Below the pieces are notes generated by a model. The model did no database searches. It saw only the letters and a program-made list of their open reading frames with translations, and was not told the origin of the DNA. Shown here piece by piece: positions 1 to 64,000 of a stretch of 64,000 nt of DNA. Both the position numbers and the translations under genes were made by a program. Each line of letters begins with the position of its first letter. Positions within the stretch are counted from its first letter, which is position 1. Source of the DNA: Rhodopirellula baltica SH 1. GTDB lineage: Bacteria; Planctomycetota; Planctomycetia; Pirellulales; Pirellulaceae. The DNA lies in NCBI RefSeq assembly GCF_000196115.1, contig NC_005027.1, positions 4,464,001-4,528,000 on the forward strand, written 5' to 3'.

Positions 1-29
1 GGGATCGTGGAGCCGGATCAGCCGACTGA

Positions 30-1001
30 TTATACGCCCTGGTCGAGCTGTTGTTGACGCATCCGTCGACGTTTTCGCTGTTCGTAGGTCACTTCCGCGG
101 CACAACGCGAACAAGCCACGCCACGTTCGTAATCGGAATGCTGCTTCATTTCCGGGGTCAACGGCCATCCACATCCGTGACACAACTCATACGCCCCAGC
201 CTGCAATTGGTGATCGACCGCGACACGATTGTCGAACACAAAACATTCGCCCTGCCAACGAGAATCCTCTTCGGGCATCTTTTCCAAATAATTCAGAATC
301 CCGCCGCGCAGGTGGTACACCTCTTCGAATCCGCGTTCCTTCAGATACGCGGTCGACTTTTCACACCGGATCCCCCCCGTACAAAACATCGCAACTTTGG
401 GGTGCTTCTGCGGGTCCAAGTTTTCTTCGACAAACTTGGGGAATTCTCGAAAGGATTCCGTATGAGGGTTGATGGCACCCTCGAACGTGCCAATCTCGAT
501 CTCGTAGTCGTTTCGGGTATCGATCAGCGTGACATCCGGATCATCGACCAAAGCGTTCCAATCCTGGGGCTCGATGTAGGTGCCAACCGATCGCAGCGGA
601 TCAATGCTCGACACGCCCATCGTTACGATCTCACGCTTCAGCCGAACTTTGGTTTTGCGAAACGGGATCTCTTCGCAGTACGACCATTTGACATCCATTC
701 CGCGAAAAGGAGTGGCTTGGTCATCAAGCTCCATCGACCGGAGCCAGTCGATAAACGGTTCCATCAACTCTCGAGGTCCCGCGATCGTTCCATTGATGCC
801 TTCGCCGGCCAGCAACAACGATCCCCGAATGCCATCATCTGACATTCGCTGGCGGAACGGCTCTCGCAGCGATTCAAACTGTGGCAATGGAGTGAAGCAA
901 TACAGTGCCGCGACGGCCACCGGCAAATCAGCGGCACCAGCCTCGGCAGGCGATTCGGCGGGCAATTCGGCGGGTACGGAAGAAGCGTGTGATTCGGTCA
1001 T
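30..1001 (-). CDS. trhO: tRNA uridine(34) hydroxylase (TrhO/YceA, rhodanese family)
   Basis: This cytoplasmic enzyme makes 5-hydroxyuridine at position 34 of tRNAs. The 323-residue protein has the family layout: an N-terminal ferredoxin-like domain with the GEGINGT motif near residues 67-73, then a rhodanese domain with the loop CTGGIRCEK, where Cys207 is the expected catalytic cysteine. The C-terminus carries two CxxC pairs (CHGCG and CSRC) that could bind zinc. The first ~28 residues are Ala/Glu/Pro-rich, so the start could lie slightly downstream. It lies 18 bp downstream of the di-haem cytochrome gene on the same strand, which may mean co-transcription without a functional link. Family assignment is confident; the exact start is not. 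Confidence 0.93.
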
Positions 1002-1019
1002 GACCGAAAACTTACCAAT

Positions 1020-3089
1020 TCATTTGACCCATTGCAGCCAAGCATCCACGTAGGCAATCGGTGTCATGTTCATCCCCGCCTGAAATGCCTGCGGAAACGG
1101 CTGCCCCGATTGCAGGTTTCGCAACACGGCGTCGAAGCCCCGGCGATTCTGTCTGGACAACAAGGACTCCGCGATCGCGACGGCCATCCGGTCGGCTCGC
1201 TCCGGCGGCAGCTTTCCGTTGAGGAAATCCTTGCCCGACTTCAAGCTCCCCACCGCGGTGACCAACTCGGCCTGCCGTCGCATATTCTCATTTCGATCGC
1301 GTTTGGATTCGCCACCCGATATTGCGGTCCCAAGTCCTTGAGCAAACCATCGGGGCACGCCTTCGCCGCGGCTGACCACAGCCAGACTGGCAACCGGAGC
1401 CACGACCCGCTCGGCGATTTCCTCTTCGCTCGCTCGTTCCGATGCGACGACCGCGACATACGCGCGGATACCGTCGTACTTCCAGTGAGACTGCCATTCG
1501 GCAGGAACGTTCCTACCTTCGACCATTTTCGCAAACTCGCTGTAGTCATACCGCTTCGGCAAAACATAGATCGAAGCTTTGCCATGGAAGAAATCCTCCG
1601 GCGAGCCATCCGCCTGGGGCAGGAACTTACGAGCCTGCTGCAGTGCGGCTTCCGCGGACTCTGCAACCGTTTCGAGCGTTGCCGGCGAAACTTCCCCCCA
1701 AACCGCGAAGTGATCGCTCTGGTGATTTTGCATGCGATTGACATCGGCACCCGCCAACCGGAATTCATCTTCGGCAATTTCCGCACGCCGCTGACTGACC
1801 TCGGAGGAAGCCGCCGCGGACAACCAAGCCTGAGCAGTGACGACCTTCATTGGAGTTTGCACAAGAGCTTCGTCCACTTTGGCACCTTCGCTGATCCACG
1901 TTGAAATCAACTGAATATCACTGTCAGAAAGAGGAGGACGCCCACCGGCAGGCATTCGATCGCCAGCACTCCCGCGAAGTTTCTGAACTAGCAAGCTTGC
2001 TTCTCCGTCACCGGGCTTCATCACCGATCCGCTGTCACCGCCGCGAAGCATTTGAGCAAGGGTGTCCATCCGCAAACCGCCACGGGTCTGCATCGCGTCC
2101 AAGTGGCAACCGGTGCAGTTTTTAACCAACAGCGGTGCGACGTCCTTCGAGAACGATACGGTTTCATTGCCGGTTGGCTTCCCGACCATTGCGGGCTGAG
2201 CGGGCTCTGGCGTTGCGGGCGTGACGGGAGGCTCCCCGCCGCTCTTCAGGCTGGTCAGCATCGCGGTGGGATCGGGGCCGTCAAACTTGGCTCCTTCTGT
2301 CACCCATTGCTTCAATTTGTCCAATTGCTCCTTACTGACTTTTCCTCCTCCGCGAGGCATGTCGCCGGTTTCGATCGTTTCGATCAATCGACTGGCGATC
2401 ACGTCACCAGGAAAAATCACGACTCCCTCGGGGGGCCCTTCCATCAACTTGGCAAACGTTGGCATCGCGAACCCACCTTTGCTGCCGCGAATGTGACAAC
2501 CGCCGCACTTGTCGACCAAGATCGGTGCAACCTCCGAGACGAAACTGACCCCATCAGTGGCGGACCGGCTTGAAGGATCCGAGCCCGATGCCTCGGCCAT
2601 TGGCTCTGCCGTTGCCTTGGGCCGTTCCGGAATTCGGAATGGTGGCAGCGTGACGCCTTCCAGCTCCAGCATCGCTCGAGCGTTGACGATTCGGCGCATC
2701 ATCGGCAGCAATGCATCGTGCAGGTCAGACGACTCGGCGTTGCCGGCCACTTCGATCTGCTTGATCGCTTTGCGAAGAGCATCACCGGACGTCTCGTAGT
2801 CGCCACCGGCATACGCGGCACCGGCTCGCTTCACCTGCATATCGACCGACTGAACAATCGTTCGCGATCTCGCATCCAGCGGTTTGGCGACCGATCGCGG
2901 AGCGGTTTCTTGTCCAGCGGCCGGAGCGATTCCACCGGGAAAGGTCACCGGTGCCGTCCCAGCAAGCAACATCGCCGCCGCGAAAATGCGACGGGCCGGG
3001 CGGCGAACGTTCCGTTTTGAAACGATCGAAATCCCCTTTGAAACGACCTGAATCATCGTCACCAACATCTTTGTTCGAGTATCTGCCAA
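1020..3089 (-). CDS. Secreted protein with two planctomycete-type cytochrome c domains
   Basis: The 689-residue protein has a basic N-terminus and a hydrophobic stretch around residues 33-58, so it is probably exported. Two haem-binding motifs are visible, CGGCH at residues 195-199 and CTGCH at 325-329. Each sits in a domain of the planctomycete cytochrome C type, and each is followed by a DMPRGG/RMPAGG-like loop that resembles the haem ligand region of these domains. A Pro/Ala-rich linker separates them. The C-terminal ~280 residues contain a stretch that looks like a peptidase-like DUF1570 region (PRWFAQGLG), but no HExxH motif is visible. The start is uncertain; Met8 or Met12 are alternatives. 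The substrate or electron partner cannot be read from the sequence. Confidence 0.75.
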   Translation of the reverse strand: MADTRTKMLVTMIQVVSKGISIVSKRNVRRPARRIFAAAMLLAGTAPVTFPGGIAPAAGQETAPRSVAKPLDARSRTIVQSVDMQVKRAGAAYAGGDYETSGDALRKAIKQIEVAGNAESSDLHDALLPMMRRIVNARAMLELEGVTLPPFRIPERPKATAEPMAEASGSDPSSRSATDGVSFVSEVAPILVDKCGGCHIRGSKGGFAMPTFAKLMEGPPEGVVIFPGDVIASRLIETIETGDMPRGGGKVSKEQLDKLKQWVTEGAKFDGPDPTAMLTSLKSGGEPPVTPATPEPAQPAMVGKPTGNETVSFSKDVAPLLVKNCTGCHLDAMQTRGGLRMDTLAQMLRGGDSGSVMKPGDGEASLLVQKLRGSAGDRMPAGGRPPLSDSDIQLISTWISEGAKVDEALVQTPMKVVTAQAWLSAAASSEVSQRRAEIAEDEFRLAGADVNRMQNHQSDHFAVWGEVSPATLETVAESAEAALQQARKFLPQADGSPEDFFHGKASIYVLPKRYDYSEFAKMVEGRNVPAEWQSHWKYDGIRAYVAVVASERASEEEIAERVVAPVASLAVVSRGEGVPRWFAQGLGTAISGGESKRDRNENMRRQAELVTAVGSLKSGKDFLNGKLPPERADRMAVAIAESLLSRQNRRGFDAVLRNLQSGQPFPQAFQAGMNMTPIAYVDAWLQWVK

Positions 3090-3334
3090 TCACTCCATCA
3101 TAGACCACAAACGCAGTTCTTCCCGAAAAAGACTCACTCGTTGCGCGGTCATCGCCACGTTGAATGCCTGCAACCGGCATCACCCTGCCCTCGCCATCCG
3201 GGCCTCCCCTGCCCTGCTCCGCCGCAATCTTCGTACTCGATCATCGCTCCCGACTCCCTTGGCCCTTCCCCGTTTCCCCCCTGCTCTTTTACACTGCCGC
3301 ATTGGCCTTTCCCGCAATATCCGGCAAGAACACG

Positions 3335-4927
3335 ATGACCTCTTCTGCGAACACCACCTCGCCCGCCATCGCTGAAACCACTTGGCTGACCGACCAACGC
3401 ATCCTGGTGCTCGATTTTGGATCGCAATACGCGCAACTGATCGCCCGCCGCGTTCGCGAACAAAACGTTTATTGCCAAATTGTTCGCCACGACATCTCGG
3501 CCGAACGCATTGCGGAACTGGCCCCAAAAGGCATCATCCTTTCGGGCGGCCCAAACAGCGTTTACGAAGAAGGTGCCCCGAAGTGCGACGAAGGATTGTT
3601 CGATCTGGGGATCCCCGTCCTCGGGATTTGCTACGGGATGCAGCTCGCCTGCCAAGCGCTCGGTGGTAAAGTCGACAACACACCCAGCCGTGAATATGGC
3701 CGGGCGATGTGTGAGTTCACCGATCGCGATTCGATCTTCCGCGGCATGCAAGAATCGGAACAGGTCTGGATGAGCCACGGCGACCAAGTGTCACAGATCG
3801 CCGATCAGTTCACCGCGATGGCCAAGACATCGACATGCCCCTACGCCGCCATTCGTCACAACGAACGTCCGGTCTTTGGAATGCAGTTCCACCCGGAAGT
3901 CACGCACACACCACACGGCGGCCAAATCCTTCGCAACTTTGTGATTGACGTTTGCGGTTGCGACGGCAGTTGGAAGTTAGGCGACTTCGCCGATGCCGCG
4001 ATTGAATCGATTCGCAAACAAGTCGGTAACAAACGTGTCATTTGCGGCCTGTCCGGCGGAGTCGACTCGTCGGTCGTTGCCGCGTTGCTTTACAAAGCCA
4101 TCGGCCCGCAGCTGTCTTGCATCTTGGTCGACAATGGACTGCTACGAAAAAACGAACAACAAATCGTTTTGGAAGAGTTCAGCAACCACTTCAAGACCGA
4201 CCTGCACATCGTCGAAGCCGAAGACCGATTCCTGGCAGACTTGGCGGGGATCGATGAACCGCAAGAGAAACGTCGCCGCATCGGCCACGCCTTCATTGAA
4301 TGCTTCAAAGACGAAGCCGCCAAAATCGAAGACGCTCACTTCCTGGCACAAGGCACGCTCTATCCCGACGTGATCGAAAGCGGTGCTGACAAAGACGGCC
4401 CCGCCGCCACGATCAAGCTGCACCACAATGTCGGCGGACTTCCTGAAGAATTGGGGTTTGAATTGATCGAACCTCTGCGAGACTTGTTCAAAGACGAAGT
4501 GCGTCGACTCGGTCTGGAACTTGGATTGCCCGAACAACTTGTTTGGCGTCATCCATTCCCCGGTCCTGGACTGGCCGTGCGTTGTCTCGGCGAGATCACC
4601 CGAGACAAGCTGGTCGTGCTACGGGAAGCCGACGCGATCGTTGTCGAAGAAATTGAAAACGCGGGACTATACCGAGAAACCAGCCAAGCGTTTGCCGTCT
4701 TGCTGCCGGTCCAAAGCGTCGGCGTGATGGGAGATGCCCGCACCTACGACAATGCCGTCGCGGTTCGCTGCGTCAACACCGACGACTTCATGACCGCGGA
4801 CTGGAGTCACCTGCCGTATGAACTGCTGGCTCGCATCAGCACCCGAATCATCAACGAAGTCAAAGGCGTTAACCGAGTCTGTTACGACATCAGCAGCAAA
4901 CCGCCCGCGACCATTGAATGGGAGTGA
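3335..4927 (+). CDS. guaA: GMP synthase (glutamine-hydrolysing)
   Basis: The enzyme converts XMP to GMP with ATP and glutamine, the last step of guanine nucleotide synthesis. From the ATG at 3335 it has 530 residues, close to the usual length. The class I glutamine amidotransferase domain shows the nucleophile loop GICYGMQL (Cys99) and the His/Glu pair in FHPEV (His186, Glu188). The ATP pyrophosphatase domain begins with SGGVDSS at 240-246, and the C-terminal dimerisation domain ends in the standard PPATIEWE. The open frame extends 57 codons upstream, but that extension is proline-rich and unrelated to the family, so the ATG at 3335 was chosen. Confidence 0.97.
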
Positions 4928-5119
4928 TGCACACCGCTGCACACGCCAACACCCCGGCTCCGACCAAACAAGACGAGCTACCAAAAGTGCAATCAGACAA
5001 GCGGATGAATTCTCACCGCTGATCGCCACAAACGAACGCACTGACAATTCTGTCACTTTGCAATTCAAACAACTGCAACCGTATTCTCCGCCTCCACCTT
5101 CAGCCCACCAAGCGAAAAC

Positions 5120-6799
<1,680 letters not shown>

Positions 6800-6818
6800 T
6801 CCAGCCTCGCGATCGCTA

Positions 6819-6839
6819 CCTCCGCGACACTCGCGGAGG
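6819..6839. terminator. Stem-loop after ettA
   Basis: A perfect 9-bp stem (CCTCCGCGA pairing with TCGCGGAGG) closes a CAC loop 20 bp after the ettA stop codon. No T-run follows, so it is either a weak terminator or an mRNA-end stabilising structure. Confidence 0.5.
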
Positions 6840-6885
6840 ATCTCAATCATTCACCCATCTGTTTCCTTTCCACCTTTTCAAATTC

Positions 6886-7233
6886 ATGACGATTCTGCGC
6901 ACAGGCACCAACGAAAAGTACGCCGAGGGCTTTGAAGCCGCTTTCGGTGGCGGAACTCCCGCCTCGAAAAAGACCGCGAAGAAAGCAACCAAGAAGGCCG
7001 CAAAAAAAACCAGCAAGAAGGCCAAGACCCAGCCCGCTCAATCCAAGAAAAAATCGGCTAAGAAGTCAGTAAAAAAAGCGGCCAAGAAGAGCGTTAAAAA
7101 GGCTGTCAAAGCCAAAGCGACGCCGAAGAAGGCAGTCAAAAAAGCCGCTAAAAAGTCGGTCAAGAAATCTGTGAAAAAGACCGCGAAGAAGTCCGTGAAG
7201 AAATCGGCTAAGAAGGCAAAGAAGAAGAGCTGA
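6886..7233 (+). CDS. Histone H1-like lysine-rich small protein
   Basis: The 115-residue protein has a short mixed N-terminus (about 25 residues, containing YAEGFEAAFGG) followed by about 90 residues made almost wholly of Lys, Ala, Ser, Thr and Val in repeats such as AKKSVKK and AKKAVKK. This composition is that of bacterial H1-like DNA- or RNA-binding proteins (Hc1/HctA-like, AlgP-like tails). It has no membrane segment or catalytic motif. A nucleoid or RNA-compaction role is inferred from composition only. The non-repetitive N-terminus may be an oligomerisation or targeting part. It stands between ettA and the large unknown gene, in the same direction. Repeat regions of this type often vary in length between strains. 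Confidence 0.75.
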   Translation: MTILRTGTNEKYAEGFEAAFGGGTPASKKTAKKATKKAAKKTSKKAKTQPAQSKKKSAKKSVKKAAKKSVKKAVKAKATPKKAVKKAAKKSVKKSVKKTAKKSVKKSAKKAKKKS

Positions 7234-7360
7234 ATGCTTTTTGGGGAGTGGCCGGGAAAGCCAAGCGTTTTCCCGTGCCCCTCGACATAACCGGCACGTC
7301 CTCCACAATGACGTCGCCCCCGCCAAGCGTCCCGCCTTCCAACTATCTTCGGTTCCCTTG

Positions 7361-10300
7361 ATGCCTGCCTCACCGTCCCGCGAACCCAACGGCAACCTGC
7401 CCGACCATCAATTGGCCGCCGCAGCCTGGTCGCCGCCTTCGCAAGACGTCCGCACGGCACTCCAATCCCTCATCGGATATCTGAACTTTTCTTCTGGTCC
7501 CGCACCCACCGCGGTGTTCTCGGCCTGGAACCAAGTTCACGACGAAGCTTCCGGCGGAGACGTCCTCAATGGGCCGCCGCCGTTCTTGATCATGCGAGAC
7601 TGGTTGGAAGAAGCCGCCCAGTCACTGCGGAAAAGCTCACCCGCGTTTGCCAACATTGATCGAGCCCTCGGTTTGATCAATCTCCTTTGGTCGGGGCTGT
7701 TGCCGGCCTACTTGGATTTCCATCGCGACCTGCTGTTCCACCAACCGCCGGAACTGCTCTTCAACGGTTTCTTCCTGGGACGTTGTGCCGAAGTCATGGT
7801 GCAACAAATCGGCGAAGACGAGTCCATTGGCACCGTGGACGACGAATCCGCTCGCTTGCGGCAAATCATCGGCACGCTGAACGACTACGTCGGCTACCGC
7901 CCAGTCGCGGTCCTCGAAAATCGTGCGTGCCAACCTTACGCACACGAATTCGTTCGACCGATCCCGCAAATGGTCCAGGGTGCTGGTATCACCGCCGGAC
8001 CCTATCGCGAATTGATCGAGCGCGCGGTGCGAGCGATCGAAGAAGCTCCCGAGGACATCCTGCGTTCCGCGGCTATGGATCCAAAGCAACTGCGGGAGCT
8101 TTGCTTGGACCCACGAGCGTATGACTTTGACCATCCGGTCAATCGTCGACCGAACTATCACTTTGGCGGATGGGATGAACATGCGATCGATTCCGATGGA
8201 CGCTACGATCGGTTCATCCTTCGCAGTGTGACCCTGGATTCATTGCTCGCACGAGTCAACGAGACGCCAGAACTGCCTCGTGACGAACTACTCGAAGAAG
8301 CCGCTTCGGTGTTGGCCGGCACAATGCTCATGGCATCGGGCATCTCCGGTTGGGGCCCTGGTTGCTACAGCAGCGATGTGACGCTTCGATCACTGATGGT
8401 TCCGATCGCCAACTTCCGTGATGAGTTTTACAACTGGCGAATTTCGCGAATCGGTGGTGAACATGGCCAACGTTTGCTCGACGAAGTCAAAACGCGACAT
8501 CAAGCCTTCGGTGCAGCTCGCCAGAATTTAAACGCCGCTTTGGCACGCCGTCGTGCCATTCAGTTGCAACACGTTCAACTCGCTCGCATCTACGCCCGCT
8601 TGGGATATCCCGATTCAGCGACGAAGCAAGCCGACGTGGTACCGGCCACCTCCGCTCGTTTGATGTGCCGCATTGACTGCGGGATGACACTCGGCCTACG
8701 CGCCCTCCGCACGGATCGCTTCCCCGATGCGGTGGAAGTCCCCGAACAAACATTCGATTTGATCCGCCGCGCCATCGAATGCGGCGCCCTGATGGACCCG
8801 TGGGACATCCTCGGATTCACTGGCAACTTCAGCCTGTATCCAGGGATCGAAAATTCGATCCACGACAGCCGACTCGATGAGTTGCTGTACATCATCGAGA
8901 ACCTCTTCGGCTACATCGCTCGCGTATGGAGTGAAGCGGCCGCTCGCGATGACGAAGTTGCCTACGAACGAATGGATCGCCAATACCGCGAAGTTGCCCA
9001 GTGGTGGCGAACATTCGCGGCTCACACGGTTGAATCCGTCGAAGCAACGGATCCTTGGGAATCGTACGAGTCCGCTCGTTTGGTCGCTCAAGCTCTGCGT
9101 TTGTGGCACCGTGGCGGTGCACAACGAGGCGACATTGCGTTCTGGGCACCTCACGCGGATCTGTTTGATTCACCACGAGCCTACATGCTCGTGATCTCCG
9201 CACTGCTGGAACGCAAAGACTTCATCCCCGCCCAAGCACTCTTGATCCACTGGCTGTGCCAAGCCGATCGGGTGGGACTGCGCAGCGGAGCGAACTCATT
9301 GCCTCGTCTGACCGAACGCTGGTTGCTGCAACTTCGCGATCACATGCGGGAGGACTCGCACGAGCTCTGGCCACGTGTCAACAAGTTCTTTGACTATCTC
9401 GAAGCCAATGCGGAATCGTTTTGGTCCGCACCTCGCTTCGAAGTTGGCGACGATGAGCCCCGTGATCGGCATCGCGACAACTGGGAGCAAGAATTAGCCG
9501 AAGCCAACGAAGATCCGTTTGGATCACCCGAAGAAGATGACGAGGCGGGACTGTTTGATGCGGCGTACGAAAACGTCAGCTATCGCGACACGACCGATGA
9601 CGGAAACGAAGGTTCGATCTTTGATACTAGCAGCGACAGCAGCAGTGTCGACGAACTCGAAGCCGAAGTGAAACGACTCGCCAGCCGTCTCGACTTCTTG
9701 CAGTCGCTGGCTCGAATGTGGGCGGTTGGTGCCGATGTTGCACTGACCGAAATTCATGCCGCGACGGAGTCGACTGATTCAGCTGACTCGTCCGACCCGC
9801 AACGCCGACAGCAACAGATCGAAGCATTGTCCGCATGGGCTCGCCGAGCGGTTGCCAACCGAATCGGGTTGCTCGAACTGCTTGGTGATGTCCGAGCTTA
9901 CAAAATCAAACCGGCGGGCACCGACAAAGATTCCATGCGAATCTATGATCGCCGCCGCGTCCTCCGCGACAGTCTGATGGAACGGGTCATCACCACCGCG
10001 GTGGAAATGGCTGATGCGAGACGATTGATCGCAAGCGCTCTCGGTGCCCTCCAGGGCAAACTGCCAGAAGACGTGGGCGAAGAATTTGCCGAAGACGATG
10101 CTGGCGCGATCGAGCTGTTCTCCGCGCTCATCGCCGGCGACGCCGAACGAGCCCGCGAGCGGTTCCCGACGTTCATCGAAGCGATCCTCAATCGCAGTTT
10201 GCTTTACATCCCACTTTCACGTGGCGGTGACCCGGTCAAAATTTATGTGACCCGGTTGCGAGAACGTGTGCTCCGACACCTGTTGCACTGGTTGCCACGT

Positions 10301-11557
10301 CGCGGCCTGTTCGCAGAAACCTGCCGGCTGATCGAAACCGCTCGCCAAATGGAACAACGGCATCCAATCGGTGCCGGTGCCGTGACAGAGTTTGACGGCT
10401 TGTATCGAGCTGGTTATCGATCTTTGGTGGGGTCGATCGCCGAAGCCGTTTTGCATGCGACCGCCGGCGAACCGCCCTCCCCTGCCCCGACTGAACCTCA
10501 ATCCGCCACGCGAGAGCTCAGCGTCACGGACCAAGACGCGATCGCCGATCGGTTGATTCCACTACTGGAACGACTGACCGAAACGATGCTCGGCAGCTGG
10601 CTCGCCCACAGTCAAACCCTTCGCCTGTCACCGCTCGAAGCCGTCAGTGATCCTGCAAAGTGGGAACGTTTAGTTGAATTCATCAAACTTTACGGCGACC
10701 CAATCTTCACCCAAGGTTTCCTGCAACTGAGCAACGTTCGCGCGGTGCTGCACCAAGACGTCTCGTCATGGCTGGAACGCGCCATGACCGATGGCGACGA
10801 CTTGTTGGAAGACACCCAGCTATTTCGCGATCTCGAAATTGGCAAGATCAAGATCAACGAAGCCTCGCGATGGATCACGCTGGTGTTTGAATCGCTGCTC
10901 GATCACCACGCGGAATACCAAGACTACAACAGCACGACGACACAAAGCGATCGCGGCGAACTGATCTACACGTTCCTCGATTTTTTGCGTCTGCGAACTC
11001 GATACGAACGCGTCGCGTGGAATTTAAAACCGATCATGTGGACCCACGAAGTCCTCGTGCGGATGGGCCTCGATCAAACGTCACTGGGTTGGCGTGAAAG
11101 CCTCAACGAACGCATCGCAGCTGAAGCCGAGCTATATGTTCAGAAGCTTCGTGAATTGCAACGTCGACATTCCATGCGAATGCCAACGATTGCCGATCGC
11201 ATCGAAGAACGATTCGTTCAACCAATGACGATCGACCGAATGCGATCGCTTGTCGAACCCGCCATGGGCGATGCGGAAGCGGACCGCTTTAGTGCCGCGT
11301 TCGAACAACTCGAAGCAGAAGCCAACGAACTTTCGCGAACTCCCGTTGGCGTCGGACTCGATCTGCCGCCTTGGTTGAGTGCTCTGGAAGATGAAGTGGA
11401 AAAGATCGGGAAACGAAATCTAATCAGCGAGATTGACCCGCAAGAATTGATGACCATTCCCGTCAGCCCACTGACGCTGGACGAACTCAAAACGCAACTC
11501 GCGACGGCTCAAACCCAAGGCCGCCGGTTGCCTCATATGCGTCGCCGCAAATCCTAA
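7361..11557 (+). CDS. Very large conserved-type protein of unknown function
   Basis: From the ATG at 7361 the product has 1398 residues; the open frame extends 40 codons further up to a TTG at 7241, but that part is low-complexity and lacks a ribosome site. No signal peptide or membrane segment is evident, so it is probably cytoplasmic. Most of it is helical and rich in Arg, Glu, Leu and Asp, without nucleotide-binding or catalytic motifs that I recognise. Around 9450-9650 there is an acidic and serine-rich linker (runs such as EEDDEAG and TSSDSSS) that divides it into an N-terminal ~690-residue part and a C-terminal ~640-residue part, the latter opening with a probable coiled coil. Function unknown; possibly a planctomycete-specific scaffold protein. 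Confidence 0.8.
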   Translation: MPASPSREPNGNLPDHQLAAAAWSPPSQDVRTALQSLIGYLNFSSGPAPTAVFSAWNQVHDEASGGDVLNGPPPFLIMRDWLEEAAQSLRKSSPAFANIDRALGLINLLWSGLLPAYLDFHRDLLFHQPPELLFNGFFLGRCAEVMVQQIGEDESIGTVDDESARLRQIIGTLNDYVGYRPVAVLENRACQPYAHEFVRPIPQMVQGAGITAGPYRELIERAVRAIEEAPEDILRSAAMDPKQLRELCLDPRAYDFDHPVNRRPNYHFGGWDEHAIDSDGRYDRFILRSVTLDSLLARVNETPELPRDELLEEAASVLAGTMLMASGISGWGPGCYSSDVTLRSLMVPIANFRDEFYNWRISRIGGEHGQRLLDEVKTRHQAFGAARQNLNAALARRRAIQLQHVQLARIYARLGYPDSATKQADVVPATSARLMCRIDCGMTLGLRALRTDRFPDAVEVPEQTFDLIRRAIECGALMDPWDILGFTGNFSLYPGIENSIHDSRLDELLYIIENLFGYIARVWSEAAARDDEVAYERMDRQYREVAQWWRTFAAHTVESVEATDPWESYESARLVAQALRLWHRGGAQRGDIAFWAPHADLFDSPRAYMLVISALLERKDFIPAQALLIHWLCQADRVGLRSGANSLPRLTERWLLQLRDHMREDSHELWPRVNKFFDYLEANAESFWSAPRFEVGDDEPRDRHRDNWEQELAEANEDPFGSPEEDDEAGLFDAAYENVSYRDTTDDGNEGSIFDTSSDSSSVDELEAEVKRLASRLDFLQSLARMWAVGADVALTEIHAATESTDSADSSDPQRRQQQIEALSAWARRAVANRIGLLELLGDVRAYKIKPAGTDKDSMRIYDRRRVLRDSLMERVITTAVEMADARRLIASALGALQGKLPEDVGEEFAEDDAGAIELFSALIAGDAERARERFPTFIEAILNRSLLYIPLSRGGDPVKIYVTRLRERVLRHLLHWLPRRGLFAETCRLIETARQMEQRHPIGAGAVTEFDGLYRAGYRSLVGSIAEAVLHATAGEPPSPAPTEPQSATRELSVTDQDAIADRLIPLLERLTETMLGSWLAHSQTLRLSPLEAVSDPAKWERLVEFIKLYGDPIFTQGFLQLSNVRAVLHQDVSSWLERAMTDGDDLLEDTQLFRDLEIGKIKINEASRWITLVFESLLDHHAEYQDYNSTTTQSDRGELIYTFLDFLRLRTRYERVAWNLKPIMWTHEVLVRMGLDQTSLGWRESLNERIAAEAELYVQKLRELQRRHSMRMPTIADRIEERFVQPMTIDRMRSLVEPAMGDAEADRFSAAFEQLEAEANELSRTPVGVGLDLPPWLSALEDEVEKIGKRNLISEIDPQELMTIPVSPLTLDELKTQLATAQTQGRRLPHMRRRKS

Positions 11558-11977
11558 GTTGCGCGTTCCGTCTGGTTCGCGGTCGGCTTTGCGCGTGACC
11601 GCTGCACGGGTGAACGAACCGCAAACTTCTTCGCCTCCCGGTTGCGTGCATCTCGCTTTCGAAAGTGACAAGCAAAACGGCGATGATTTTTCAGCGGAAT
11701 CTCGAAAAGTCAAAAAAACTTTGACTCAAGTCCGACTGAAAATGGCGTCGCGAGGCGAGGTTTCAGAGGTCAACCCGAAAGACATTGCAGGAACTCAGGG
11801 GAATGATCCGCTCCTCTAAAGACCCAAATCCTCCCCATCCCTCCTATTTTATCGCGGCATCACCATTCAACAGCGTGATTCAAGTGAAGCGCACAGGGTG
11901 CCGATCTAGATTGGCTCTCCCTTATCGCACCGATATACTCCCGGCTTCTAGTCTCGTCCTTGAAACGTTGAAAATCG
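11558..11977. other. Intergenic region upstream of glgP
   Basis: No gene can be supported in these 420 bases. Short open frames exist but show no family resemblance or ribosome site. One small hairpin is visible, AGTCAAA (11708-11714) pairing with TTTGACT (11720-11726) around an AAAAC loop. The glgP promoter is expected here, but no convincing -35/-10 pair was found. Confidence 0.5.
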
Positions 11978-14470
11978 ATGTCCAACACGCTTTCCGCTCC
12001 GCCGAATGCTTCTCCGACCGACACCTCGTTTCCACATCTTGATTTGTCATCGGAACTAGCTCGTCACCTGACGATCACGCTAGGACACGACTTCACAGGC
12101 GACTCGACTGACAAACAAAACAGCGAATACCTTTACCAAGCCTTGGCGATTACAGTTCGCGACCGCTTGGTGCCAATCTGGCTGGAAACTTGGAAGAAGA
12201 CCTGCCTGAGCGAAGATCGCAAGGTCTACTACCTGTCACTTGAATTCTTGATCGGCCGTTCGCTCACCAACGCGGTCGAAAACCTCGACTTGGACGAAGA
12301 CGTCCGCAAAGCTCTGCGAGCCTACAGCGTCGGAATGGAAGAAGTCGCTGACAAAGAACTCGATGCCGGTTTGGGCAATGGTGGCCTCGGCCGCTTGGCG
12401 GCATGTTTCCTGGACAGCTGTGCAAACCTGCAGCTTCCGGTCGTTGGCTACGGCATCCGTTACGAATACGGAATGTTCCACCAGCACATCGAAGACGGGC
12501 GCCAAGTCGAAGACCCGGATCGCTGGTTGCGTGATGGCAATCCTTGGGAAATCAAACGCCCTGAAGACACTCGCCGCGTTCGCTTCTACGGCCGCACCGA
12601 AAACTACTACGACGAACACGGAACTTTGCGACCACGTTTGGTCGACTCGTACGATGTTCTTGCCGTTCCATTCGACATGCCTGTTCCTGGGTACCGCAAC
12701 GACACGGTCAACACGTTGCGATTGTGGAAAGCGTCGACGACCGACGTCTTCAACCTCAGCGAATTCAATGCGGGCTCGTACCCCGAAGCCGTCGCGGCAA
12801 AGAACGACGCCGAACAAATCTCGATGGTGTTGTATCCCAACGACGCCAGCGAAAATGGCAAGGAACTACGACTGAAACAACAGTACTTTCTTGTCTCAGC
12901 ATCGCTCCAAGACGTGATCGCCCGTTGGGTTGAACAGCACGGTGAGGACTTCAGTGACTTTGGACGCAAAAACTGCTTCCAACTCAATGACACTCACCCC
13001 GCCTGTGCTGTTCCCGAACTCATGCGATTGCTGATGGACGAGCATGGACTTGAATGGGACGACGCCTGGGACGTGGTGACACGTTGCATGGCTTACACCA
13101 ACCACACGTTGCTTCCCGAAGCGTTGGAACGATGGTCCGTCGGTCTGTTCAGTCGCTTGCTGCCGCGTTTGCTCGACATCATCTACGAGATCAACGCTCG
13201 GTTCTTGAAACTCGTCGATCAGCAGTGGCCCGGTGACGTTGCGATGCGTCGCGAAATGTCGTTGATTGAAGAAGGTGACAACCCGCACATCCGAATGGCG
13301 TACCTGGCCATTGTCGGAAGTTTCTCGGTCAACGGTGTTGCCGGTCTGCACACACAGTTGTTGGAATCAGGCCTGTTCAAACACTTCAACACGCTGTGGC
13401 CCCGCAAGTTCAACAACAAGACAAACGGCGTGACCCAACGTCGTTGGTTGTCGCACTGCAACCCAGGCCTTCGTGACCTCCTCAACGAAACCATTGGCGA
13501 AGGTTGGCAAAAAGACCTCACCAAAATCAAAGAGTTAACTCCTTACGCGACCGACGCCGACTTCCGCAAGAAGTGGATCGATGTCAAGCAAGAAAACAAA
13601 GCTCGCTTGTCAGACTTGGTGGTCGCGGAAACCGGCGTTCGCTTTGACACGTCATTCATGTTCGACGTTCAAGTCAAACGGATTCACGAATACAAACGTC
13701 AACTCTTGAACGTTTTGCATATCGTGCACCTGTACGATCGCATTTTGCGTGGTGAAACCGCGGGCATGGTCCCACGTTGCGTCCTGATCGGCGGCAAAGC
13801 AGCCCCCGGTTACCACGTCGCCAAATTGATCGTGAAGCTGATCAACGATGTTGCGAAGAAGGTCAACAATCACCCCGCAGCCAATGACCTGCTCAAGGTG
13901 GTCTTCTTCCCGAACTATCGCGTTTCGTCGATGGAAGTGATTTGCCCAGCAACCGAGTTGTCTGAGCAAATTTCAACCGCGGGCAAAGAAGCTTCCGGCA
14001 CGGGCAACATGAAATTCATGATGAACGGTGCGTTGACGATTGGCACGCTCGATGGTGCCAACATCGAAATCCGAGAAAACGCGGGTGCCGAGAACTTCTT
14101 CTTGTTCGGTTTGGACGCTGCCGAAGTAACCGAATTGAAGAAGGACTATCGTCCCAACGAAATCATCGCCGCTGATGAGGACATCGTTCGCATCATGAAC
14201 CTGCTGGAAAGCGGACACTTCAATCCTGACAATCCAGGTTTGTTCGATTTGTTGACCAGCGGCCTACGCAACCCTCAGGATCCTTGGGTCACCATCGCCG
14301 ACCTTCGTGCGTACATCGACGCTCAAGCCGAAGTTGGCAAGGCATACCAAGACGTCGATCACTGGAATCAGATGAGCATCCTAAATACCGCAGGCAGCGG
14401 CTGGTTCAGCAGCGACCGAACGATTCAGCAATACGCCGACGACATCTGGGACGTGCGACCACTGTCGTAA
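11978..14470 (+). CDS. glgP: Glycogen/starch/alpha-glucan phosphorylase
   Basis: The enzyme releases glucose-1-phosphate from alpha-1,4-glucans and works in the cytoplasm on glycogen. The 830-residue length fits the GT35 family. Visible motifs include the N-terminal YYLSLEFLIGR block, the glycine-rich DAGLGNGGLGRLAACFLDS block, and the pyridoxal-phosphate site EASGTGNMKFMMNGALTIG, in which the Lys after GTGNM carries PLP. The C-terminus matches the family (VDHWNQMSI, SSDRTIQQYADDIW). It is a stand-alone gene between a long upstream gap and a strong terminator. Confidence 0.97.
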   Translation: MSNTLSAPPNASPTDTSFPHLDLSSELARHLTITLGHDFTGDSTDKQNSEYLYQALAITVRDRLVPIWLETWKKTCLSEDRKVYYLSLEFLIGRSLTNAVENLDLDEDVRKALRAYSVGMEEVADKELDAGLGNGGLGRLAACFLDSCANLQLPVVGYGIRYEYGMFHQHIEDGRQVEDPDRWLRDGNPWEIKRPEDTRRVRFYGRTENYYDEHGTLRPRLVDSYDVLAVPFDMPVPGYRNDTVNTLRLWKASTTDVFNLSEFNAGSYPEAVAAKNDAEQISMVLYPNDASENGKELRLKQQYFLVSASLQDVIARWVEQHGEDFSDFGRKNCFQLNDTHPACAVPELMRLLMDEHGLEWDDAWDVVTRCMAYTNHTLLPEALERWSVGLFSRLLPRLLDIIYEINARFLKLVDQQWPGDVAMRREMSLIEEGDNPHIRMAYLAIVGSFSVNGVAGLHTQLLESGLFKHFNTLWPRKFNNKTNGVTQRRWLSHCNPGLRDLLNETIGEGWQKDLTKIKELTPYATDADFRKKWIDVKQENKARLSDLVVAETGVRFDTSFMFDVQVKRIHEYKRQLLNVLHIVHLYDRILRGETAGMVPRCVLIGGKAAPGYHVAKLIVKLINDVAKKVNNHPAANDLLKVVFFPNYRVSSMEVICPATELSEQISTAGKEASGTGNMKFMMNGALTIGTLDGANIEIRENAGAENFFLFGLDAAEVTELKKDYRPNEIIAADEDIVRIMNLLESGHFNPDNPGLFDLLTSGLRNPQDPWVTIADLRAYIDAQAEVGKAYQDVDHWNQMSILNTAGSGWFSSDRTIQQYADDIWDVRPLS

Positions 14471-14494
14471 GCCCCAACCTGATTGGTCCAAACG

Positions 14495-14530
14495 AAAAGG
14501 GCTCGGTGAGAAATCACCGAGCCCTTTTTT
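14495..14530 (+). terminator. Rho-independent terminator of glgP
   Basis: A perfect 15-bp stem (14495-14509 with 14514-14528) closes a GAAA tetraloop. Its 3' arm runs into a six-T tract at 14525-14530. It begins 25 bases after the glgP stop codon. The A-tract at the 5' arm and T-tract at the 3' arm would also allow it to work in the reverse direction. Confidence 0.93.
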
Positions 14531-14554
14531 GTTTGTTGAGAACGAATTGCCTAG

Positions 14555-16097
14555 TACTACAGCGCTAACTGGTGTTGTAGAGGGCCGGGCTTTTCGCTGA
14601 GAATAGCAGCTGGAGATTTTGTTTGCTGCACGGAGAGCTTGGCATGGATGTCGCTGAACTGGAACAACTCGAAGATCGGTTAAATGCTTACTTGGCTCGC
14701 TTTGGCGATTGTTTTCGACGAAGCGACACGAGGGCTCATTTGACGACCTATGTCCGTGGTCAACTTTCCGACCTGGACGCCAAGAGTGTGGAGCCGATTG
14801 CGTTGCAAGCCGGTACACCGGTGCGAACCTTGCAGGAATTTATCGCCCAGCATCGGTGGGACGAAGATGGACTTCGCAGGAGGCTGATCCACATCGTCCG
14901 TGATGAGCATGTCAACAAGAACACTGTCGCGATCATTGACGAAACCAGCGACGTCAAGAAGGGCGACAAAACGCCTGGCGTGCAACGACAGTGGTGCGGC
15001 AAAGTCGGCAAGCAGGAGAACTGTATCGTCACGGTTCATCTGGCTGCGGCGAACGAAGACTTTCACTGCATGGTCGATGGTGAACTGTTCCTCCCCGAGA
15101 GCTGGAGTAACGACCGCGAGCGTTGTGCCGCCGCCGGCATTCCCGATGAGATGGTCTATCGCCCCAAGTGGCAGATCGCGTTGGAATTGCTTGATCGCAG
15201 TAAGGAGGAGGGGATTGAATATCCTTGGCTAACCGCTGACGAAGGCTACGGCGGTAAACCTGGATTCCTGGAAGCTCTTGCCGACCGCGATCAGAAGTTT
15301 GTGCTTGAAGTGCCGCGAACGTTTTCGGTTTGGGAGAAGCATCCCGAAGTGACCGAGCAGCCCTATCGCAAGGGCGGCCGCGGCCGAGGTCGCAAGACAC
15401 CCCGCGTCAAGAGCGGGGAAAGTTCGCCGCGAAGTGTTGAAACAGTGTTCTGGCACGGCGAAGCGATGAAAGCGAAACGCTGGAAACGCTACCGCGTCAA
15501 AGACGGCGAGAAAGGTCCCATCATCTGGGAAGCCAAGCGGGTTCGCGTCACACTCAAAGGCAGCGACGGACTACCGGGGCTGTCTCTGTGGTTGGTGGTC
15601 GCGAGAAACGTGCTTGACGGCGAACTGAAATTCTTCGTCAGCAACGCGAGCGAGTTCGCTTCGATGGCGATGCTGCTACAGGTTGCGTTTCAGCGATGGC
15701 GAGTGGAACGTTGTTTCGAGGATCAGAAACAAGAGGTCGGCTTAGACTGTTACGAGGGGCGCCGATACTTGGGTCTGAAACGCCACTTGATCATCACGTC
15801 GTTGAGCTATCTGTTTCTTTCGCAAACCTGCCAGCAGGAGCGGGAAAAAAAATCCGGAGTGGACAATTCAGCAAATTCGCGACGCGGTCGACGCAATCGT
15901 TGTCAGCTGGTCACTCCCTCGTGAGAGTCGTCGCATGTTGCTTGATCAGGTCGCCTCACGGATCAACTACCATCAATCACGCAACGTAGCGGCTCGCATC
16001 AGCCATACGCAAACGAAGCTCGACAGATACGCCGAACTCGGTATCGACCCCGAAAGCATCACACGATGCCGATGGCCCAAAACTTAGCGCTGTAGTA
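14555..16097 (+). mobile_element. IS701-family insertion sequence (1543 bp)
   Basis: The element is bounded by perfect 14-bp terminal inverted repeats, TACTACAGCGCTAA at 14555-14568 and its complement at 16084-16097. It is flanked on both sides by the 4-bp direct repeat CTAG (14551-14554 and 16098-16101). IS701-family elements are known to insert at 5'-YTAR-3' with a 4-bp duplication, which fits. It holds one transposase gene that fills almost the whole length; the transposase stop codon lies inside the right inverted repeat. It landed between glgP's terminator and a 116-bp MITE-like repeat, with which it shares the right CTAG. Confidence 0.93.
14644..16087 (+). pseudogene. IS701-family transposase, reading frame broken at an A8 run
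   Basis: This is the DDE transposase of the element. The ATG at 14644 has a GGAGAG ribosome site seven bases upstream. The catalytic core is visible: the first Asp in AIIDETSDVKKGDKT, the second in WLTADEGYGG, and Glu in the CFEDQKQEVGLD block. All lie in the first frame, which stops at 15924. At 15845-15852 there are eight A residues; with seven, the frame continues through a well-formed tail (SWSLPRESRRMLLDQV and on to TRCRWPKT) to a TAG at 16085-16087, giving 480 residues. So it is either a one-base insertion, a sequencing error in a homopolymer, or deliberate slippage. The frame-0 product still holds all catalytic residues. Confidence 0.85.
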
Positions 16098-16101
16098 CTA
16101 G

Positions 16102-16217
16102 CAGGCTGTTGGTTTAGACGCATACCGATTGACAATCATTAGCCGTTGGGCGTTAGCCCCGGTTGGCGTCTAATCAACCGCCGCTAACGCGGTGCGGCTC
16201 AATAAATCAACAGCCTG
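16102..16217 (+). mobile_element. 116-bp MITE-like repeat, copy 1
   Basis: The repeat starts with CAGGCTGTTGGTTTA and ends with the complement of CAGGCTGTTGATTTA, so it has 15-bp terminal inverted repeats with one mismatch. It is flanked by CTAG at 16098-16101 and 16218-16221. Internally it can form small hairpins (GGGC-GTTA-GCCC and CCGC-TAAC-GCGG). A second copy of the same length lies inverted at 28688-28803 with about five differences. It has no coding capacity. Its left flanking CTAG is the right target duplication of the adjoining IS. It ends 11 bases beyond the stop of the DinB-like gene. Confidence 0.88.
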
Positions 16218-16228
16218 CTAGGACAAAC

Positions 16229-16744
16229 CTACGCTGGCCCGAGCCCCATCGCACGTCGCCAAGCACTGAATTGGCCGATGTGAAGCATCATGTGGCCGCT
16301 CAGGTAGAAACCGTGCAGCGATCCAACCGTGCTGAACTTTTCGCGAAGATGTTCAGTCGGGTTCGGCGTTGAAAACACCGCGTCGTCGGCATTCAGCAAT
16401 GCCTCGATCGCTGCGCCATGCGACGAGAAGAACTTCTCCACCACTTCTTCCATTGGCGGATACAGCGTGCCATTGGGATCATCCAAACACTTCGCGTGCT
16501 TCGAGAACAATGCATCGTACTTTTCCGATGGCTTCACAGCCGAGGTGTTGGCTCCAACTTGCTCAAGCACTTGGCATGGATACAGCGACAAATGCCCAAG
16601 GATGAATGCCGGATGATTCGACTCGATAACAGTATCGCCGACCACGGCAAAACGAGCGAACTGCTCCTGCGTCACTCCCGTCATCAGTCGTTTGGCGTAT
16701 CCGATGCAAAGCTGACCAGAGTCAGCGATCATTTGTCCGATCAT
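16229..16744 (-). CDS. DinB/YfiT-like four-helix protein
   Basis: The 171-residue cytoplasmic protein has the look of the DinB superfamily, a four-helix bundle that often binds a metal through spaced histidines. Candidate ligands are the His residues in HPAFILGHL near residue 44 and in SGHMMLHIGQF near residue 155. Members include bacillithiol or mycothiol S-transferases and many of unknown role, so no reaction is assigned. The gene stands alone; a MITE-like repeat was inserted just after its stop codon. Family membership is fairly likely, function unknown. Confidence 0.7.
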   Translation of the reverse strand: MIGQMIADSGQLCIGYAKRLMTGVTQEQFARFAVVGDTVIESNHPAFILGHLSLYPCQVLEQVGANTSAVKPSEKYDALFSKHAKCLDDPNGTLYPPMEEVVEKFFSSHGAAIEALLNADDAVFSTPNPTEHLREKFSTVGSLHGFYLSGHMMLHIGQFSAWRRAMGLGPA

Positions 16745-16959
16745 GTTGTTTCTCTAAGAGGTGCAAATCAATCCTTCTGTTTTAGCTACCTTCCAAACCG
16801 AAGGTAAGCCAGCGACACCGCCCAGACGCGGCATGCACACTTGGTGGCTCTCTCGTTGACGGTGTTTTGTGCGACTCGAAGTGACGATCTCGCGAGGCAC
16901 CTACCAAACGACAACCCCGTTGCGAACCCAGACAAGCATTTGGCCGGGCACGCCGTTGA

Positions 16960-17805
16960 TCAAGCAGCCTGAGATTCTGCTTGGTGTTGGTGCGATGACT
17001 TCCGCCACCAAAGATTCTCAGCCCAACTGGCGTCGTGCCGCAACCAATAAGCGCGGACCCAATCGACGGGACCACGACCGAATTTGCGTTTCGTTCCCCA
17101 GTAATAATCGCCTTGAGGCACCACATCGATTGGCCGTGGATTGCCGTGGAATACTACGACCTTCGCTTTCGCTGGACGCTTGATCTCGGGAAAAAGCTGA
17201 TTGAATGGATAGTACTTCAGGCAATGCCATTTGAAGCTCGCGGTCCATTCATACGGCCAATAACGAACATCTTCGACATTCTCGGTCAAGAAATCTTGGT
17301 CCAGTGGAAAACGCTCGAAGCATTCTTGTTGATTCTCGTTGAATCGATGGAACAACTGAGCTTGTTCACCAGGAAAAAAACCCAGGATCGATCCCTGAAC
17401 GCCGCGATCGGGACGCATCTTCAAAGGAGCCAAATTCCATAGCGTCGGATTCCACTCTCGTAGTGCATGAAAGCCTCGTTCGGCCTCCAAACGATCAAAG
17501 AACCCATCAAGGTTCTGATTGACCATCACATCGAGATCTAGATACAGCGTTGGCTCGTCTGCCGGCAACACACCCGGTGCAAGGATTGACAACTTCGGCC
17601 AGCAACCTTTTTGCTGCCGTTGCATAGGAATCCCCAAATCGGGCATTTGGACTCCTTCGACACCATCCGTCAAACCAGCCACATTATCGGTGACGCAAAC
17701 AAAACGGTGAGGACGATTCAAGTTGGCCGCAACGGCGTTCCTCAACACTGTGACATACGATGCTGGGAACGCGTCCAACCACCGGGTACAGACAACGGTC
17801 GCCAT
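16960..17805 (-). CDS. Glycosyltransferase-like protein (DxD motif)
   Basis: From the ATG at 17805 the protein has 281 residues; upstream starts at 17823 and 17880 are possible. It begins with a beta strand and Arg-Trp (VVCTRW), has VCVTDN near residue 38, and a LYLDLDVMV segment that matches the Asp-x-Asp metal site of GT-A fold, GT8-like transferases. Later blocks include KWHCLKYYPF and VVFHGNPRP, the latter like the C-terminal HxxGxxKP motif of that group. It lies about 110 bases after the kinase-like membrane protein gene on the same strand (35 bases if the longest start is used), so the two probably form an operon. A role in cell-surface or glycolipid decoration is an inference. Confidence 0.75.
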   Translation of the reverse strand: MATVVCTRWLDAFPASYVTVLRNAVAANLNRPHRFVCVTDNVAGLTDGVEGVQMPDLGIPMQRQQKGCWPKLSILAPGVLPADEPTLYLDLDVMVNQNLDGFFDRLEAERGFHALREWNPTLWNLAPLKMRPDRGVQGSILGFFPGEQAQLFHRFNENQQECFERFPLDQDFLTENVEDVRYWPYEWTASFKWHCLKYYPFNQLFPEIKRPAKAKVVVFHGNPRPIDVVPQGDYYWGTKRKFGRGPVDWVRAYWLRHDASWAENLWWRKSSHQHQAESQAA

Positions 17806-17914
17806 GATGATTTCGCCATCCATGATTGAGTTGAGTTGGGGGGCGGTTCCCCTTCTAGGTTTCCGTCGAACCATACTCAACTAGCAAATCGGAATCCAGA
17901 CCGAAATCTACCCT

Positions 17915-20734
17915 CTATGCTGCACGTTTCATTCCTTCTGCTGAGGGATCCATTCTTTCTGAGACGATCATATCGGCGGAACGACCGTCACGGTTCGCTT
18001 CTTCAGAACGCCAGTCTTGAAGGACGTTCGCATTTCGAATCATCCAGATCGCAACCGTCATCATCATCGTGTAACCAAAAACCTCAACCGTTTCCTCTGC
18101 GGTAACCCACTTCGATCGCTCGAACAATTCGGCCAGAACGAAGCAAGAAGCGAACGGAATCGCGGGCCAAACGAACATCGGCGAAAACCACAACTTGCGA
18201 TCCTCAGGAAACTTCAGCCAGGCGTATGCAACACGCGACAACCAAACGCAAACTGCAACAGCAATGACGCCATGCTTCCAGGCTGCTGAAATTGCAAAGC
18301 CGGTCGCCTCAGCGGTTTGATAGGCGCCATCGGATAGGCTTGCTTGGCTTACAGCTGATGGGATTTCTCGGGCTGCTCCCGCAACCGCGACGCAAACCAA
18401 AGCAACAGCGATACTTTGCCAGCTGGAAGCCTTCACTCGAAGTAACGCCCAACAACCTGCGATCGCCGTGCAAACCAGCACCAACAATTGGACAGACTCA
18501 AGGGCCCCATTTTCGCCGGTCAACCACTGATTCGATAATGAGTCAGCCAGCATGTAGTTCGCTGCCCACAATCCACCGCAGCAAACGGCCGTTGCCAACA
18601 AAGAATCTCTCATCACTTTCAGGTATGGCCACCGCATCCAGTGCGATTGCTCTTTGGCGATTGAAGTTTGAACGTCTTTTGATTCGCTTCTCGATGGCAT
18701 CGCTTCGGCTACTTCATTGGAGGTTGGATGGAAAACGGCGACCAAACGAAGCAACCGTTCGCCAATGGCGAGTACGGCATGTTCGGTGCGAGAGTCGGGG
18801 CCACCATAAATTGGAATTTTCCTTGCAAACCGGGACGCGAAATCCCGCAATAGAAATTTTGAAACGGCCGGGTTTGCAGTCCACATTTGAACGATGAATG
18901 CGGCCGAACCAACTACCGGGATCGCCCCAACAAACATCGCATGCCGATGCGGGACATCATGAGATCGATTTGCTAGCAAACTGAAAAGCGTGACCAGAGT
19001 TCTTGCCGCAGGCAGAATCATGATTGGCAAAATAGCAAACCAGACACTACCGCCGGTCAGTGCCATCGCGATTCCACCAACCTTCAAAGGGGTGATCAGC
19101 GGGTAGAAAAACTTGATCGCCAAGTGCATTCCCAAACCGCGCGAATAGATCGCTAACTGGGGACCACTGAACTGGGAATCAAGTCTCATTGCTTCGTCGT
19201 CAGTCAACCATTCGCGAGATTGCCACCGCCGCGTAGCAGCTCGAAATGCCTTGCGTCCAAAAGCAATTTGATAGCTGCCGCGGAACAACAAAGCTCGCAT
19301 CTGGTTGTTTCGGCGGGCACGTCGAGTTGGATCGACCAAATAGCGATGCACACCCGCCGTGGTTGTATAGCGAAGCAAGCGGTGACCAATGAACCCTAAA
19401 CTCGACGCAGGACGGGTCCGATTGGAACATCGTTGCTGTTCACGAAGAGCTTTCACCTGCCGGCGTCGATATTTCATCCAGAAGGCGGAGCGTACACGTT
19501 TGTCCGTTGCAAATCGACGAACACGTTCCCGATGAGATCGGTTTGCAAGGCACGACTGAAACCATCGGCCAATTGCACCGGGCGGGCACACACCCAGCAA
19601 CCACATCAATGTGAAGAACCAAACGCTGGTCTCCAGAGCGGGCACGTTTTCCGAATCGACCAAACGTTGTTGCTGCCATCGATCGATACAGGTTCGACGA
19701 TAGTGGGCTCGTCGTTGAGCAGAAAACCAGGTCCATGGGCGACGGAAAGGAGCGATCTCCCCCGCTTTCCATTGCTCGTCCGCGGCAACCAAAGCTTCCA
19801 CGTCTGCCGAAAGTTCAGCAGCCAGATTTTGCTCACCTCTCTGCACAAGCTGATCAACCAAATCAGCGCAGGAAGCTCGAAGTTTTTGCGAATCCAAATC
19901 ATCGAAGGGAAAGACGGCCCCTCGACGCCAGCTTTGCCACAAGTACCGCCAAACCAGAATCGCCGGTATCCCGGACTCCAGGTCAATGATCGTATAGCGA
20001 AGACTTCTTGGCGAATCGGCTTCCGATTCATCCGAATGAACGACGCGCAGCCCCGCATGCTCTGACAGCAATAGGTTTGCGGTCGAAACCATGGCTCCCG
20101 GCGACACCTGCCAACCGGATCCAACCAACCCAAAATCAAACAACTGCCGTTCCACCCGCCTCATTTCGGCGACCAAACCAGCCATCTCGTTTTCGACGGT
20201 CGCCGGATTCTGATTGGCACACGCCGGGATCGGACCACGACCTTCGACAAAACTCGCGGCGAGAACATAGGCTTCGCGATCGCGATCGTAGCGAACGTAT
20301 GCGGGCAGCGCAACATCAACAGAAGAATCGCGTTCATCGCGGATCGCGGATGCTTCTAACATTCGCGAAACCACTCGCCGGCGATAGAAACACGCCAAGA
20401 TCGCGTGTTGATTCGATTGATAAGCGAACGGGGCCGCAAAGGCCAATCGGTAGATACTGCGGGTCAATAAACCAGGGGCGAAGACCTTTTCTACGTAGAG
20501 ATGACGCCGTCCGTCGTTCCACGAAGCCTCCACCAACTCCGCCGTGGCAGCTCGCCCGTTCCCAAGCGTGCGAATCAGGCGCACGTCGTCCGGGGCCTCG
20601 GACTGGCACCGATACGGATCCAGACCGGTATCCACGTCGGAATTCTCCGGAATTTCGCCGATCTGACGGGTGTTCGATAATCTCGTCACGGGGGAACTCA
20701 AATGGACAGAACGAATCGAACACGAAAATTTCAT
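17915..20734 (-). CDS. Kinase-like domain fused to a multi-pass membrane domain
   Basis: The 939-residue protein is unusual. Residues 55-90 resemble the N-lobe of a protein or LPS-type kinase: a glycine-rich LGNGRA (57-62) followed by YVEKVF with a candidate Lys83. A TIIDLES segment near residues 248-253 resembles the metal-binding Asp of WaaP/choline-kinase-like folds. A clear HxD catalytic loop is missing; only TANLLL near 218-223 resembles its Asn end. Thus it is an atypical or inactive kinase. A basic linker follows, then hydrophobic segments from about residue 540 onward, at least seven, so it should be anchored in the inner membrane. It is followed by the glycosyltransferase gene. Exact function is not recognised. 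Confidence 0.65.
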   Translation of the reverse strand: MKFSCSIRSVHLSSPVTRLSNTRQIGEIPENSDVDTGLDPYRCQSEAPDDVRLIRTLGNGRAATAELVEASWNDGRRHLYVEKVFAPGLLTRSIYRLAFAAPFAYQSNQHAILACFYRRRVVSRMLEASAIRDERDSSVDVALPAYVRYDRDREAYVLAASFVEGRGPIPACANQNPATVENEMAGLVAEMRRVERQLFDFGLVGSGWQVSPGAMVSTANLLLSEHAGLRVVHSDESEADSPRSLRYTIIDLESGIPAILVWRYLWQSWRRGAVFPFDDLDSQKLRASCADLVDQLVQRGEQNLAAELSADVEALVAADEQWKAGEIAPFRRPWTWFSAQRRAHYRRTCIDRWQQQRLVDSENVPALETSVWFFTLMWLLGVCPPGAIGRWFQSCLANRSHRERVRRFATDKRVRSAFWMKYRRRQVKALREQQRCSNRTRPASSLGFIGHRLLRYTTTAGVHRYLVDPTRRARRNNQMRALLFRGSYQIAFGRKAFRAATRRWQSREWLTDDEAMRLDSQFSGPQLAIYSRGLGMHLAIKFFYPLITPLKVGGIAMALTGGSVWFAILPIMILPAARTLVTLFSLLANRSHDVPHRHAMFVGAIPVVGSAAFIVQMWTANPAVSKFLLRDFASRFARKIPIYGGPDSRTEHAVLAIGERLLRLVAVFHPTSNEVAEAMPSRSESKDVQTSIAKEQSHWMRWPYLKVMRDSLLATAVCCGGLWAANYMLADSLSNQWLTGENGALESVQLLVLVCTAIAGCWALLRVKASSWQSIAVALVCVAVAGAAREIPSAVSQASLSDGAYQTAEATGFAISAAWKHGVIAVAVCVWLSRVAYAWLKFPEDRKLWFSPMFVWPAIPFASCFVLAELFERSKWVTAEETVEVFGYTMMMTVAIWMIRNANVLQDWRSEEANRDGRSADMIVSERMDPSAEGMKRAA

Positions 20735-20814
20735 AAACGTTCGATACTATCTCTCGAATCCCGCCGTCAATTGCAAGAAGCCAGCATCAGCGACCGAGGA
20801 CGCACATTCTGGAC

Positions 20815-21939
20815 TCAATTTCGGCTCTGCGCCGGCAGTCCGTCGTCGCTGGTGACAAAGAACGCGTCAAAGTCGCCCCCAGAATTAGCGGTTCCCTCCA
20901 AGTCGTACTCTTCGGACACCAATGTTCCCAACCAAGCTTGGATCCGATTGGCACCGTCGGCGTGCGAGTGGTGAGTTGCAACTTCGCTGGCGTAATTGAT
21001 TAAATCGTAAACTCGAGCTTTGCTGGGCAGAATCCGGCGACGTTTGTCGCTCAGCGCGTCCAGATTTGCCAACCCATATAGCTCGTTCAGGTCGCCAGCC
21101 AGCGAACGGAACCGCCCGATCAGTCCATCCTGCGTCAGCTGCTTGTCCCGACGTAGAGACTCCAGCAATTCGTTCAGTCGAAGACACTCGTGCACCGACG
21201 CCCAAGAAGTCTGACTTGATTCGAATCGCTGCCTGAGTGCCGCATAGCCATCTCCGTTGTCGAACGACTCGATCGCTCGCACGATGCAATGCTCCATGTT
21301 CTTTCCAACCGGCACATCGCTGCGGAATGCTTTGGCGTGCCCGATCATGCCGTTGCTGCAGACCAACCGCAGCATCGACAAAAACAATCTGGGATGCCCG
21401 TAGCCATCGACCGGAGTCTCCAAACAAAACCGATCGCGAAACTGATCACCACCAATTGCAAATTGACGACTGCCGCCGCGAGGTGCATGCGTGCTGGTCA
21501 CAACTCCGTTGTGGTACCGAATGTCTTCGCCTCCATTTCCATCCAGCAAGCCGCGGATGTCGTCGTAGCGGATGATTGGTCGGTTGGGATTGGTCACAGC
21601 CAACAATTGATCGGATCGCTTCGATGAAGCACTCGACGACCGAGCGATGCAGTAGCGGAACGTCACATCGTCCCGTTGCGACTGGATGCGTGAAAAAACT
21701 TCATCCGGACGGAAGTAGCGGAACACGTTTTCCGCGATTCCGAATCGGGTGAAGAACGATCGCCAGAACCGACGGGTGGCGACAACCGGTTGCCCATCGA
21801 TTTCCAGTTCACGCAGACTGATCCGTCCGCCGGGAGAACGATGCACCGTCCCGACTTGGATGTCACCGACACTGGCCAGTGCATAACTGAAACGGGGAGA
21901 GGTTTGGGATTCGCTTGGGAGAGATGCTGAAGTCGACAT
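20815..21939 (-). CDS. DUF932 domain protein
   Basis: The 374-residue protein matches the DUF932 pattern known from phages, plasmids and genomic islands: an N-terminal beta-rich part (GDIQVGTVHRSPGG, REFL-like blocks), a central region with GGDQFRD, and the diagnostic LVCSNGMIG followed by a helical region. The function of DUF932 is not established. It lies about 190 bases after the stop-proximal end of the SF2 helicase gene on the same strand, a pairing that looks like a remnant of a mobile or replication-associated module. No membrane segment or signal peptide is seen. Confidence 0.75.
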   Translation of the reverse strand: MSTSASLPSESQTSPRFSYALASVGDIQVGTVHRSPGGRISLRELEIDGQPVVATRRFWRSFFTRFGIAENVFRYFRPDEVFSRIQSQRDDVTFRYCIARSSSASSKRSDQLLAVTNPNRPIIRYDDIRGLLDGNGGEDIRYHNGVVTSTHAPRGGSRQFAIGGDQFRDRFCLETPVDGYGHPRLFLSMLRLVCSNGMIGHAKAFRSDVPVGKNMEHCIVRAIESFDNGDGYAALRQRFESSQTSWASVHECLRLNELLESLRRDKQLTQDGLIGRFRSLAGDLNELYGLANLDALSDKRRRILPSKARVYDLINYASEVATHHSHADGANRIQAWLGTLVSEEYDLEGTANSGGDFDAFFVTSDDGLPAQSRN

Positions 21940-22036
21940 GATTGATTTCCGAGTGTGGGATTTTGAAATTTCGATTGAATCAGTGAGCTGCGAAGTCCGG
22001 TGCTAAGCAGGTCGGCAGGAATGATCGGGTAGAACC

Positions 22037-22100
22037 TCACGTAGGCGAGACTCTTTGAGACTCGCAAATGACAGCGTCTCGGAGAGACGCCGCTACGTGA
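22037..22100. repeat. 64-bp palindromic REP-like element
   Basis: The ends are inverted, TCACGTAG at 22037-22044 and CTACGTGA at 22093-22100. Inside are two hairpins, GCGAGACTC-TTT-GAGACTCGC with one mismatch and GCGTCTC-GGA-GAGACGC, perfect. It sits in the gap between the DUF932 and helicase genes. The layout resembles a dispersed REP/BIME-type element; only one copy is in this window. Confidence 0.6.
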
Positions 22101-22128
22101 TCAAGCCCGATGACTTCCGCTTACGTGC

Positions 22129-23310
22129 TTAGCGAGCCAACCGGTGCATACGACGACGTGGCCGGTGAGCAGCGATGAGTTTCGGCAGACTCACATTGGC
22201 CTTCGCGACTCGCTGACGTGCTGCCATGGCCATTGCATCCAACTGACGGTTGCCAGCGATGCTTCGCCAACCGTATTCAGTCCACAGATACTGCTCAGCG
22301 GGGATCGCCGTTCGCATCATTGGGTGTCGTGTGTGCCGACACTGGACAACCTGTTTGATCGGTTCCGATTCGCATTTGCGAAGCACTCGTCCAGCCATTT
22401 GAATCGTGGTTCCCTGGCCACTCGGCCGGCAGAACACGGTTTTCAACGTTGGACAATCAAAACCTTCGGTGAGGATGGCCATGTTGATCAGAACGTCGGT
22501 ATGACCTTCGATGAAGTCGGCCAACTGGCGGTCGCGATTTGTTTTTGCAGTCACCACATCGCTGCGAATACCGGCTTGGTCCAAACGTGACTTCAGTTCG
22601 TCACATTCCGTTTGCTTGTGAAAGAACACCAGCGACTTGCCCCATCGCTCTGGTTCATCAATCAACAATTCAGACAATGACTGCGGCGAGTACTCTTCAA
22701 TCGTGTAGTGATGGTACGCACTCAAAAATCCATCCGCGATCAAGTGAGCGATGCCAGCGTCGCGAATCACATTTTCGAAACACAATTTGACGCGGTCGGT
22801 GCGATATGGCGTCGCGGACAATCCCAGCGTCCATCGTGGTTGAATTTGCCCGTGCAAGTTGGCCATGCTGGTCGCTGCATCGTGTTGTGCCTCATCGATC
22901 ACCAACAAATCCACGTCCGGCGGGTCCTTGTCAAACATGCTGATCAATTGCATGTCGAGACCAAACTTACGGCGAATGTTTTCGGCTTGAGCCTGGGCCA
23001 ACAGATTCCTCCGCATCGCGACCCAACCAACTCGGATACCGAACGTTCGCTGCATGATCGCGGCGATGGCCAGCCCCATCACCGTCTTACCGCTTCCGGT
23101 GGGACTTTCAATCAGAACGCTGGATGGGCGTGAAACGCCCTGCCCTGCCCCGTCGATCGCGGAACAAAACTCGTGTTCGCCACACCCAAACGCATTGAGA
23201 GTTCGCCGGATGATACGGTGTTGATACGGGCGAGGCTGAATCGCGAAACCGTCCAAATCCAACTCGGATGATGGTTCGGATGGGATCGCTGGTAAGATCG
23301 CAGTGGACAT
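22129..23310 (-). CDS. Superfamily II DNA/RNA helicase (DEAD/DEAH-like)
   Basis: The 393-residue ATPase has Walker A PTGSGKTVMG, motif II IDEAQHDAA (DEAQ variant), motif III LSATPYRTD, and in the second lobe a motif V/VI region ending QMAGRVLRK. The N-terminus has RPYQHRIIR, a Q-motif-like DNA-binding segment. It is compact, with only a short basic tail (RRRMHRLAR), and has no nuclease or extra domain. This resembles phage and island-encoded helicases of the SSL2/RadD-like type. Its ribosome site seems to be locked in a hairpin directly upstream. It is followed by a REP-like element and the DUF932 gene. Confidence 0.85.
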   Translation of the reverse strand: MSTAILPAIPSEPSSELDLDGFAIQPRPYQHRIIRRTLNAFGCGEHEFCSAIDGAGQGVSRPSSVLIESPTGSGKTVMGLAIAAIMQRTFGIRVGWVAMRRNLLAQAQAENIRRKFGLDMQLISMFDKDPPDVDLLVIDEAQHDAATSMANLHGQIQPRWTLGLSATPYRTDRVKLCFENVIRDAGIAHLIADGFLSAYHHYTIEEYSPQSLSELLIDEPERWGKSLVFFHKQTECDELKSRLDQAGIRSDVVTAKTNRDRQLADFIEGHTDVLINMAILTEGFDCPTLKTVFCRPSGQGTTIQMAGRVLRKCESEPIKQVVQCRHTRHPMMRTAIPAEQYLWTEYGWRSIAGNRQLDAMAMAARQRVAKANVSLPKLIAAHRPRRRMHRLAR

Positions 23311-23314
23311 CGTG

Positions 23315-23361
23315 TTCCCTTTCTGCAGGTGTCAAAGTTGAACACCTGTAGTGATAGGGAA
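23315..23361 (-). promoter_or_regulatory. Hairpin that hides the helicase ribosome binding site
   Basis: In the mRNA sense (minus strand) TTCCCT (from 23361) pairs with AGGGAA (23320-23315), and inside it ACAGGTGT-like CAGGTGT pairs with ACACCTG (stem arms 23342-23348 and 23326-23332). The AAGGGA that pairs in the outer stem is the Shine-Dalgarno, about seven bases before the helicase ATG at 23310. Such a structure would lower translation unless it is opened by heat, a protein, or a ligand. The pairing is seen; regulation is inferred. Confidence 0.55.
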
Positions 23362-23469
23362 AGCGGTGACACGTTCGGTCACCGAGCGAATGCTACGCCC
23401 AAACTTCTATTCGCAGAAGCGAACGGGCACTGATCGGACTTGAGGTGAATCCGCCGACGCAGCGAGCAA

Positions 23470-25596
23470 TCAGCCGCGTTTTGGCCTTGGAATTTTGGTG
23501 CCTTTGCTGGCTCCCTTTTTCTTCGCACCGCGGCGACCGCGTCCTCGACCGCCCGATTTGCCCGCCGATTTCTCGTCGACAATCTCCACCTCAGAAAGTG
23601 GTTTGCCTATGTGCTCCTTCAGTTGCAGCACACGGTCTCGCAGCCGAGCGGCACGCTCGAACTCGAGATCTTCCGCCGCGGCCAACATCTCTTGCTCGAG
23701 TTTGTCGACGTACTCGATCGTGATGTAAATCGCTTCGCCGCTGTCCTGAGCCTTGCGAGTCGACTCTTTGTGGTTGGCAGCCTCGGTGTCGATGCCTTTC
23801 CGGATCGACTTGCGAACCGTCTTGGGCACGATTCCGTGCTTGGCGTTGTATTCCATTTGGATCACGCGACGACGTTCGGTTTCGTCGATCGCCATCTGCA
23901 TGGAATCGGTCACCTTGTCGGCGTACAGAATCACGCGTGAGTTCGCGTTCCGAGCCGCACGACCGATCGTTTGGATCAAACTCGTCTCACTCCGCAAAAA
24001 CCCTTCTTTGTCAGCATCCAAGATTGCAACCAAAGAAACCTCGGGAAGGTCCAAACCTTCTCGAAGCAGGTTCACACCGACCAAACAATCGAACTGGCCG
24101 GCCCGGAGTTCCTGCAACAAATCCACTCGTTCAAAAGCATTCAGTTCGCTGTGCAGCCATCGGCACTTGACACCTTGTTCTTGGAAATAGGTCGCTAAAT
24201 CTTCTGCCAAACGTTTGGTGAGCGCCGTGACCAGCACACGTTCGTCTCGCTCGGCGCGGATCCGGACCTGTTCCAACAAATGCGTCACTTGTCCGCGAGC
24301 CGAAACGATTTCGACTTCCGGATCGAGCAATCCCGTAGGCCGAATGATTTGCTCCACCACTTCGCCGCCGGTGCGTTCCAATTCGTAGTCGCTGGGCGTT
24401 GCACTGACAAAGCAAATTTGTCCGGTCCGTTCTTCCCATTCATCAAACTTCAATGGCCGATTATCCAGTGCGCATGGAAGCCGAAAACCATGTTCGACCA
24501 ATGTGATTTTTCGGCTTCGGTCACCCGCGTACATCGCGCGGACTTGAGGCACGGTCACGTGCGACTCGTCGACAAACGTGATGAAGTCTTTCGGAAAGAA
24601 GTCGTAGAGCGTGTCCGGGGTCGCGCCAGGTTCCTTGCCCGATAGTGGGCGAGAATAGTTTTCGATGCCAGGACAATGTCCGACTTCGGCCAACATTTCC
24701 AAGTCGAACTTGGTCCGTGCCGACAAACGCTGAGCTTCCAGCAACTTGCCTTGTGACTGGAAGATCTCCAGTTGCTGCGTCAGTTCTTCGCGAAGCAGTC
24801 GAATCGCGCGTTGAATGCGGTCCTCTGGCATCACGAAGTGCTTGCATGGATAGATGTAGAGATGCTCGACCGTTTTAATCGTCTCGCCGGAGGTTGGTTT
24901 GATCAGCGAGATCTTCTCGATCTCATCGCCCCACATTTCAATCCGATAAGCGAACTCTTCGTAGCTGGGCCAAAGCTCGATCGAATCCCCTCGGACACGA
25001 AATTTGCCCCGTTCGAACTGGATGTCGTTGCGTTGATATTGAAGGTCGACAAACTTCAACAGCAAGTGATCTCGGCGGGTCTGTTCGCCTTGATGAAGAT
25101 CGACGACCAATTGCCGGTAATCATCCGGGGATCCCAAGCCGTAGATGCTGCTGACCGAGGCCACGATGACGACATCACGACGGCTGACCAAAGAACTGGT
25201 CGTTGCCAATCGCAGCCGATCGATTTCCTCGTTAATGGAGGAATCTTTCTCGATGTAAACATCTCGCTGCGGGATGTAGGCCTCGGGTTGGTAGTAATCG
25301 TAATAGCTGACGAAGTAGTGGACGGCGTTGTTAGGAAAGAACTCTTTGAATTCCCCGTACAACTGAGCGGCCAATGTTTTGTTGTGGCTGAGAATCAACG
25401 CGGGTCGCTGGACCGACGCAATCACGTTGGCCATCGTGTACGTTTTCCCCGTCCCGGTGGCTCCCAGCAACGTTTGAGCGGTCTTGCCGCTTTGGATGCC
25501 TTCGATCAATTTGGCGATCGCGGCCGGTTGGTCCCCCGATGGCGGGAACGGTTGATGCAAATCAAAAGCGGCCGGCGCAAGTTTGGTGATGCTCAT
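23470..25596 (-). CDS. uvrB: UvrABC excinuclease subunit B
   Basis: UvrB is the damage-verifying helicase-like subunit of nucleotide excision repair, acting with UvrA and UvrC. The 708-residue protein has Walker A GATGTGKTYT, the beta-hairpin region (YYDYYQPEAY), motif II FVDESH, and motif VI QTIGRAARN. The C-terminal UVR domain that binds UvrC is present (KLEQEMLAAAEDLEFERAA). An extra ~40-residue basic tail (GRGRGRRGAKKK) follows, which is longer than in E. coli and may add DNA or RNA affinity. It is divergent from tdk with an 82-bp shared upstream region. Confidence 0.97.
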   Translation of the reverse strand: MSITKLAPAAFDLHQPFPPSGDQPAAIAKLIEGIQSGKTAQTLLGATGTGKTYTMANVIASVQRPALILSHNKTLAAQLYGEFKEFFPNNAVHYFVSYYDYYQPEAYIPQRDVYIEKDSSINEEIDRLRLATTSSLVSRRDVVIVASVSSIYGLGSPDDYRQLVVDLHQGEQTRRDHLLLKFVDLQYQRNDIQFERGKFRVRGDSIELWPSYEEFAYRIEMWGDEIEKISLIKPTSGETIKTVEHLYIYPCKHFVMPEDRIQRAIRLLREELTQQLEIFQSQGKLLEAQRLSARTKFDLEMLAEVGHCPGIENYSRPLSGKEPGATPDTLYDFFPKDFITFVDESHVTVPQVRAMYAGDRSRKITLVEHGFRLPCALDNRPLKFDEWEERTGQICFVSATPSDYELERTGGEVVEQIIRPTGLLDPEVEIVSARGQVTHLLEQVRIRAERDERVLVTALTKRLAEDLATYFQEQGVKCRWLHSELNAFERVDLLQELRAGQFDCLVGVNLLREGLDLPEVSLVAILDADKEGFLRSETSLIQTIGRAARNANSRVILYADKVTDSMQMAIDETERRRVIQMEYNAKHGIVPKTVRKSIRKGIDTEAANHKESTRKAQDSGEAIYITIEYVDKLEQEMLAAAEDLEFERAARLRDRVLQLKEHIGKPLSEVEIVDEKSAGKSGGRGRGRRGAKKKGASKGTKIPRPKRG

Positions 25597-25678
25597 GCGA
25601 GCACTTTAGCAAACTGTCGAATCATCCGGCAAAGACCCAACGTCTTCGATTCTCGCCCCTGAATTTCAACGCACTGCC

Positions 25679-26314
25679 ATGGCGAAGCTGTATTTCTACT
25701 ATTCCACGATGAATGCCGGTAAATCCACGGTATTGCTGCAGTCCAGCTACAACTATCGCGAACGTGGGATGAACACGTTGATTTTGTCTCCTGAGATCGA
25801 CACCCGGTTCGGCAGTGGCAAAGTCGCCTCGCGAATTGGGATTGAATCGGAGTCCGTTTCATTCAACACGTCCGACAATCTGCTGAACCTGGTTCGCAAC
25901 GAGACACGCATTAATCCGCTCCACTGCGTGCTGGTTGACGAGGCTCAGTTTTTGACCCGAACCCAAGTCCGACAGCTCAGCGATGTTTGCGACGACCTGG
26001 ACATTCCCGTGCTGGCCTACGGTTTGCGAACGGATTTCCAAGGCAATCTGTTCGAAGGTAGCGAACACTTGTTGGCGTGGGCCGACACCCTGACAGAGCT
26101 CAAAACGATTTGCCATTGCGGCCGCAAAGCCACCATGGTGCTGCGAGTGAGTGAATCCGGCCAGGTCATTCGTGACGGTGAGCAGGTTCAAATCGGAGGC
26201 AACGAACGGTACCAAACGGTTTGCCGCCTTCATTTCAAAGAAGCGATCTACCAACGCGCGGAAGACGAACTGCCTTTGCTGGATTCGAACGAACCCCGCC
26301 AATCCGAACGCTGA
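25679..26314 (+). CDS. tdk: Thymidine kinase
   Basis: The enzyme phosphorylates thymidine to dTMP in the salvage pathway. The 211-residue type II kinase has the P-loop [10 protein letters not shown], the Walker B-like VLVDEAQFL with the catalytic Glu, the lasso-domain zinc cysteines in CHCGRKA and VCRLHF, and the GLRTDFQG segment. Length and domain order are normal. It is transcribed away from uvrB, and rnr follows 78 bases later in the same direction, so the two may be co-transcribed. Confidence 0.96.
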
Positions 26315-26392
26315 GAACGTCTCATCCTGGCGGCCACGACTGCGGACGACACGTCCTACCCCGCGCGAGCCTCGGTCGACTATTCTGGGGCC

Positions 26393-28687
26393 ATGCAAGT
26401 CTCACAAGAATTGATCGATCGCGTTCTGCGACTCGTTCACGCGGCGGAATACCGTCCCAGCAAACCCAAACAAATCGCCGCCCTTCTCGAGCTGGACGCG
26501 GATGGTTATCGCGAAGTCCGCCGGGTGATCAAACAATTGGTCCTCGAAGGCCGGTTGATTTACGGCGGAAATCACTTGGTCGTCGCGGCAGCCGCCGTTG
26601 GTGGTCCCACCGACCAGATTCGCGGGACATTTCGACGCGCGATGGGTGGCGGCTTTGGTTTCGTCCGCCCCTCCAGCGGTGGTGGCAATGCGGACGCTGA
26701 TGTCCCCGAAGATGTCTTCGTGCCCACGGGGATGACCGCCGGCGCCCTCGAAGGCGACCTCGTTGCCGTGACGATCGAACCCAGTCGCCGCGGTGGCATC
26801 GAAGGCAAAGTGGTTGAAGTGCTGCAACGGGCACGACGCCAATTCACCGGCACGTTCTTTTCCTCACCGCAGCCCGACCAACCTGGATCCGACACGATCG
26901 AAGGTCCCGTCGTCTACTTGGACGGTGTCCACTACGAAGCTCCGGTCAGCGTCGGCGACGTACGAGGTTTGCCGCTCCAAGATGGCGACAAGATCTTTGT
27001 CGAGATTGTCGATTTCCCGGATGAAGAAAGCGGCGGCGGAGAAGCCGTCATTCTCGAACGCTTGGGAAGCAGCAAGAACCCGGCGATCGACACCCTGACG
27101 ATCATGCGGCAATACGCGTTACCTGATGAGTTCTCGGAAGACGTGTTGGACGAAGCTCGTGAGCAAGCCGATGCGTTCGACGACGATGTCGTGCCAACGG
27201 ATCGTAAAGACCTGACGGACATGCTGACGATCACGATCGACCCGTTCGATGCACGCGACTTCGACGATGCAATTTCACTGCAGCGCGAAGATGGCCGATG
27301 GCGATTGTGGGTTCACATCGCCGATGTCAGTCACTTTGTTCCGCCCGGTGGAAAGCTGGACGTCGAAGCGCGTCGTCGCGGAACCAGCGTCTACCTGCCC
27401 GACCGCGTGATCCCAATGATCCCCGAGATCATCAGCAACCACCTTGCGTCACTGCAACCCGAACGCATGCGTTTGGTGAAGACGGTCGAGATCGAAATGC
27501 TGGATGATTTGACCATCACTCACAGCGAAGTTCACAACGCTGCCATCCGCAGTGACAAACGATTCAACTACGAACAAATCGACCAGTTCATCGCGTCCCC
27601 TGCTGCCTTTCAAAAGGACTGGGGAGATTCCATTTGCGAACTGCTGACGCACATGCACACGCTCGCGATGCAAATTCGCAAGCGGCGTTTCAAAGATGGC
27701 GCGCTGTCGATGGACATGCCAGACATCAAGCTCGAACTGGATCGAACGGGCAAGGTCAAAGGTGCTTACCAAACCGAGAACACCGAAAGCCACCAGATCA
27801 TCGAGGAGTTCATGCTGCTCGGCAACGAAGCCGTTGCCACTTGGCTGGATGATCAGGAACTCAATTTCCTGCACCGCATTCACGCACCGCCTGAACGACG
27901 CAAGCTGCGACAGCTCACCAGTTTTGTCAAAGACCTCGGATTGGGTTTTGACAACGTGGAAAGCCGCTTTGAAATCCAAGCGGTCCTGGACAAGGTCGCC
28001 GGCACGACGCTCGAAAACGCTGTCAATTTCGCTGTGCTGAAAAGCATGAGCAAAGCCGTTTACGGGCCGCACCGCGAAGGACACTACGCGCTCGACAAAG
28101 AACATTACTGTCACTTCACCAGCCCCATCCGGCGGTACCCCGACCTCAGCGTCCACCGCTTGGTGCAGCGGCTGATCGAGCAAAAATCAACGCCAGACGA
28201 ATCTTTCGCGGAGTTGGTCAAACTCGGGCACGAATGCAGCGACGCCGAACGCAACGCCGCTCAAGCCGAACGTGAATTGATTCAACTGAAGTTGCTTCAC
28301 TTCTTGAAAAAGAAGCAAGGCGAAACACTTGAGGCGGTGATCAGCCGCGTCTTTGCCGATGGCATTCATGCTCGCTGCTTAAAACTTCCCGTCGATGGCT
28401 TCATACCGGTCACGGAACTGCCCAGCGATCAATATCGATTCGAGCGTCGCGGGCAAAGTTTGACGGGCTTCAAATCAGGCAACCGCTTCCGACTGGGTGA
28501 CCACCTGACGGTCCGAATTGGCAAGGTCGACCTGCAAGACCGACAGTTGTATCTCGAAGTCGTCAAAAATCACTCGGCCGCCAAAAGTGATCCGCGAGGA
28601 CCTTCTGGCAGCAAGTCAAAGAAGTCACCTCTGCGGCATCAGAAGAAGTCCGATCGACGCGAAAAGAAAAAGCGACGGCGGCGTTAG
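26393..28687 (+). CDS. rnr: Ribonuclease R (3'-5' exoribonuclease)
   Basis: RNase R degrades structured RNA from the 3' end. The 764-residue protein shows an N-terminal winged-helix-like region, cold-shock domains (GFGFVRP near residue 88), the RNB catalytic domain with the acidic cluster in DPFDARDFDDAIS, and a C-terminal S1 domain. The tail is a lysine/arginine-rich stretch (KKSDRREKKKRRRR), typical of RNase R and thought to help open structured RNA. The stop codon TAG (28685-28687) lies inside the TTAG target site of a MITE-like repeat that was inserted here without damaging the gene. Confidence 0.95.
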   Translation: MQVSQELIDRVLRLVHAAEYRPSKPKQIAALLELDADGYREVRRVIKQLVLEGRLIYGGNHLVVAAAAVGGPTDQIRGTFRRAMGGGFGFVRPSSGGGNADADVPEDVFVPTGMTAGALEGDLVAVTIEPSRRGGIEGKVVEVLQRARRQFTGTFFSSPQPDQPGSDTIEGPVVYLDGVHYEAPVSVGDVRGLPLQDGDKIFVEIVDFPDEESGGGEAVILERLGSSKNPAIDTLTIMRQYALPDEFSEDVLDEAREQADAFDDDVVPTDRKDLTDMLTITIDPFDARDFDDAISLQREDGRWRLWVHIADVSHFVPPGGKLDVEARRRGTSVYLPDRVIPMIPEIISNHLASLQPERMRLVKTVEIEMLDDLTITHSEVHNAAIRSDKRFNYEQIDQFIASPAAFQKDWGDSICELLTHMHTLAMQIRKRRFKDGALSMDMPDIKLELDRTGKVKGAYQTENTESHQIIEEFMLLGNEAVATWLDDQELNFLHRIHAPPERRKLRQLTSFVKDLGLGFDNVESRFEIQAVLDKVAGTTLENAVNFAVLKSMSKAVYGPHREGHYALDKEHYCHFTSPIRRYPDLSVHRLVQRLIEQKSTPDESFAELVKLGHECSDAERNAAQAERELIQLKLLHFLKKKQGETLEAVISRVFADGIHARCLKLPVDGFIPVTELPSDQYRFERRGQSLTGFKSGNRFRLGDHLTVRIGKVDLQDRQLYLEVVKNHSAAKSDPRGPSGSKSKKSPLRHQKKSDRREKKKRRRR

Positions 28688-28803
28688 CAGGCTGTTGATT
28701 TATTGAGCCGCACCGCGTTAGCAGCGGTTGATTAGACGCCAACCGGGGCTAACGCCCAACGGCTAATGATTGTCATTCGGTATGCGACTAAATCAACAGC
28801 CTG
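28688..28803 (-). mobile_element. 116-bp MITE-like repeat, copy 2 (inverted)
   Basis: This is the same 116-bp element as at 16102-16217 but in the opposite orientation, with about five base differences. The terminal inverted repeats (CAGGCTGTTGATTTA type) are kept. It is flanked by TTAG on both sides (28684-28687 and 28804-28807), a 4-bp direct repeat matching the YTAR pattern. The left TTAG contains the rnr stop codon. It probably forms structured RNA at the end of the rnr transcript. Confidence 0.88.
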
Positions 28804-28898
28804 TTAGGTCCGTGATGCTTGGTCACCATGCGGCCGAACGCTTGAATTCACGGTGGGGACCACCGTGCCACAGGTTTTGAATCTTTTCCATCGTTGCC

Positions 28899-29618
28899 AT
28901 GAACGTTCTCATTCTCACCGGTGCCGGAATCTCTGCGGAATCCGGTATTCCCACCTTCCGCGACGCTAACGGCTTGTGGGAAGGGCACGCCGTTGAAGAA
29001 GTCGCCACACCCCAGGGTTTCGCTCGCAATCCCAATTTGGTGCACGAGTTCTACAATCAGCGCCGACGGGCGCTACTGAACCCCGAGATTCAACCCAACG
29101 CAGCGCACGTCGCGCTGGCCGATTTCGAACGCGAACATCTTGAAAATGGACGCGGCGATTTCCTGTTGGTGACGCAGAACATCGACAACCTCCACCAACG
29201 TGCTGGCAGCCAAAACGTGCTGGCGATGCACGGTCAATTGCTGCAAGTTCGCTGCGTGTATTCCGAAGAGATCTTCGACTGGACCGGTGACCTGAGCGTC
29301 GACACGCCGCACCCGGAAGCTCCCGACGACGATTCCATGCGAGGCTGCTTGCGTCCCAATGTCGTCTGGTTTGGCGAGATGCCGATCGGACTGACACAAA
29401 TTGAGAAGGCCGCGACGAAAGCCGATCTGTTCATCGCCATCGGAACATCGGGTGTCGTCTATCCCGCCGCCGGCATCGTGGCTCAAACGCCACCGCACTG
29501 CCGCCGCATCGAAGTCAACCTGGATGACACGCCCGCGTCGAGTGCATTCGATGAAACCATTCGCGGTGCGGCCAGTGTCGAAATCCCGAAGCTACTGAAT
29601 CACTTCAGCGCGATGTAA
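28899..29618 (+). CDS. cobB: NAD-dependent protein deacylase (sirtuin, class III)
   Basis: Sirtuins remove acyl groups from lysines using NAD. The 239-residue protein has the Rossmann motif [14 protein letters not shown], the NAD pocket QNIDNLH, the catalytic His in MHGQL, and [10 protein letters not shown]. The Tyr-x-x-Arg pair in [10 protein letters not shown] (FYNQR) is the mark of class III enzymes that prefer succinyl or malonyl lysine. The small zinc module looks reduced: RCVYSEE and GCLRP give only isolated cysteines instead of two CxxC pairs. The gene ends convergent with, and overlaps by 19 bases, the SRPBCC protein gene on the other strand. Confidence 0.93.
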
Positions 29619-30559
29619 ACGTCTGTGATCAGATCTTTGGTTTCGGTCGTTTCTGGATCGTTGCGATACACCTCACATCCGATCGCCTTGGCCATCTTCA
29701 GTTTCTTGTATCGGATGTATTGAATCCCGCCTGACCACGCGTTGCCAAGATGCGCGTACTCACCGATGTGCCGGACCAATAAAAACTTGCCGGCCGGAAC
29801 CGTGTCCGCAACGCAGCCATCCGGCACCGGCGTGCCCGCATCGGCCAAATAACCGGCCGTGTAATCGAACCATCGTTTGCGAAGATCCGAGGTCGTGTGA
29901 TAGAGGCTGGCCCATTCGTGAACGCGTTCGTCGTCCGCGTTGTAGTGTGACTTGACTCGTTCCAACGTCGCGGCCATGTGACAACCAATGTCGTCCATCG
30001 TGCAACCGCCACGCTGACCGATGATCATGCGATCGGGCTCGCTGACCACACCTTTGATCTCCAACTTCGAAAGCACTTCGCCGGTTTCAACGAACTGTTT
30101 GAACATCAGCAACCCACGTTCGTAGTCCATGCCCACGAACGTTTCCATCATCGATCGCATCCAAAACAAGAACCACGGCAACTTGCCTCGCATGTGCCAG
30201 GTGATCTTGGATCCCGGTCGACCATCCGTCATCACCGGTTCGATTTCGAACTCCACCTTTGACTGTGACTTGAACGGTTTGACGAACGCCAAATCGGCTT
30301 GCACCGATGCATTTGCTGACAAACTCTTCGGAGCCTGAAGTTGGCGATGGGTCATCGAACCTTCGCCGACCAATTCACCCTTCCAGTGATACGTCGCCCC
30401 CAACTCATTCGACGGATCGCTGACGGTCACTTCCGCATCGGGATCGACTTGCAACCAAGGCGACCAGCGAGTCCAAGTCGAATAGTCCCTGACCGCGTCA
30501 TAAACATCGCGTGTATCAGCGTCGATGGTTTGGGAACGTTGAATATGAAACGCGGGCAT
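29600..30559 (-). CDS. SRPBCC domain fused to a GyrI-like ligand-binding domain
   Basis: From the ATG at 30559 (GGGAT upstream) the protein has 319 residues; the open frame reaches to 30673. Residues 1-150 resemble the SRPBCC/polyketide-cyclase fold, a helix-grip lipid- or hydrophobic-ligand pocket ([18 protein letters not shown] at the start). Residues ~165-319 resemble GyrI/SOUL-type small-molecule-binding domains of regulators ([22 protein letters not shown]), but there is no DNA-binding domain. This pairing is a known planctomycete and proteobacterial arrangement with unknown ligand. It is convergent with cobB, overlapping it by 19 bases. Confidence 0.8.
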
Positions 30560-30699
30560 GGTGAATTCATCCCTACAGGGTGACTGACGTACCGAGGCGG
30601 ATATCCTAGCAAACTCGCCTAGTAACAGCATTACGATAGAAGTTTTCACTTTCTCGCAAACGCACGCCAACAACCCTGCCCCCCCCGATTGAACGCCCC

Positions 30700-31566
30700 T
30701 TATTTGGGAAGCGAACCAGAGTGCGTTTCCAATTCAATCTCGACCAGCAACGGTCGGTGATCCGAAGCGACCGGCTCGTCCAGAACCTCCGATTCGACGA
30801 TTCGCCAGGAGTTGGCGGGGTACATCGCAACATAGTCGAGTTGTCGGTTGGGCGATCGGGCGGGGAAGGTGTGCATTGATTCAGTTGTCGCGATCCGCCA
30901 TTTCGCTTGCAGTGTTTGCATGGCAAGTGAGGCCGGTTTCGCATTGAAGTCACCCGCAATGATGACCGGGGTGCTTCCGCAGGCCAGGAGCCGATTGAGT
31001 TCAGTGGCCTGCTTTTCCCGCAAATCAGCACGCGAGTGATGCAGATGCGTCGTCGCGAAACGCAGCCGAGTTTTGTGAATCAAAATTTCTGCCACCCCGA
31101 CAATCCGGCGTTCCCGAATGGGATCACCGGGTAACCAATGCACTTCGAGCGATTCGATGGGGTACTTTGATAGCACCGCTTGCCCATATTCGCCGCCGTC
31201 ATAGTCGATTTGCTTCGCGAATTTTCCGTGCAGACTGGTTTGGACGGCAAGCGTTTCGACTTGATTGACCATCCCGTTTCGACGGGTGTTTTGATCCACT
31301 TCTTGGACCGCTACCAAATCAGGATCCACCGATCGGATGACGTTCGCCAAACGATCCAGATCAATTTTCCCGTCGGTTCCCCGACCGTGGTGAATGTTGT
31401 AGCTCAGAACTCTCAACCGGATCGTTGAGTTTGTTTCTTGTTCTTGAGCAAGCACAAGCGGCGAGCGCAACATGAAGGCAAACGATGCAAAAGCAATTGC
31501 GAGGAAGAGCATTTTCCTGACGAACAAAATCAACATCCAATGCACGTTGTTTGATTCAAAAAGCAA
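30700..31566 (-). CDS. Secreted endonuclease/exonuclease/phosphatase family protein
   Basis: The 288-residue protein belongs to the EEP superfamily of metal-dependent phosphodiesterases and lipid or sugar phosphatases. It has an N-terminal signal peptide (hydrophobic core LFLAIAFASFAFML, probable cut after VLAQ). Conserved motifs are SYNIHHG, VQEVD (metal Glu), GDFNAKP (catalytic Asp/Asn), and SDHRP at the end (catalytic Asp-His). Substrate cannot be deduced; export suggests nucleic acid, phospholipid or phosphosugar turnover outside the cytoplasm. It is a single gene. Confidence 0.88.
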   Translation of the reverse strand: MLFESNNVHWMLILFVRKMLFLAIAFASFAFMLRSPLVLAQEQETNSTIRLRVLSYNIHHGRGTDGKIDLDRLANVIRSVDPDLVAVQEVDQNTRRNGMVNQVETLAVQTSLHGKFAKQIDYDGGEYGQAVLSKYPIESLEVHWLPGDPIRERRIVGVAEILIHKTRLRFATTHLHHSRADLREKQATELNRLLACGSTPVIIAGDFNAKPASLAMQTLQAKWRIATTESMHTFPARSPNRQLDYVAMYPANSWRIVESEVLDEPVASDHRPLLVEIELETHSGSLPK

Positions 31567-32136
31567 GCCGTCCGAGACGGCTGCGACGGTGCGTCGTCCG
31601 GTTTGGACTCACCAAGACTTTTCAGGCGGAGGTTACTTCGGAACGATACCGAAATCCACCGACCGCTGCGGCGTCTTCACTGCCGGCGTCTTGACTGCCG
31701 ACGTTGACTTGCGTTGCATCGGGCTGAAGAGGAGCACCAACGAAGATGACGCTTTGTTCTCTACAGAGCAGTCGCGATGCTCAATCCAAAATTGGCGATC
31801 GCAGAAAATCCCGCACCAGCCCGAAAATTGGGACCGGTGAGAGATCAATCGGAGCATTGAAGACGCGAGAGCAATTGAATAGGCTTCGATTCGCAGGTCA
31901 GCCAAGTTACACTGAAGGCTCCACGCGACGGCCGTTGCCCCCCTCCGCTGGCCAGTTAGCAGGGAGCTCTGAAAGCCAGTCGCTCACATGCGAGACGATG
32001 CCCCGTAATCGCATTGCGAATGACGATTCGCCTCGGATGGAGCGACTGGCAATCAAACGTTAGCTGCCGTCAGGATTCCTGATGCGCAAAGTTGGCGCAA
32101 ACGGCTTCGTTTTTAACAAGAAAAATAGGTTTTGGA
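31567..32136. other. Intergenic region upstream of the XRE regulator
   Basis: No gene can be supported in these 570 bases. A perfect 11-bp inverted repeat, GCCAGTCGCTC at 31975-31985 and GAGCGACTGGC at 32040-32050, encloses 54 bases and could form a long stem or an operator. The open frame of the regulator reaches up to a TTG at 32092, but the ATG at 32137 with AGG upstream is the better start. No promoter pair was convincing. Confidence 0.5.
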
Positions 32137-33180
32137 ATGGCTCAGGCCAACGCTCAACTCAAGCAAGCTCGCCAAAGTTTAGGGTTGTCCCAGTTGCAGC
32201 TTGCGATGCGGGCAGGTGTCTCATCTCGGACCGTCCAATTCGCCGAATCCGGTCAGAACGTTTCGATCGGTACGATGCGGCGCATCGCCGGTGCATTGGG
32301 AATGCAAGCGGACCAATTGGTCCGAATCGATCCCGGCACGGGCCAAGATGGTTTCGCGGAACTCCCTTGGTCCGTCGCAGACAAGTTCCGAAGCAATCGC
32401 GGCTTCGACGAAGGCAGCATGTGCCGTAACGAAGCCGACGTCATTGAGGTTGTCCGACAACTGCGAGAGAACTTCAGCGTTCAGATTCAAAAATGGGGCA
32501 CGTCCCACGACCAGCAACAAGCGTTGCAGAAGAACTCAGCGATCGATGAGGTCTACTTTCGGTACGAACAACGGTACGTCGATCTATGGCGCAGAAACCC
32601 AGAGTGCATTCGCTTGGACCGCTTCGAAGACACTGTCGGTGGAGTCAGCATTGTGCTGCCGCTGACGGCCGAGTCCTTCCATGCATTCCGCGATGGAAAA
32701 TTGGCCTGGCTCGATATCTCTGCTGACGACTTAGCGGATCAATCCCAGTACTTGCTTCTCGATTCGGTCACCGAATTCACCAAGCAGTGTCGCCGCCCAT
32801 GGTACCAAGTCACCAAATCGCTCAGCCTCATCACGTTCAACCAAGTCGCATCATTGGCGCAGTCACCCAATCAATCCGACTTCGAGATGGTTTCGTTTTC
32901 GGCCAGTCCGTTGAACGAACGCAGATTGGGTACGATCGGCTTCATCCCAGAACCAACCAAAGAACCCGAATTCAGTTACCCGATCTACTGGTTCGGAGAA
33001 GACCCACGAATACTGGCCAAAGAAGAATACTCCAACTGGGCCACATTCAAGCACTTCGCGATGTTGATCAAATCCGTCGACAAGGCTGGCCTTCGCCGTC
33101 GAATGATTCGAAACCTACTGTCGATGGTCAAGCGACTGCAGCGGCCCGCCGAGCGATCGATTTCGCGTCAAGCTGCTTGA
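32137..33180 (+). CDS. XRE-family regulator with large C-terminal domain
   Basis: From the ATG at 32137 the protein has 347 residues. Residues 1-65 form a Cro/C1-type helix-turn-helix (LKQARQSLGLSQLQLAMRAGVSS, recognition helix SSRTVQFAE). The remaining ~280 residues are not a domain I recognise; segments such as YEQRYVDLW and GVSIVLPLTAESF have a mixed alpha/beta pattern that could be an acyltransferase-like fold, which is only a guess. It is convergent with the adenylate-forming enzyme gene and overlaps its 3' end by 53 bases, so the two transcripts are antisense there. Its position makes it a likely controller of the facing acyltransferase operon. Confidence 0.8.
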   Translation: MAQANAQLKQARQSLGLSQLQLAMRAGVSSRTVQFAESGQNVSIGTMRRIAGALGMQADQLVRIDPGTGQDGFAELPWSVADKFRSNRGFDEGSMCRNEADVIEVVRQLRENFSVQIQKWGTSHDQQQALQKNSAIDEVYFRYEQRYVDLWRRNPECIRLDRFEDTVGGVSIVLPLTAESFHAFRDGKLAWLDISADDLADQSQYLLLDSVTEFTKQCRRPWYQVTKSLSLITFNQVASLAQSPNQSDFEMVSFSASPLNERRLGTIGFIPEPTKEPEFSYPIYWFGEDPRILAKEEYSNWATFKHFAMLIKSVDKAGLRRRMIRNLLSMVKRLQRPAERSISRQAA

Positions 33181-34135
33181 ACGCTGCCGGATTCCACTTT
33201 GGCTTTTCCATCCAAGACATGCCATCGTCTGACATGAAGTCAAAGTGTTCAACCGGCAAACAGGCAACTCCACGCGGCAACGAAGCCATCGCCGGTAAGC
33301 TCAAACAATTAATCGAAACCTCAGCGTTCGTGGTTCGTCCGCGACGCTGCTGCAACGCAATGGCACCGTCACGATCGCTCAAATAGCCGGTGCAATTCCA
33401 CCAGTCATTCGGTTGCCATTTCTCGAGCCATCGAAGAGCACCGTCACCATACAACGATGGGTTGCCGTGGATTCGATAGCCACTGCCGCATGATTCGATG
33501 CGATCCTGGTTGGCCGTTCTGATCCCTTGGAACCGAACGTGTTTGTTCAATGAACAACCATCTTCAAATGAATCCAATTCCAATCGTGGATCGATCAATT
33601 GATAGATGGGATGAGAATCGGAACCACGATGCATCGACGCCATCAGCGTGTGATCCAGCTCAGCGACCCCGTAAGCCTGCAAGACCGTGAGCCGGCAACC
33701 ACGATTTGCCAACCAAGCTTCGACACTTCTTTCCAAAGAAGCCGGCAAGGGGTAGCCGCCTGTTGCCCAGAGCAACTCGGTTGGCCAATCCATTTGAGTT
33801 TCCATGGCCTGCAATAATAAGTCAGCTCCCGCCAAAGGCTGAGCGATGAACACCACCCGCCGATTCTCTGCCGCCGCCAAACGCAAAGCACGAATGCAGG
33901 TTGGTGGATGCAGATAAGTGATGACACGAGTCATCGCTTCCATGCCACCCAACGCCGCCGGATAAGCATCCACCACCAATGACTGAGACGGATCGACAAA
34001 AAATGGTTGAAGGTCCGGGAAGATGGTCGCCAGACGTTTCATTTTGTCCGTCGGTTTCTGGCTGTCGATGACGCGAAACTTAAAGGGGTCCAACGAGGTG
34101 GAACCAGCTGAATAGGAAAGGATTTTGCCGTTCAT
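33128..34135 (-). CDS. Shortened adenylate-forming (ANL superfamily) enzyme
   Basis: The open frame reaches to 34204, but the ATG at 34135 overlaps the stop of the upstream acyltransferase as ATGA, giving a 335-residue protein. Its sequence matches ANL core motifs in order: the phosphate loop A3 at residues 7-14 (SYSAGSTS), an A5-like QAYGVAELDHT near 165, and A7/A8-like NCTGYLSDRDG and RRGRT near residues 270-290. The normal N-terminal ~150 residues that precede A3 are absent, and no A10 lysine region is seen. So it is a minimal adenylating or acyl-transferring enzyme, or a non-catalytic relative. Role inferred from its coupled partner: activating or presenting an acyl group. Confidence 0.6.
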   Translation of the reverse strand: MNGKILSYSAGSTSLDPFKFRVIDSQKPTDKMKRLATIFPDLQPFFVDPSQSLVVDAYPAALGGMEAMTRVITYLHPPTCIRALRLAAAENRRVVFIAQPLAGADLLLQAMETQMDWPTELLWATGGYPLPASLERSVEAWLANRGCRLTVLQAYGVAELDHTLMASMHRGSDSHPIYQLIDPRLELDSFEDGCSLNKHVRFQGIRTANQDRIESCGSGYRIHGNPSLYGDGALRWLEKWQPNDWWNCTGYLSDRDGAIALQQRRGRTTNAEVSINCLSLPAMASLPRGVACLPVEHFDFMSDDGMSWMEKPKWNPAAFKQLDAKSIARRAAAVA

Positions 34136-34758
34136 GCTACCGCCGCCAATCCAAGTGAGCCGACCCGTGGTCGCGAGCCTGTTTCGCCAAACGAACCGCA
34201 ACACATCTCAACGAGTGCCGGCTGATCGGATTGTTTGGCAAGCTCTGCAAACATGTCCTGGCAATACGAACGCCCCCTCGCATCCGCCGCCATCAGCAAC
34301 ACGATGCTCTGCGTTTTCAATTCTGGATGGATAAAATCAAAGCCCGGCAGGTAAGTGAATCCCATCCGCCGATAGAAAGCTTTCATACGAACATCAGCGT
34401 TCGCAATTGAGATCCGCTTCCCGTTGGCCAACTGATGCGCCCATGAACCTCGCACCAGCGTTCGAAGCGCCGCAATGGGAGTGCTCGGCCCACGACGAAT
34501 CCGCAATTTGCAAGAAGCAAATAATTCGTCGCCATGCTGGTCCAACAAGACCGTTGGGTAATGGTCTTCGCAATCCAACCGGCCATTTGCGGCGGCCAAC
34601 ATCGTCAATGTGCCAAGCGGCTGACCTTGCCACTTCAAGATGTAATGGTTGCTGTATTCGTCGTAGTGGTAGAGGGTTTGCTCGGATCCATCACGACGAA
34701 TTTCTTGAACCACATCGAACAGCGGATCGGCCGTTCCAAAACAATGCAACACATCCAT
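34132..34758 (-). CDS. FeeM/LuxI-fold N-acyltransferase-like protein
   Basis: The 208-residue protein has the pattern of the GNAT-related family that includes N-acyl amino acid synthases (FeeM) and acyl-homoserine-lactone synthases: YDEYSNHYIL, then GQPLGTLTML for the first beta strands, CEDHYPTVLLD in the position of the usual LPxExxFP, a charged strand SCKLRIRRG, and a C-terminal YRRMGFTYLPG that closes a GNAT-like core. Known relatives transfer an acyl chain from acyl-carrier protein to an amino acid. It is translationally coupled by ATGA to the adenylate-forming gene. Catalytic residues do not match LuxI exactly (no clear E-x-D-x-x-D), so the substrate is open. Confidence 0.6.
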   Translation of the reverse strand: MDVLHCFGTADPLFDVVQEIRRDGSEQTLYHYDEYSNHYILKWQGQPLGTLTMLAAANGRLDCEDHYPTVLLDQHGDELFASCKLRIRRGPSTPIAALRTLVRGSWAHQLANGKRISIANADVRMKAFYRRMGFTYLPGFDFIHPELKTQSIVLLMAADARGRSYCQDMFAELAKQSDQPALVEMCCGSFGETGSRPRVGSLGLAAVA

Positions 34759-34985
34759 GTGTCGGTTCCAAATTATTCAGGAGAGTTGCAGACTCCTCCC
34801 CTCAGCCGAAGGAAGTTCAACAACTTGTGTCAGTAGCACCCCTCGGAAGCATTCAGCAATGTGAAAATTAGAAAGTCTTGATTTGCGCATGCGGTCGAAC
34901 GCAAAAGCATATCGAATCAGTGATCGCCATAAAGCTCGCCGATTGCGTGATTCGACAATCGAAATGCTCATTTGTTTTCGATTCA

Positions 34986-37376
34986 TCACATCAAATTGAC
35001 GGGATCGATATCGACGAGGAACTCGATTTCTTCTTTCGGATCGACTTTAAAATCTGCCAACCCTCGCCGGATGACTTCGCCGACAACCGCCGCTTCGGTG
35101 GCTTGCAACAACAAGTGGAATCGATACTTGCCACTGATTTTGACGATCGGTGGTGGTGCCGGTCCAAGAATGCGGACCTCTGCCTTGAGTAGATCGCGTG
35201 CTTTCTCCAAGCGGTCGACAATCGCATCGGCCACCGATTCAGTTTTGTCTTCCAGGGGACCGCGAATGATGATCCGAGCCACACTGCCCAGCGGCGGGTA
35301 GTTGAACTTCTTGCGGTTGACCATTTCGTCTTCGACGAACTTCAAATAGTCGTGCCTCGCCGCGGCTTGAATCGCGGGGTGCTCCGGTGTGAACGTTTGC
35401 ACGATCACTCGGCCACCGCGATCGCCGCGTCCGGTTCGACCAGCGACCTGGGTCACCAACTGGAACGTTCGTTCGGCAGCGCGAAAGTCAGGGAAGTGCA
35501 ACGCCGAGTCCGCGTTGATCACGCCGACCAACAACACGTTGGGAAAGTCCAACCCTTTCGCGATCATCTGCGTGCCAAGCAACACATCGATCTCGCCCGC
35601 ACGGAACTCCGACAGCACCCGTTGGTGGCTGCCGGCACGCTTCATCGTGTCACTGTCCATTCGAGCGATGCGAGCATCCGGGAAGCGTGCCTTCGCTTCC
35701 ATCTCCAAACGCTGCGTGCCAAGGCCTCCATAACGCATCCCATCGAACCGGCACGCGGGACACCAAGGCGGCGTCGGGATCGTGTAATCGCAGTAATGGC
35801 ACATCGCCTTGCCGCCATCGCGGTGGTGAGTCAGCGGCATGTCACAATCCGGGCAAGCGCACACGGTGCCGCATGCGGGACACTGGATCGTCGTCGCGTA
35901 ACCACGACGGTTGAGCAACAGAATCGCTTGCCCTTTTTCTTTCAGCGTTTCCAGCACCGCAGCGTGCAACGGTCGGCTGATCGCGCCGCCTTTGCCGCGT
36001 TCTTCCTTGACTCGCAAGTCCACCAGTTGGACATCGGGCATCGGGCGATTGCCGACGCGCTCCGACATCGTGACCAGTTCCGCATGCCCGGTTTGCGTCG
36101 CATGCCAAGCTTCCATCGACGGCGTCGCCGAACCCAACACCAACGGAATGCCAAGCGCCATCGCGCGAGCATGGGCCACCTTGCGAGCGTGATAACGAGG
36201 CTGCTTGTCCTGCTTGAATGAGGTGTCGTGTTCCTCGTCGATCACGATCAGCCCCAGGTTTGGCAGCGGTGCAAACACGGCACTGCGTGGCCCGATGACA
36301 ACTTGGACCTCACCCCGACGAATCCGCTGCCAGTGAAAGTGACGCTCCGACGCGGACATTTGGCTGTGCAACACCGCGACGTTCTGGAAACGATCTTCGA
36401 ATCGTCCACGGGTCTGTGGTGTGAGGCTGATCTCGGGCACCAACACGATCGCCGATCCGGCTTGTTTGACGACGTGTTCAATCGCCTGGATGTAGACCTC
36501 CGTTTTGCCACTGCCGGTCACGCCGTGCAGCAACAACGTCCTGCCGCGTCCGCTGTCGACGGCCGAATTGATACGAGACAACGCGTTCTCTTGTTGCGCC
36601 GTCAAGTCATGCGTTTTTCTGGTTTCGCCATCGTTGGCCTGAGCCCGAATGCGGATGTTTTGACTGAGTTCTCGTCGGACCTCTGGCACCAACAACTCTT
36701 TCTTCCGCAACCGCCGAATCGGGTCTTCGGTGCACTCGGCCATGATCGCGATTTCCGCCGCGGTCATCGGTCGATCTTGAGCGATCAAGAACCGCATCGC
36801 CGACTGTTGCTTGGATGGCAACTTGGCAATTTGCTCTTCGGTCAGCCCCGGTGCCGGTCGGAAGTAAGTCGTTTTCCGCGTGCCCGCGTTGTCGCGAACG
36901 CTGGCGGGGATCAGCGTGTCAAAGACTTGGCCAGCGGGGACTTGGTAGTAATGAGCGATGAACATCACCAACCGAACCAGGGCCGCATCGCACAGCGGTT
37001 CGTCATCGATGACCTCGGACACGTCCCGAAGTTTTTTCTGCGCCGCGTTGCCGGTTTTGATCGACACGCACCAACCGGGGGTCGGCTTTTTACGATGCCC
37101 CAGCGGCACACCCACACGCATCCCGGGACGCAGGACATCCAGCAAGTCATCCGGGATTCGGTAGTCGTAAGGCCCGTGCGGCGATCGAGCGAACACGATC
37201 GACGCAAGCTGAACGTCTTCGCCAACCGTCAACTCCCACGGGGGAGGATCGGTTTCAAACAATTCGTTCTGGGTCGGTTCGGACGAGGACGAGTCAGCGG
37301 GCACGGGTGCGGCGGCAAAAGGAGGAAAGTTCAGAGTCGGATCGCCCAGATTGGACAACGATGAATCAGACAACAT
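34986..37376 (-). CDS. priA: Primosomal protein N' (replication restart helicase)
   Basis: PriA restarts stalled replication forks by loading the primosome. From the ATG at 37376, preceded by an AGGAG, the protein has 796 residues; the frame opens 15 codons earlier. The N-terminal DNA-binding domain is followed by helicase motifs: Walker A LLHGVTGSGKTEVY, DEEHD, GSATPS, and motif VI VAGRTGRG. The zinc-binding cysteine cluster is present (CPACGTVCACPDCD and CHYCD, CPAC). Length is slightly above E. coli PriA because of an acidic N-terminal extension. It is followed by 227 bases and the acyltransferase operon on the same strand. Confidence 0.96.
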   Translation of the reverse strand: MLSDSSLSNLGDPTLNFPPFAAAPVPADSSSSEPTQNELFETDPPPWELTVGEDVQLASIVFARSPHGPYDYRIPDDLLDVLRPGMRVGVPLGHRKKPTPGWCVSIKTGNAAQKKLRDVSEVIDDEPLCDAALVRLVMFIAHYYQVPAGQVFDTLIPASVRDNAGTRKTTYFRPAPGLTEEQIAKLPSKQQSAMRFLIAQDRPMTAAEIAIMAECTEDPIRRLRKKELLVPEVRRELSQNIRIRAQANDGETRKTHDLTAQQENALSRINSAVDSGRGRTLLLHGVTGSGKTEVYIQAIEHVVKQAGSAIVLVPEISLTPQTRGRFEDRFQNVAVLHSQMSASERHFHWQRIRRGEVQVVIGPRSAVFAPLPNLGLIVIDEEHDTSFKQDKQPRYHARKVAHARAMALGIPLVLGSATPSMEAWHATQTGHAELVTMSERVGNRPMPDVQLVDLRVKEERGKGGAISRPLHAAVLETLKEKGQAILLLNRRGYATTIQCPACGTVCACPDCDMPLTHHRDGGKAMCHYCDYTIPTPPWCPACRFDGMRYGGLGTQRLEMEAKARFPDARIARMDSDTMKRAGSHQRVLSEFRAGEIDVLLGTQMIAKGLDFPNVLLVGVINADSALHFPDFRAAERTFQLVTQVAGRTGRGDRGGRVIVQTFTPEHPAIQAAARHDYLKFVEDEMVNRKKFNYPPLGSVARIIIRGPLEDKTESVADAIVDRLEKARDLLKAEVRILGPAPPPIVKISGKYRFHLLLQATEAAVVGEVIRRGLADFKVDPKEEIEFLVDIDPVNLM

Positions 37377-37863
37377 AACGTGTGAGCTCCTTTTCTTCCC
37401 GGCGGGCGCAAGATAACCCATCCATCATCGCCCACCCCGTGACACGTCTGGTCACACGCCTTAACTGCCCTGCCCTGCCCCGCCCCGAATCGCCTTCTCT
37501 TTCTCGGAGCTTCCACCCCGAGCTACTGACGCAGACTCCTCCGGAGCCACTCGTACCAATCCGCCTCGGTCGGGGTCGTCGTCTCGGAAGCCACCGCGGA
37601 GCGGCAAAAGACGGTAACCGGGGGTCGCGAAACGCACACCCGGAACGAAGACGACCTCACCAAACTGCCCCCCACAGGGTCAAAGAACCTGGGCGTGGAA
37701 ACACGTTGACCCTCGTTGTGTACGACAATTCGAGTACGACAATTCGCATGGCACAAAACCACGACCTCCAATCGGGGCAGCTCCACCATGCCATCCGAAT
37801 TCCATCGAGCCATTACACTGGCTCTCTGAAAGCCATGCGTTGACAGAACATCGCCCCAGCCCA
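37377..37863. other. Intergenic region between divergent priA and a membrane protein gene
   Basis: No gene is supported in these 487 bases. It contains a 46-bp repeat copy at 37503-37548 and GC-rich low-complexity sequence (CCCTGCCCTGCCCCGCCCC near 37465). The AGGAG for priA is at its left edge. Confidence 0.45.
37503..37548 (+). repeat. 46-bp hairpin-forming repeat, copy A
   Basis: The copy consists of a CTCGGAG...CCCCGAG arm pair and an ACTCC-TCC-GGAGCC arm pair. It matches 40 of 46 bases with the copy at 38369-38414 in the same orientation. The hairpins are less perfect here than in copy B. Confidence 0.65.
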
Positions 37864-38310
37864 ATGCATCCACGGAGCCGCTCAGTGCCCACGATTCTGA
37901 GAAACATTCTGGCAGTCGTCGCAGGTCTCTTCCTCGGCAGCGTGCTCAACATGGCGATTGTCACCATCGGTCCGATCCTGATTCCGCTCCCCGACGGCGT
38001 GGACATGTCGGACATGGACCAATTCGCCGAGAACCTCAAACTTCTCAAACCAGCCAACTTCTTCGCACCTTGGCTGGCTCACGCGTTCGGCACGCTCGTC
38101 GGCGCATTCGTTGCCGCCAAGATCGCTGCAAGTCACAAGATGAAGTTTGCACTTGGCATTGGCGTGTTCTTTCTACTGGGCGGCATCACGATGGCCATGA
38201 CGTTCGGAGGCCCGCTCTGGTTCATCGTTCTGGACTTGGTCGGAGCGTACTTGCCAATGGGATACCTGGGTGGAACTCTCGCGAGAGCAACGCGACCGCA
38301 ACCCACGTGA
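37864..38310 (+). CDS. Small four-helix inner-membrane protein, unknown function
   Basis: From the ATG at 37864 it has 148 residues (a TTG at 37840 would add eight). It has about four hydrophobic segments: ILRNILAVVAGLFLGSVLN, FAPWLAHAFGTLVGAFVAA, FALGIGVFFLLGG, and PLWFIVLDLVGAYLPMGYL. An acidic loop (DGVDMSDMDQFAENL) lies between the first two. No catalytic or transport motif is visible. It is a single gene whose end faces the sulfatase gene, with a hairpin repeat between them. Confidence 0.7.
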   Translation: MHPRSRSVPTILRNILAVVAGLFLGSVLNMAIVTIGPILIPLPDGVDMSDMDQFAENLKLLKPANFFAPWLAHAFGTLVGAFVAAKIAASHKMKFALGIGVFFLLGGITMAMTFGGPLWFIVLDLVGAYLPMGYLGGTLARATRPQPT

Positions 38311-38368
38311 CGTGAGATACATTTCGACGGCCCCATCCGGGGCGGCTGGATGGTTGTTGAATCGTCCT

Positions 38369-38414
38369 CTCGGGGCTTCGACCCCGAGCTATGAACGCAG
38401 GCTCCTCCGGAGCC
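38369..38414 (+). repeat. 46-bp hairpin-forming repeat, copy B
   Basis: Two perfect hairpins stand side by side: CTCGGGG-CTTCGA-CCCCGAG (38369-38388) and GGCTCC-TCC-GGAGCC (38400-38414). It lies between two convergent genes and could stop transcription from both sides, although no T-run follows. A partial third copy (12 bases) is at 52729-52740. Confidence 0.7.
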
Positions 38415-38420
38415 ATCCTG

Positions 38421-40376
38421 CTATTTAACCGTGTGGTTCGTGCCGTTCAGTTCATTCAGGGCGCGGTTGATCACGCGGACGGTGTACTTGCCATCGACGT
38501 AGAACTCTTGCCTTGGCTCGAGTGCATCTTGCATCGAATCGATGACCGGCAACGCTTTCTCATCAATCTCGTCCAGCACGATGGCGGCTTGCAGTCGCTC
38601 CCACTGGGCACCGTCCGCCAATGCCTCCGCCAGCACTGAAAGGGCCTTGCTCGTGGCTTCAGGATCACCGGAATGGCAAAGCGCCCGGGCCGCTGCGACT
38701 CGTACCGTCACGGATTCGTCGGCAAGCCGTTCTTGCAGATCCATCAAATACGGGAGCTTGTCGATCTCGCCGCGAGCGAAAACGTTGCCGATCCCAGTCG
38801 CGCCCCAATAACGCACCGCCGAATCGATGTCATCGAGTGCGGATCGCATTTCTGGCAACGCTCTAGGACCCTCGGATGCCGCGAGAGCTGCTGCGGCAAC
38901 ACGATTCGCAAGCTCACTGTCGTCCGATTGTCTCAGGACGGCATACTGACTTCCCAGTTCGCTGGCGCGTTCGGCGAGGATCGGCTCTGGGATGAGCCCC
39001 AAGTCCTTGGTGCGGGTCACCCACTGTTCGTGCGCCGCACGCATGCGATGGAGCACCTCCGTGTGGTCAGAAGACGACGCGAGATTATGGATCTCATGGG
39101 AATCATTCTCGAGGTCATAAAGTTCTTCGGTGGGTTTCGTTCCGCGGAAGAAAGGCATGGCTGCCTCTGGCAACGTCCCGGCCTGTTCCGCCTCGCGAAT
39201 CGACCGCATCGTCTGCCCCTTTTCGGGCGTGTTCATGTATTGAAAGTAGGGCTTCAATGGTTCGTAGTTGCGGATGTACTTGTATCGTTGATCACGCACC
39301 ATCCGAATGATGTCGTAACGTTCGTCCATCCGGTCGCGAGCACCGTACACGTAGTCCCGGTCGGCAGCCGCTAGCTTGCTCAAGGGACTGGTCAGAAATG
39401 GCTTGCCTTGCATGGGCTCTGGAACATCCAGCCCGGCCAGGTTCAAGACGGTGGGACCAAAGTCGATCGAGCTCACCAAGCGGTCATCGACGACCCCAGC
39501 GACGTTGTCAGTGGATCGGAACTGAGCCGGCATGCGGATGACCAACGGGATGTGCGTTCCCGAGTCGTAGAGCCAACGCTTCGCTCGCGGGAGCCCAACG
39601 CCATGGTCGGACCAAAAGAACACGATCGTGTCTTCGTCCAATCCGTCGGCATTGAGTTGGTCAAGCAACCCGCCCACCCAATGATCGAGCGCTGTGATCA
39701 GTTCGTAGTTGCGTTTCCAGTCTTCTCGAGCGGCCGGCGTGTCTGGATAGTACGGCGGGAACGTCGAGAGTTTGGAAGCGTCTTGCCGTTCACGTTCGGA
39801 GAGGCCTTTGGTCACGGACTTGTATTTCGCATCGTTCTCGATTCCGGACTCGTGGCAGCCCGTGAAGTTGAAGACAGAGAAAAAGGGCGTGTCCTGGTCC
39901 GGTCGATCCCGCCAGTGAGCCTTGCTGGATGATTGGTCCCATGAACCTTTCGGAGTCTCGAACTGATAATCCTGCTTGGAGTTGTTGGTGCAGAAGTATC
40001 CCGATTCACGCAAATACGTTGAGAACGGTCGAATGCTCTCTGGGAGTTTCGCTTGGCAACGCATGTGCTGCGTCCCCAAAGTCGTTTGGTACATCCCGGT
40101 GATGATCCCGCTGCGACACGGGGCACAAACACCGGCCGTGGTGAACGCGTTGGAGTATCGAATGCCTTCACTGGCGAGCTGATCGATGCGTGGCGTGATG
40201 GCGTGCGGATCACCATAGCAACCGATGTGAGGACTGATATCTTCTGCGGAGAGCCAAAGAATGTTGGGGCGGTCGCCGGCTTCAACCGTCTGGAACAAGG
40301 ACATTGCCGTCAACAAGAGTGCGACCATCATCGGCACACGTGCGTCTTGGAATCGTCGAATGGCTGCCTGCCACAT
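38421..40376 (-). CDS. Secreted sulfatase with HEAT-like repeat C-terminus
   Basis: The enzyme hydrolyses sulfate esters, in planctomycetes mostly on marine polysaccharides. The 651-residue protein has a signal peptide (hydrophobic core VALLLTAMSLFQTVEA). The sulfatase signature Cys-Ala-Pro-Cys-Arg is in GVCAPCRSGIITG, whose first Cys would be oxidised to formylglycine; metal ligands are expected in WLSAEDIS and in FFWSDHG. The region after ~residue 480 consists of alpha-helical repeats (LADESVTVRVAAARALCHSG type), a HEAT-like scaffold that is common in planctomycete sulfatases and may bind substrate or partner. The closest known type is N-sulfoglucosamine sulfohydrolase-like. Single gene. 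Confidence 0.93.
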   Translation of the reverse strand: MWQAAIRRFQDARVPMMVALLLTAMSLFQTVEAGDRPNILWLSAEDISPHIGCYGDPHAITPRIDQLASEGIRYSNAFTTAGVCAPCRSGIITGMYQTTLGTQHMRCQAKLPESIRPFSTYLRESGYFCTNNSKQDYQFETPKGSWDQSSSKAHWRDRPDQDTPFFSVFNFTGCHESGIENDAKYKSVTKGLSERERQDASKLSTFPPYYPDTPAAREDWKRNYELITALDHWVGGLLDQLNADGLDEDTIVFFWSDHGVGLPRAKRWLYDSGTHIPLVIRMPAQFRSTDNVAGVVDDRLVSSIDFGPTVLNLAGLDVPEPMQGKPFLTSPLSKLAAADRDYVYGARDRMDERYDIIRMVRDQRYKYIRNYEPLKPYFQYMNTPEKGQTMRSIREAEQAGTLPEAAMPFFRGTKPTEELYDLENDSHEIHNLASSSDHTEVLHRMRAAHEQWVTRTKDLGLIPEPILAERASELGSQYAVLRQSDDSELANRVAAAALAASEGPRALPEMRSALDDIDSAVRYWGATGIGNVFARGEIDKLPYLMDLQERLADESVTVRVAAARALCHSGDPEATSKALSVLAEALADGAQWERLQAAIVLDEIDEKALPVIDSMQDALEPRQEFYVDGKYTVRVINRALNELNGTNHTVK

Positions 40377-40478
40377 GGAGTTGGCTCTTTGTCTCGGAGG
40401 GAGGGAATGCGGGGTTCTGCATCGTAGCTACAGCAGCGCCCTCAAGCGAGCGAGTTGAAGCGGTCGAATCGCGAAGAA

Positions 40479-41753
40479 TCATCCCGCGAAGGAAACGCTG
40501 ACGAGGCTACGCAATCCAAGAACACTGACGACGACCACCGTGAGCACGCCGAGCGTGTTGGCGATCCAGTGGTTGCGGTGCTTGCCGAGCAGCGCCGCGT
40601 TGTTCATGACCGCGAGCAAGAAGATGGCTAACAGAGGCAACAACAATCCGTTCGCGATCTGAGCAAACGTGATGATGTCCGTGGGCTTTGAACCGCTGGC
40701 CGCGAACGAGGTGCCAAAAACAATCACGGTGGTAAAGACAGTCCGTAGCCGCCAATCCTTCAAGTCAATGGGCCAGCCAAAGCAACCGGCGGCGGCGTAA
40801 GCGGCGGCTAAAGGAGCGGTGATGGTGCTGGTCAATCCTGCAGCGAACAGCCCCACACCGAACAGCCATCGTGCATGGTTGCCAAGCAACGGTTCAAGCT
40901 GCCGAGCGGCATCGGCAAGGTTCGTGAATCCCGTGTTGCTCTGAAAGAAAGCGGCGGTCGCCGTTGCCATCACAGCCGCGGTCACCAACCCGCCCAACCC
41001 CACGCTAAGGATCGTGTCACCGCGGCTGTGCTGAATCGCGTCGCGGATGTTTTCGTCACTGACGGGTTCCTTCTTATCGCTCGACCATTTCTCAGCCGAT
41101 GCGGTGGCGTGAAGGAACAAGTTGTACGGCACGACCGTCGTGCCGATGATCGCGAGGACTTCTTTCAATCCGCCATCGGGGATGGTCGGTTGGATCCATC
41201 CCAGCGCGATCGACCGCCAGTCGATTGGAACACTCAGCGCGGTCAACAAAAACACGCAGCTCATCGTCACCACCAACGCAACCAAAATCCGCTGAAGCGA
41301 TCGGTAGTGACCGATCATCAGGATGCACCATGCTGTCAAGCCGATCACGATCGACACGAGAGTTTGATGCTGCATTCCCGTGGCGGCTGCAACGCCCACG
41401 GCGGCACCGGCGATATTGCCTGCTTGGTAGGCAGCGTTTCCGACGATGATCGCCGAGACGACCAAGACAATGGCCAATCCCCGAGCCAACGCGTTGGGGA
41501 TGGTTGGACGAATCGCTTCTCCCAAACCGCGACCGGTGACGATTCCCAATCGCGACGCCATTTCTTGAAAGACGATCGTTGCGATCACAGAAAAACCAAT
41601 GGCCCAAAGCAGCGTGTGACCAAAGTTGGCACCTGCGGTTGTGGCTTTGGTGACGGTGCCCGGACCGATGAACGCTGCCGTGACCAGCAGTCCGGGACCG
41701 AAACGACGAAAGAACTTGGGAAGCTTCATGCCCGCTAAGGTAGCGAATGACAT
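40479..41753 (-). CDS. Nramp-like divalent cation transporter with altered metal site
   Basis: The 424-residue inner-membrane protein has about eleven hydrophobic segments in the Nramp/LeuT layout. In Nramp the metal site is formed by Asp and Asn of a DPGN motif in the first helix and Met of an MPH motif in the sixth. Here the first is GPGTVT and the second VPYNLFLH, so Asp, Asn and Met are replaced by Gly, Thr and Val. Such changes are known in Nramp-related carriers for other ions (e.g. magnesium or aluminium types), so the substrate is uncertain. The start could also be Met9 at 41729. Confidence 0.85.
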   Translation of the reverse strand: MSFATLAGMKLPKFFRRFGPGLLVTAAFIGPGTVTKATTAGANFGHTLLWAIGFSVIATIVFQEMASRLGIVTGRGLGEAIRPTIPNALARGLAIVLVVSAIIVGNAAYQAGNIAGAAVGVAAATGMQHQTLVSIVIGLTAWCILMIGHYRSLQRILVALVVTMSCVFLLTALSVPIDWRSIALGWIQPTIPDGGLKEVLAIIGTTVVPYNLFLHATASAEKWSSDKKEPVSDENIRDAIQHSRGDTILSVGLGGLVTAAVMATATAAFFQSNTGFTNLADAARQLEPLLGNHARWLFGVGLFAAGLTSTITAPLAAAYAAAGCFGWPIDLKDWRLRTVFTTVIVFGTSFAASGSKPTDIITFAQIANGLLLPLLAIFLLAVMNNAALLGKHRNHWIANTLGVLTVVVVSVLGLRSLVSVSFAG

Positions 41754-41946
41754 CGACCCCGTCTCAATGAACTCGCATCACTCAAGCAGCGGTTACCCCG
41801 TGATGCCTTCGAGGTCTGAACTGGTTCATACTTCGGCCACCACAATCGCAAACAACGATGATTCCAACGCGAACCAACGCGTTTGGAATTTTTGCGCAGC
41901 CGCCCTGATTCTCCGACCGCCAATCACCCACCCAAGCGAAGTCCTC

Positions 41947-42624
41947 ATGACCACTGGATTGAAACCCCTCACCGATGCGGAGGCTCGAGAGGTCGAGTTG
42001 GTTTTTCGGCTGACCAAATCGCATCTCGGGTTCGTCCCCAATTCGATGCGAACGATGGCTCGCCAACCCGCGATCCTGAGTAGCTTCACCTTGATGGTGG
42101 GCAATATTTTGGGTCAGCCGTCTGACGCGAAGTCGCCCATTTGGTTGGGCATTCGATTGGTGATCAAAAACGTGATTTGGTCGCTTCGGAACATGCGATC
42201 AAAAGATCGGTTGCCGCTGGCTCTCAAGAACCTGGTCGCCCATGTCACCAGCGGTGCTGCGGGTTGCCGGTATTGCCAGGCCCACACGATCGGCGAAGCA
42301 CGCGATCAAGGCGTGCCGATCGAGAAACTGGAAGCCGTTTGGGAGTTTGATCGCAGCGACTTGTTCGACGAAGCCGAAAAGTCGGCGTTGCGGTTCGCTT
42401 TGGCGGCCGGTTCGCATCCCAACGGCGTCACCGCCGATCACTTTGCCGATCTTCGAAAGCACTACACCGAAGACCAGATTGTCGAACTTGGGGCAACAAT
42501 CGCTTTGTTCGGTTTCCTGAATCGGTGGAACGACACTTTCGCCACGACGTTGGAACCCGAATCCGCCGCCTTTGCCAACCAGCATCTGTCGGCGTCTGGA
42601 TGGGAAATCGGCAAGCACGGCTGA
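41947..42624 (+). CDS. Carboxymuconolactone decarboxylase/AhpD-like protein
   Basis: From the ATG at 41947 the protein has 225 residues; the frame extends upstream but without a family match. It has the CMD/AhpD core GCRYCQAHT, with the Cys-x-x-Cys pair followed by His, the redox site that in AhpD-like proteins reduces peroxides or peroxidases. A possible N-terminal helical part holds a PNSMRTMARQP block. It is a cytoplasmic protein, probably in peroxide or alkyl-hydroperoxide defence, but other CMD members have decarboxylase or unknown roles. Single gene in a divergent arrangement with the Nramp-like gene. Confidence 0.85.
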   Translation: MTTGLKPLTDAEAREVELVFRLTKSHLGFVPNSMRTMARQPAILSSFTLMVGNILGQPSDAKSPIWLGIRLVIKNVIWSLRNMRSKDRLPLALKNLVAHVTSGAAGCRYCQAHTIGEARDQGVPIEKLEAVWEFDRSDLFDEAEKSALRFALAAGSHPNGVTADHFADLRKHYTEDQIVELGATIALFGFLNRWNDTFATTLEPESAAFANQHLSASGWEIGKHG

Positions 42625-42841
42625 GAGCACGCCCTCGCACTTCGAACGCAGGCGAAACGATGGGAAGTGCTGATTCCATGGAACGAACCTCCAAAGCGGG
42701 GGCATGCGACTCGCCGCCATGGAAGCACTCAAGAGATTTTTGCCCCTTTCGTTTACACTACTTCAATCGCAAGGTCGTGATTGCGGCGATGCGTCCCCGA
42801 CTCGCCGACTCCCTCCCCACCCAACCATTCGGATTTCTTGA

Positions 42842-45800
42842 ATGCGTTCCCTCCTTGGCCTGCTACTGACCATCGCTTTCGCGGTCGGTTTTGTAGAAAG
42901 AGTTGTTTCGGCCGAACCGAGCGATACGGCTCAAATCACTGTTCCCGCGACCAATCGTCCACTCTCGTTCAATCGAGACATCCGACCGATTCTGACGGAC
43001 CGCTGTTTCGCTTGTCACGGACTCGATGCAAACACGGTCGAAGCTGGGCTGCGATTGGACGTTCGCGAAGCGGCGTTGGAGGGTGGTGCGATTGTTCCCG
43101 GGGACGCGGAATCGAGCGAGATTTTTTTGCGGATCACGTCCGATGATGACGACCTCGTCATGCCTCCGTCGGAACTGCATAAACCCCTCAGCGACGCCGA
43201 GATCGACTTGGTACGTCGATGGATCCAAGAGGGGGCACCATACGAACCTCACTGGGCCTACACCCCTTTGCCCCGCAATGGGGTCCCGTCTTCCGTGAAC
43301 ACAACATGGGGAGAAAACTGGATCGATCAGTTTGTGGCACGCCGACTGCAAGACGCCTCGGTGACCCCATCGCCGCAAGCGGACCCGACCACATTGATTC
43401 GTCGGTTGTCATTTGATTTGACTGGCCTTCCACCGACCCCCGAAGAAGTGGAAGCGTTCAAGCAAGACAACAGCAACGAAAGCTATGAACGACTCATCGA
43501 TCGCCTGCTATCGTCAAGTCGTTTTGGCGAACGCATGGCGATCTATTGGCTGGACTTGGTGCGATACGCCGACACGGTGGGATACCACGGCGATCAAAAC
43601 GTTTCACATTCACCGTATCGTGACTACGTGATCGACGCGTTCAACAGCAACATGCCGTACGACCAGTTCGTTCGCGAGCAACTCGCCGGTGACCTGCTTC
43701 CTAATCCCACGATCGATCAATTGGTTGCCTCGGGATACAACCGTTTGAATCAAACAACGGAAGAGGGTGGCGCGCAACCCAAGGAATACCTTTCGATCTA
43801 CTTTGCCGATCGTGTTCGAAACGTGTCCCAGGTTTTCATGGGGGCAACGGTTGGGTGCGCCCAGTGTCATGATCACAAGTATGACCCTTACACCGCAAAG
43901 GATTTCTATTCTCTCGGTGCGTTCTTCGCTGACATCGAAGAAAGGGGCAAGTATTCACAACGTGAACGGCCTCCACAGATCCCAGTTCCCAATGAAGAAC
44001 AGCAGGCCCAACTCGATGCCTTGCGACTGAAAGTGGCGGAAGCCGAAGCCAATCTCGAATCGATCACCCAAAAGCAATTGGCGTTTCTGCCTGAATGGGA
44101 AGCTCAGGCGATTGAATCAATCAACCAATCCAAATTCCGAACCGAAGAACACACTTGGGTCGATGACCAATTGGCAGCAGGTGGATCCAAGTCGGGCGAA
44201 TGGAATCATGTGACCGCCGATCAACATCCGGTGCACAGCGGAGAGACTTCGCGGCGACAGACCGGCAAGGGAGTTGTTCAGCACCTGTTCACTAACGCGA
44301 AAGAACCCATCGAAGTCAAAGCTGGCACGGAGTTGTTTGCGTGGGTCTACCTTGATCCTCAGTCACCACCCAAAACAATCATGTTGCAGTGGCACGGCGG
44401 ACCAGATAATTCAAGCGGCTGGGACCACCGAGCATTCTGGGGAGACGACAAGGTTGGGTTTGGTGCCAAGCCTCAAAGCTGGCATGGACACAAACGCATG
44501 GGAGATTTGCCCGAGACTGGAAAATGGATCCGCCTGAGTGTGGCGGCCGACGACGTCGGATTTGCACCTGGCAAGACGGTTCATGGAATGGCGTTCACCC
44601 AGTTCGATGGCATCGTCCACTGGGACCAAGCGGGCTGGAATGAAACAGACGGTTTCCCCAGCGAAATCCGAGCTGCTCTGCTGGCTGATGTGAAAGCGCG
44701 GACGAAAAATCAGATCAAACAACTGCGCGACTACTTCGTCGAGCATGAACCGTTGATCACACAGCAAGCGAAAGAGTTGAAGCGGGCTCGAACACAGGTG
44801 TCTGAGTTTGAGAATTCCATTCCAACCATGGTCATCTCACGAGCCGTTGCGCCACGCGAGATACGAATCCTTGACCGCGGAAATTGGATGGATGAGTCAG
44901 GGGAAATCGTCCAGCCCGCCATCCCCGAATTCTTGGGCACACTCCAAACCAGCAATCGACGCGCCACCCGTTTGGACCTGGCCAACTGGCTTTGTGACAG
45001 CGAAAACGTTCTGACAGCTCGGACGATGGTGAACCGTCTTTGGTACTTGATGTTTGGACGAGGGATCTGCTCCAGCGTCGATGACCTGGGTGGACAGGGC
45101 ACCTTCCCGAGTCACCCCGAATTGCTGGATCACTTGGCCGTGGAATTCATCGAATCCGGTTGGGACATTCAGCATCTTCTAAAACAAATCGCGATGAGCG
45201 CCACCTATCGTCAAGCCTCCAATGGTTCGCCCGAATTGAATGCACTTGATCCGTTCAACGAATTGTTCGCGCGGCAGGGGCGGTTTCGAGTCAGTGCCGA
45301 AATGGTTCGCGACACGGCGTTGATGATCAGCGGATTGCTGGTCGAGGAAATCGGTGGGCCGAGCGTGAAACCGTATCAGCCCGAGGGTTACTACAGTCAG
45401 CTGAACTTTCCGAGACGAAATTACGTCCCGGATCAAGGCGACAACCAATATCGACGCGGCGTTTACACGCACTGGCAACGGACTTTCCTGCATCCGATGC
45501 TGAAAGCCTTCGACGCACCCAGCCGCGAAGAATGCACCGCGATCCGGGCGCGATCCAACACCCCGTTGCAGGCCCTCACACTCCTGAATGATCCAACGTT
45601 CATCGAAGCGGCAACGATGTTCGCCAGCCGAATCATGCGTGAGGGTGGCACCACGGTCGATGAACGCATCGAGTGGGCGTATCGAACCGCGGTTTCGAGG
45701 CCGATCGATGCGGTCGTTGCGGAAGAGCTTCGCACCATCCAAACGGAACACCTCCGACACTACGCTCAAGAACCCGACTTGGCCAAGGCATTGGTTTCCG

Positions 45801-45907
45801 TCGGAGAACAGAGTTCGACGACCGCATTGGATCCGGCCGAATGGGCGGCCTGGACGAGCGTCGCTCGAGTCATCCTCAACCTTCACGAAACCATCAACCG
45901 GTATTGA
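42842..45907 (+). CDS. Planctomycete PSD1 protein: cytochrome c + DUF1549 + DUF1553
   Basis: The 1021-residue secreted protein has a signal peptide (LLGLLLTIAFAVGF, cut near VSAEP). A planctomycete cytochrome c domain with CFACH binds haem near residue 60. Then DUF1549 (LSFDLTGLPPTPEEVEAF, with CAQCHDHKYDPY, a further CxxCH), a laminin-G-like middle insertion, and DUF1553 (RANTPLQALTLLNDPTF near the end). This set is a hallmark of planctomycetes; its role is unknown but is linked with sulfatases and polysaccharide use. The DUF1501 gene follows after six bases, a conserved pair. Confidence 0.93.
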   Translation: MRSLLGLLLTIAFAVGFVERVVSAEPSDTAQITVPATNRPLSFNRDIRPILTDRCFACHGLDANTVEAGLRLDVREAALEGGAIVPGDAESSEIFLRITSDDDDLVMPPSELHKPLSDAEIDLVRRWIQEGAPYEPHWAYTPLPRNGVPSSVNTTWGENWIDQFVARRLQDASVTPSPQADPTTLIRRLSFDLTGLPPTPEEVEAFKQDNSNESYERLIDRLLSSSRFGERMAIYWLDLVRYADTVGYHGDQNVSHSPYRDYVIDAFNSNMPYDQFVREQLAGDLLPNPTIDQLVASGYNRLNQTTEEGGAQPKEYLSIYFADRVRNVSQVFMGATVGCAQCHDHKYDPYTAKDFYSLGAFFADIEERGKYSQRERPPQIPVPNEEQQAQLDALRLKVAEAEANLESITQKQLAFLPEWEAQAIESINQSKFRTEEHTWVDDQLAAGGSKSGEWNHVTADQHPVHSGETSRRQTGKGVVQHLFTNAKEPIEVKAGTELFAWVYLDPQSPPKTIMLQWHGGPDNSSGWDHRAFWGDDKVGFGAKPQSWHGHKRMGDLPETGKWIRLSVAADDVGFAPGKTVHGMAFTQFDGIVHWDQAGWNETDGFPSEIRAALLADVKARTKNQIKQLRDYFVEHEPLITQQAKELKRARTQVSEFENSIPTMVISRAVAPREIRILDRGNWMDESGEIVQPAIPEFLGTLQTSNRRATRLDLANWLCDSENVLTARTMVNRLWYLMFGRGICSSVDDLGGQGTFPSHPELLDHLAVEFIESGWDIQHLLKQIAMSATYRQASNGSPELNALDPFNELFARQGRFRVSAEMVRDTALMISGLLVEEIGGPSVKPYQPEGYYSQLNFPRRNYVPDQGDNQYRRGVYTHWQRTFLHPMLKAFDAPSREECTAIRARSNTPLQALTLLNDPTFIEAATMFASRIMREGGTTVDERIEWAYRTAVSRPIDAVVAEELRTIQTEHLRHYAQEPDLAKALVSVGEQSSTTALDPAEWAAWTSVARVILNLHETINRY

Positions 45908-45913
45908 TTCACC

Positions 45914-47311
45914 ATGGCAATTGTCTCCGCTATGACCAGTGACCATCTCGCCCGGCGAACGTTCTTGAAACGTGCCGGCGTTGGATCGGTTGCGCTGGCG
46001 TCGATGCTGAATGAACGCACGTCGCTGGCATCGGAAGGTATTCACCACCCACCTCGCATCAAACGCGTTATCCATCTCTGCATGGCGGGTGGCCCAAGCC
46101 ACTTGGAGACGTTTGACTACAAGCCTGAACTGGCTCGTCTCGACGGTCAGCCGATGCCAGAGTCGCTGACCAAGGGCCAGCCGATTGCGCAGTTGCAGAA
46201 CAAGGCCCTACGAGTCATGGGGCCTCAGCACGCGTTCGCGAAACACGGCAAGAGCGGTCTGGAGATTTCATCCGTGTTGCCGCATCTGTCCAAGATGGCG
46301 GATGACTTGTGTGTGGTGAAATCCATGCACACCGAGCAGATCAACCATGATCCGGCCCACACCTTTTTCAACACGGGCACCGCGATCAGTGGTCGACCGT
46401 CGATGGGGTCTTGGGTTTTGTATGGACTGGGCGCCGAAACACAGGACTTGCCTGGTTTCATCGTTTTGACCAGCGAAGGTGGTGGCCAAAGTCAACCGAT
46501 CAGCTCCCGACAATGGCACTCAGGTTTTCTGCCCAGTCGCGTGCAAGGGGTTCAATTGCATGCGTCCGGAAATCCAGTCCACTACGTCGGCAATCCCGCA
46601 GGCGTCAATCACTCGCAACAGCGAGACATTGTCGATGCCGTCGCGCGGATCAACATGCACCGCAACGAAACATTGCAAGACCCGGAAATCGCAACACGCA
46701 TCAGCGCGTATGAGATGGCTTTCCGAATGCAAACGTCGGTTCCTGAGTTGACCGACATGACCGATGAACCCGACCACATCGTAAAGATGTATGGCTGCAC
46801 TCCTGGTGATGGAACCTTCGGCAGCAACTGCTTGATGGCGCGTCGTTTGGCTGAACGCGGCGTGCGTTTCATCCAGCTCTACCATCGCGGTTGGGATCAC
46901 CACGGCGGTGTGAAGCGTGGCACCGAAAAGACGGGTTCACTCGTCGACCAAGGCTCCGCCGCGCTGATTCAAGACTTGAAACAGCGAGGCATGCTGGACG
47001 ACACCCTGATCGTCTGGGGCGGTGAATTTGGTCGGACACCGATGGCCCAAGGCGATGGACGTGACCACCACATCAAGGGCTTCTCAATTTGTTTGGCCGG
47101 CGGCGGAATCAAGGGTGGGACCAGCTACGGCGCGACGGATGAGTTCGGCTACAACGCGGTGAAGGATCCTGTCCACGTCCGTGATTTCCACGCAACGATG
47201 TTGCACATGCTCGGGATCGACCACAACCGCTTCACGTACAAGTTCCAAGGCTTGGATTTCAAACTGACCGGCGTCGAAGAAGCCCATGTGGTCGACGGTA
47301 TCCTGAGTTAG
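45914..47311 (+). CDS. DUF1501 protein (sulfatase-like fold, Tat-type signal)
   Basis: The 465-residue protein has an N-terminal twin-arginine signal (ARRTFLKRAGVG) and the DUF1501 blocks: HLCMAGGPSHLETFDYKP, SMHTEQINHDPAHTFFNTG, GGEFGRTPM and GRDHHIKGFS. DUF1501 belongs to the alkaline-phosphatase-like superfamily; function unknown. It is six bases after the PSD1-type gene, with which it forms the standard planctomycete two-gene unit, and probably acts with it in the periplasm. It is convergent with the BlaR1-like gene, whose end is three bases after its stop codon. Confidence 0.93.
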   Translation: MAIVSAMTSDHLARRTFLKRAGVGSVALASMLNERTSLASEGIHHPPRIKRVIHLCMAGGPSHLETFDYKPELARLDGQPMPESLTKGQPIAQLQNKALRVMGPQHAFAKHGKSGLEISSVLPHLSKMADDLCVVKSMHTEQINHDPAHTFFNTGTAISGRPSMGSWVLYGLGAETQDLPGFIVLTSEGGGQSQPISSRQWHSGFLPSRVQGVQLHASGNPVHYVGNPAGVNHSQQRDIVDAVARINMHRNETLQDPEIATRISAYEMAFRMQTSVPELTDMTDEPDHIVKMYGCTPGDGTFGSNCLMARRLAERGVRFIQLYHRGWDHHGGVKRGTEKTGSLVDQGSAALIQDLKQRGMLDDTLIVWGGEFGRTPMAQGDGRDHHIKGFSICLAGGGIKGGTSYGATDEFGYNAVKDPVHVRDFHATMLHMLGIDHNRFTYKFQGLDFKLTGVEEAHVVDGILS

Positions 47312-47314
47312 CCG

Positions 47315-50053
47315 CTACGGCGCCAAGATGAACTCAATGATCGAGTTTTCCGGACCAATGTCGACAGTGCGACTTTGTGGTGCGAGGTCGCCTGCTTGCA
47401 CGTCGATGCGGACGGACTCAAAGGTCGGTAAAAGTGGCACCGAAGCAATCCCAGACTGATTCGTCGCTGATTTCCAAAAGCCGTTAACGCTTCCGGCAAG
47501 ATCCGTTGCCGCGATGTCCGCCGACACAGGATCGCCGTTGGTATCCATGCACCGAACTGTCAGTGGCGTAACCGGCTGCAGCTCAAAAGTAACTTCGTTG
47601 TCCTCCGTTGACGCAGTGAGAGAACGAACCCATTGCTCCAAAGGAGGATTGGACGTGGGTTCGGCGGGATTCGCGTGGAGTCGATCGTAGGCCGTTTGGT
47701 ACCCGAGGTATCGCCCCGCTGCAAACACTTTGACGTCTTCGATTGGAACGACCAGCTCGGCGTGACCTTCGTCGTCGGTCAGTGTGTGCGGAAAGTGGCC
47801 GTCTAAATCCTCAGGCCCACGAATTGGCCTTCGACGCTCGTCACACCAGTCGACGTACACGCTGGGAAGCGGCCGCTTCGTCTCAGCGTCCACGACCTTC
47901 ACCTTCACAACCCGATAGTCGCGTGAGTCAACGGTGATGTCATCTTTGGATCGCCCTCGAACCCAATCAGATTGCATTCCCCATCGACGATCCGTCGCAC
48001 CAAAAACTTCTGGAACCAATTGGAGGCGTTCCTCACGAAGGCCACCCAGTTGCTCAATGGTTTCGTTTGTTTGCATGACCACACCGTTTTCAACGAACGG
48101 ATGCACCTCCCCAGACCCACGCGAATTCGACAGTGGAATCAATGGATCGCGTACTCCGGCGGGTGACGTTGCGATGCGAAGCATCGTGGTCGACTGGGAC
48201 GCGAAGGAGAACAATTCATTTGTTGGAGAAAAACAATTGAAGACTGCCAAGCGATTGGGCGGCAAGCCACCGATCGTTACCTCGCCTGCTTCATTGGCTT
48301 GCATCAATCCGGGAAGCTCACTCCCCATCAAGTTCATGTCATAGAAATCCAATGAGTTGAAGCTTTGGCTCGTCTCACGTCCATCAACGAGCACCGCCAG
48401 ATTCAATTGCATTGGGAGAGGTTGATTGTTGGCATCCACAAACCGTGCAGAGATAGTTTGGTAGGGTTCCAACAGAATCGTTTTGTCATCGAATTTCAAA
48501 TCTCCGGGGGGATGCACACGTGTTCCAACACAGTGATCCGGAGATAGAATCAAGGTTTCCCAGGCGGTCGATTGATTCCATCCTCGCCATGGGGTTGGGA
48601 TGGATCTCAAATCATACGCACCGTTCTGATCTGTCCACGAATAAGCGAACGTGGCTTGCTGATAGGATTGAAAACCTCTCATCCAAGTCGTGTTGGTCCG
48701 CTGACGCAACAGAACCAACGCGCCGGCCACCGGTGTTTGATCCTTCGCGAGCACTTGACCGCGAACATCAATCCGTTCGCCTCGATGAATTTTCTGTCGG
48801 CGTTCGATTTCATCTGCAAATGAATCAGAGAGGCGAATCCAGGGATGAGCCTGTCTGATCATAGCGATTCGTTGCGACCAATTTGGTTCTTCTGTTGGAT
48901 CAGTCGCGAACGAAGGTGCGAATGAAAACAAAAGCAAGAGCGTTGCCGCCGAGATCGACCAACCGATGACTCGTCGACGAGGATTCGTGGGATTGCGACT
49001 CTTGTCCAAATCCAGGACTTCAAAAACACGCTCGCGAACACTGTGTTCCGAGACAGCGGCCGACAGGTGTGCGACGGTTGAATGAGCGGTCAAACCGCGT
49101 GCGATTCGAATCAAATTCTCGGCATAATTGTCCGCCGAAAAGCCCGCGTTCAAAACCGCATCGTCCGCAGCAAACTCGGCCGTCCGACGAAGTTGGCGAC
49201 GAGCATGGTGTGCCAGCGGATGAAACCAATACAACACGACCAACAGATTGGCAAGGAATTGCCACCCCACATCATGTCGGAGCAAATGACAAAGCTCGTG
49301 CTGCAAGATGGCGGTTTGTTCATCGGACGACCAACGCTCAAAATCGTGCGGCAGCAAGATGGTTGGCTTCCAACACGGCACCACGCACGGAACCTCAACG
49401 TCTCGTGAATGAAAACATCGAGCCCGACTCAGCGTTGTCTTCATTGGCAAGCGAATCAATTGGAACATCGCCTTTGGATCAGGAACCTCCGTCGCTGCGC
49501 GGACCATGGACCATACCTTGACGTAGCCTATCAACATTCGGATCAACAGAGCACTGGCAATCGCGAACCAAACCCATCCCACAGCCATCACCAGATTCGA
49601 GATTGTTTCCGCGATCGCCCATGGCCTCACAAACATTTCGGGCGATGATTCCAACGCGGCTGAATTCAGCGCAGACACGGGCATGGACCGATCTTTTCCG
49701 ACGAACGAACGGTCGACATTCGTGGAGTCTGAAACATCGCCACCAGCCATCGCTGTGCTGAATTCGGAATTGAGTCCGGTGGCAACTGACACGTCATCCG
49801 CACTGATCGCCGAGGGCAAATTTGTGCCCAAGCTCGATGGTGCGAATCCCCAAAGTGCCATCGAAGACGGTCGAAGCGTCAAAGCAATCGGCAGAATCAA
49901 CATCAGAACGATGCCCATTCTCCAAAGATCATTGACGACGGTCGCCGAAAAATGCGATCGCTTCCGACCAGCGATCATTGCGGGGCTCATCACCACCAAC
50001 GAAACGATACTGGAAATCACCAAAGCGGCCCAAATCAAGTTCAAGCTGTTCAT
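47315..50053 (-). CDS. BlaR1/MecR1-type M56 membrane metalloprotease with non-PBP C-terminus
   Basis: The 912-residue protein has N-terminal membrane helices (LIWAALVISSIVSLVVM and others), a cytoplasmic zinc-protease domain of family M56 with HELCH (LQHELCHLLRHD, catalytic HExxH), and a later membrane helix near residue 370. In BlaR1 the outer part binds beta-lactams; here it is ~500 residues of carboxypeptidase-regulatory-like beta repeats (RGQVLAKDQTPVAGALVLL, VKVVDAETKRPLPS). The start ATG overlaps the stop of the blaI-like gene by four bases (ATGA), so the two are translationally coupled. It probably senses an unknown signal and triggers cleavage of the repressor. Confidence 0.9.
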   Translation of the reverse strand: MNSLNLIWAALVISSIVSLVVMSPAMIAGRKRSHFSATVVNDLWRMGIVLMLILPIALTLRPSSMALWGFAPSSLGTNLPSAISADDVSVATGLNSEFSTAMAGGDVSDSTNVDRSFVGKDRSMPVSALNSAALESSPEMFVRPWAIAETISNLVMAVGWVWFAIASALLIRMLIGYVKVWSMVRAATEVPDPKAMFQLIRLPMKTTLSRARCFHSRDVEVPCVVPCWKPTILLPHDFERWSSDEQTAILQHELCHLLRHDVGWQFLANLLVVLYWFHPLAHHARRQLRRTAEFAADDAVLNAGFSADNYAENLIRIARGLTAHSTVAHLSAAVSEHSVRERVFEVLDLDKSRNPTNPRRRVIGWSISAATLLLLFSFAPSFATDPTEEPNWSQRIAMIRQAHPWIRLSDSFADEIERRQKIHRGERIDVRGQVLAKDQTPVAGALVLLRQRTNTTWMRGFQSYQQATFAYSWTDQNGAYDLRSIPTPWRGWNQSTAWETLILSPDHCVGTRVHPPGDLKFDDKTILLEPYQTISARFVDANNQPLPMQLNLAVLVDGRETSQSFNSLDFYDMNLMGSELPGLMQANEAGEVTIGGLPPNRLAVFNCFSPTNELFSFASQSTTMLRIATSPAGVRDPLIPLSNSRGSGEVHPFVENGVVMQTNETIEQLGGLREERLQLVPEVFGATDRRWGMQSDWVRGRSKDDITVDSRDYRVVKVKVVDAETKRPLPSVYVDWCDERRRPIRGPEDLDGHFPHTLTDDEGHAELVVPIEDVKVFAAGRYLGYQTAYDRLHANPAEPTSNPPLEQWVRSLTASTEDNEVTFELQPVTPLTVRCMDTNGDPVSADIAATDLAGSVNGFWKSATNQSGIASVPLLPTFESVRIDVQAGDLAPQSRTVDIGPENSIIEFILAP

Positions 50054-50475
50054 GACGTTGGCCTTTTTGGTTTTGCCTGACTCTTCTTGGAAATTTGCGT
50101 TCGCGCACGCTGCACCTCTTCGATCATCTGGTCGACCTCGTCCTCGGTGAGCGGTCGCTCGCTCGCATCCAAAAACGCGGCCAGAGCTTCGGCGGGAGAA
50201 CCTTGGAAGAAGTTCTGCAGGACCTGCTTGGCCATGGATCGTTTGGCAGCAACCTGTTTTTGCGTGCAGCGGTAAACCAGTCGCGGTCCGTCTTGTTCCG
50301 ACAACAACCAGCCCTGGTCGACCAAACGATTCAGGATCGCTCGCACCGTCGAATAGCTCGGCGGATCTTCCAGACCATCACGGACGCTTGTCACGCTGGC
50401 GTTCCCCAACCGATGGACGGTCTCATAGATTTGTCGCTGACGTTTCCCAAGGCTTATCATCGTTGGATCGGGCAT
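50050..50475 (-). CDS. BlaI/MecI-family transcriptional repressor
   Basis: The 141-residue protein has a winged-helix DNA-binding domain (YSTVRAILNRLVDQGWL is the recognition region) followed by a dimerisation/cleavage region. BlaI-type repressors bind TACAxxTGTA-like dyads and are cleaved after the protease sensor is activated. The start ATG has an operator and a promoter about 40-75 bases upstream, and the stop overlaps the BlaR1-like gene by ATGA. The C-terminal part is short and basic (KKSQAKPKRPTS). Autoregulation is very likely. Confidence 0.92.
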   Translation of the reverse strand: MPDPTMISLGKRQRQIYETVHRLGNASVTSVRDGLEDPPSYSTVRAILNRLVDQGWLLSEQDGPRLVYRCTQKQVAAKRSMAKQVLQNFFQGSPAEALAAFLDASERPLTEDEVDQMIEEVQRARTQISKKSQAKPKRPTS

Positions 50476-50513
50476 CGTGATTCTCTACAGGTGAATAGGC
50501 TGTCTCCGAGGCT

Positions 50514-50535
50514 TGGTGCTACATTTGTAGCACCA
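50514..50535. promoter_or_regulatory. BlaI operator dyad
   Basis: Two perfect 10-bp arms, TGGTGCTACA at 50514-50523 and TGTAGCACCA at 50526-50535, are separated by two bases. The inner TACA-N2-TGTA is the known core of BlaI/MecI operators. It lies 38 bases before the repressor start and overlaps the -10 region. Confidence 0.88.
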
Positions 50536-50551
50536 TACATTTGAGAGTCAA
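50524..50551 (-). promoter_or_regulatory. Promoter of the blaI-blaR operon
   Basis: On the minus strand a -35 TTGACT (50551-50546) and a -10 TACAAA (50529-50524) are spaced by 16 bases. The -10 lies inside the operator dyad, so bound repressor would block RNA polymerase. Confidence 0.7.
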
Positions 50552-50837
50552 GGACTTTCGGGGGACACATGCCGGCGATGGCGGATTTTGATCGTGCATT
50601 TCGGAGGTGCTGATGCTCGTGACAAACCGGTTCGGTTCCCGACGCTTGACCGTTTTCCACGAAGCAAAACCCAGGTCATACGCGACCATCGCAACACAGA
50701 CTCAACGTCCAGGACGTTTGGAGTATTCGCGTCCGCAATGGATAATTCCCATTCGCGGGCGCCAGTCCTGTACACTAACCAGCCTTGTCTTGCATGCCAT
50801 TCGGCGTGCCACGTTGCCGCCAACATGAAGTGGGTGC
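50536..50837. other. Intergenic region between divergent blaI-like and redoxin fusion genes
   Basis: No gene is supported in these ~300 bases beyond the repressor promoter. No second BlaI dyad was seen near the right gene. Short open frames are probably chance. Confidence 0.45.
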
Positions 50838-52724
50838 ATGGTTCCCGATCAAATCCAAGGGGCCGCGAAAGGTTCGTTTCGCGGTCGACGCATTGGTTTG
50901 ATGTTCACGAACATGGTTTGCATGCTCCTGGTTTGCATGCTTTTCGCTTCCCATCGAGCGTTTGCTCAAGACACTTCGAATGCTGATGGGCTGAAAGGTC
51001 TCGACCTGGACGGGCGGTTAATTCGGCTGGGCCAATCCAACGAGACCAAGGCCGTCGCGGTCGTCTTCTTGTCCACGCATTGTCCGATCAGCAACGGTTA
51101 TCTGCCGTTGCTCAATGGCTACGCATCGGAATACGGGACACAAGGCATCGAATTGATAGGCGTGATTTCCGATCCGTCGGTGACACGTTCGGACGCGAAA
51201 AAGCACAGCGTTGATTATCGAGTTGAGTTCCCGGTGCTGTTTGACGGTTCGGGCGAATTGCGTTTGGCTCTCTCGCCAACCCATACGCCCCAAGCGATGT
51301 TGATTCGGCCGACCGGCGAGATGCTTTACAACGGTGCGATTGACGATCGGCATGTCCAAGTTGGTCGCAAGAAGGATCACGCCGCTAATTCCTATTTGCG
51401 AGATGCGATCCGCGCAGTCATCGCTCGACGCGCGGTGGATGTGCCGCGGACCAAACCCATCGGGTGTTTGCTGGAGGATCCACCAAACAAAGCGATCGAA
51501 GGCGAAGTGACCTTCGCACGCGATGTCGCGCCGGTCATTCAAGCAAACTGCGCGGGGTGTCATTGCCAAAACGGTTCGGCTCCGTTTCCGCTGTTGACTT
51601 ACAACGACGTCAGTGGTCATGCCAACCAAATACTAGAGGTGACGCATTCGCGTTTCATGCCCCCATGGAAACCGGCCGCCGGATTCACGCGGTTCCAAGA
51701 TGAACTGCGATTGACCAACCACGAGATGTCTTTGTTGAACGTTTGGGTTCGCGATGGCAAACCGGCGGGCGACCCGAAGGATCTTCCGGCCCCTTTGCCG
51801 CCATCAAATGGTTGGCCACTGGGTGAACCGGATATGATTTTGGAAATGAGCGAGACGTTCTCGATTCCATCCAGTGGTCCCGACGTTCGGCAGTACTTCG
51901 TCATCCCAACTGGTTTGAAAGAACATCGCTTGGTCAACGCGATCGACTTTCATCCGGGGACACCTCAATCTGTTCATCACGCCAGTTTCTTTTTGGACAC
52001 CCAACGAAAGGGGCGGCGACTGGACCAATCGGATCCGGCGCCGGGCTACTCCAGCTTTGGCGGGCCGCGCTTTGAACCCGAAGGAACGCTGAGCAGTTGG
52101 TTCCCGGGAATGAGCCCGCGACCATTGCCCGAAGGAATGGGACGTTTGGTTCCCAAAGGCAGCGACATCGTGGCGGAAATTCACTACGTCACGACCGGCA
52201 AACCGCATCAAGACAAGTCAAAAATCGGCCTGTACTTTGCGCCGCCGTCGGCCAGAAAAATGGTCACCGAAATACAGGTTGGCAACAAACGAATTCGCAT
52301 CCCGCCGGGGGCGGAGCATCACTTGCAACGCGCGACGTACACCTTGCCCGTCGACACCGTGTTGCTGGACACGGTGCCGCACATGCATCTCTTTGGCCGG
52401 GAAATGAAAGTTTGGTCGAAATCACCTGACGGCGAGACCAAGCCATTGTTGTGGATCAAAGATTGGGATTTCAATTGGCAAGGCAAGTACTCGTTTGCCG
52501 AACCTGTGCGATTGAAAAAGGGAACAATCATTCACGTGGATGCTTGGTATGACAATTCAGCGAACAACCCGTTGAACCCGAACTCGCCACCCAAACCGGT
52601 TTCGTGGGGCGCCGACTCAACCGACGAAATGTTGATCTGTCACTTCCAATGCACCTGCGAAACGATGGGGGAACTGAACGAGTTGATTCGGCACCAAAAG
52701 AAACACATCGCGGATCGACAATAA
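50838..52724 (+). CDS. Redoxin - cytochrome c - copper monooxygenase-like fusion protein
   Basis: The 628-residue protein has an N-terminal hydrophobic signal (VCMLLVCMLFASHRAFAQ; Met22 at 50901 is an alternative start). Residues ~50-195 are a thioredoxin/AhpC-like domain with STHCPISNGY (a single peroxidatic-type Cys, not CxxC). A haem domain with CAGCHCQNG follows near residue 240. The rest resembles the two-domain copper type II ascorbate-dependent monooxygenase fold, with His clusters in SVHHASF, EIHYVTTG and VPHMHLFGREM. Such three-part fusions are known from planctomycetes; substrate unknown. It is exported and single-gene, divergent from the blaI-like operon. Confidence 0.8.
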   Translation: MVPDQIQGAAKGSFRGRRIGLMFTNMVCMLLVCMLFASHRAFAQDTSNADGLKGLDLDGRLIRLGQSNETKAVAVVFLSTHCPISNGYLPLLNGYASEYGTQGIELIGVISDPSVTRSDAKKHSVDYRVEFPVLFDGSGELRLALSPTHTPQAMLIRPTGEMLYNGAIDDRHVQVGRKKDHAANSYLRDAIRAVIARRAVDVPRTKPIGCLLEDPPNKAIEGEVTFARDVAPVIQANCAGCHCQNGSAPFPLLTYNDVSGHANQILEVTHSRFMPPWKPAAGFTRFQDELRLTNHEMSLLNVWVRDGKPAGDPKDLPAPLPPSNGWPLGEPDMILEMSETFSIPSSGPDVRQYFVIPTGLKEHRLVNAIDFHPGTPQSVHHASFFLDTQRKGRRLDQSDPAPGYSSFGGPRFEPEGTLSSWFPGMSPRPLPEGMGRLVPKGSDIVAEIHYVTTGKPHQDKSKIGLYFAPPSARKMVTEIQVGNKRIRIPPGAEHHLQRATYTLPVDTVLLDTVPHMHLFGREMKVWSKSPDGETKPLLWIKDWDFNWQGKYSFAEPVRLKKGTIIHVDAWYDNSANNPLNPNSPPKPVSWGADSTDEMLICHFQCTCETMGELNELIRHQKKHIADRQ

Positions 52725-52832
52725 TCGTCTCGGGGCTTCGTTGACGCATTGCGCGTGAGACAACCTGCCCGCTTCGCTTTTGCGAAGTTATGCTTGTCTC
52801 GATTCAAGCTAGAAACCTTCGAAGGCCGTTCC

Positions 52833-53477
52833 GTGTCAGCATCTGAAACCACCCCTCAATCGAATCACGGCATCGGAATTCTGGGTGGATCGTTCGACCC
52901 GGTTCATGTCGGGCATCTATGGATGGCCGAATCGGCTCTCGAACAATTGCCGATTGAACACGTGCGTTGGATCCCGGCGGCCACCAGCCCGCTCAAACCT
53001 CATGGCCCCGTGGCCAGCAACGAGCACCGTCTGCAAATGCTGCGGTTGGCACTCAGCGGACAATCCGGGCTTGTCATCGACGACTGGGAACTTCGGCAAG
53101 ACAGCGTCAGCTACACCCTGCTGACGCTGGAATATCTGCAGGAACAGTTTCCTGACCGCCCGCTGTACCTGATCATCGGAGCCGATTCACTGGCCTCCTT
53201 CGACCGCTGGCGAGAACCCGAGCAAATTCTGAAACGGTGCCACCTGGCCGTGATCGCTCGCGGCGGGGACCCTCCGCCGGACTACTCGATCCTGGACGGA
53301 ATGACCGACGAAACGCAGATCCAAAGGATTCGCGAGTCTCAGATCCAGATGCCCCAGATCGAAATCAGCAGCAGCGACCTTCGGAATCGCATCGCGACCG
53401 GACGGAGTATCCGATTCCGCGTGCCACACCCGGTCGCGACGTTGATCGACAATGAAAAGATGTACCGGGTACGATAG
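52833..53477 (+). CDS. nadD: Nicotinate-nucleotide adenylyltransferase
   Basis: NadD makes nicotinic acid adenine dinucleotide from NaMN and ATP in NAD synthesis. The open frame begins at a TTG at 52749, but the GTG at 52833 with GAAGG eight bases upstream gives a 214-residue protein of normal length. The nucleotidyltransferase motif GGSFDPVHVGHL and the end motif SSSDLRNRIATGRSIRFRVP are present. Cytoplasmic, single domain. Confidence 0.93.
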   Translation: MSASETTPQSNHGIGILGGSFDPVHVGHLWMAESALEQLPIEHVRWIPAATSPLKPHGPVASNEHRLQMLRLALSGQSGLVIDDWELRQDSVSYTLLTLEYLQEQFPDRPLYLIIGADSLASFDRWREPEQILKRCHLAVIARGGDPPPDYSILDGMTDETQIQRIRESQIQMPQIEISSSDLRNRIATGRSIRFRVPHPVATLIDNEKMYRVR

Positions 53478-53521
53478 CAAAGTTGCCTGCGATTCCCCGC
53501 GTGTCGAAACTGAGATCTGCT

Positions 53522-54115
53522 ATGTCGACCAATCCGATCCCACTGCTGTCCGAACAGGAATACCTTGACCAAGAACGAAAGGCTTCGTTCAAGAGCGAGT
53601 ACTTCGGCGGCGAAACCTTTGCAATGGGCGGCGCGAAGCGAGCACACAACTTGATCGTGACAAACCTAATCCGGGTTCTAAGCAACGCGCTGCTCGATGG
53701 TCCCTGCGAAGTTTACCCCTGCGACATGCGGGTCCAGATTGAAGCCACTGGTTTGTACACCTACCCCGATGTGGTCGTGGCTTGCGACGAACCCAAATTT
53801 CGCGACGACCAACTGGACACCCTGCAAAATCCGACTTTGTTGATCGAAGTCGCTTCGGAAAGCACAGAGGCATACGACCGAGGCACCAAGTCGAGACACT
53901 ACCGACGCATTCCATCTTTGAAAGGATACGTGCTCGTCGCGCAAGATCGACCAGCAGTTGAATCATTCACCCGTGGAGACGACCACACATGGACGCTTCG
54001 TGAAGCGGGGGGACTGGAGAACGAATTGCGGATCGACGCCTTGAAGCTGAACCTGTCGATGACAGAAGTTTATCACCGGGTCCAGTTCGATCGCCCCGAT
54101 CCGTTGGTGAAATGA
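53522..54115 (+). CDS. Uma2-family endonuclease-like protein (DUF820)
   Basis: From the ATG at 53522 the protein has 197 residues; an upstream TTG would add 13. It has the PD-(D/E)xK-like core of the Uma2/DUF820 family: YPDVVVACDEP with the first Asp, then PTLLIEVASEST with Glu, and the YDRGTKSRHYRRIPSLKGYVLV region. These proteins are common in cyanobacteria and planctomycetes, often in many copies, and of unknown biological role. Single gene after nadD. Confidence 0.85.
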   Translation: MSTNPIPLLSEQEYLDQERKASFKSEYFGGETFAMGGAKRAHNLIVTNLIRVLSNALLDGPCEVYPCDMRVQIEATGLYTYPDVVVACDEPKFRDDQLDTLQNPTLLIEVASESTEAYDRGTKSRHYRRIPSLKGYVLVAQDRPAVESFTRGDDHTWTLREAGGLENELRIDALKLNLSMTEVYHRVQFDRPDPLVK

Positions 54116-54384
54116 CTCAGAGCTCAATGCGCCCCTCGCCAGCGAGTCTGCTCTGAACGGAGCATCCGGGTTCAGGTTCCGCATCCTGTGCGGACACTGA
54201 TCGCCCAAGAAAAGCTTTATCGGGCAGAATAGGCAAAAGGGATTGCGTGGAAACGCCGATCTCGGCACACTGTGTGGCCCGCGATCGCGACCTTTTTGCG
54301 TTCACGGGACACCATTGGCGAGCCGGAGACGTTGGTTTTCCGGCCGAATCAGTCCATTCGCCTTCGATATTTTCGAAAAGCTTC

Positions 54385-54663
54385 ATGCCTCCACGTCCAA
54401 TGAGCACGCGTAGCCGTGCCCGCAAACGCTCCCGAGTCCGCAGCCGCACGCGTCGCAAGGACCCCATCTTCGTCGATGGCCATCGTCCACGTCCGATGTA
54501 CGTTGACTACAAGGACCTCGAATTGCTGTCCAAGATGGTCAACCGTCAAGGACGCATCATGGGCCGTCGCAAAAGTGGTTGTACCGCTGCCAGCCAACAC
54601 GCTGTCACGGCTGCGATCAAACGAGCCCGCTTCATGGCCTTGTTGCCATACGTCGGCGAATAA
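54385..54663 (+). CDS. rpsR: 30S ribosomal protein bS18
   Basis: The protein of about 92 residues matches bS18: FVDGHRPRPMYVDYKDLELLSKMV, GRIMGRRKSG, AIKRARFMALLPY. An Arg-rich extension of about 20 residues precedes the core. The start is the ATG at 54385 (GAAAAG upstream); the ATG at 54400 is an alternative, and the longer frame up to 54247 has no family match. In most bacteria rpsR lies with rpsF or rplI; here it is separate and followed by a thioesterase gene. Confidence 0.95.
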   Translation: MPPRPMSTRSRARKRSRVRSRTRRKDPIFVDGHRPRPMYVDYKDLELLSKMVNRQGRIMGRRKSGCTAASQHAVTAAIKRARFMALLPYVGE

Positions 54664-54680
54664 GCCAAATCGGCAAATCA

Positions 54681-55142
54681 GTGAACGATTCTGCCTCTGA
54701 CGGAGCCCCCACCCAGCGGGCTCCGGTCTACCAGACCCAACGCCGCGTCGAGTTTCGAGACACCGATGCGGCTGGAATCGTCCACTTCTCGGCCTTCTTC
54801 CCGATGATGGAAGCGGCCGAGCATGAGTTCCTGAGATCGGTCGGCATCCCTGTGATGCCGCACCATGAATCCGAGGAACGCTTGACTTGGCCCCGAGTCG
54901 CCGCCAGTTCCGACTTTCATGGGCCCGCCCGATTCGAAGACATTTTGCAAATCGATTTGCACGTCGACCGAATCGGCCAGTCCAGCATCAGCTATCGCTT
55001 CGAACTGACCTGCGAAGGCCGCCGCATCGCCACCGGCAAAATCACCGCCGTGTGTTGCGACCTGAAAGCGGGCGGCAAACTGGTCAAAACCAACGTGCCC
55101 GATGACCTGCGTCAGCGATTGTCTGGCCCTCAAAACGACTGA
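54681..55142 (+). CDS. Acyl-CoA thioesterase (4HBT hotdog family)
   Basis: From the GTG at 54681 the protein has 153 residues. It has the YbgC/4-hydroxybenzoyl-CoA thioesterase active region VEFRDTDAAGIVHFSAFFPMME, with the catalytic Asp, and a hotdog fold length. It probably hydrolyses a small acyl-CoA in the cytoplasm. It starts 17 bases after rpsR and ends eight bases before the next gene, so the three genes may be co-transcribed. Confidence 0.88.
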   Translation: MNDSASDGAPTQRAPVYQTQRRVEFRDTDAAGIVHFSAFFPMMEAAEHEFLRSVGIPVMPHHESEERLTWPRVAASSDFHGPARFEDILQIDLHVDRIGQSSISYRFELTCEGRRIATGKITAVCCDLKAGGKLVKTNVPDDLRQRLSGPQND

Positions 55143-55150
55143 ACAAACAC

Positions 55151-55621
55151 ATGCCCGCAACTTTCGAAGGCTTCGGCCTGAAACTGCTGTACCCGGACAA
55201 CTGGAAGCTGGTCGAACGAGCCGAAGACGAAGGCGACCAGGGAGCCACGTTCGATCTGCCCGGCGGCGGATTTGTGTCGCTGGAAACGTTGCCGATCACC
55301 CGAGAAGACGAAGTCGTCCTCGGTGAAATCGACCAAATGCTCCGAGGCCAATACGAAGACCTGGAACGTGACAACGTCACACTGCCGGGTGCCACGGAAG
55401 GCGAACGCGCCGTTGACCTCCGGTTCTACTACTTGGACCTCGTCGTGATGTCGCGCGTGGTGCTGCTGGACGCCCCTGCCCCGACTCGCGAACAAATGCC
55501 CATCGCGGGACGCATCTTGGCTCAACTCCAAGCCGAAATGTCGGATTTCGAAGCCGCCGAACAGGTCTTCAACGCGATCCTGCAACAGATTCGAATGGCC
55601 GAACTTCCCGAAGAAGCTTAA
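55151..55621 (+). CDS. Hypothetical protein (PsbP/DUF1795-like)
   Basis: The 156-residue protein begins FEGFGLKLLYPDNWKL, the opening of small PsbP- or DUF1795-like beta/alpha domains, and has FDLPGGGFVSLETLP. No signal peptide, membrane segment or catalytic motif is visible. It is eight bases after the thioesterase gene in the same direction, probably in one transcript. Function unknown. Confidence 0.7.
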   Translation: MPATFEGFGLKLLYPDNWKLVERAEDEGDQGATFDLPGGGFVSLETLPITREDEVVLGEIDQMLRGQYEDLERDNVTLPGATEGERAVDLRFYYLDLVVMSRVVLLDAPAPTREQMPIAGRILAQLQAEMSDFEAAEQVFNAILQQIRMAELPEEA

Positions 55622-55681
55622 TCGGCGAAGACGGAACGAAGGTGAACGCGACCGCGGCCAATCCAATCGCCGCAAATCGAC

Positions 55682-56185
55682 TCAGACCAAGTCTTGCTTG
55701 CGTTTTTTGCGTCGGTTCTTCCCGCATTCGCGGCACACACCGCTGACCAGCATCCGGTGCCCAGAAACGCGAAAACCGTGTTTCGCGGCCGCTTCGTCTC
55801 GCGTCGCAATCAGTTCCTCGCTTCGGAACTCGATCAATTTGCGGCAACGGGTGCAGTACAGGTGATCGTGGGGCGGGTAGCCGTAATCCAGTTCGTAAAC
55901 CGTGCGGCCATCGAGCTGAAAGCAATTCAGCAATCCAGCGTCCACAAACTCCCGCAGCGACCGATACACCGTCGCTGAACTGACGTAGTTGGGCTCGCCC
56001 TTGCGAGGCAACTTCTCGATCAGCTCATCGGCATCAAAGTGGGCGTGCTGAGAGAAGATCTTCTCAACGAGAAACTTACGAGGCTTCGTCTGCCGCTGGC
56101 CTTTGCTCTGCAAATACTCCTCAAAACGCTCCTGAGGGGTCAAAGCCACCTCGAGACGTTCGAGAGATTCGGGAACCGAAGACAC
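55682..56185 (-). CDS. Fur-family metalloregulator
   Basis: The protein has the Fur fold: winged helix (YVSSATVYRSLREFVDAGLL is the recognition region), the metal-binding HDHLYCTRCRKLIEF with His and the CxxC pair, and a second CxxC-like pair at CRECGK near the end. The open frame reaches back to 56374, far longer than usual; a GTG at 56185 (about 167 residues) or TTG at 56194 are likelier starts, but no strong ribosome site decides. Upstream a TATAGT resembles a -10 element. Target metal (iron, zinc or peroxide sensing) is not settled. Confidence 0.85.
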   Translation of the reverse strand: MSSVPESLERLEVALTPQERFEEYLQSKGQRQTKPRKFLVEKIFSQHAHFDADELIEKLPRKGEPNYVSSATVYRSLREFVDAGLLNCFQLDGRTVYELDYGYPPHDHLYCTRCRKLIEFRSEELIATRDEAAAKHGFRVSGHRMLVSGVCRECGKNRRKKRKQDLV

Positions 56186-56374
56186 GTCAGACAAAACGGA
56201 CCGCTGAGAAAGAGAGAAGAAATGCTTGCAAGCCACTATAGCAGCCCCGTCCAGATTTGTCCCGAGCGGAGCCCTGCGAAACCGACGCAGAATCACCAGG
56301 ACTCGCGAAAAACGCGGATCAACGGGGCCGATGTCTCGGTCTCCGTCCGCAGGACTGGGTGGATCACGCTGCAA

Positions 56375-56808
56375 CGAGACAATCGACGGAAATCGTCATT
56401 TCCGCTCTCGACTTTTGGATTCGCGGTCGATATCTTCCGCAGCCGATTGAAAAACAGTGAGCGTGCAATCACATTTCAGTGATGCGAACCGACTCACTGC
56501 GGTTCAATCAGCACGACACCAGGTCTCGCCCATCACGGGCGCGGCGGAAGTGTGTTGGCAGGACGTTTCCTAGCGGAATCGCCCACTCCAAACGCACAAC
56601 GTTGCCATACCGCAAGGTGCCGCAACCTCCATTGCGATCTCCCCAAGGTCAACACGTTATTGCGCCCAGGACGCGGCTCGATAACAGCGAAGAAGAAGTC
56701 GGCCAGGGTTCCATCGGAACCCTCAGACGAAGCCACCGGGCTTCGAAGTTTTGACTGTATTTCGTTTCTCAACTGACCTTGGTCCCCAATTGGAGGCACC
56801 CCAGCCGC
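56375..56808. other. Intergenic region between fur-like gene and decarboxylase
   Basis: No gene is supported in these ~430 bases. Open frames lack family match. No Fur box or clear promoter was recognised. Confidence 0.4.
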
Positions 56809-57975
56809 ATGATCGCATCGACCATTCTGCGCGCACCCAACGCCCGAACGGCTCAGCCGAACCTTTCCTTCGACCTCGCCAAAGAGCTCGCTGAAAAACA
56901 CGGCACACCTTTGCTTGTCGTATCACGATCCAAAGCCATCGAAACCTACTGGGCGATGAAGAACGCCCTGCCAGGTGTTGATCTTTACTATGCGGCGAAA
57001 GCCAACCCGGACCTGCATTTCCTGTCGACGCTCAACGGCGAAAATGCATTCATCGACGTCTGCTCGCCTGGCGAATTGAAGGCAGCACTCGCCGCTGGTT
57101 TCACGCCAGACCGCATGCTGCACACGCACCCATGCAAGACCGATGCAAACCTTTGGGAATGCTATGAAGCCGGCGTGAACTGGTTCGTCTTCGATAACCC
57201 AATCGAAGCGGAAAAGATTCGCCGACTGACTCCCGATGTGAACTTGTTGTTGCGTTTGGCAACGACCGGAGCCTCCAGCCGAATCAACCTGTCGGCGAAG
57301 TTCGGTTGCCCCATGCACGAAGCGCTGGAACTATTGGCAACGGCAAAAGCCAAAGGCCTGAAAGTCCGCGGGTTCTCGTTCCATGTCGGCAGTCAGTGCC
57401 TCAACCCACAAGACTATGTCGAAGTGCTCCGCAGCGTTCGCGAAGTCTGGGACGAAGCCACCAAAGCCGGACACCACTTGGAAGTCCTCGACATCGGTGG
57501 CGGTTTCCCCGCTCCGTATCGCGAAGACGCGCCTTCAATCGAAGCCTTTGGCGAAGTCATCACCAACGGACTGCGAGAGATCTTCGGCGACTTGCCGATT
57601 CGTTTGATCGCCGAACCAGGCCGCGGGTTGTGCACCGAAAGCGTGACCCTGATCACTCGCGTGATCGGGAAGAGCCGTCGATGGGAATTGCCTTGGTTCT
57701 TCCTCGACGATGGCATCTACGGATCGTTCTCGGGCAAGATCTTCGACCACACGGACTTCCCGTTGCTGGTCGAAAACGATGGCTCACGAGAGACCGTTCC
57801 TTGCGTGGTCGCCGGTCCAACCTGCGACTCCACCGATATCGTTTCGCGTGATCAGTGGCTTCCTGATTTGGAAGTCGGTGAATTGGTCTTGGTTCCATCG
57901 ATGGGTGCTTACGCTGCCGCCAGCGCATCGCCTTTCAATGGATTGCCGATGGCCAACAGCGTCGCAATCGACTGA
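56809..57975 (+). CDS. PLP-dependent fold-III amino acid decarboxylase (ornithine/diaminopimelate type)
   Basis: The enzyme removes the carboxyl group of a basic amino acid such as ornithine or lysine to give a polyamine precursor. From the ATG at 56809, with GGAGG about 12 bases upstream, it has 388 residues. It has the PLP-Lys in YYAAKANPD, the phosphate-binding DIGGGFPAPY, EPGRG, and the CDSTDIV active-site Cys-Asp near the C-terminus. This last motif points to the ornithine/lysine decarboxylase branch rather than to LysA. A sodium:solute symporter gene follows 14 bases later, so a transport-and-use link with an amino acid or polyamine is likely. Confidence 0.9.
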   Translation: MIASTILRAPNARTAQPNLSFDLAKELAEKHGTPLLVVSRSKAIETYWAMKNALPGVDLYYAAKANPDLHFLSTLNGENAFIDVCSPGELKAALAAGFTPDRMLHTHPCKTDANLWECYEAGVNWFVFDNPIEAEKIRRLTPDVNLLLRLATTGASSRINLSAKFGCPMHEALELLATAKAKGLKVRGFSFHVGSQCLNPQDYVEVLRSVREVWDEATKAGHHLEVLDIGGGFPAPYREDAPSIEAFGEVITNGLREIFGDLPIRLIAEPGRGLCTESVTLITRVIGKSRRWELPWFFLDDGIYGSFSGKIFDHTDFPLLVENDGSRETVPCVVAGPTCDSTDIVSRDQWLPDLEVGELVLVPSMGAYAAASASPFNGLPMANSVAID

Positions 57976-57989
57976 CGGACGACACGCCG

Positions 57990-59444
57990 ATGGGATTGAT
58001 CGCCGCCGTCCTGGCCTATTTGCTTCTCACGATCGCGATCGGGTTGCTCGCAGCCCGACGCGTCGGCAATGCGCAGGACTTCATGGTCGCGGGACGCTCG
58101 CTTCCGCTTTACATGAACTTCGCTTGCGTCTTCGCAACTTGGTTTGGTGCCGAGACCGTGCTTTCGGTTTCGGCCACCTTTGCCGGGCAAGGACTGCGTG
58201 CCATCCCGGGCGACCCGTTTGGGTTTTCGATCTGCTTGGTGCTCGTTGCGTTGTTCTTTGCACGAGCCTTCTATCGGATGGACTTGTTGACGATCGGCGA
58301 TTTCTATCGCAAACGCTACGGACGCTCGATCGAGGTTTTGACGTCCGTTGTGATTTCCGCATCGTATCTGGGCTGGGCCGCAGCTCAGCTCACCGCACTT
58401 GGTTTGGTGATTTCGGTCCTTGGCAAAGGCATCGGCTACGAAACATTGACCATCAACAACGGCATCGTGATCGGTTTCACCATCGTCGCCTTTTACACGG
58501 TGATGGGCGGCATGTGGTCGGTGGCTTTGACCGACATGATTCAAACGTTCGTGATCATCATCGGTCTGTTGGTGGTGTCGGTGTACATGGCTCATGCGGC
58601 CGGCGGTGTATCCGTTGTCATCGAGTCCGCTCGCGAATCGGGGCGTCTGCAGGTCTTTCCCGACTGGGGGCAATCCGGTCAGTGGTGGATCTACATTGGC
58701 GGATTCCTGACCGCGGCCCTGGGTTCGATCCCGCAACAGGATGTCTTTCAGCGTGTCACCAGCGCGAAAGACGAACGCACCGCCATGACGGGAACCTTGC
58801 TGGGTGGGATGTTCTACTGCATGTTCGCATTTGTCCCGATGTTCATCGCGTACGCGGCGGTCGTGATCGATCCGGATCACTTGCAACAATTCAACAGCGA
58901 CGACCTCCGCGAAGTCCAGCGAACACTTCCGCACGCGGTCATACAGTCCACCCCGTTCTGGGTGCAAACGGTTTTTCTAGGTGCTCTGGTCTCGGCGATT
59001 CTATCTACCGCCAGTGGCACGTTGCTCGCACCGAGCAGCCTGATCGTCGAAAACGTCATCCGTCCGTTTCGGTCCGACCTCGACGACAAAAACATGTTGC
59101 GGTGGCTGCGAATCGTCTTGCTGATGTTTGGTGCATTGGCGTTGCACCAAGCCTTGACCAGCAACAACACGATGTACGAAATGATCCAGCAGGCGTACAG
59201 CGTGCCGCTCGTTGGTGCCCTGGTTCCCTTGGCCGTTGGGCTCTATTGGAAACGAGCGACCACTCGGGGAGCGATGGCGTCGATCGTGTCCGGCGTGGCA
59301 ACCTGGTTGGCGTTCGAATACATGTTGCCCGAATTCCTGATCCCCTCGCAACTGATGGGGCTCGCCGCCAGCTTTCTCGCAATGGTGGTCGTTTCGCTGC
59401 TGGACAAATTTGAAAACATTCGGCCTGATGCTGTGCAGCGTTGA
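57990..59444 (+). CDS. Sodium:solute symporter family protein
   Basis: The 484-residue inner-membrane protein has about 13 hydrophobic segments of the SSS/SLC5 type. The sodium-binding region is represented by ATWFGAETVLS (like the family's GAFGETV) and by SAILSTASGTLLAPSSL, where the Ser-Thr pair binds sodium in relatives. Substrate cannot be read, but its nearness (14 bases) to the decarboxylase suggests amino acid, polyamine or choline-type uptake. It ends convergent with the AlkZ-related gene. Confidence 0.9.
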   Translation: MGLIAAVLAYLLLTIAIGLLAARRVGNAQDFMVAGRSLPLYMNFACVFATWFGAETVLSVSATFAGQGLRAIPGDPFGFSICLVLVALFFARAFYRMDLLTIGDFYRKRYGRSIEVLTSVVISASYLGWAAAQLTALGLVISVLGKGIGYETLTINNGIVIGFTIVAFYTVMGGMWSVALTDMIQTFVIIIGLLVVSVYMAHAAGGVSVVIESARESGRLQVFPDWGQSGQWWIYIGGFLTAALGSIPQQDVFQRVTSAKDERTAMTGTLLGGMFYCMFAFVPMFIAYAAVVIDPDHLQQFNSDDLREVQRTLPHAVIQSTPFWVQTVFLGALVSAILSTASGTLLAPSSLIVENVIRPFRSDLDDKNMLRWLRIVLLMFGALALHQALTSNNTMYEMIQQAYSVPLVGALVPLAVGLYWKRATTRGAMASIVSGVATWLAFEYMLPEFLIPSQLMGLAASFLAMVVVSLLDKFENIRPDAVQR

Positions 59445-59519
59445 CTTGCTGATCGCGTGTGTTCGCCATTTTTGCGAACGGGTTCACGACTCGCTTTGTT
59501 CCAAAGCATCGGCGGGAAC

Positions 59520-59536
59520 GTCAGGTACAACCTGAC
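59520..59536. terminator. Stem-loop between convergent genes
   Basis: A perfect 7-bp stem, GTCAGGT (59520-59526) with ACCTGAC (59530-59536) around ACA, lies between the symporter and AlkZ-related genes. No T-run is present. It could limit read-through from both sides. Confidence 0.4.
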
Positions 59537-59553
59537 CTACGGTTTAGGGGACT

Positions 59554-60096
59554 TCACCGCTCGTGCTGCTGCACGATATCGAGATGGACTTCTCGCATTG
59601 GCAACCAGAAGTCGTTCTTCATCTTCGGGTCGTTGGAACGCACGACGTTCAAACTGATTTGCAGTTTTTTGAGTGCCGTGTCGAATTGGCTTTTCGTGCA
59701 CGCCAATCGCTCGATCGCACGCTTGCGAAGCGGCCCGGTGTAATCCGCTTCCAAACGAATCAGCTCAAAGATTTCTTGGCAGAGGACATCCAATTCGTGG
59801 ACGGGCTGGTACGCCTCGGCATAATGCACTTCACGAAAGTGCTGCATTTCCATCAACACCGCGTCCCCGCCGCGCACCTTCCCGTAGAAAACTTCCGCGG
59901 GATAGGTTTGCGGGATGCGAGTCTTCCAATCCCAGACGGCCGTCACCTTGGGGCTCCAACCGCCCGCCTTGGGTTTGTCTTCCGACAAATCGGTGTTGTC
60001 CCACAACGACGGGTACGGCGAGTTCTTGCTGCCGAAGACGGTGCAGACCTTGCTCTTCAGCACAAACTTATAAGCCTGTCCAAACGTCTTGATCAT
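59554..60096 (-). CDS. AlkZ-related winged-helix protein
   Basis: The 180-residue protein matches the small family named after the DNA glycosylase AlkZ: a VCTVFGSKNSPYPSLWD start, GGWSPKVTAVWDWK, TYPAEVFYGKVRGG, and SLNVVRSNDPK. AlkZ proteins unhook DNA crosslinks; these short relatives lack the full length, and their role is unknown. No signal or membrane segment. It is followed upstream (16 bases) by the parvulin gene in the same direction, so the two are likely one operon. Confidence 0.82.
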   Translation of the reverse strand: MIKTFGQAYKFVLKSKVCTVFGSKNSPYPSLWDNTDLSEDKPKAGGWSPKVTAVWDWKTRIPQTYPAEVFYGKVRGGDAVLMEMQHFREVHYAEAYQPVHELDVLCQEIFELIRLEADYTGPLRKRAIERLACTKSQFDTALKKLQISLNVVRSNDPKMKNDFWLPMREVHLDIVQQHER

Positions 60097-60112
60097 GGGA
60101 TCGCCTCTCGAA

Positions 60113-60394
60113 TCAATCGACGCGCTGCGTGATCTCGATCAAGTGGTAGCCGAACTGAGTTTTGACGGGGCCGTGAACCTTGCCCAGTTCACCGCTGAAT
60201 ACCACTTCGTCAAACTCTTTAACCATTTGGCCAGGGCTGAACGTTCCCAACGCTCCACCGGACTTGCCGGACGGGCAGGAGGAAAACTCCGCGGCGATGG
60301 CACCGAAATCCTGTCCTTTTTCGATCTGATCTTTCAGATCCTGACAGGCTTCTTCGGTTTCAACGAGAATATGTCGTGCACTTGCAGTGGCCAT
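60113..60394 (-). CDS. ppiC: Parvulin-type peptidyl-prolyl cis-trans isomerase
   Basis: The 93-residue stand-alone parvulin begins SARHILVETEEAC, has FSSCPSGKSGGALGTFSPGQMV, and ends TQFGYHLIEI, the family pattern with the active-site Cys and two His. It has no signal peptide, so it acts in the cytoplasm to isomerise Xaa-Pro bonds, like E. coli PpiC. The stop codon is followed after 16 bases by the AlkZ-related gene. Confidence 0.93.
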   Translation of the reverse strand: MATASARHILVETEEACQDLKDQIEKGQDFGAIAAEFSSCPSGKSGGALGTFSPGQMVKEFDEVVFSGELGKVHGPVKTQFGYHLIEITQRVD

Positions 60395-60839
60395 GATGTC
60401 TCTTGGGTTGTGTTCCGTCGTGGGGTGGTAAGGGGCCCGGCGGAGGTCGAAAGTCGCTCGCCAGCTTCGGCCACCATGGTGGCTTGCCCGCTGCAGTTCG
60501 AAAACCCCTGCTGAAGACGCCTTTCAGGGCGAACCGTTTGTCGGACGACGGAATCTTCGCCGAAGTGCGTTCGCACCAGTTTCCACGACGCCACCGGGCC
60601 TAACGGCCATCGGCTCATTGCTGCAGCTTGATAAAGTGGTGTGCCCCGCTGCTGCTTCCCGCCTGCTTGCAGCATGGTTTCGATATGGGATAGGTTCGAA
60701 TGCCGCGAGACCATCCATCGGAGCGAAAGAGTGGCGGGCTCGATGAAATCCCGTCCCAAGCGGATTCAACGCAGCCTCTTTCCCGACTCGCGAAAAGATT
60801 CCTTGGTTCCTGCCCACGCCGTCTCACCCGATCGACACC
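60395..60839. other. Intergenic region between divergent ppiC and DUF3472 genes
   Basis: No gene is supported in these 445 bases; the open frames on both strands have no family match or start signal. No repeat, hairpin or promoter pair stood out. Confidence 0.4.
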
Positions 60840-62150
60840 ATGATTTCCCGACTTGTTTTTCAACCACTCCTGATCAGCCTTGTCACACTCCTGACCTCGC
60901 AGGGACTCTCCTCCGCGAAAGAGTGGTCCGTGCCGGTGGCGGGCAACGCGTTCCGCACTCAGCCTGAACCCGGCGGTCGGTCGATGCGACGCGGTGGCTC
61001 CCTACGACTCCGCGATTCGAGCGAAGTCCACTCCGTCTACTTTCACGTCGATGACGCTCACACGCTCGAGCTAGGACTGAAAGGCAACGCGAGCGATCAC
61101 CCCGCGACAATCCTCGCGACCGTCGAGGAAACCAAGCTCTCCTGTGATCTGCAACCAGGATCCGCCAAGACCTACCCGCTCGGCGAAATTCAGGTCGAGA
61201 ATGCGGGCTACGTTCGGGTCGACCTGCAACTCGCGCCGGCAGCCGGGGGCAACCCTTCTGGATCCACACAAATCACGGATCTGGTGGTGACATCCGACGA
61301 CGCCGACCTGCAACTCGACTATGTACAAACGAACGATGGCAACATGTTCTATTGGGGACGCCGAGGTCCATCAGTCCACCTCTCCTACCGATTACCACGA
61401 GGCACGGATCTGACCTACGCCTACAGCGAGATCATGGTCCCCGTCGGCGAAGACCAAATGGGCACCTACTTCATGGCCAACGGTTTTGGCGAAGGCTACT
61501 TCGGCATGCAGGTCAACAGCCCCACCGAACGCAAAGTCCTGTTCTCCATCTGGAGTCCTTTCCGCACGGACAACCCCAACGAGATTCCTGACGAAGACCG
61601 AGTCGAGACGCTTGCAAAAGGCGACGGTGTGATCGCCAAGGACTTTGGCAACGAAGGATCCGGCGGGCAAAGCTTCTTTGTCTACCCATGGGAAGCCGGC
61701 AAGACATACCGTTTCCTGACCGAAGTCAAACCCGATGGCGATGGCAACACGCTGTACACATCTTGGTTCGGTGATAAGGCGAAGAACGAATGGCGTTTGG
61801 TAGCGACCTTCCGACGCCCCAAGACGGACAAGCACCTCACCGGCTTCCACTCCTTCCTCGAAAACTTCTCAGCAGAACAAGGCCATCTGGAACGATCGGC
61901 TCACTACGGCAACCAATGGGTCTGCGATGTGAACGGCAAGTGGCACGAAATCACGCGAGCCAAATTCACGGGTGACAACACTGCTCGCGGTCGTCATCGA
62001 CTGGACTATGCCGGCGGAAGCCAAGACGAACACTTTTTCTTGAAGAACTGTGGCTTCTTCTCGGAGACCGTTGATCTGGATCAAACTTTCGAACGAAAGT
62101 CCACCGCAGGCCAGCAGCCTGAAATCAACTGGGATCAGTTGCCACGCTGA
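60840..62150 (+). CDS. Secreted DUF5077/DUF3472 protein
   Basis: The 436-residue protein has a signal peptide (LVFQPLLISLVTLLTS, cut near SSAKEW). Residues ~30-150 are like DUF5077, a beta-rich domain. Residues ~165-350 fit DUF3472 (VPVGEDQMGTYFMANGFGEGYFGMQVN, FSIWSPFRTDNPNEIP, GNEGSGGQSFFVYPWE). DUF3472 proteins are found in planctomycetes and Bacteroidetes and may bind carbohydrates; function unproven. Single gene; the psd gene follows 106 bases later. Confidence 0.88.
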   Translation: MISRLVFQPLLISLVTLLTSQGLSSAKEWSVPVAGNAFRTQPEPGGRSMRRGGSLRLRDSSEVHSVYFHVDDAHTLELGLKGNASDHPATILATVEETKLSCDLQPGSAKTYPLGEIQVENAGYVRVDLQLAPAAGGNPSGSTQITDLVVTSDDADLQLDYVQTNDGNMFYWGRRGPSVHLSYRLPRGTDLTYAYSEIMVPVGEDQMGTYFMANGFGEGYFGMQVNSPTERKVLFSIWSPFRTDNPNEIPDEDRVETLAKGDGVIAKDFGNEGSGGQSFFVYPWEAGKTYRFLTEVKPDGDGNTLYTSWFGDKAKNEWRLVATFRRPKTDKHLTGFHSFLENFSAEQGHLERSAHYGNQWVCDVNGKWHEITRAKFTGDNTARGRHRLDYAGGSQDEHFFLKNCGFFSETVDLDQTFERKSTAGQQPEINWDQLPR

Positions 62151-62256
62151 TCCATCGCAACGCCACTCTCGTAGAGGACGACGCAAAGAATCCCACGCAT
62201 GGGTCGTGCGACCGGACTCGCGGCCTCGTCCACTACCATTCAAACAAGAATCACTC

Positions 62257-63162
62257 ATGGATGAAATCGTCTATCACGACCGATACACCGGCGAAGACCG
62301 CATCGAAAAAGTGTATGGCGACAAGGCATTGCGATGGACGTACGGCACCATTGCCGGACGTCTTTCGCTTTCGCTGGTCGTGAAACGAACGTTGTTCTCG
62401 CACTGGTACGGTTGGCGAATGGACCAACCGAAAACACGCGAGAAGATCGCTCCGTTCATCAAGGAGTATGAACTGGACTCGGATGAGTTTGTCCGCGACG
62501 TGGACGAGTTTGCCAATTTCAACGAGTTCTTTTTTCGAAAGCTGAAACCGGAAGCTCGTCCGATTGATGCGGCTGCCGACTCGGTGGTCTTCCCCGCCGA
62601 CGGCCGTCACCTTTGCATTCCCGACCTATCAAAATGCGAAGGGCTGTTTGTCAAAGGCGAGATGTTTGATCTGCCAACGCTCCTGCAAGATTCCGCCCTC
62701 GCCGACCGCTATGCGAGCGGCAGCCTGCTGCTTTCGCGGTTGTGCCCGGTCGACTATCACCGCTTTCACTTTCCCGCCGCCGGTGTCCCCGGTGAGAGCC
62801 GTCTGATCAACGGTCCACTCTATTCCGTTAATCCAATTGCCTTGCGTCAGAACATTCACATTCTGACCAGCAACAAACGCTGCCTCACGCAGCTCGAAAC
62901 GGAATCTTTCGGAACAGTGCTATTGCTTGAAATCGGCGCCACCTGCGTGGGCAGCATCCAACAGAGTTACTCGCCCGGTGAAACCATCTCCAAGGGCGAC
63001 GAAAAAGGCTACTTCCGATTCGGTGGTTCCTCGACCATGGTTTTGTTCGAACCCGGCCGCATCCAATTCGACGCGGACCTCATTGAAAACTCTCGCCAAC
63101 ATCGCGAACTCTACGCTCGCATGGGCGACCATTTGGGGAATCGACCTGCCAATTCCATCTGA
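62257..63162 (+). CDS. psd: Phosphatidylserine decarboxylase
   Basis: The enzyme makes phosphatidylethanolamine from phosphatidylserine at the membrane and activates itself by cutting at a Ser to form a pyruvoyl group. From the ATG at 62257 it has 301 residues; the longer open frame from 62050 overlaps the upstream gene and has no match. Features: FNEFFFRKLKPEARPI, PADGRH, VDYHRFHFP with catalytic His, and FRFGGSSTMVLF, where the GSS takes the place of the LGST cleavage site. Length suits the family. Confidence 0.92.
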   Translation: MDEIVYHDRYTGEDRIEKVYGDKALRWTYGTIAGRLSLSLVVKRTLFSHWYGWRMDQPKTREKIAPFIKEYELDSDEFVRDVDEFANFNEFFFRKLKPEARPIDAAADSVVFPADGRHLCIPDLSKCEGLFVKGEMFDLPTLLQDSALADRYASGSLLLSRLCPVDYHRFHFPAAGVPGESRLINGPLYSVNPIALRQNIHILTSNKRCLTQLETESFGTVLLLEIGATCVGSIQQSYSPGETISKGDEKGYFRFGGSSTMVLFEPGRIQFDADLIENSRQHRELYARMGDHLGNRPANSI

Positions 63163-63274
63163 GCCAAATTTTCAATTTTGATGTCCCGATTCGTGTTCTC
63201 GGTTCGTCACCCTCACAAATGACGTGGCTATGTTGCCACTGTCGAACCCGAAACCTTCGTTTGAAAGAACACCG

Positions 63275-63634
63275 ATGCCAAAATTCATGTTTGTTTATCG
63301 CGGCGGCTGCGACGAGATGGAAAACGCCTCTCCGGACGAGATGCAAAAAGTCATGCAACGGTGGATGGACTGGATCCAAGACGGGATGAAAGCCGGTTGG
63401 TTGCTTGATGGTGGCGACGGACTGAAACCCGAAGGCGCAACCGTCAATCCGGATCTGTCCGTCACGGATGGGCCGTTCACCGAGTCGAAAGAATTGGTTG
63501 GTGGCTACTCGATGGTTCAAGCCGAGAATCTCGCCGCCGCAGTGGAACTGGCCAAGACGTCACCGATCATCCATCACAAAGGTGCCATCGAAGTTCGCGA
63601 ATTGGCGAATGTGGGCCAGCCCGAAGAAGCATGA
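63275..63634 (+). CDS. YCII-family (DGPF) protein
   Basis: From the ATG at 63275 it has 119 residues. It has the family signature DGPFTESKELVGGYSMVQA and the ferredoxin-like fold start KFMFVYRGG. Proteins of this type are known partners of a class of ECF sigma factors; function of the protein itself is not settled. The stop codon overlaps the start of the sigma factor gene by ATGA (63631-63634), so the two are translationally coupled. Confidence 0.9.
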   Translation: MPKFMFVYRGGCDEMENASPDEMQKVMQRWMDWIQDGMKAGWLLDGGDGLKPEGATVNPDLSVTDGPFTESKELVGGYSMVQAENLAAAVELAKTSPIIHHKGAIEVRELANVGQPEEA

Positions 63635-64000
63635 CCGATTCAAGCGGCCATTTGGTCGAGCACTTTTTTCGGCACGAGTCCGCCCATTTGATTGCGGTGC
63701 TGACTCGTGCCTTTGGGATCCGTCGAATCAACTTGATCGAAGACATGGTTCAGGTCGCCATGCTAGAGGCGATGAACGCGTGGAAGCAAGGCGGAGTGCC
63801 TGACAATCCAACTGCGTGGATCCATCGCGCCACCAAGAACCGAATCCTGGATGCATTGCGCCGCGAAAAGACGTTGGCACAAGCGATCTCTTTGGCGGGA
63901 CCATCGCTGGACGTCCAAGAGGACACCGTGGATCACTGGCTAAGCGAAGAACAATTGCCCGACAGCTTGCTGCGGATGATGTTTGTTTGCTGTCACCCAA
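63631..64000 (+). CDS. ECF RNA polymerase sigma factor (partial, cut by window end)
   Basis: The first 123 codons are present: MTDSSGHLVEHFFRHESAHL, LIEDMVQVAMLEAM (sigma region 2), NPTAWIHRATKNRILDALRRE, then LPDSLLRMMFVCCHP, which is the mark of the long ECF group with a C-terminal extension and a YCII/DGPF partner (ECF42-like). Instead of an anti-sigma gene, this group has the DGPF gene next to it, as here (ATGA overlap). The remainder, including region 4 and extension, lies beyond the window. Confidence 0.9.
   Translation, partial: MTDSSGHLVEHFFRHESAHLIAVLTRAFGIRRINLIEDMVQVAMLEAMNAWKQGGVPDNPTAWIHRATKNRILDALRREKTLAQAISLAGPSLDVQEDTVDHWLSEEQLPDSLLRMMFVCCHP

Follow-up and report, generated by a model that had tools for sequence, protein, structure and literature searches.

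The locus at positions 32137-34758 of the window (the whole stretch of 64,000 nucleotides of Rhodopirellula baltica SH 1 analysed here) raises the question of whether its three adjoining genes belong together and, if so, what such a set could be for. The sequence-only reading had described an acyltransferase gene coupled to that of a 'mini adenylating' protein, with a regulator gene facing them.

Layout and conservation of the three genes

All three ORFs, of 347, 335 and 208 codons' worth of residues, were found where that reading had placed them, and the two minus-strand genes are joined by the ATGA junction that it had described (Table 1). The regulator gene, on the plus strand, converges on this pair and its 3' end runs into the ANL-like gene by 53 nt. 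When the same overlap was measured in 15 loci, it was exactly 53 nt in 10 of them, 44-55 nt in 3, and 81 and 299 nt in the remaining two.

Table 1. Positions in the window of the three genes and of the features discussed in the text
Feature	Position	Strand	Size and basis
XRE regulator	32137..33180	+	347 aa; ORF and HTH_3 match
HTH_3 DNA-binding domain of XRE regulator	32158..32313	+	residues 8-59; Pfam match
GNAT-like region of XRE regulator (possible)	32431..33006	+	about residues 99-290; AF2 secondary structure and Foldseek
Truncated ANL-fold (adenylate-forming-like) protein, predicted	33128..34135	-	335 aa; AF2, Foldseek, hhalign
A3/P-loop-like motif SYSAGSTS of ANL-like protein	34094..34117	-	residues 7-14
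A5-like motif YGVAE of ANL-like protein	33659..33673	-	residues 155-159
A7-like Asp211 position of ANL-like protein	33503..33505	-	mostly conserved; hhalign register non-significant, E 0.65
Invariant Lys311 in C-terminal KPxW motif of ANL-like protein	33203..33205	-	alignment conservation
FeeM-type N-acyltransferase (probable, by profile)	34132..34758	-	208 aa; PF21926 match at residues 28-156
ATGA junction (stop/start overlap) between the acyltransferase and ANL-like genes	34132..34135	-	sequence
Tail-to-tail overlap of XRE regulator and ANL-like genes	33128..33180		53 nt; ORF coordinates

We compared gene neighbourhoods across 199 Pirellulaceae genomes, and the expectation that the trio would be conserved together in relatives was borne out. 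The ANL-like protein was found in 15 of the 199, every one of which also carries the acyltransferase (present in 2 more genomes besides). The XRE gene adjoins the ANL-like gene in 14 of the 15; the remaining one is G188, whose contig stops right behind its ANL-like gene. Regulator matches are more widespread (34/199, weak partial matches counted). Outside the family, a search of 392 genomes of the phylum, with at most 5 candidates scored per listed genome, matched the ANL-like family in a single genome, which was the window's own. The cassette tables leave out ORFs shorter than 90 or 100 aa and those that overlap larger ones; the ANL-like ORF of locus L075, hidden by this rule, was added by hand. 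Furthermore, comparison with the R. europaea orthologues gave dN/dS values (simple Nei-Gojobori) of 0.046 for the XRE gene, 0.053 for the acyltransferase gene and 0.135 for the ANL-like gene, indicating purifying selection on all three. This selection, together with the joint recurrence across genomes, places the three genes beyond chance. In a sister genome (G158) the regulator is kept alone and the acyltransferase/ANL-like pair is absent; the regulator thus has a role without the pair.

Predicted folds of the three proteins

The sequence-only reading had described the acyltransferase as like the FeeM/LuxI fold, and profile searches support the FeeM type for the family: of its 16 aligned members, 11 are matched by PF21926 at E<=0.01 (the best at 3.7e-10), and the relative at locus L068 scores 32.6 bits, above the curated cut-off of 27 bits. 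The window's own protein matches over residues 28-156 with E 1.1e-4 and 22.4 bits, which is under that cut-off. By these profile matches, 34132-34758 probably encodes a diverged FeeM-type N-acyltransferase. A search of the window's genome for canonical FeeM proteins reported none at E<=1e-3 and also missed the window's own acyltransferase, so that it is blind to diverged members. Searching solved-structure sequences with the acyltransferase alignment gave a short match as its best (E 0.013); the one structure concerned carries no description beyond a similarity to hypothetical proteins. In genome G185 a FeeM-like paralogue has in its vicinity a protein that matches OlsB weakly (32 bits, cut-off 350).

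The ANL-like protein had no match in Pfam or NCBIfam at E<=1, and its family is one that no model of either collection matched in our scans. Its AF2 model has a pLDDT of 74.4, falling below 50 in the P-loop region (residues 10-19). With this model Foldseek returned 88 PDB matches at E<=1e-3 (best 1.3e-7); the best 50 of the 88, which we take to be ANL enzymes, align poorly, with query TM 0.33-0.54 and rmsd 4.7-14 A. hhalign of the family against nine ANL proteins gave E 9e-4, Prob 23 and a score of 37.1, and none of 60 column shuffles attained that score (maximum 24.2). Against a single ANL protein the alignment was weak (E 0.036, Prob 1.4), with YGxAE in register, and the search of solved-structure sequences was uninformative (best E 0.67). 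Foldseek and hhalign both point to an ANL fold for the large domain, despite the low query TM and the Prob of 23, and in this predicted sense the 'mini adenylating' protein holds up as a fold relative of ANL enzymes. LuxE was considered as the closest ANL group and rejected, PF04443 having no match in the window's genome at E<=1.

What the protein retains looks like a truncated ANL fold with the ATP-loop motif at its very start. In the hhalign alignment its residue 6 falls on column 220 of the ANL profile, and the protein lacks what stands in front of the P-loop there. In SYSAGSTS, which aligns to the ANL P-loop, S7, Y8, A10, G11, S12 and S14 are invariant in 15 sequences; the metagenome-assembled genome (MAG) L090 has F in place of Y8. 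YGVAE, aligned to ANL YGxTE, is conserved in the same 15, and Lys311 of KPxW is kept in all of them. The Asp211 position is D in 14 of the 15 and E in L072, as it is in L090; here the C-terminal half aligns to the ANL profile non-significantly (E 0.65). A3, A5 and A7 are core motifs of the ANL superfamily, to which these positions presumably correspond. Because the region before the P-loop and the usual Lys after it are missing, and no catalytic C-terminal Lys is assignable, the protein may not adenylate.

The regulator carries an HTH_3 domain (Pfam, E 2.2e-10). Its AF2 model (pLDDT 72.4) gave no Foldseek match at E<=1e-3, the best being GNAT proteins at about 3e-3, and the C-terminal part is possibly GNAT-like by fold; the bounds in Table 1 were drawn by eye on the model, on weak to moderate evidence. 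A second FeeM domain in this part was unsupported by profile comparison (E 0.2). The folds in the cassette are supported by prediction.

Methyltransferase and NACHT genes in the fuller cassettes

Relatives of the trio carry further genes. A SAM methyltransferase is present in 9 of 16 cassette loci, encoded separately in 8 and fused to the ANL-like protein in 1 (the MAG L015). Outside the window's clade the count is 9 of 11, the gene lying between the acyltransferase and ANL-like genes except in the fusion. The cassette of Neorhodopirellula pilleata lacks this methyltransferase; ahead of its acyltransferase gene, and on the same strand, stands an unrelated one, an O-methyltransferase (PF00891). 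In nine genomes a gene for a NACHT-type NTPase stands divergent from the regulator (a Pfam scan covered 4 of the 9). The C-terminal domain of this protein was found in 9/199 genomes, all nine times at the cassette, and in no others among the 199; in the MAG L090 a stretch of about 6.8 kb past the regulator revealed no NACHT gene. The window's clade has neither gene. Elsewhere in the window's genome, the methyltransferase gave no match in a search made without a positive control, the whole NACHT protein gave none either, and nor did its C-terminal domain in a search that was positive in nine other genomes. Of the whole finding, this NACHT link is the newest element, and the window by itself gives no sign of it.

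Probably the trio arose by reduction of the cassette that in other genomes also includes the methyltransferase and the NACHT NTPase. We infer that both were lost, rather than gained elsewhere, because the XRE tree (midpoint-rooted for drawing) nests the trio-only clade among NACHT-bearing rows, where it groups with L072 (89/89). The trio-only clade sits on a long branch. The ANL-like tree, built after trimming the methyltransferase portion from the L015 fusion, is poorly resolved, with 8 of 13 inner branches open and long branches present. On a rival view, the ANL-like protein has no catalytic function and is a scaffold or a relic that binds a ligand, and the window's trio has been decaying since the methyltransferase and NACHT genes were lost. 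The missing N-terminal ANL part and altered P-loop, the long branch, the faster evolution of the ANL-like gene (dN/dS 0.135, about 0.05 for its neighbours) and the loss of the pair in G158 would agree with it. We consider this view unlikely, however, as the dN/dS of the ANL-like gene is still far below 1, and the 15 aligned sequences all retain the A3- and A5-like residues and Lys311, with Asp211 retained in 14 of them.

About equally improbable, in our judgement, is a conflict or defence module, in which the NACHT protein would be an immune sensor, the acyltransferase, methyltransferase and ANL-like protein would either alter some macromolecule or produce an alarm signal inside the cell, and the window would hold a sensorless relic. 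The tie of a NACHT-type NTPase to the cassette speaks for it, as do the one genome without the acyltransferase/ANL-like pair, the patchy distribution and the differing neighbourhoods: on the acyltransferase side we met priA; an ion channel with hisA; a chorismate-binding enzyme; the O-methyltransferase, a sigma factor and a kinase; a sulfatase with DUF1571; and Tex. On the other hand, of seven cassette proteins scanned with PADLOC, the two ANL-like proteins and the acyltransferase of the window matched nothing at E<=0.1, and what the others matched we take for generic folds (HTH, P-loop and methyltransferase). Ten flanking proteins were scanned in the same way: at E<=1e-5 eight gave nothing, and the remaining two matched through common folds that are compatible with defence (a protein kinase domain, PD-T4-6, 1.1e-74; a phospholipase D domain, DrmC, 7.6e-17). 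In viral contigs none of 33 pattern hits was confirmed.

Membrane-lipid tailoring, where the acyltransferase would make an aminolipid-like compound of the ornithine- or glycine-lipid type for its partners to trim or decorate, with no signalling, is less probable still: OlsB-like and FeeM-like enzymes have a common broad fold and the G185 paralogue lies near its weak OlsB match, but the cassette has a dedicated regulator and a NACHT partner, is confined to few genera, and showed us no second acyltransferase.

Proposed function and comparison with known systems

The account that we favour, tentatively and with somewhat less than even confidence, is a cassette specific to a lineage of Pirellulaceae for the synthesis of an N-acyl product, tailored by the ANL-like protein and the methyltransferase, under XRE control and, in the full form, with a NACHT response. 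The FeeM-type enzyme would acylate an amine such as an amino acid or a derivative, with acyl-ACP as the probable donor of the chain. The truncated ANL-fold partner would act on the same pathway intermediate, its likeliest task being to activate or bind a carboxylate, and in most relatives outside the window's clade the SAM methyltransferase would modify this intermediate as well. The convergent regulator, perhaps with a GNAT-like ligand domain, would control the set, and in the full form the divergent NACHT-type STAND NTPase with its private C-terminal domain would be triggered by the product or by the same cue; that either protein senses anything is suggested by its domain type. The window would then hold a derived, stripped form consisting of acyltransferase, ANL-like protein and regulator. 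A bolder version, which we regard as quite improbable, makes the NACHT protein the dedicated receptor of an acylated molecule made by the neighbouring acyltransferase, ANL enzyme and methyltransferase, with the C-terminal domain of either the NACHT protein or the XRE regulator reading the ligand, and the window's lineage re-wired to the regulator alone. With a probable synthase, a tailoring partner and a regulator in one compact conserved set, which a NACHT protein joins in relatives, the identity of the product and its reading by the NACHT protein become direct experimental questions.

In the accessible parts of the open-licence literature on quorum sensing and N-acyl compounds in Rhodopirellula we found no description of this cassette. 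Planctomycetes do make N-acyl amino acids, by genes that are often unclustered, as PMC12479983 stresses. The same paper gives the stieleriacine (N-acyl dehydrotyrosine) pathway of Stieleria as NasY, a ThiF-type TyzB-like protein and a nitroreductase, and leaves the suggested link of our locus to stieleriacines unsupported. Common to the two are an acyltransferase of the N-acyl amino acid synthase type in Pirellulaceae and a methyltransferase in the neighbourhood, whereas the partners here are the truncated ANL-like protein, the XRE regulator and the NACHT NTPase; Pfam found neither ThiF nor nitroreductase among 4 neighbours in the window and 12 flanking proteins of other loci. N-acyl alanine methyl esters were considered as a parallel for the methyltransferase and set aside; the passages of PMC11580390 consulted do not contain the word methyltransferase. 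With the FeeM N-acyl amino acid synthase (PF21926), the cassette acyltransferase family shares a nearly full-length profile match; it differs in that the window's protein stays under the curated cut-off and no ACP gene was noticed adjacent to it or elsewhere in the cassette. LuxI-type acyl-homoserine lactone systems likewise place an acyltransferase of the same broad fold beside a regulator, but here the adjacent regulator is of the XRE/HTH_3 type, not LuxR, and ANL-like, methyltransferase and NACHT proteins are added. Exosortase-associated loci also bring together a FeeM-like acyltransferase (TIGR03694) and an ANL-type AMP-ligase; there, unlike in the present cassette, the ligase is full-length.

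Gene layout and encoded proteins

The genome holding the window is a single contig of 7,145,576 bases, of which the window takes 4464001-4528000. The three ORFs that the sequence-only reading described as a FeeM/LuxI-fold acyltransferase-like protein, a mini adenylating enzyme and an XRE regulator are borne out in the window, while its interpretation of them proved right in part. An ATGA stop/start links the minus-strand genes, and the regulator is convergent on this pair, overlapping the 335-aa gene by 53 nt, a length found exactly in 10 of 15 measured loci (44-55 nt in three; 81 and 299 nt in two). Elsewhere in the window, a polyketide-cyclase/SRPBCC-type domain is combined with a GyrI-like ligand domain in a single ORF.

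Coordinates of features in the window and at other loci (L-numbers)
Feature	Position	Strand
XRE regulator	32137-33180	+
ANL-like protein, 335 aa	33128-34135	-
Acyltransferase, 208 aa	34132-34758	-
SRPBCC/GyrI-like ORF	29603-30673	-
Regulator of genome G158	L066:8554-9597	
Methyltransferase-ANL-like fusion	L089:7101-8870; L015:194-1963	
FeeM-like paralogue set of genome G185	L082:8458-11560	
Duplicated 309-aa ORFs	L077:4129-5058; 5734-6663	+

The 335-aa protein had zero Pfam or NCBIfam matches at E<=1. Its AlphaFold2 model, built from 9 sequences (mean pLDDT 74.4, pTM 0.78; under 50 in the P-loop region, 10-19), gave 88 matches in the PDB at E<=1e-3, the best at 1.3e-7; the 50 listed, which we take, in part from their titles, to be adenylate-forming (ANL) enzymes, superposed only loosely (query TM 0.33-0.54, rmsd 4.7-14 A). 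In a separate comparison, the profile built from 15 family members aligned to one built from nine ANL proteins with a score of 37.1 (E 9e-4, probability 23), against <=24.2 in 60 column shuffles and 16.7 for the reversed alignment, placing residue 6 on the ANL P-loop and YGVAE on the YGxTE motif. Because the structure-model matches are joined by this independent, shuffle-controlled alignment, the protein is most likely an ANL relative starting at the P-loop. Asp211 aligned to the A7 position, in a stretch by itself below significance (E 0.65). A Lys usually follows the P-loop in ANL enzymes and is absent here; adenylation is possible.

The acyltransferase matched FeeM (PF21926) over residues 28-156 (E 1.1e-4) at 22.4 bits, short of the curated cut-off of 27; one relative scored 32.6 bits, and 11 of 16 aligned members matched at E<=0.01 (best 3.7e-10). 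A PF21926 search of the window's whole genome at E<=1e-3 gave no match and missed this very protein, so further diverged FeeM members may be present there. Genome G185 has a FeeM-like paralogue that bears a CDGSH iron-sulfur domain at its N-terminus; next to it stand one protein weakly matching BesC, a neighbour that looks similar by eye, and one weakly matching OlsB. This is a separate biosynthetic set and may be a new one.

The regulator matched HTH_3 (E 2.2e-10). Its model (pLDDT 72.4, pTM 0.65) matched no structure at E<=1e-3, the best being GNAT acetyltransferases at about 3e-3 interspersed with HTH domains; we regard a GNAT-like C-terminal part as weakly to moderately indicated. Profile comparison detected no homology between regulator and acyltransferase (E 0.2).

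The five-gene cassette and its probable history

Sixteen loci (15 genomes and the MAG locus L090) were compared. A class I SAM methyltransferase (~240 aa) lies between the acyltransferase and ANL-like genes in eight, and in one Pirellulaceae MAG it is fused to the ANL-like protein as one 589-aa ORF, which argues that the two act together. It is absent from seven (the window, L063, L064, L065, L067, L071 and L072), the last of which, Neorhodopirellula pilleata, has an unrelated O-methyltransferase (PF00891, E 3.4e-24) 5' of the acyltransferase on the same strand. In nine loci an 850-1211-aa protein is divergent from the regulator; NACHT (PF05729) was matched in two of four scanned (3.3e-11, 4.8e-13), two shorter ones falling under the cut-off, and the C-terminal 200 residues are alignable in all nine. 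This C-terminal domain occurs in 9/199 family genomes, always within the cassette's divergent gene, and these are every sampled cassette genome beyond the window's trio-only clade save G188, where the contig ends; a NACHT gene adjoining the L090 cassette was looked for and not found. Since the acyltransferase-side genes vary from one group to another (priA; ion channel and hisA; chorismate-binding enzyme; O-methyltransferase, sigma factor and kinase; sulfatase and DUF1571; Tex), the adjacency is more than inherited gene order. The trio is probably a cut-down version of a cassette of five genes that includes a NACHT partner, an important addition to the earlier, partly correct reading.

The XRE tree, midpoint-rooted for drawing only, grouped the window clade, whose branch is long (1.74), with N. 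pilleata (89/89) among NACHT-bearing rows, and nested regulator-only G158 within the window clade (96/97). The G158 regulator stands at the same place, 30 nt from a priA-like gene, with the acyltransferase and ANL-like gene absent and a dN/dS of 0.093 against the window. The most economical account has methyltransferase and NACHT lost in the window clade, followed by loss of the pair in G158; the ANL-like tree, with 8/13 inner branches open, does not settle it.

Distribution and selection

Among the 199 genomes, the ANL-like protein was found in 15, all of which have the acyltransferase; the latter occurs in 17. Regulator matches, weak partial ones included, extend to 34 genomes. A scan of an 84,980-species collection, using one genome per species and two peptide patterns so that members can be missed, confirmed eight loci, every one Pirellulaceae (R. 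europaea, R. sallentina, N. pilleata, R. maiorica, R. rubra, Aporhodopirellula aestuarii and two MAGs), R. europaea 6C being the closest named relative found. In 392 phylum genomes the ANL-like protein matched only the window's own. Against R. europaea, dN/dS was 0.135 for the ANL-like gene, 0.046 for the regulator and 0.053 for the acyltransferase. Five other family genomes (L077-L081) have regulator homologues with the pair not adjoining; at L077, two ORFs with identical first 60 residues mark a nearby duplication and may not be real genes.

Function and comparison with the N-acyl tyrosine pathway

The best-supported reading is that the cassette makes an acylated small molecule under its own control; amine, acyl chain, methylation and sensor we infer. 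A role in defence is still a live alternative. The cassette proteins gave generic PADLOC matches only; of ten flanking proteins, eight gave no match at E<=1e-5 and two did, one a protein kinase and the other of phospholipase D type. The sequence-only reading had mentioned stieleriacines, on whose quorum-sensing activity the authors of PMC7293339 state that they can do no more than speculate. The words 'Rhodopirellula', 'NACHT' and 'regulator' are absent from the main text of PMC12479983. In the planctomycete N-acyl tyrosine pathway described there, NasY works with ThiF and nitroreductase proteins, and nasY1 deletion brings stieleriacines near the detection limit (PMC12479983); neither of these partners is found in the flanking proteins scanned around the cassette.
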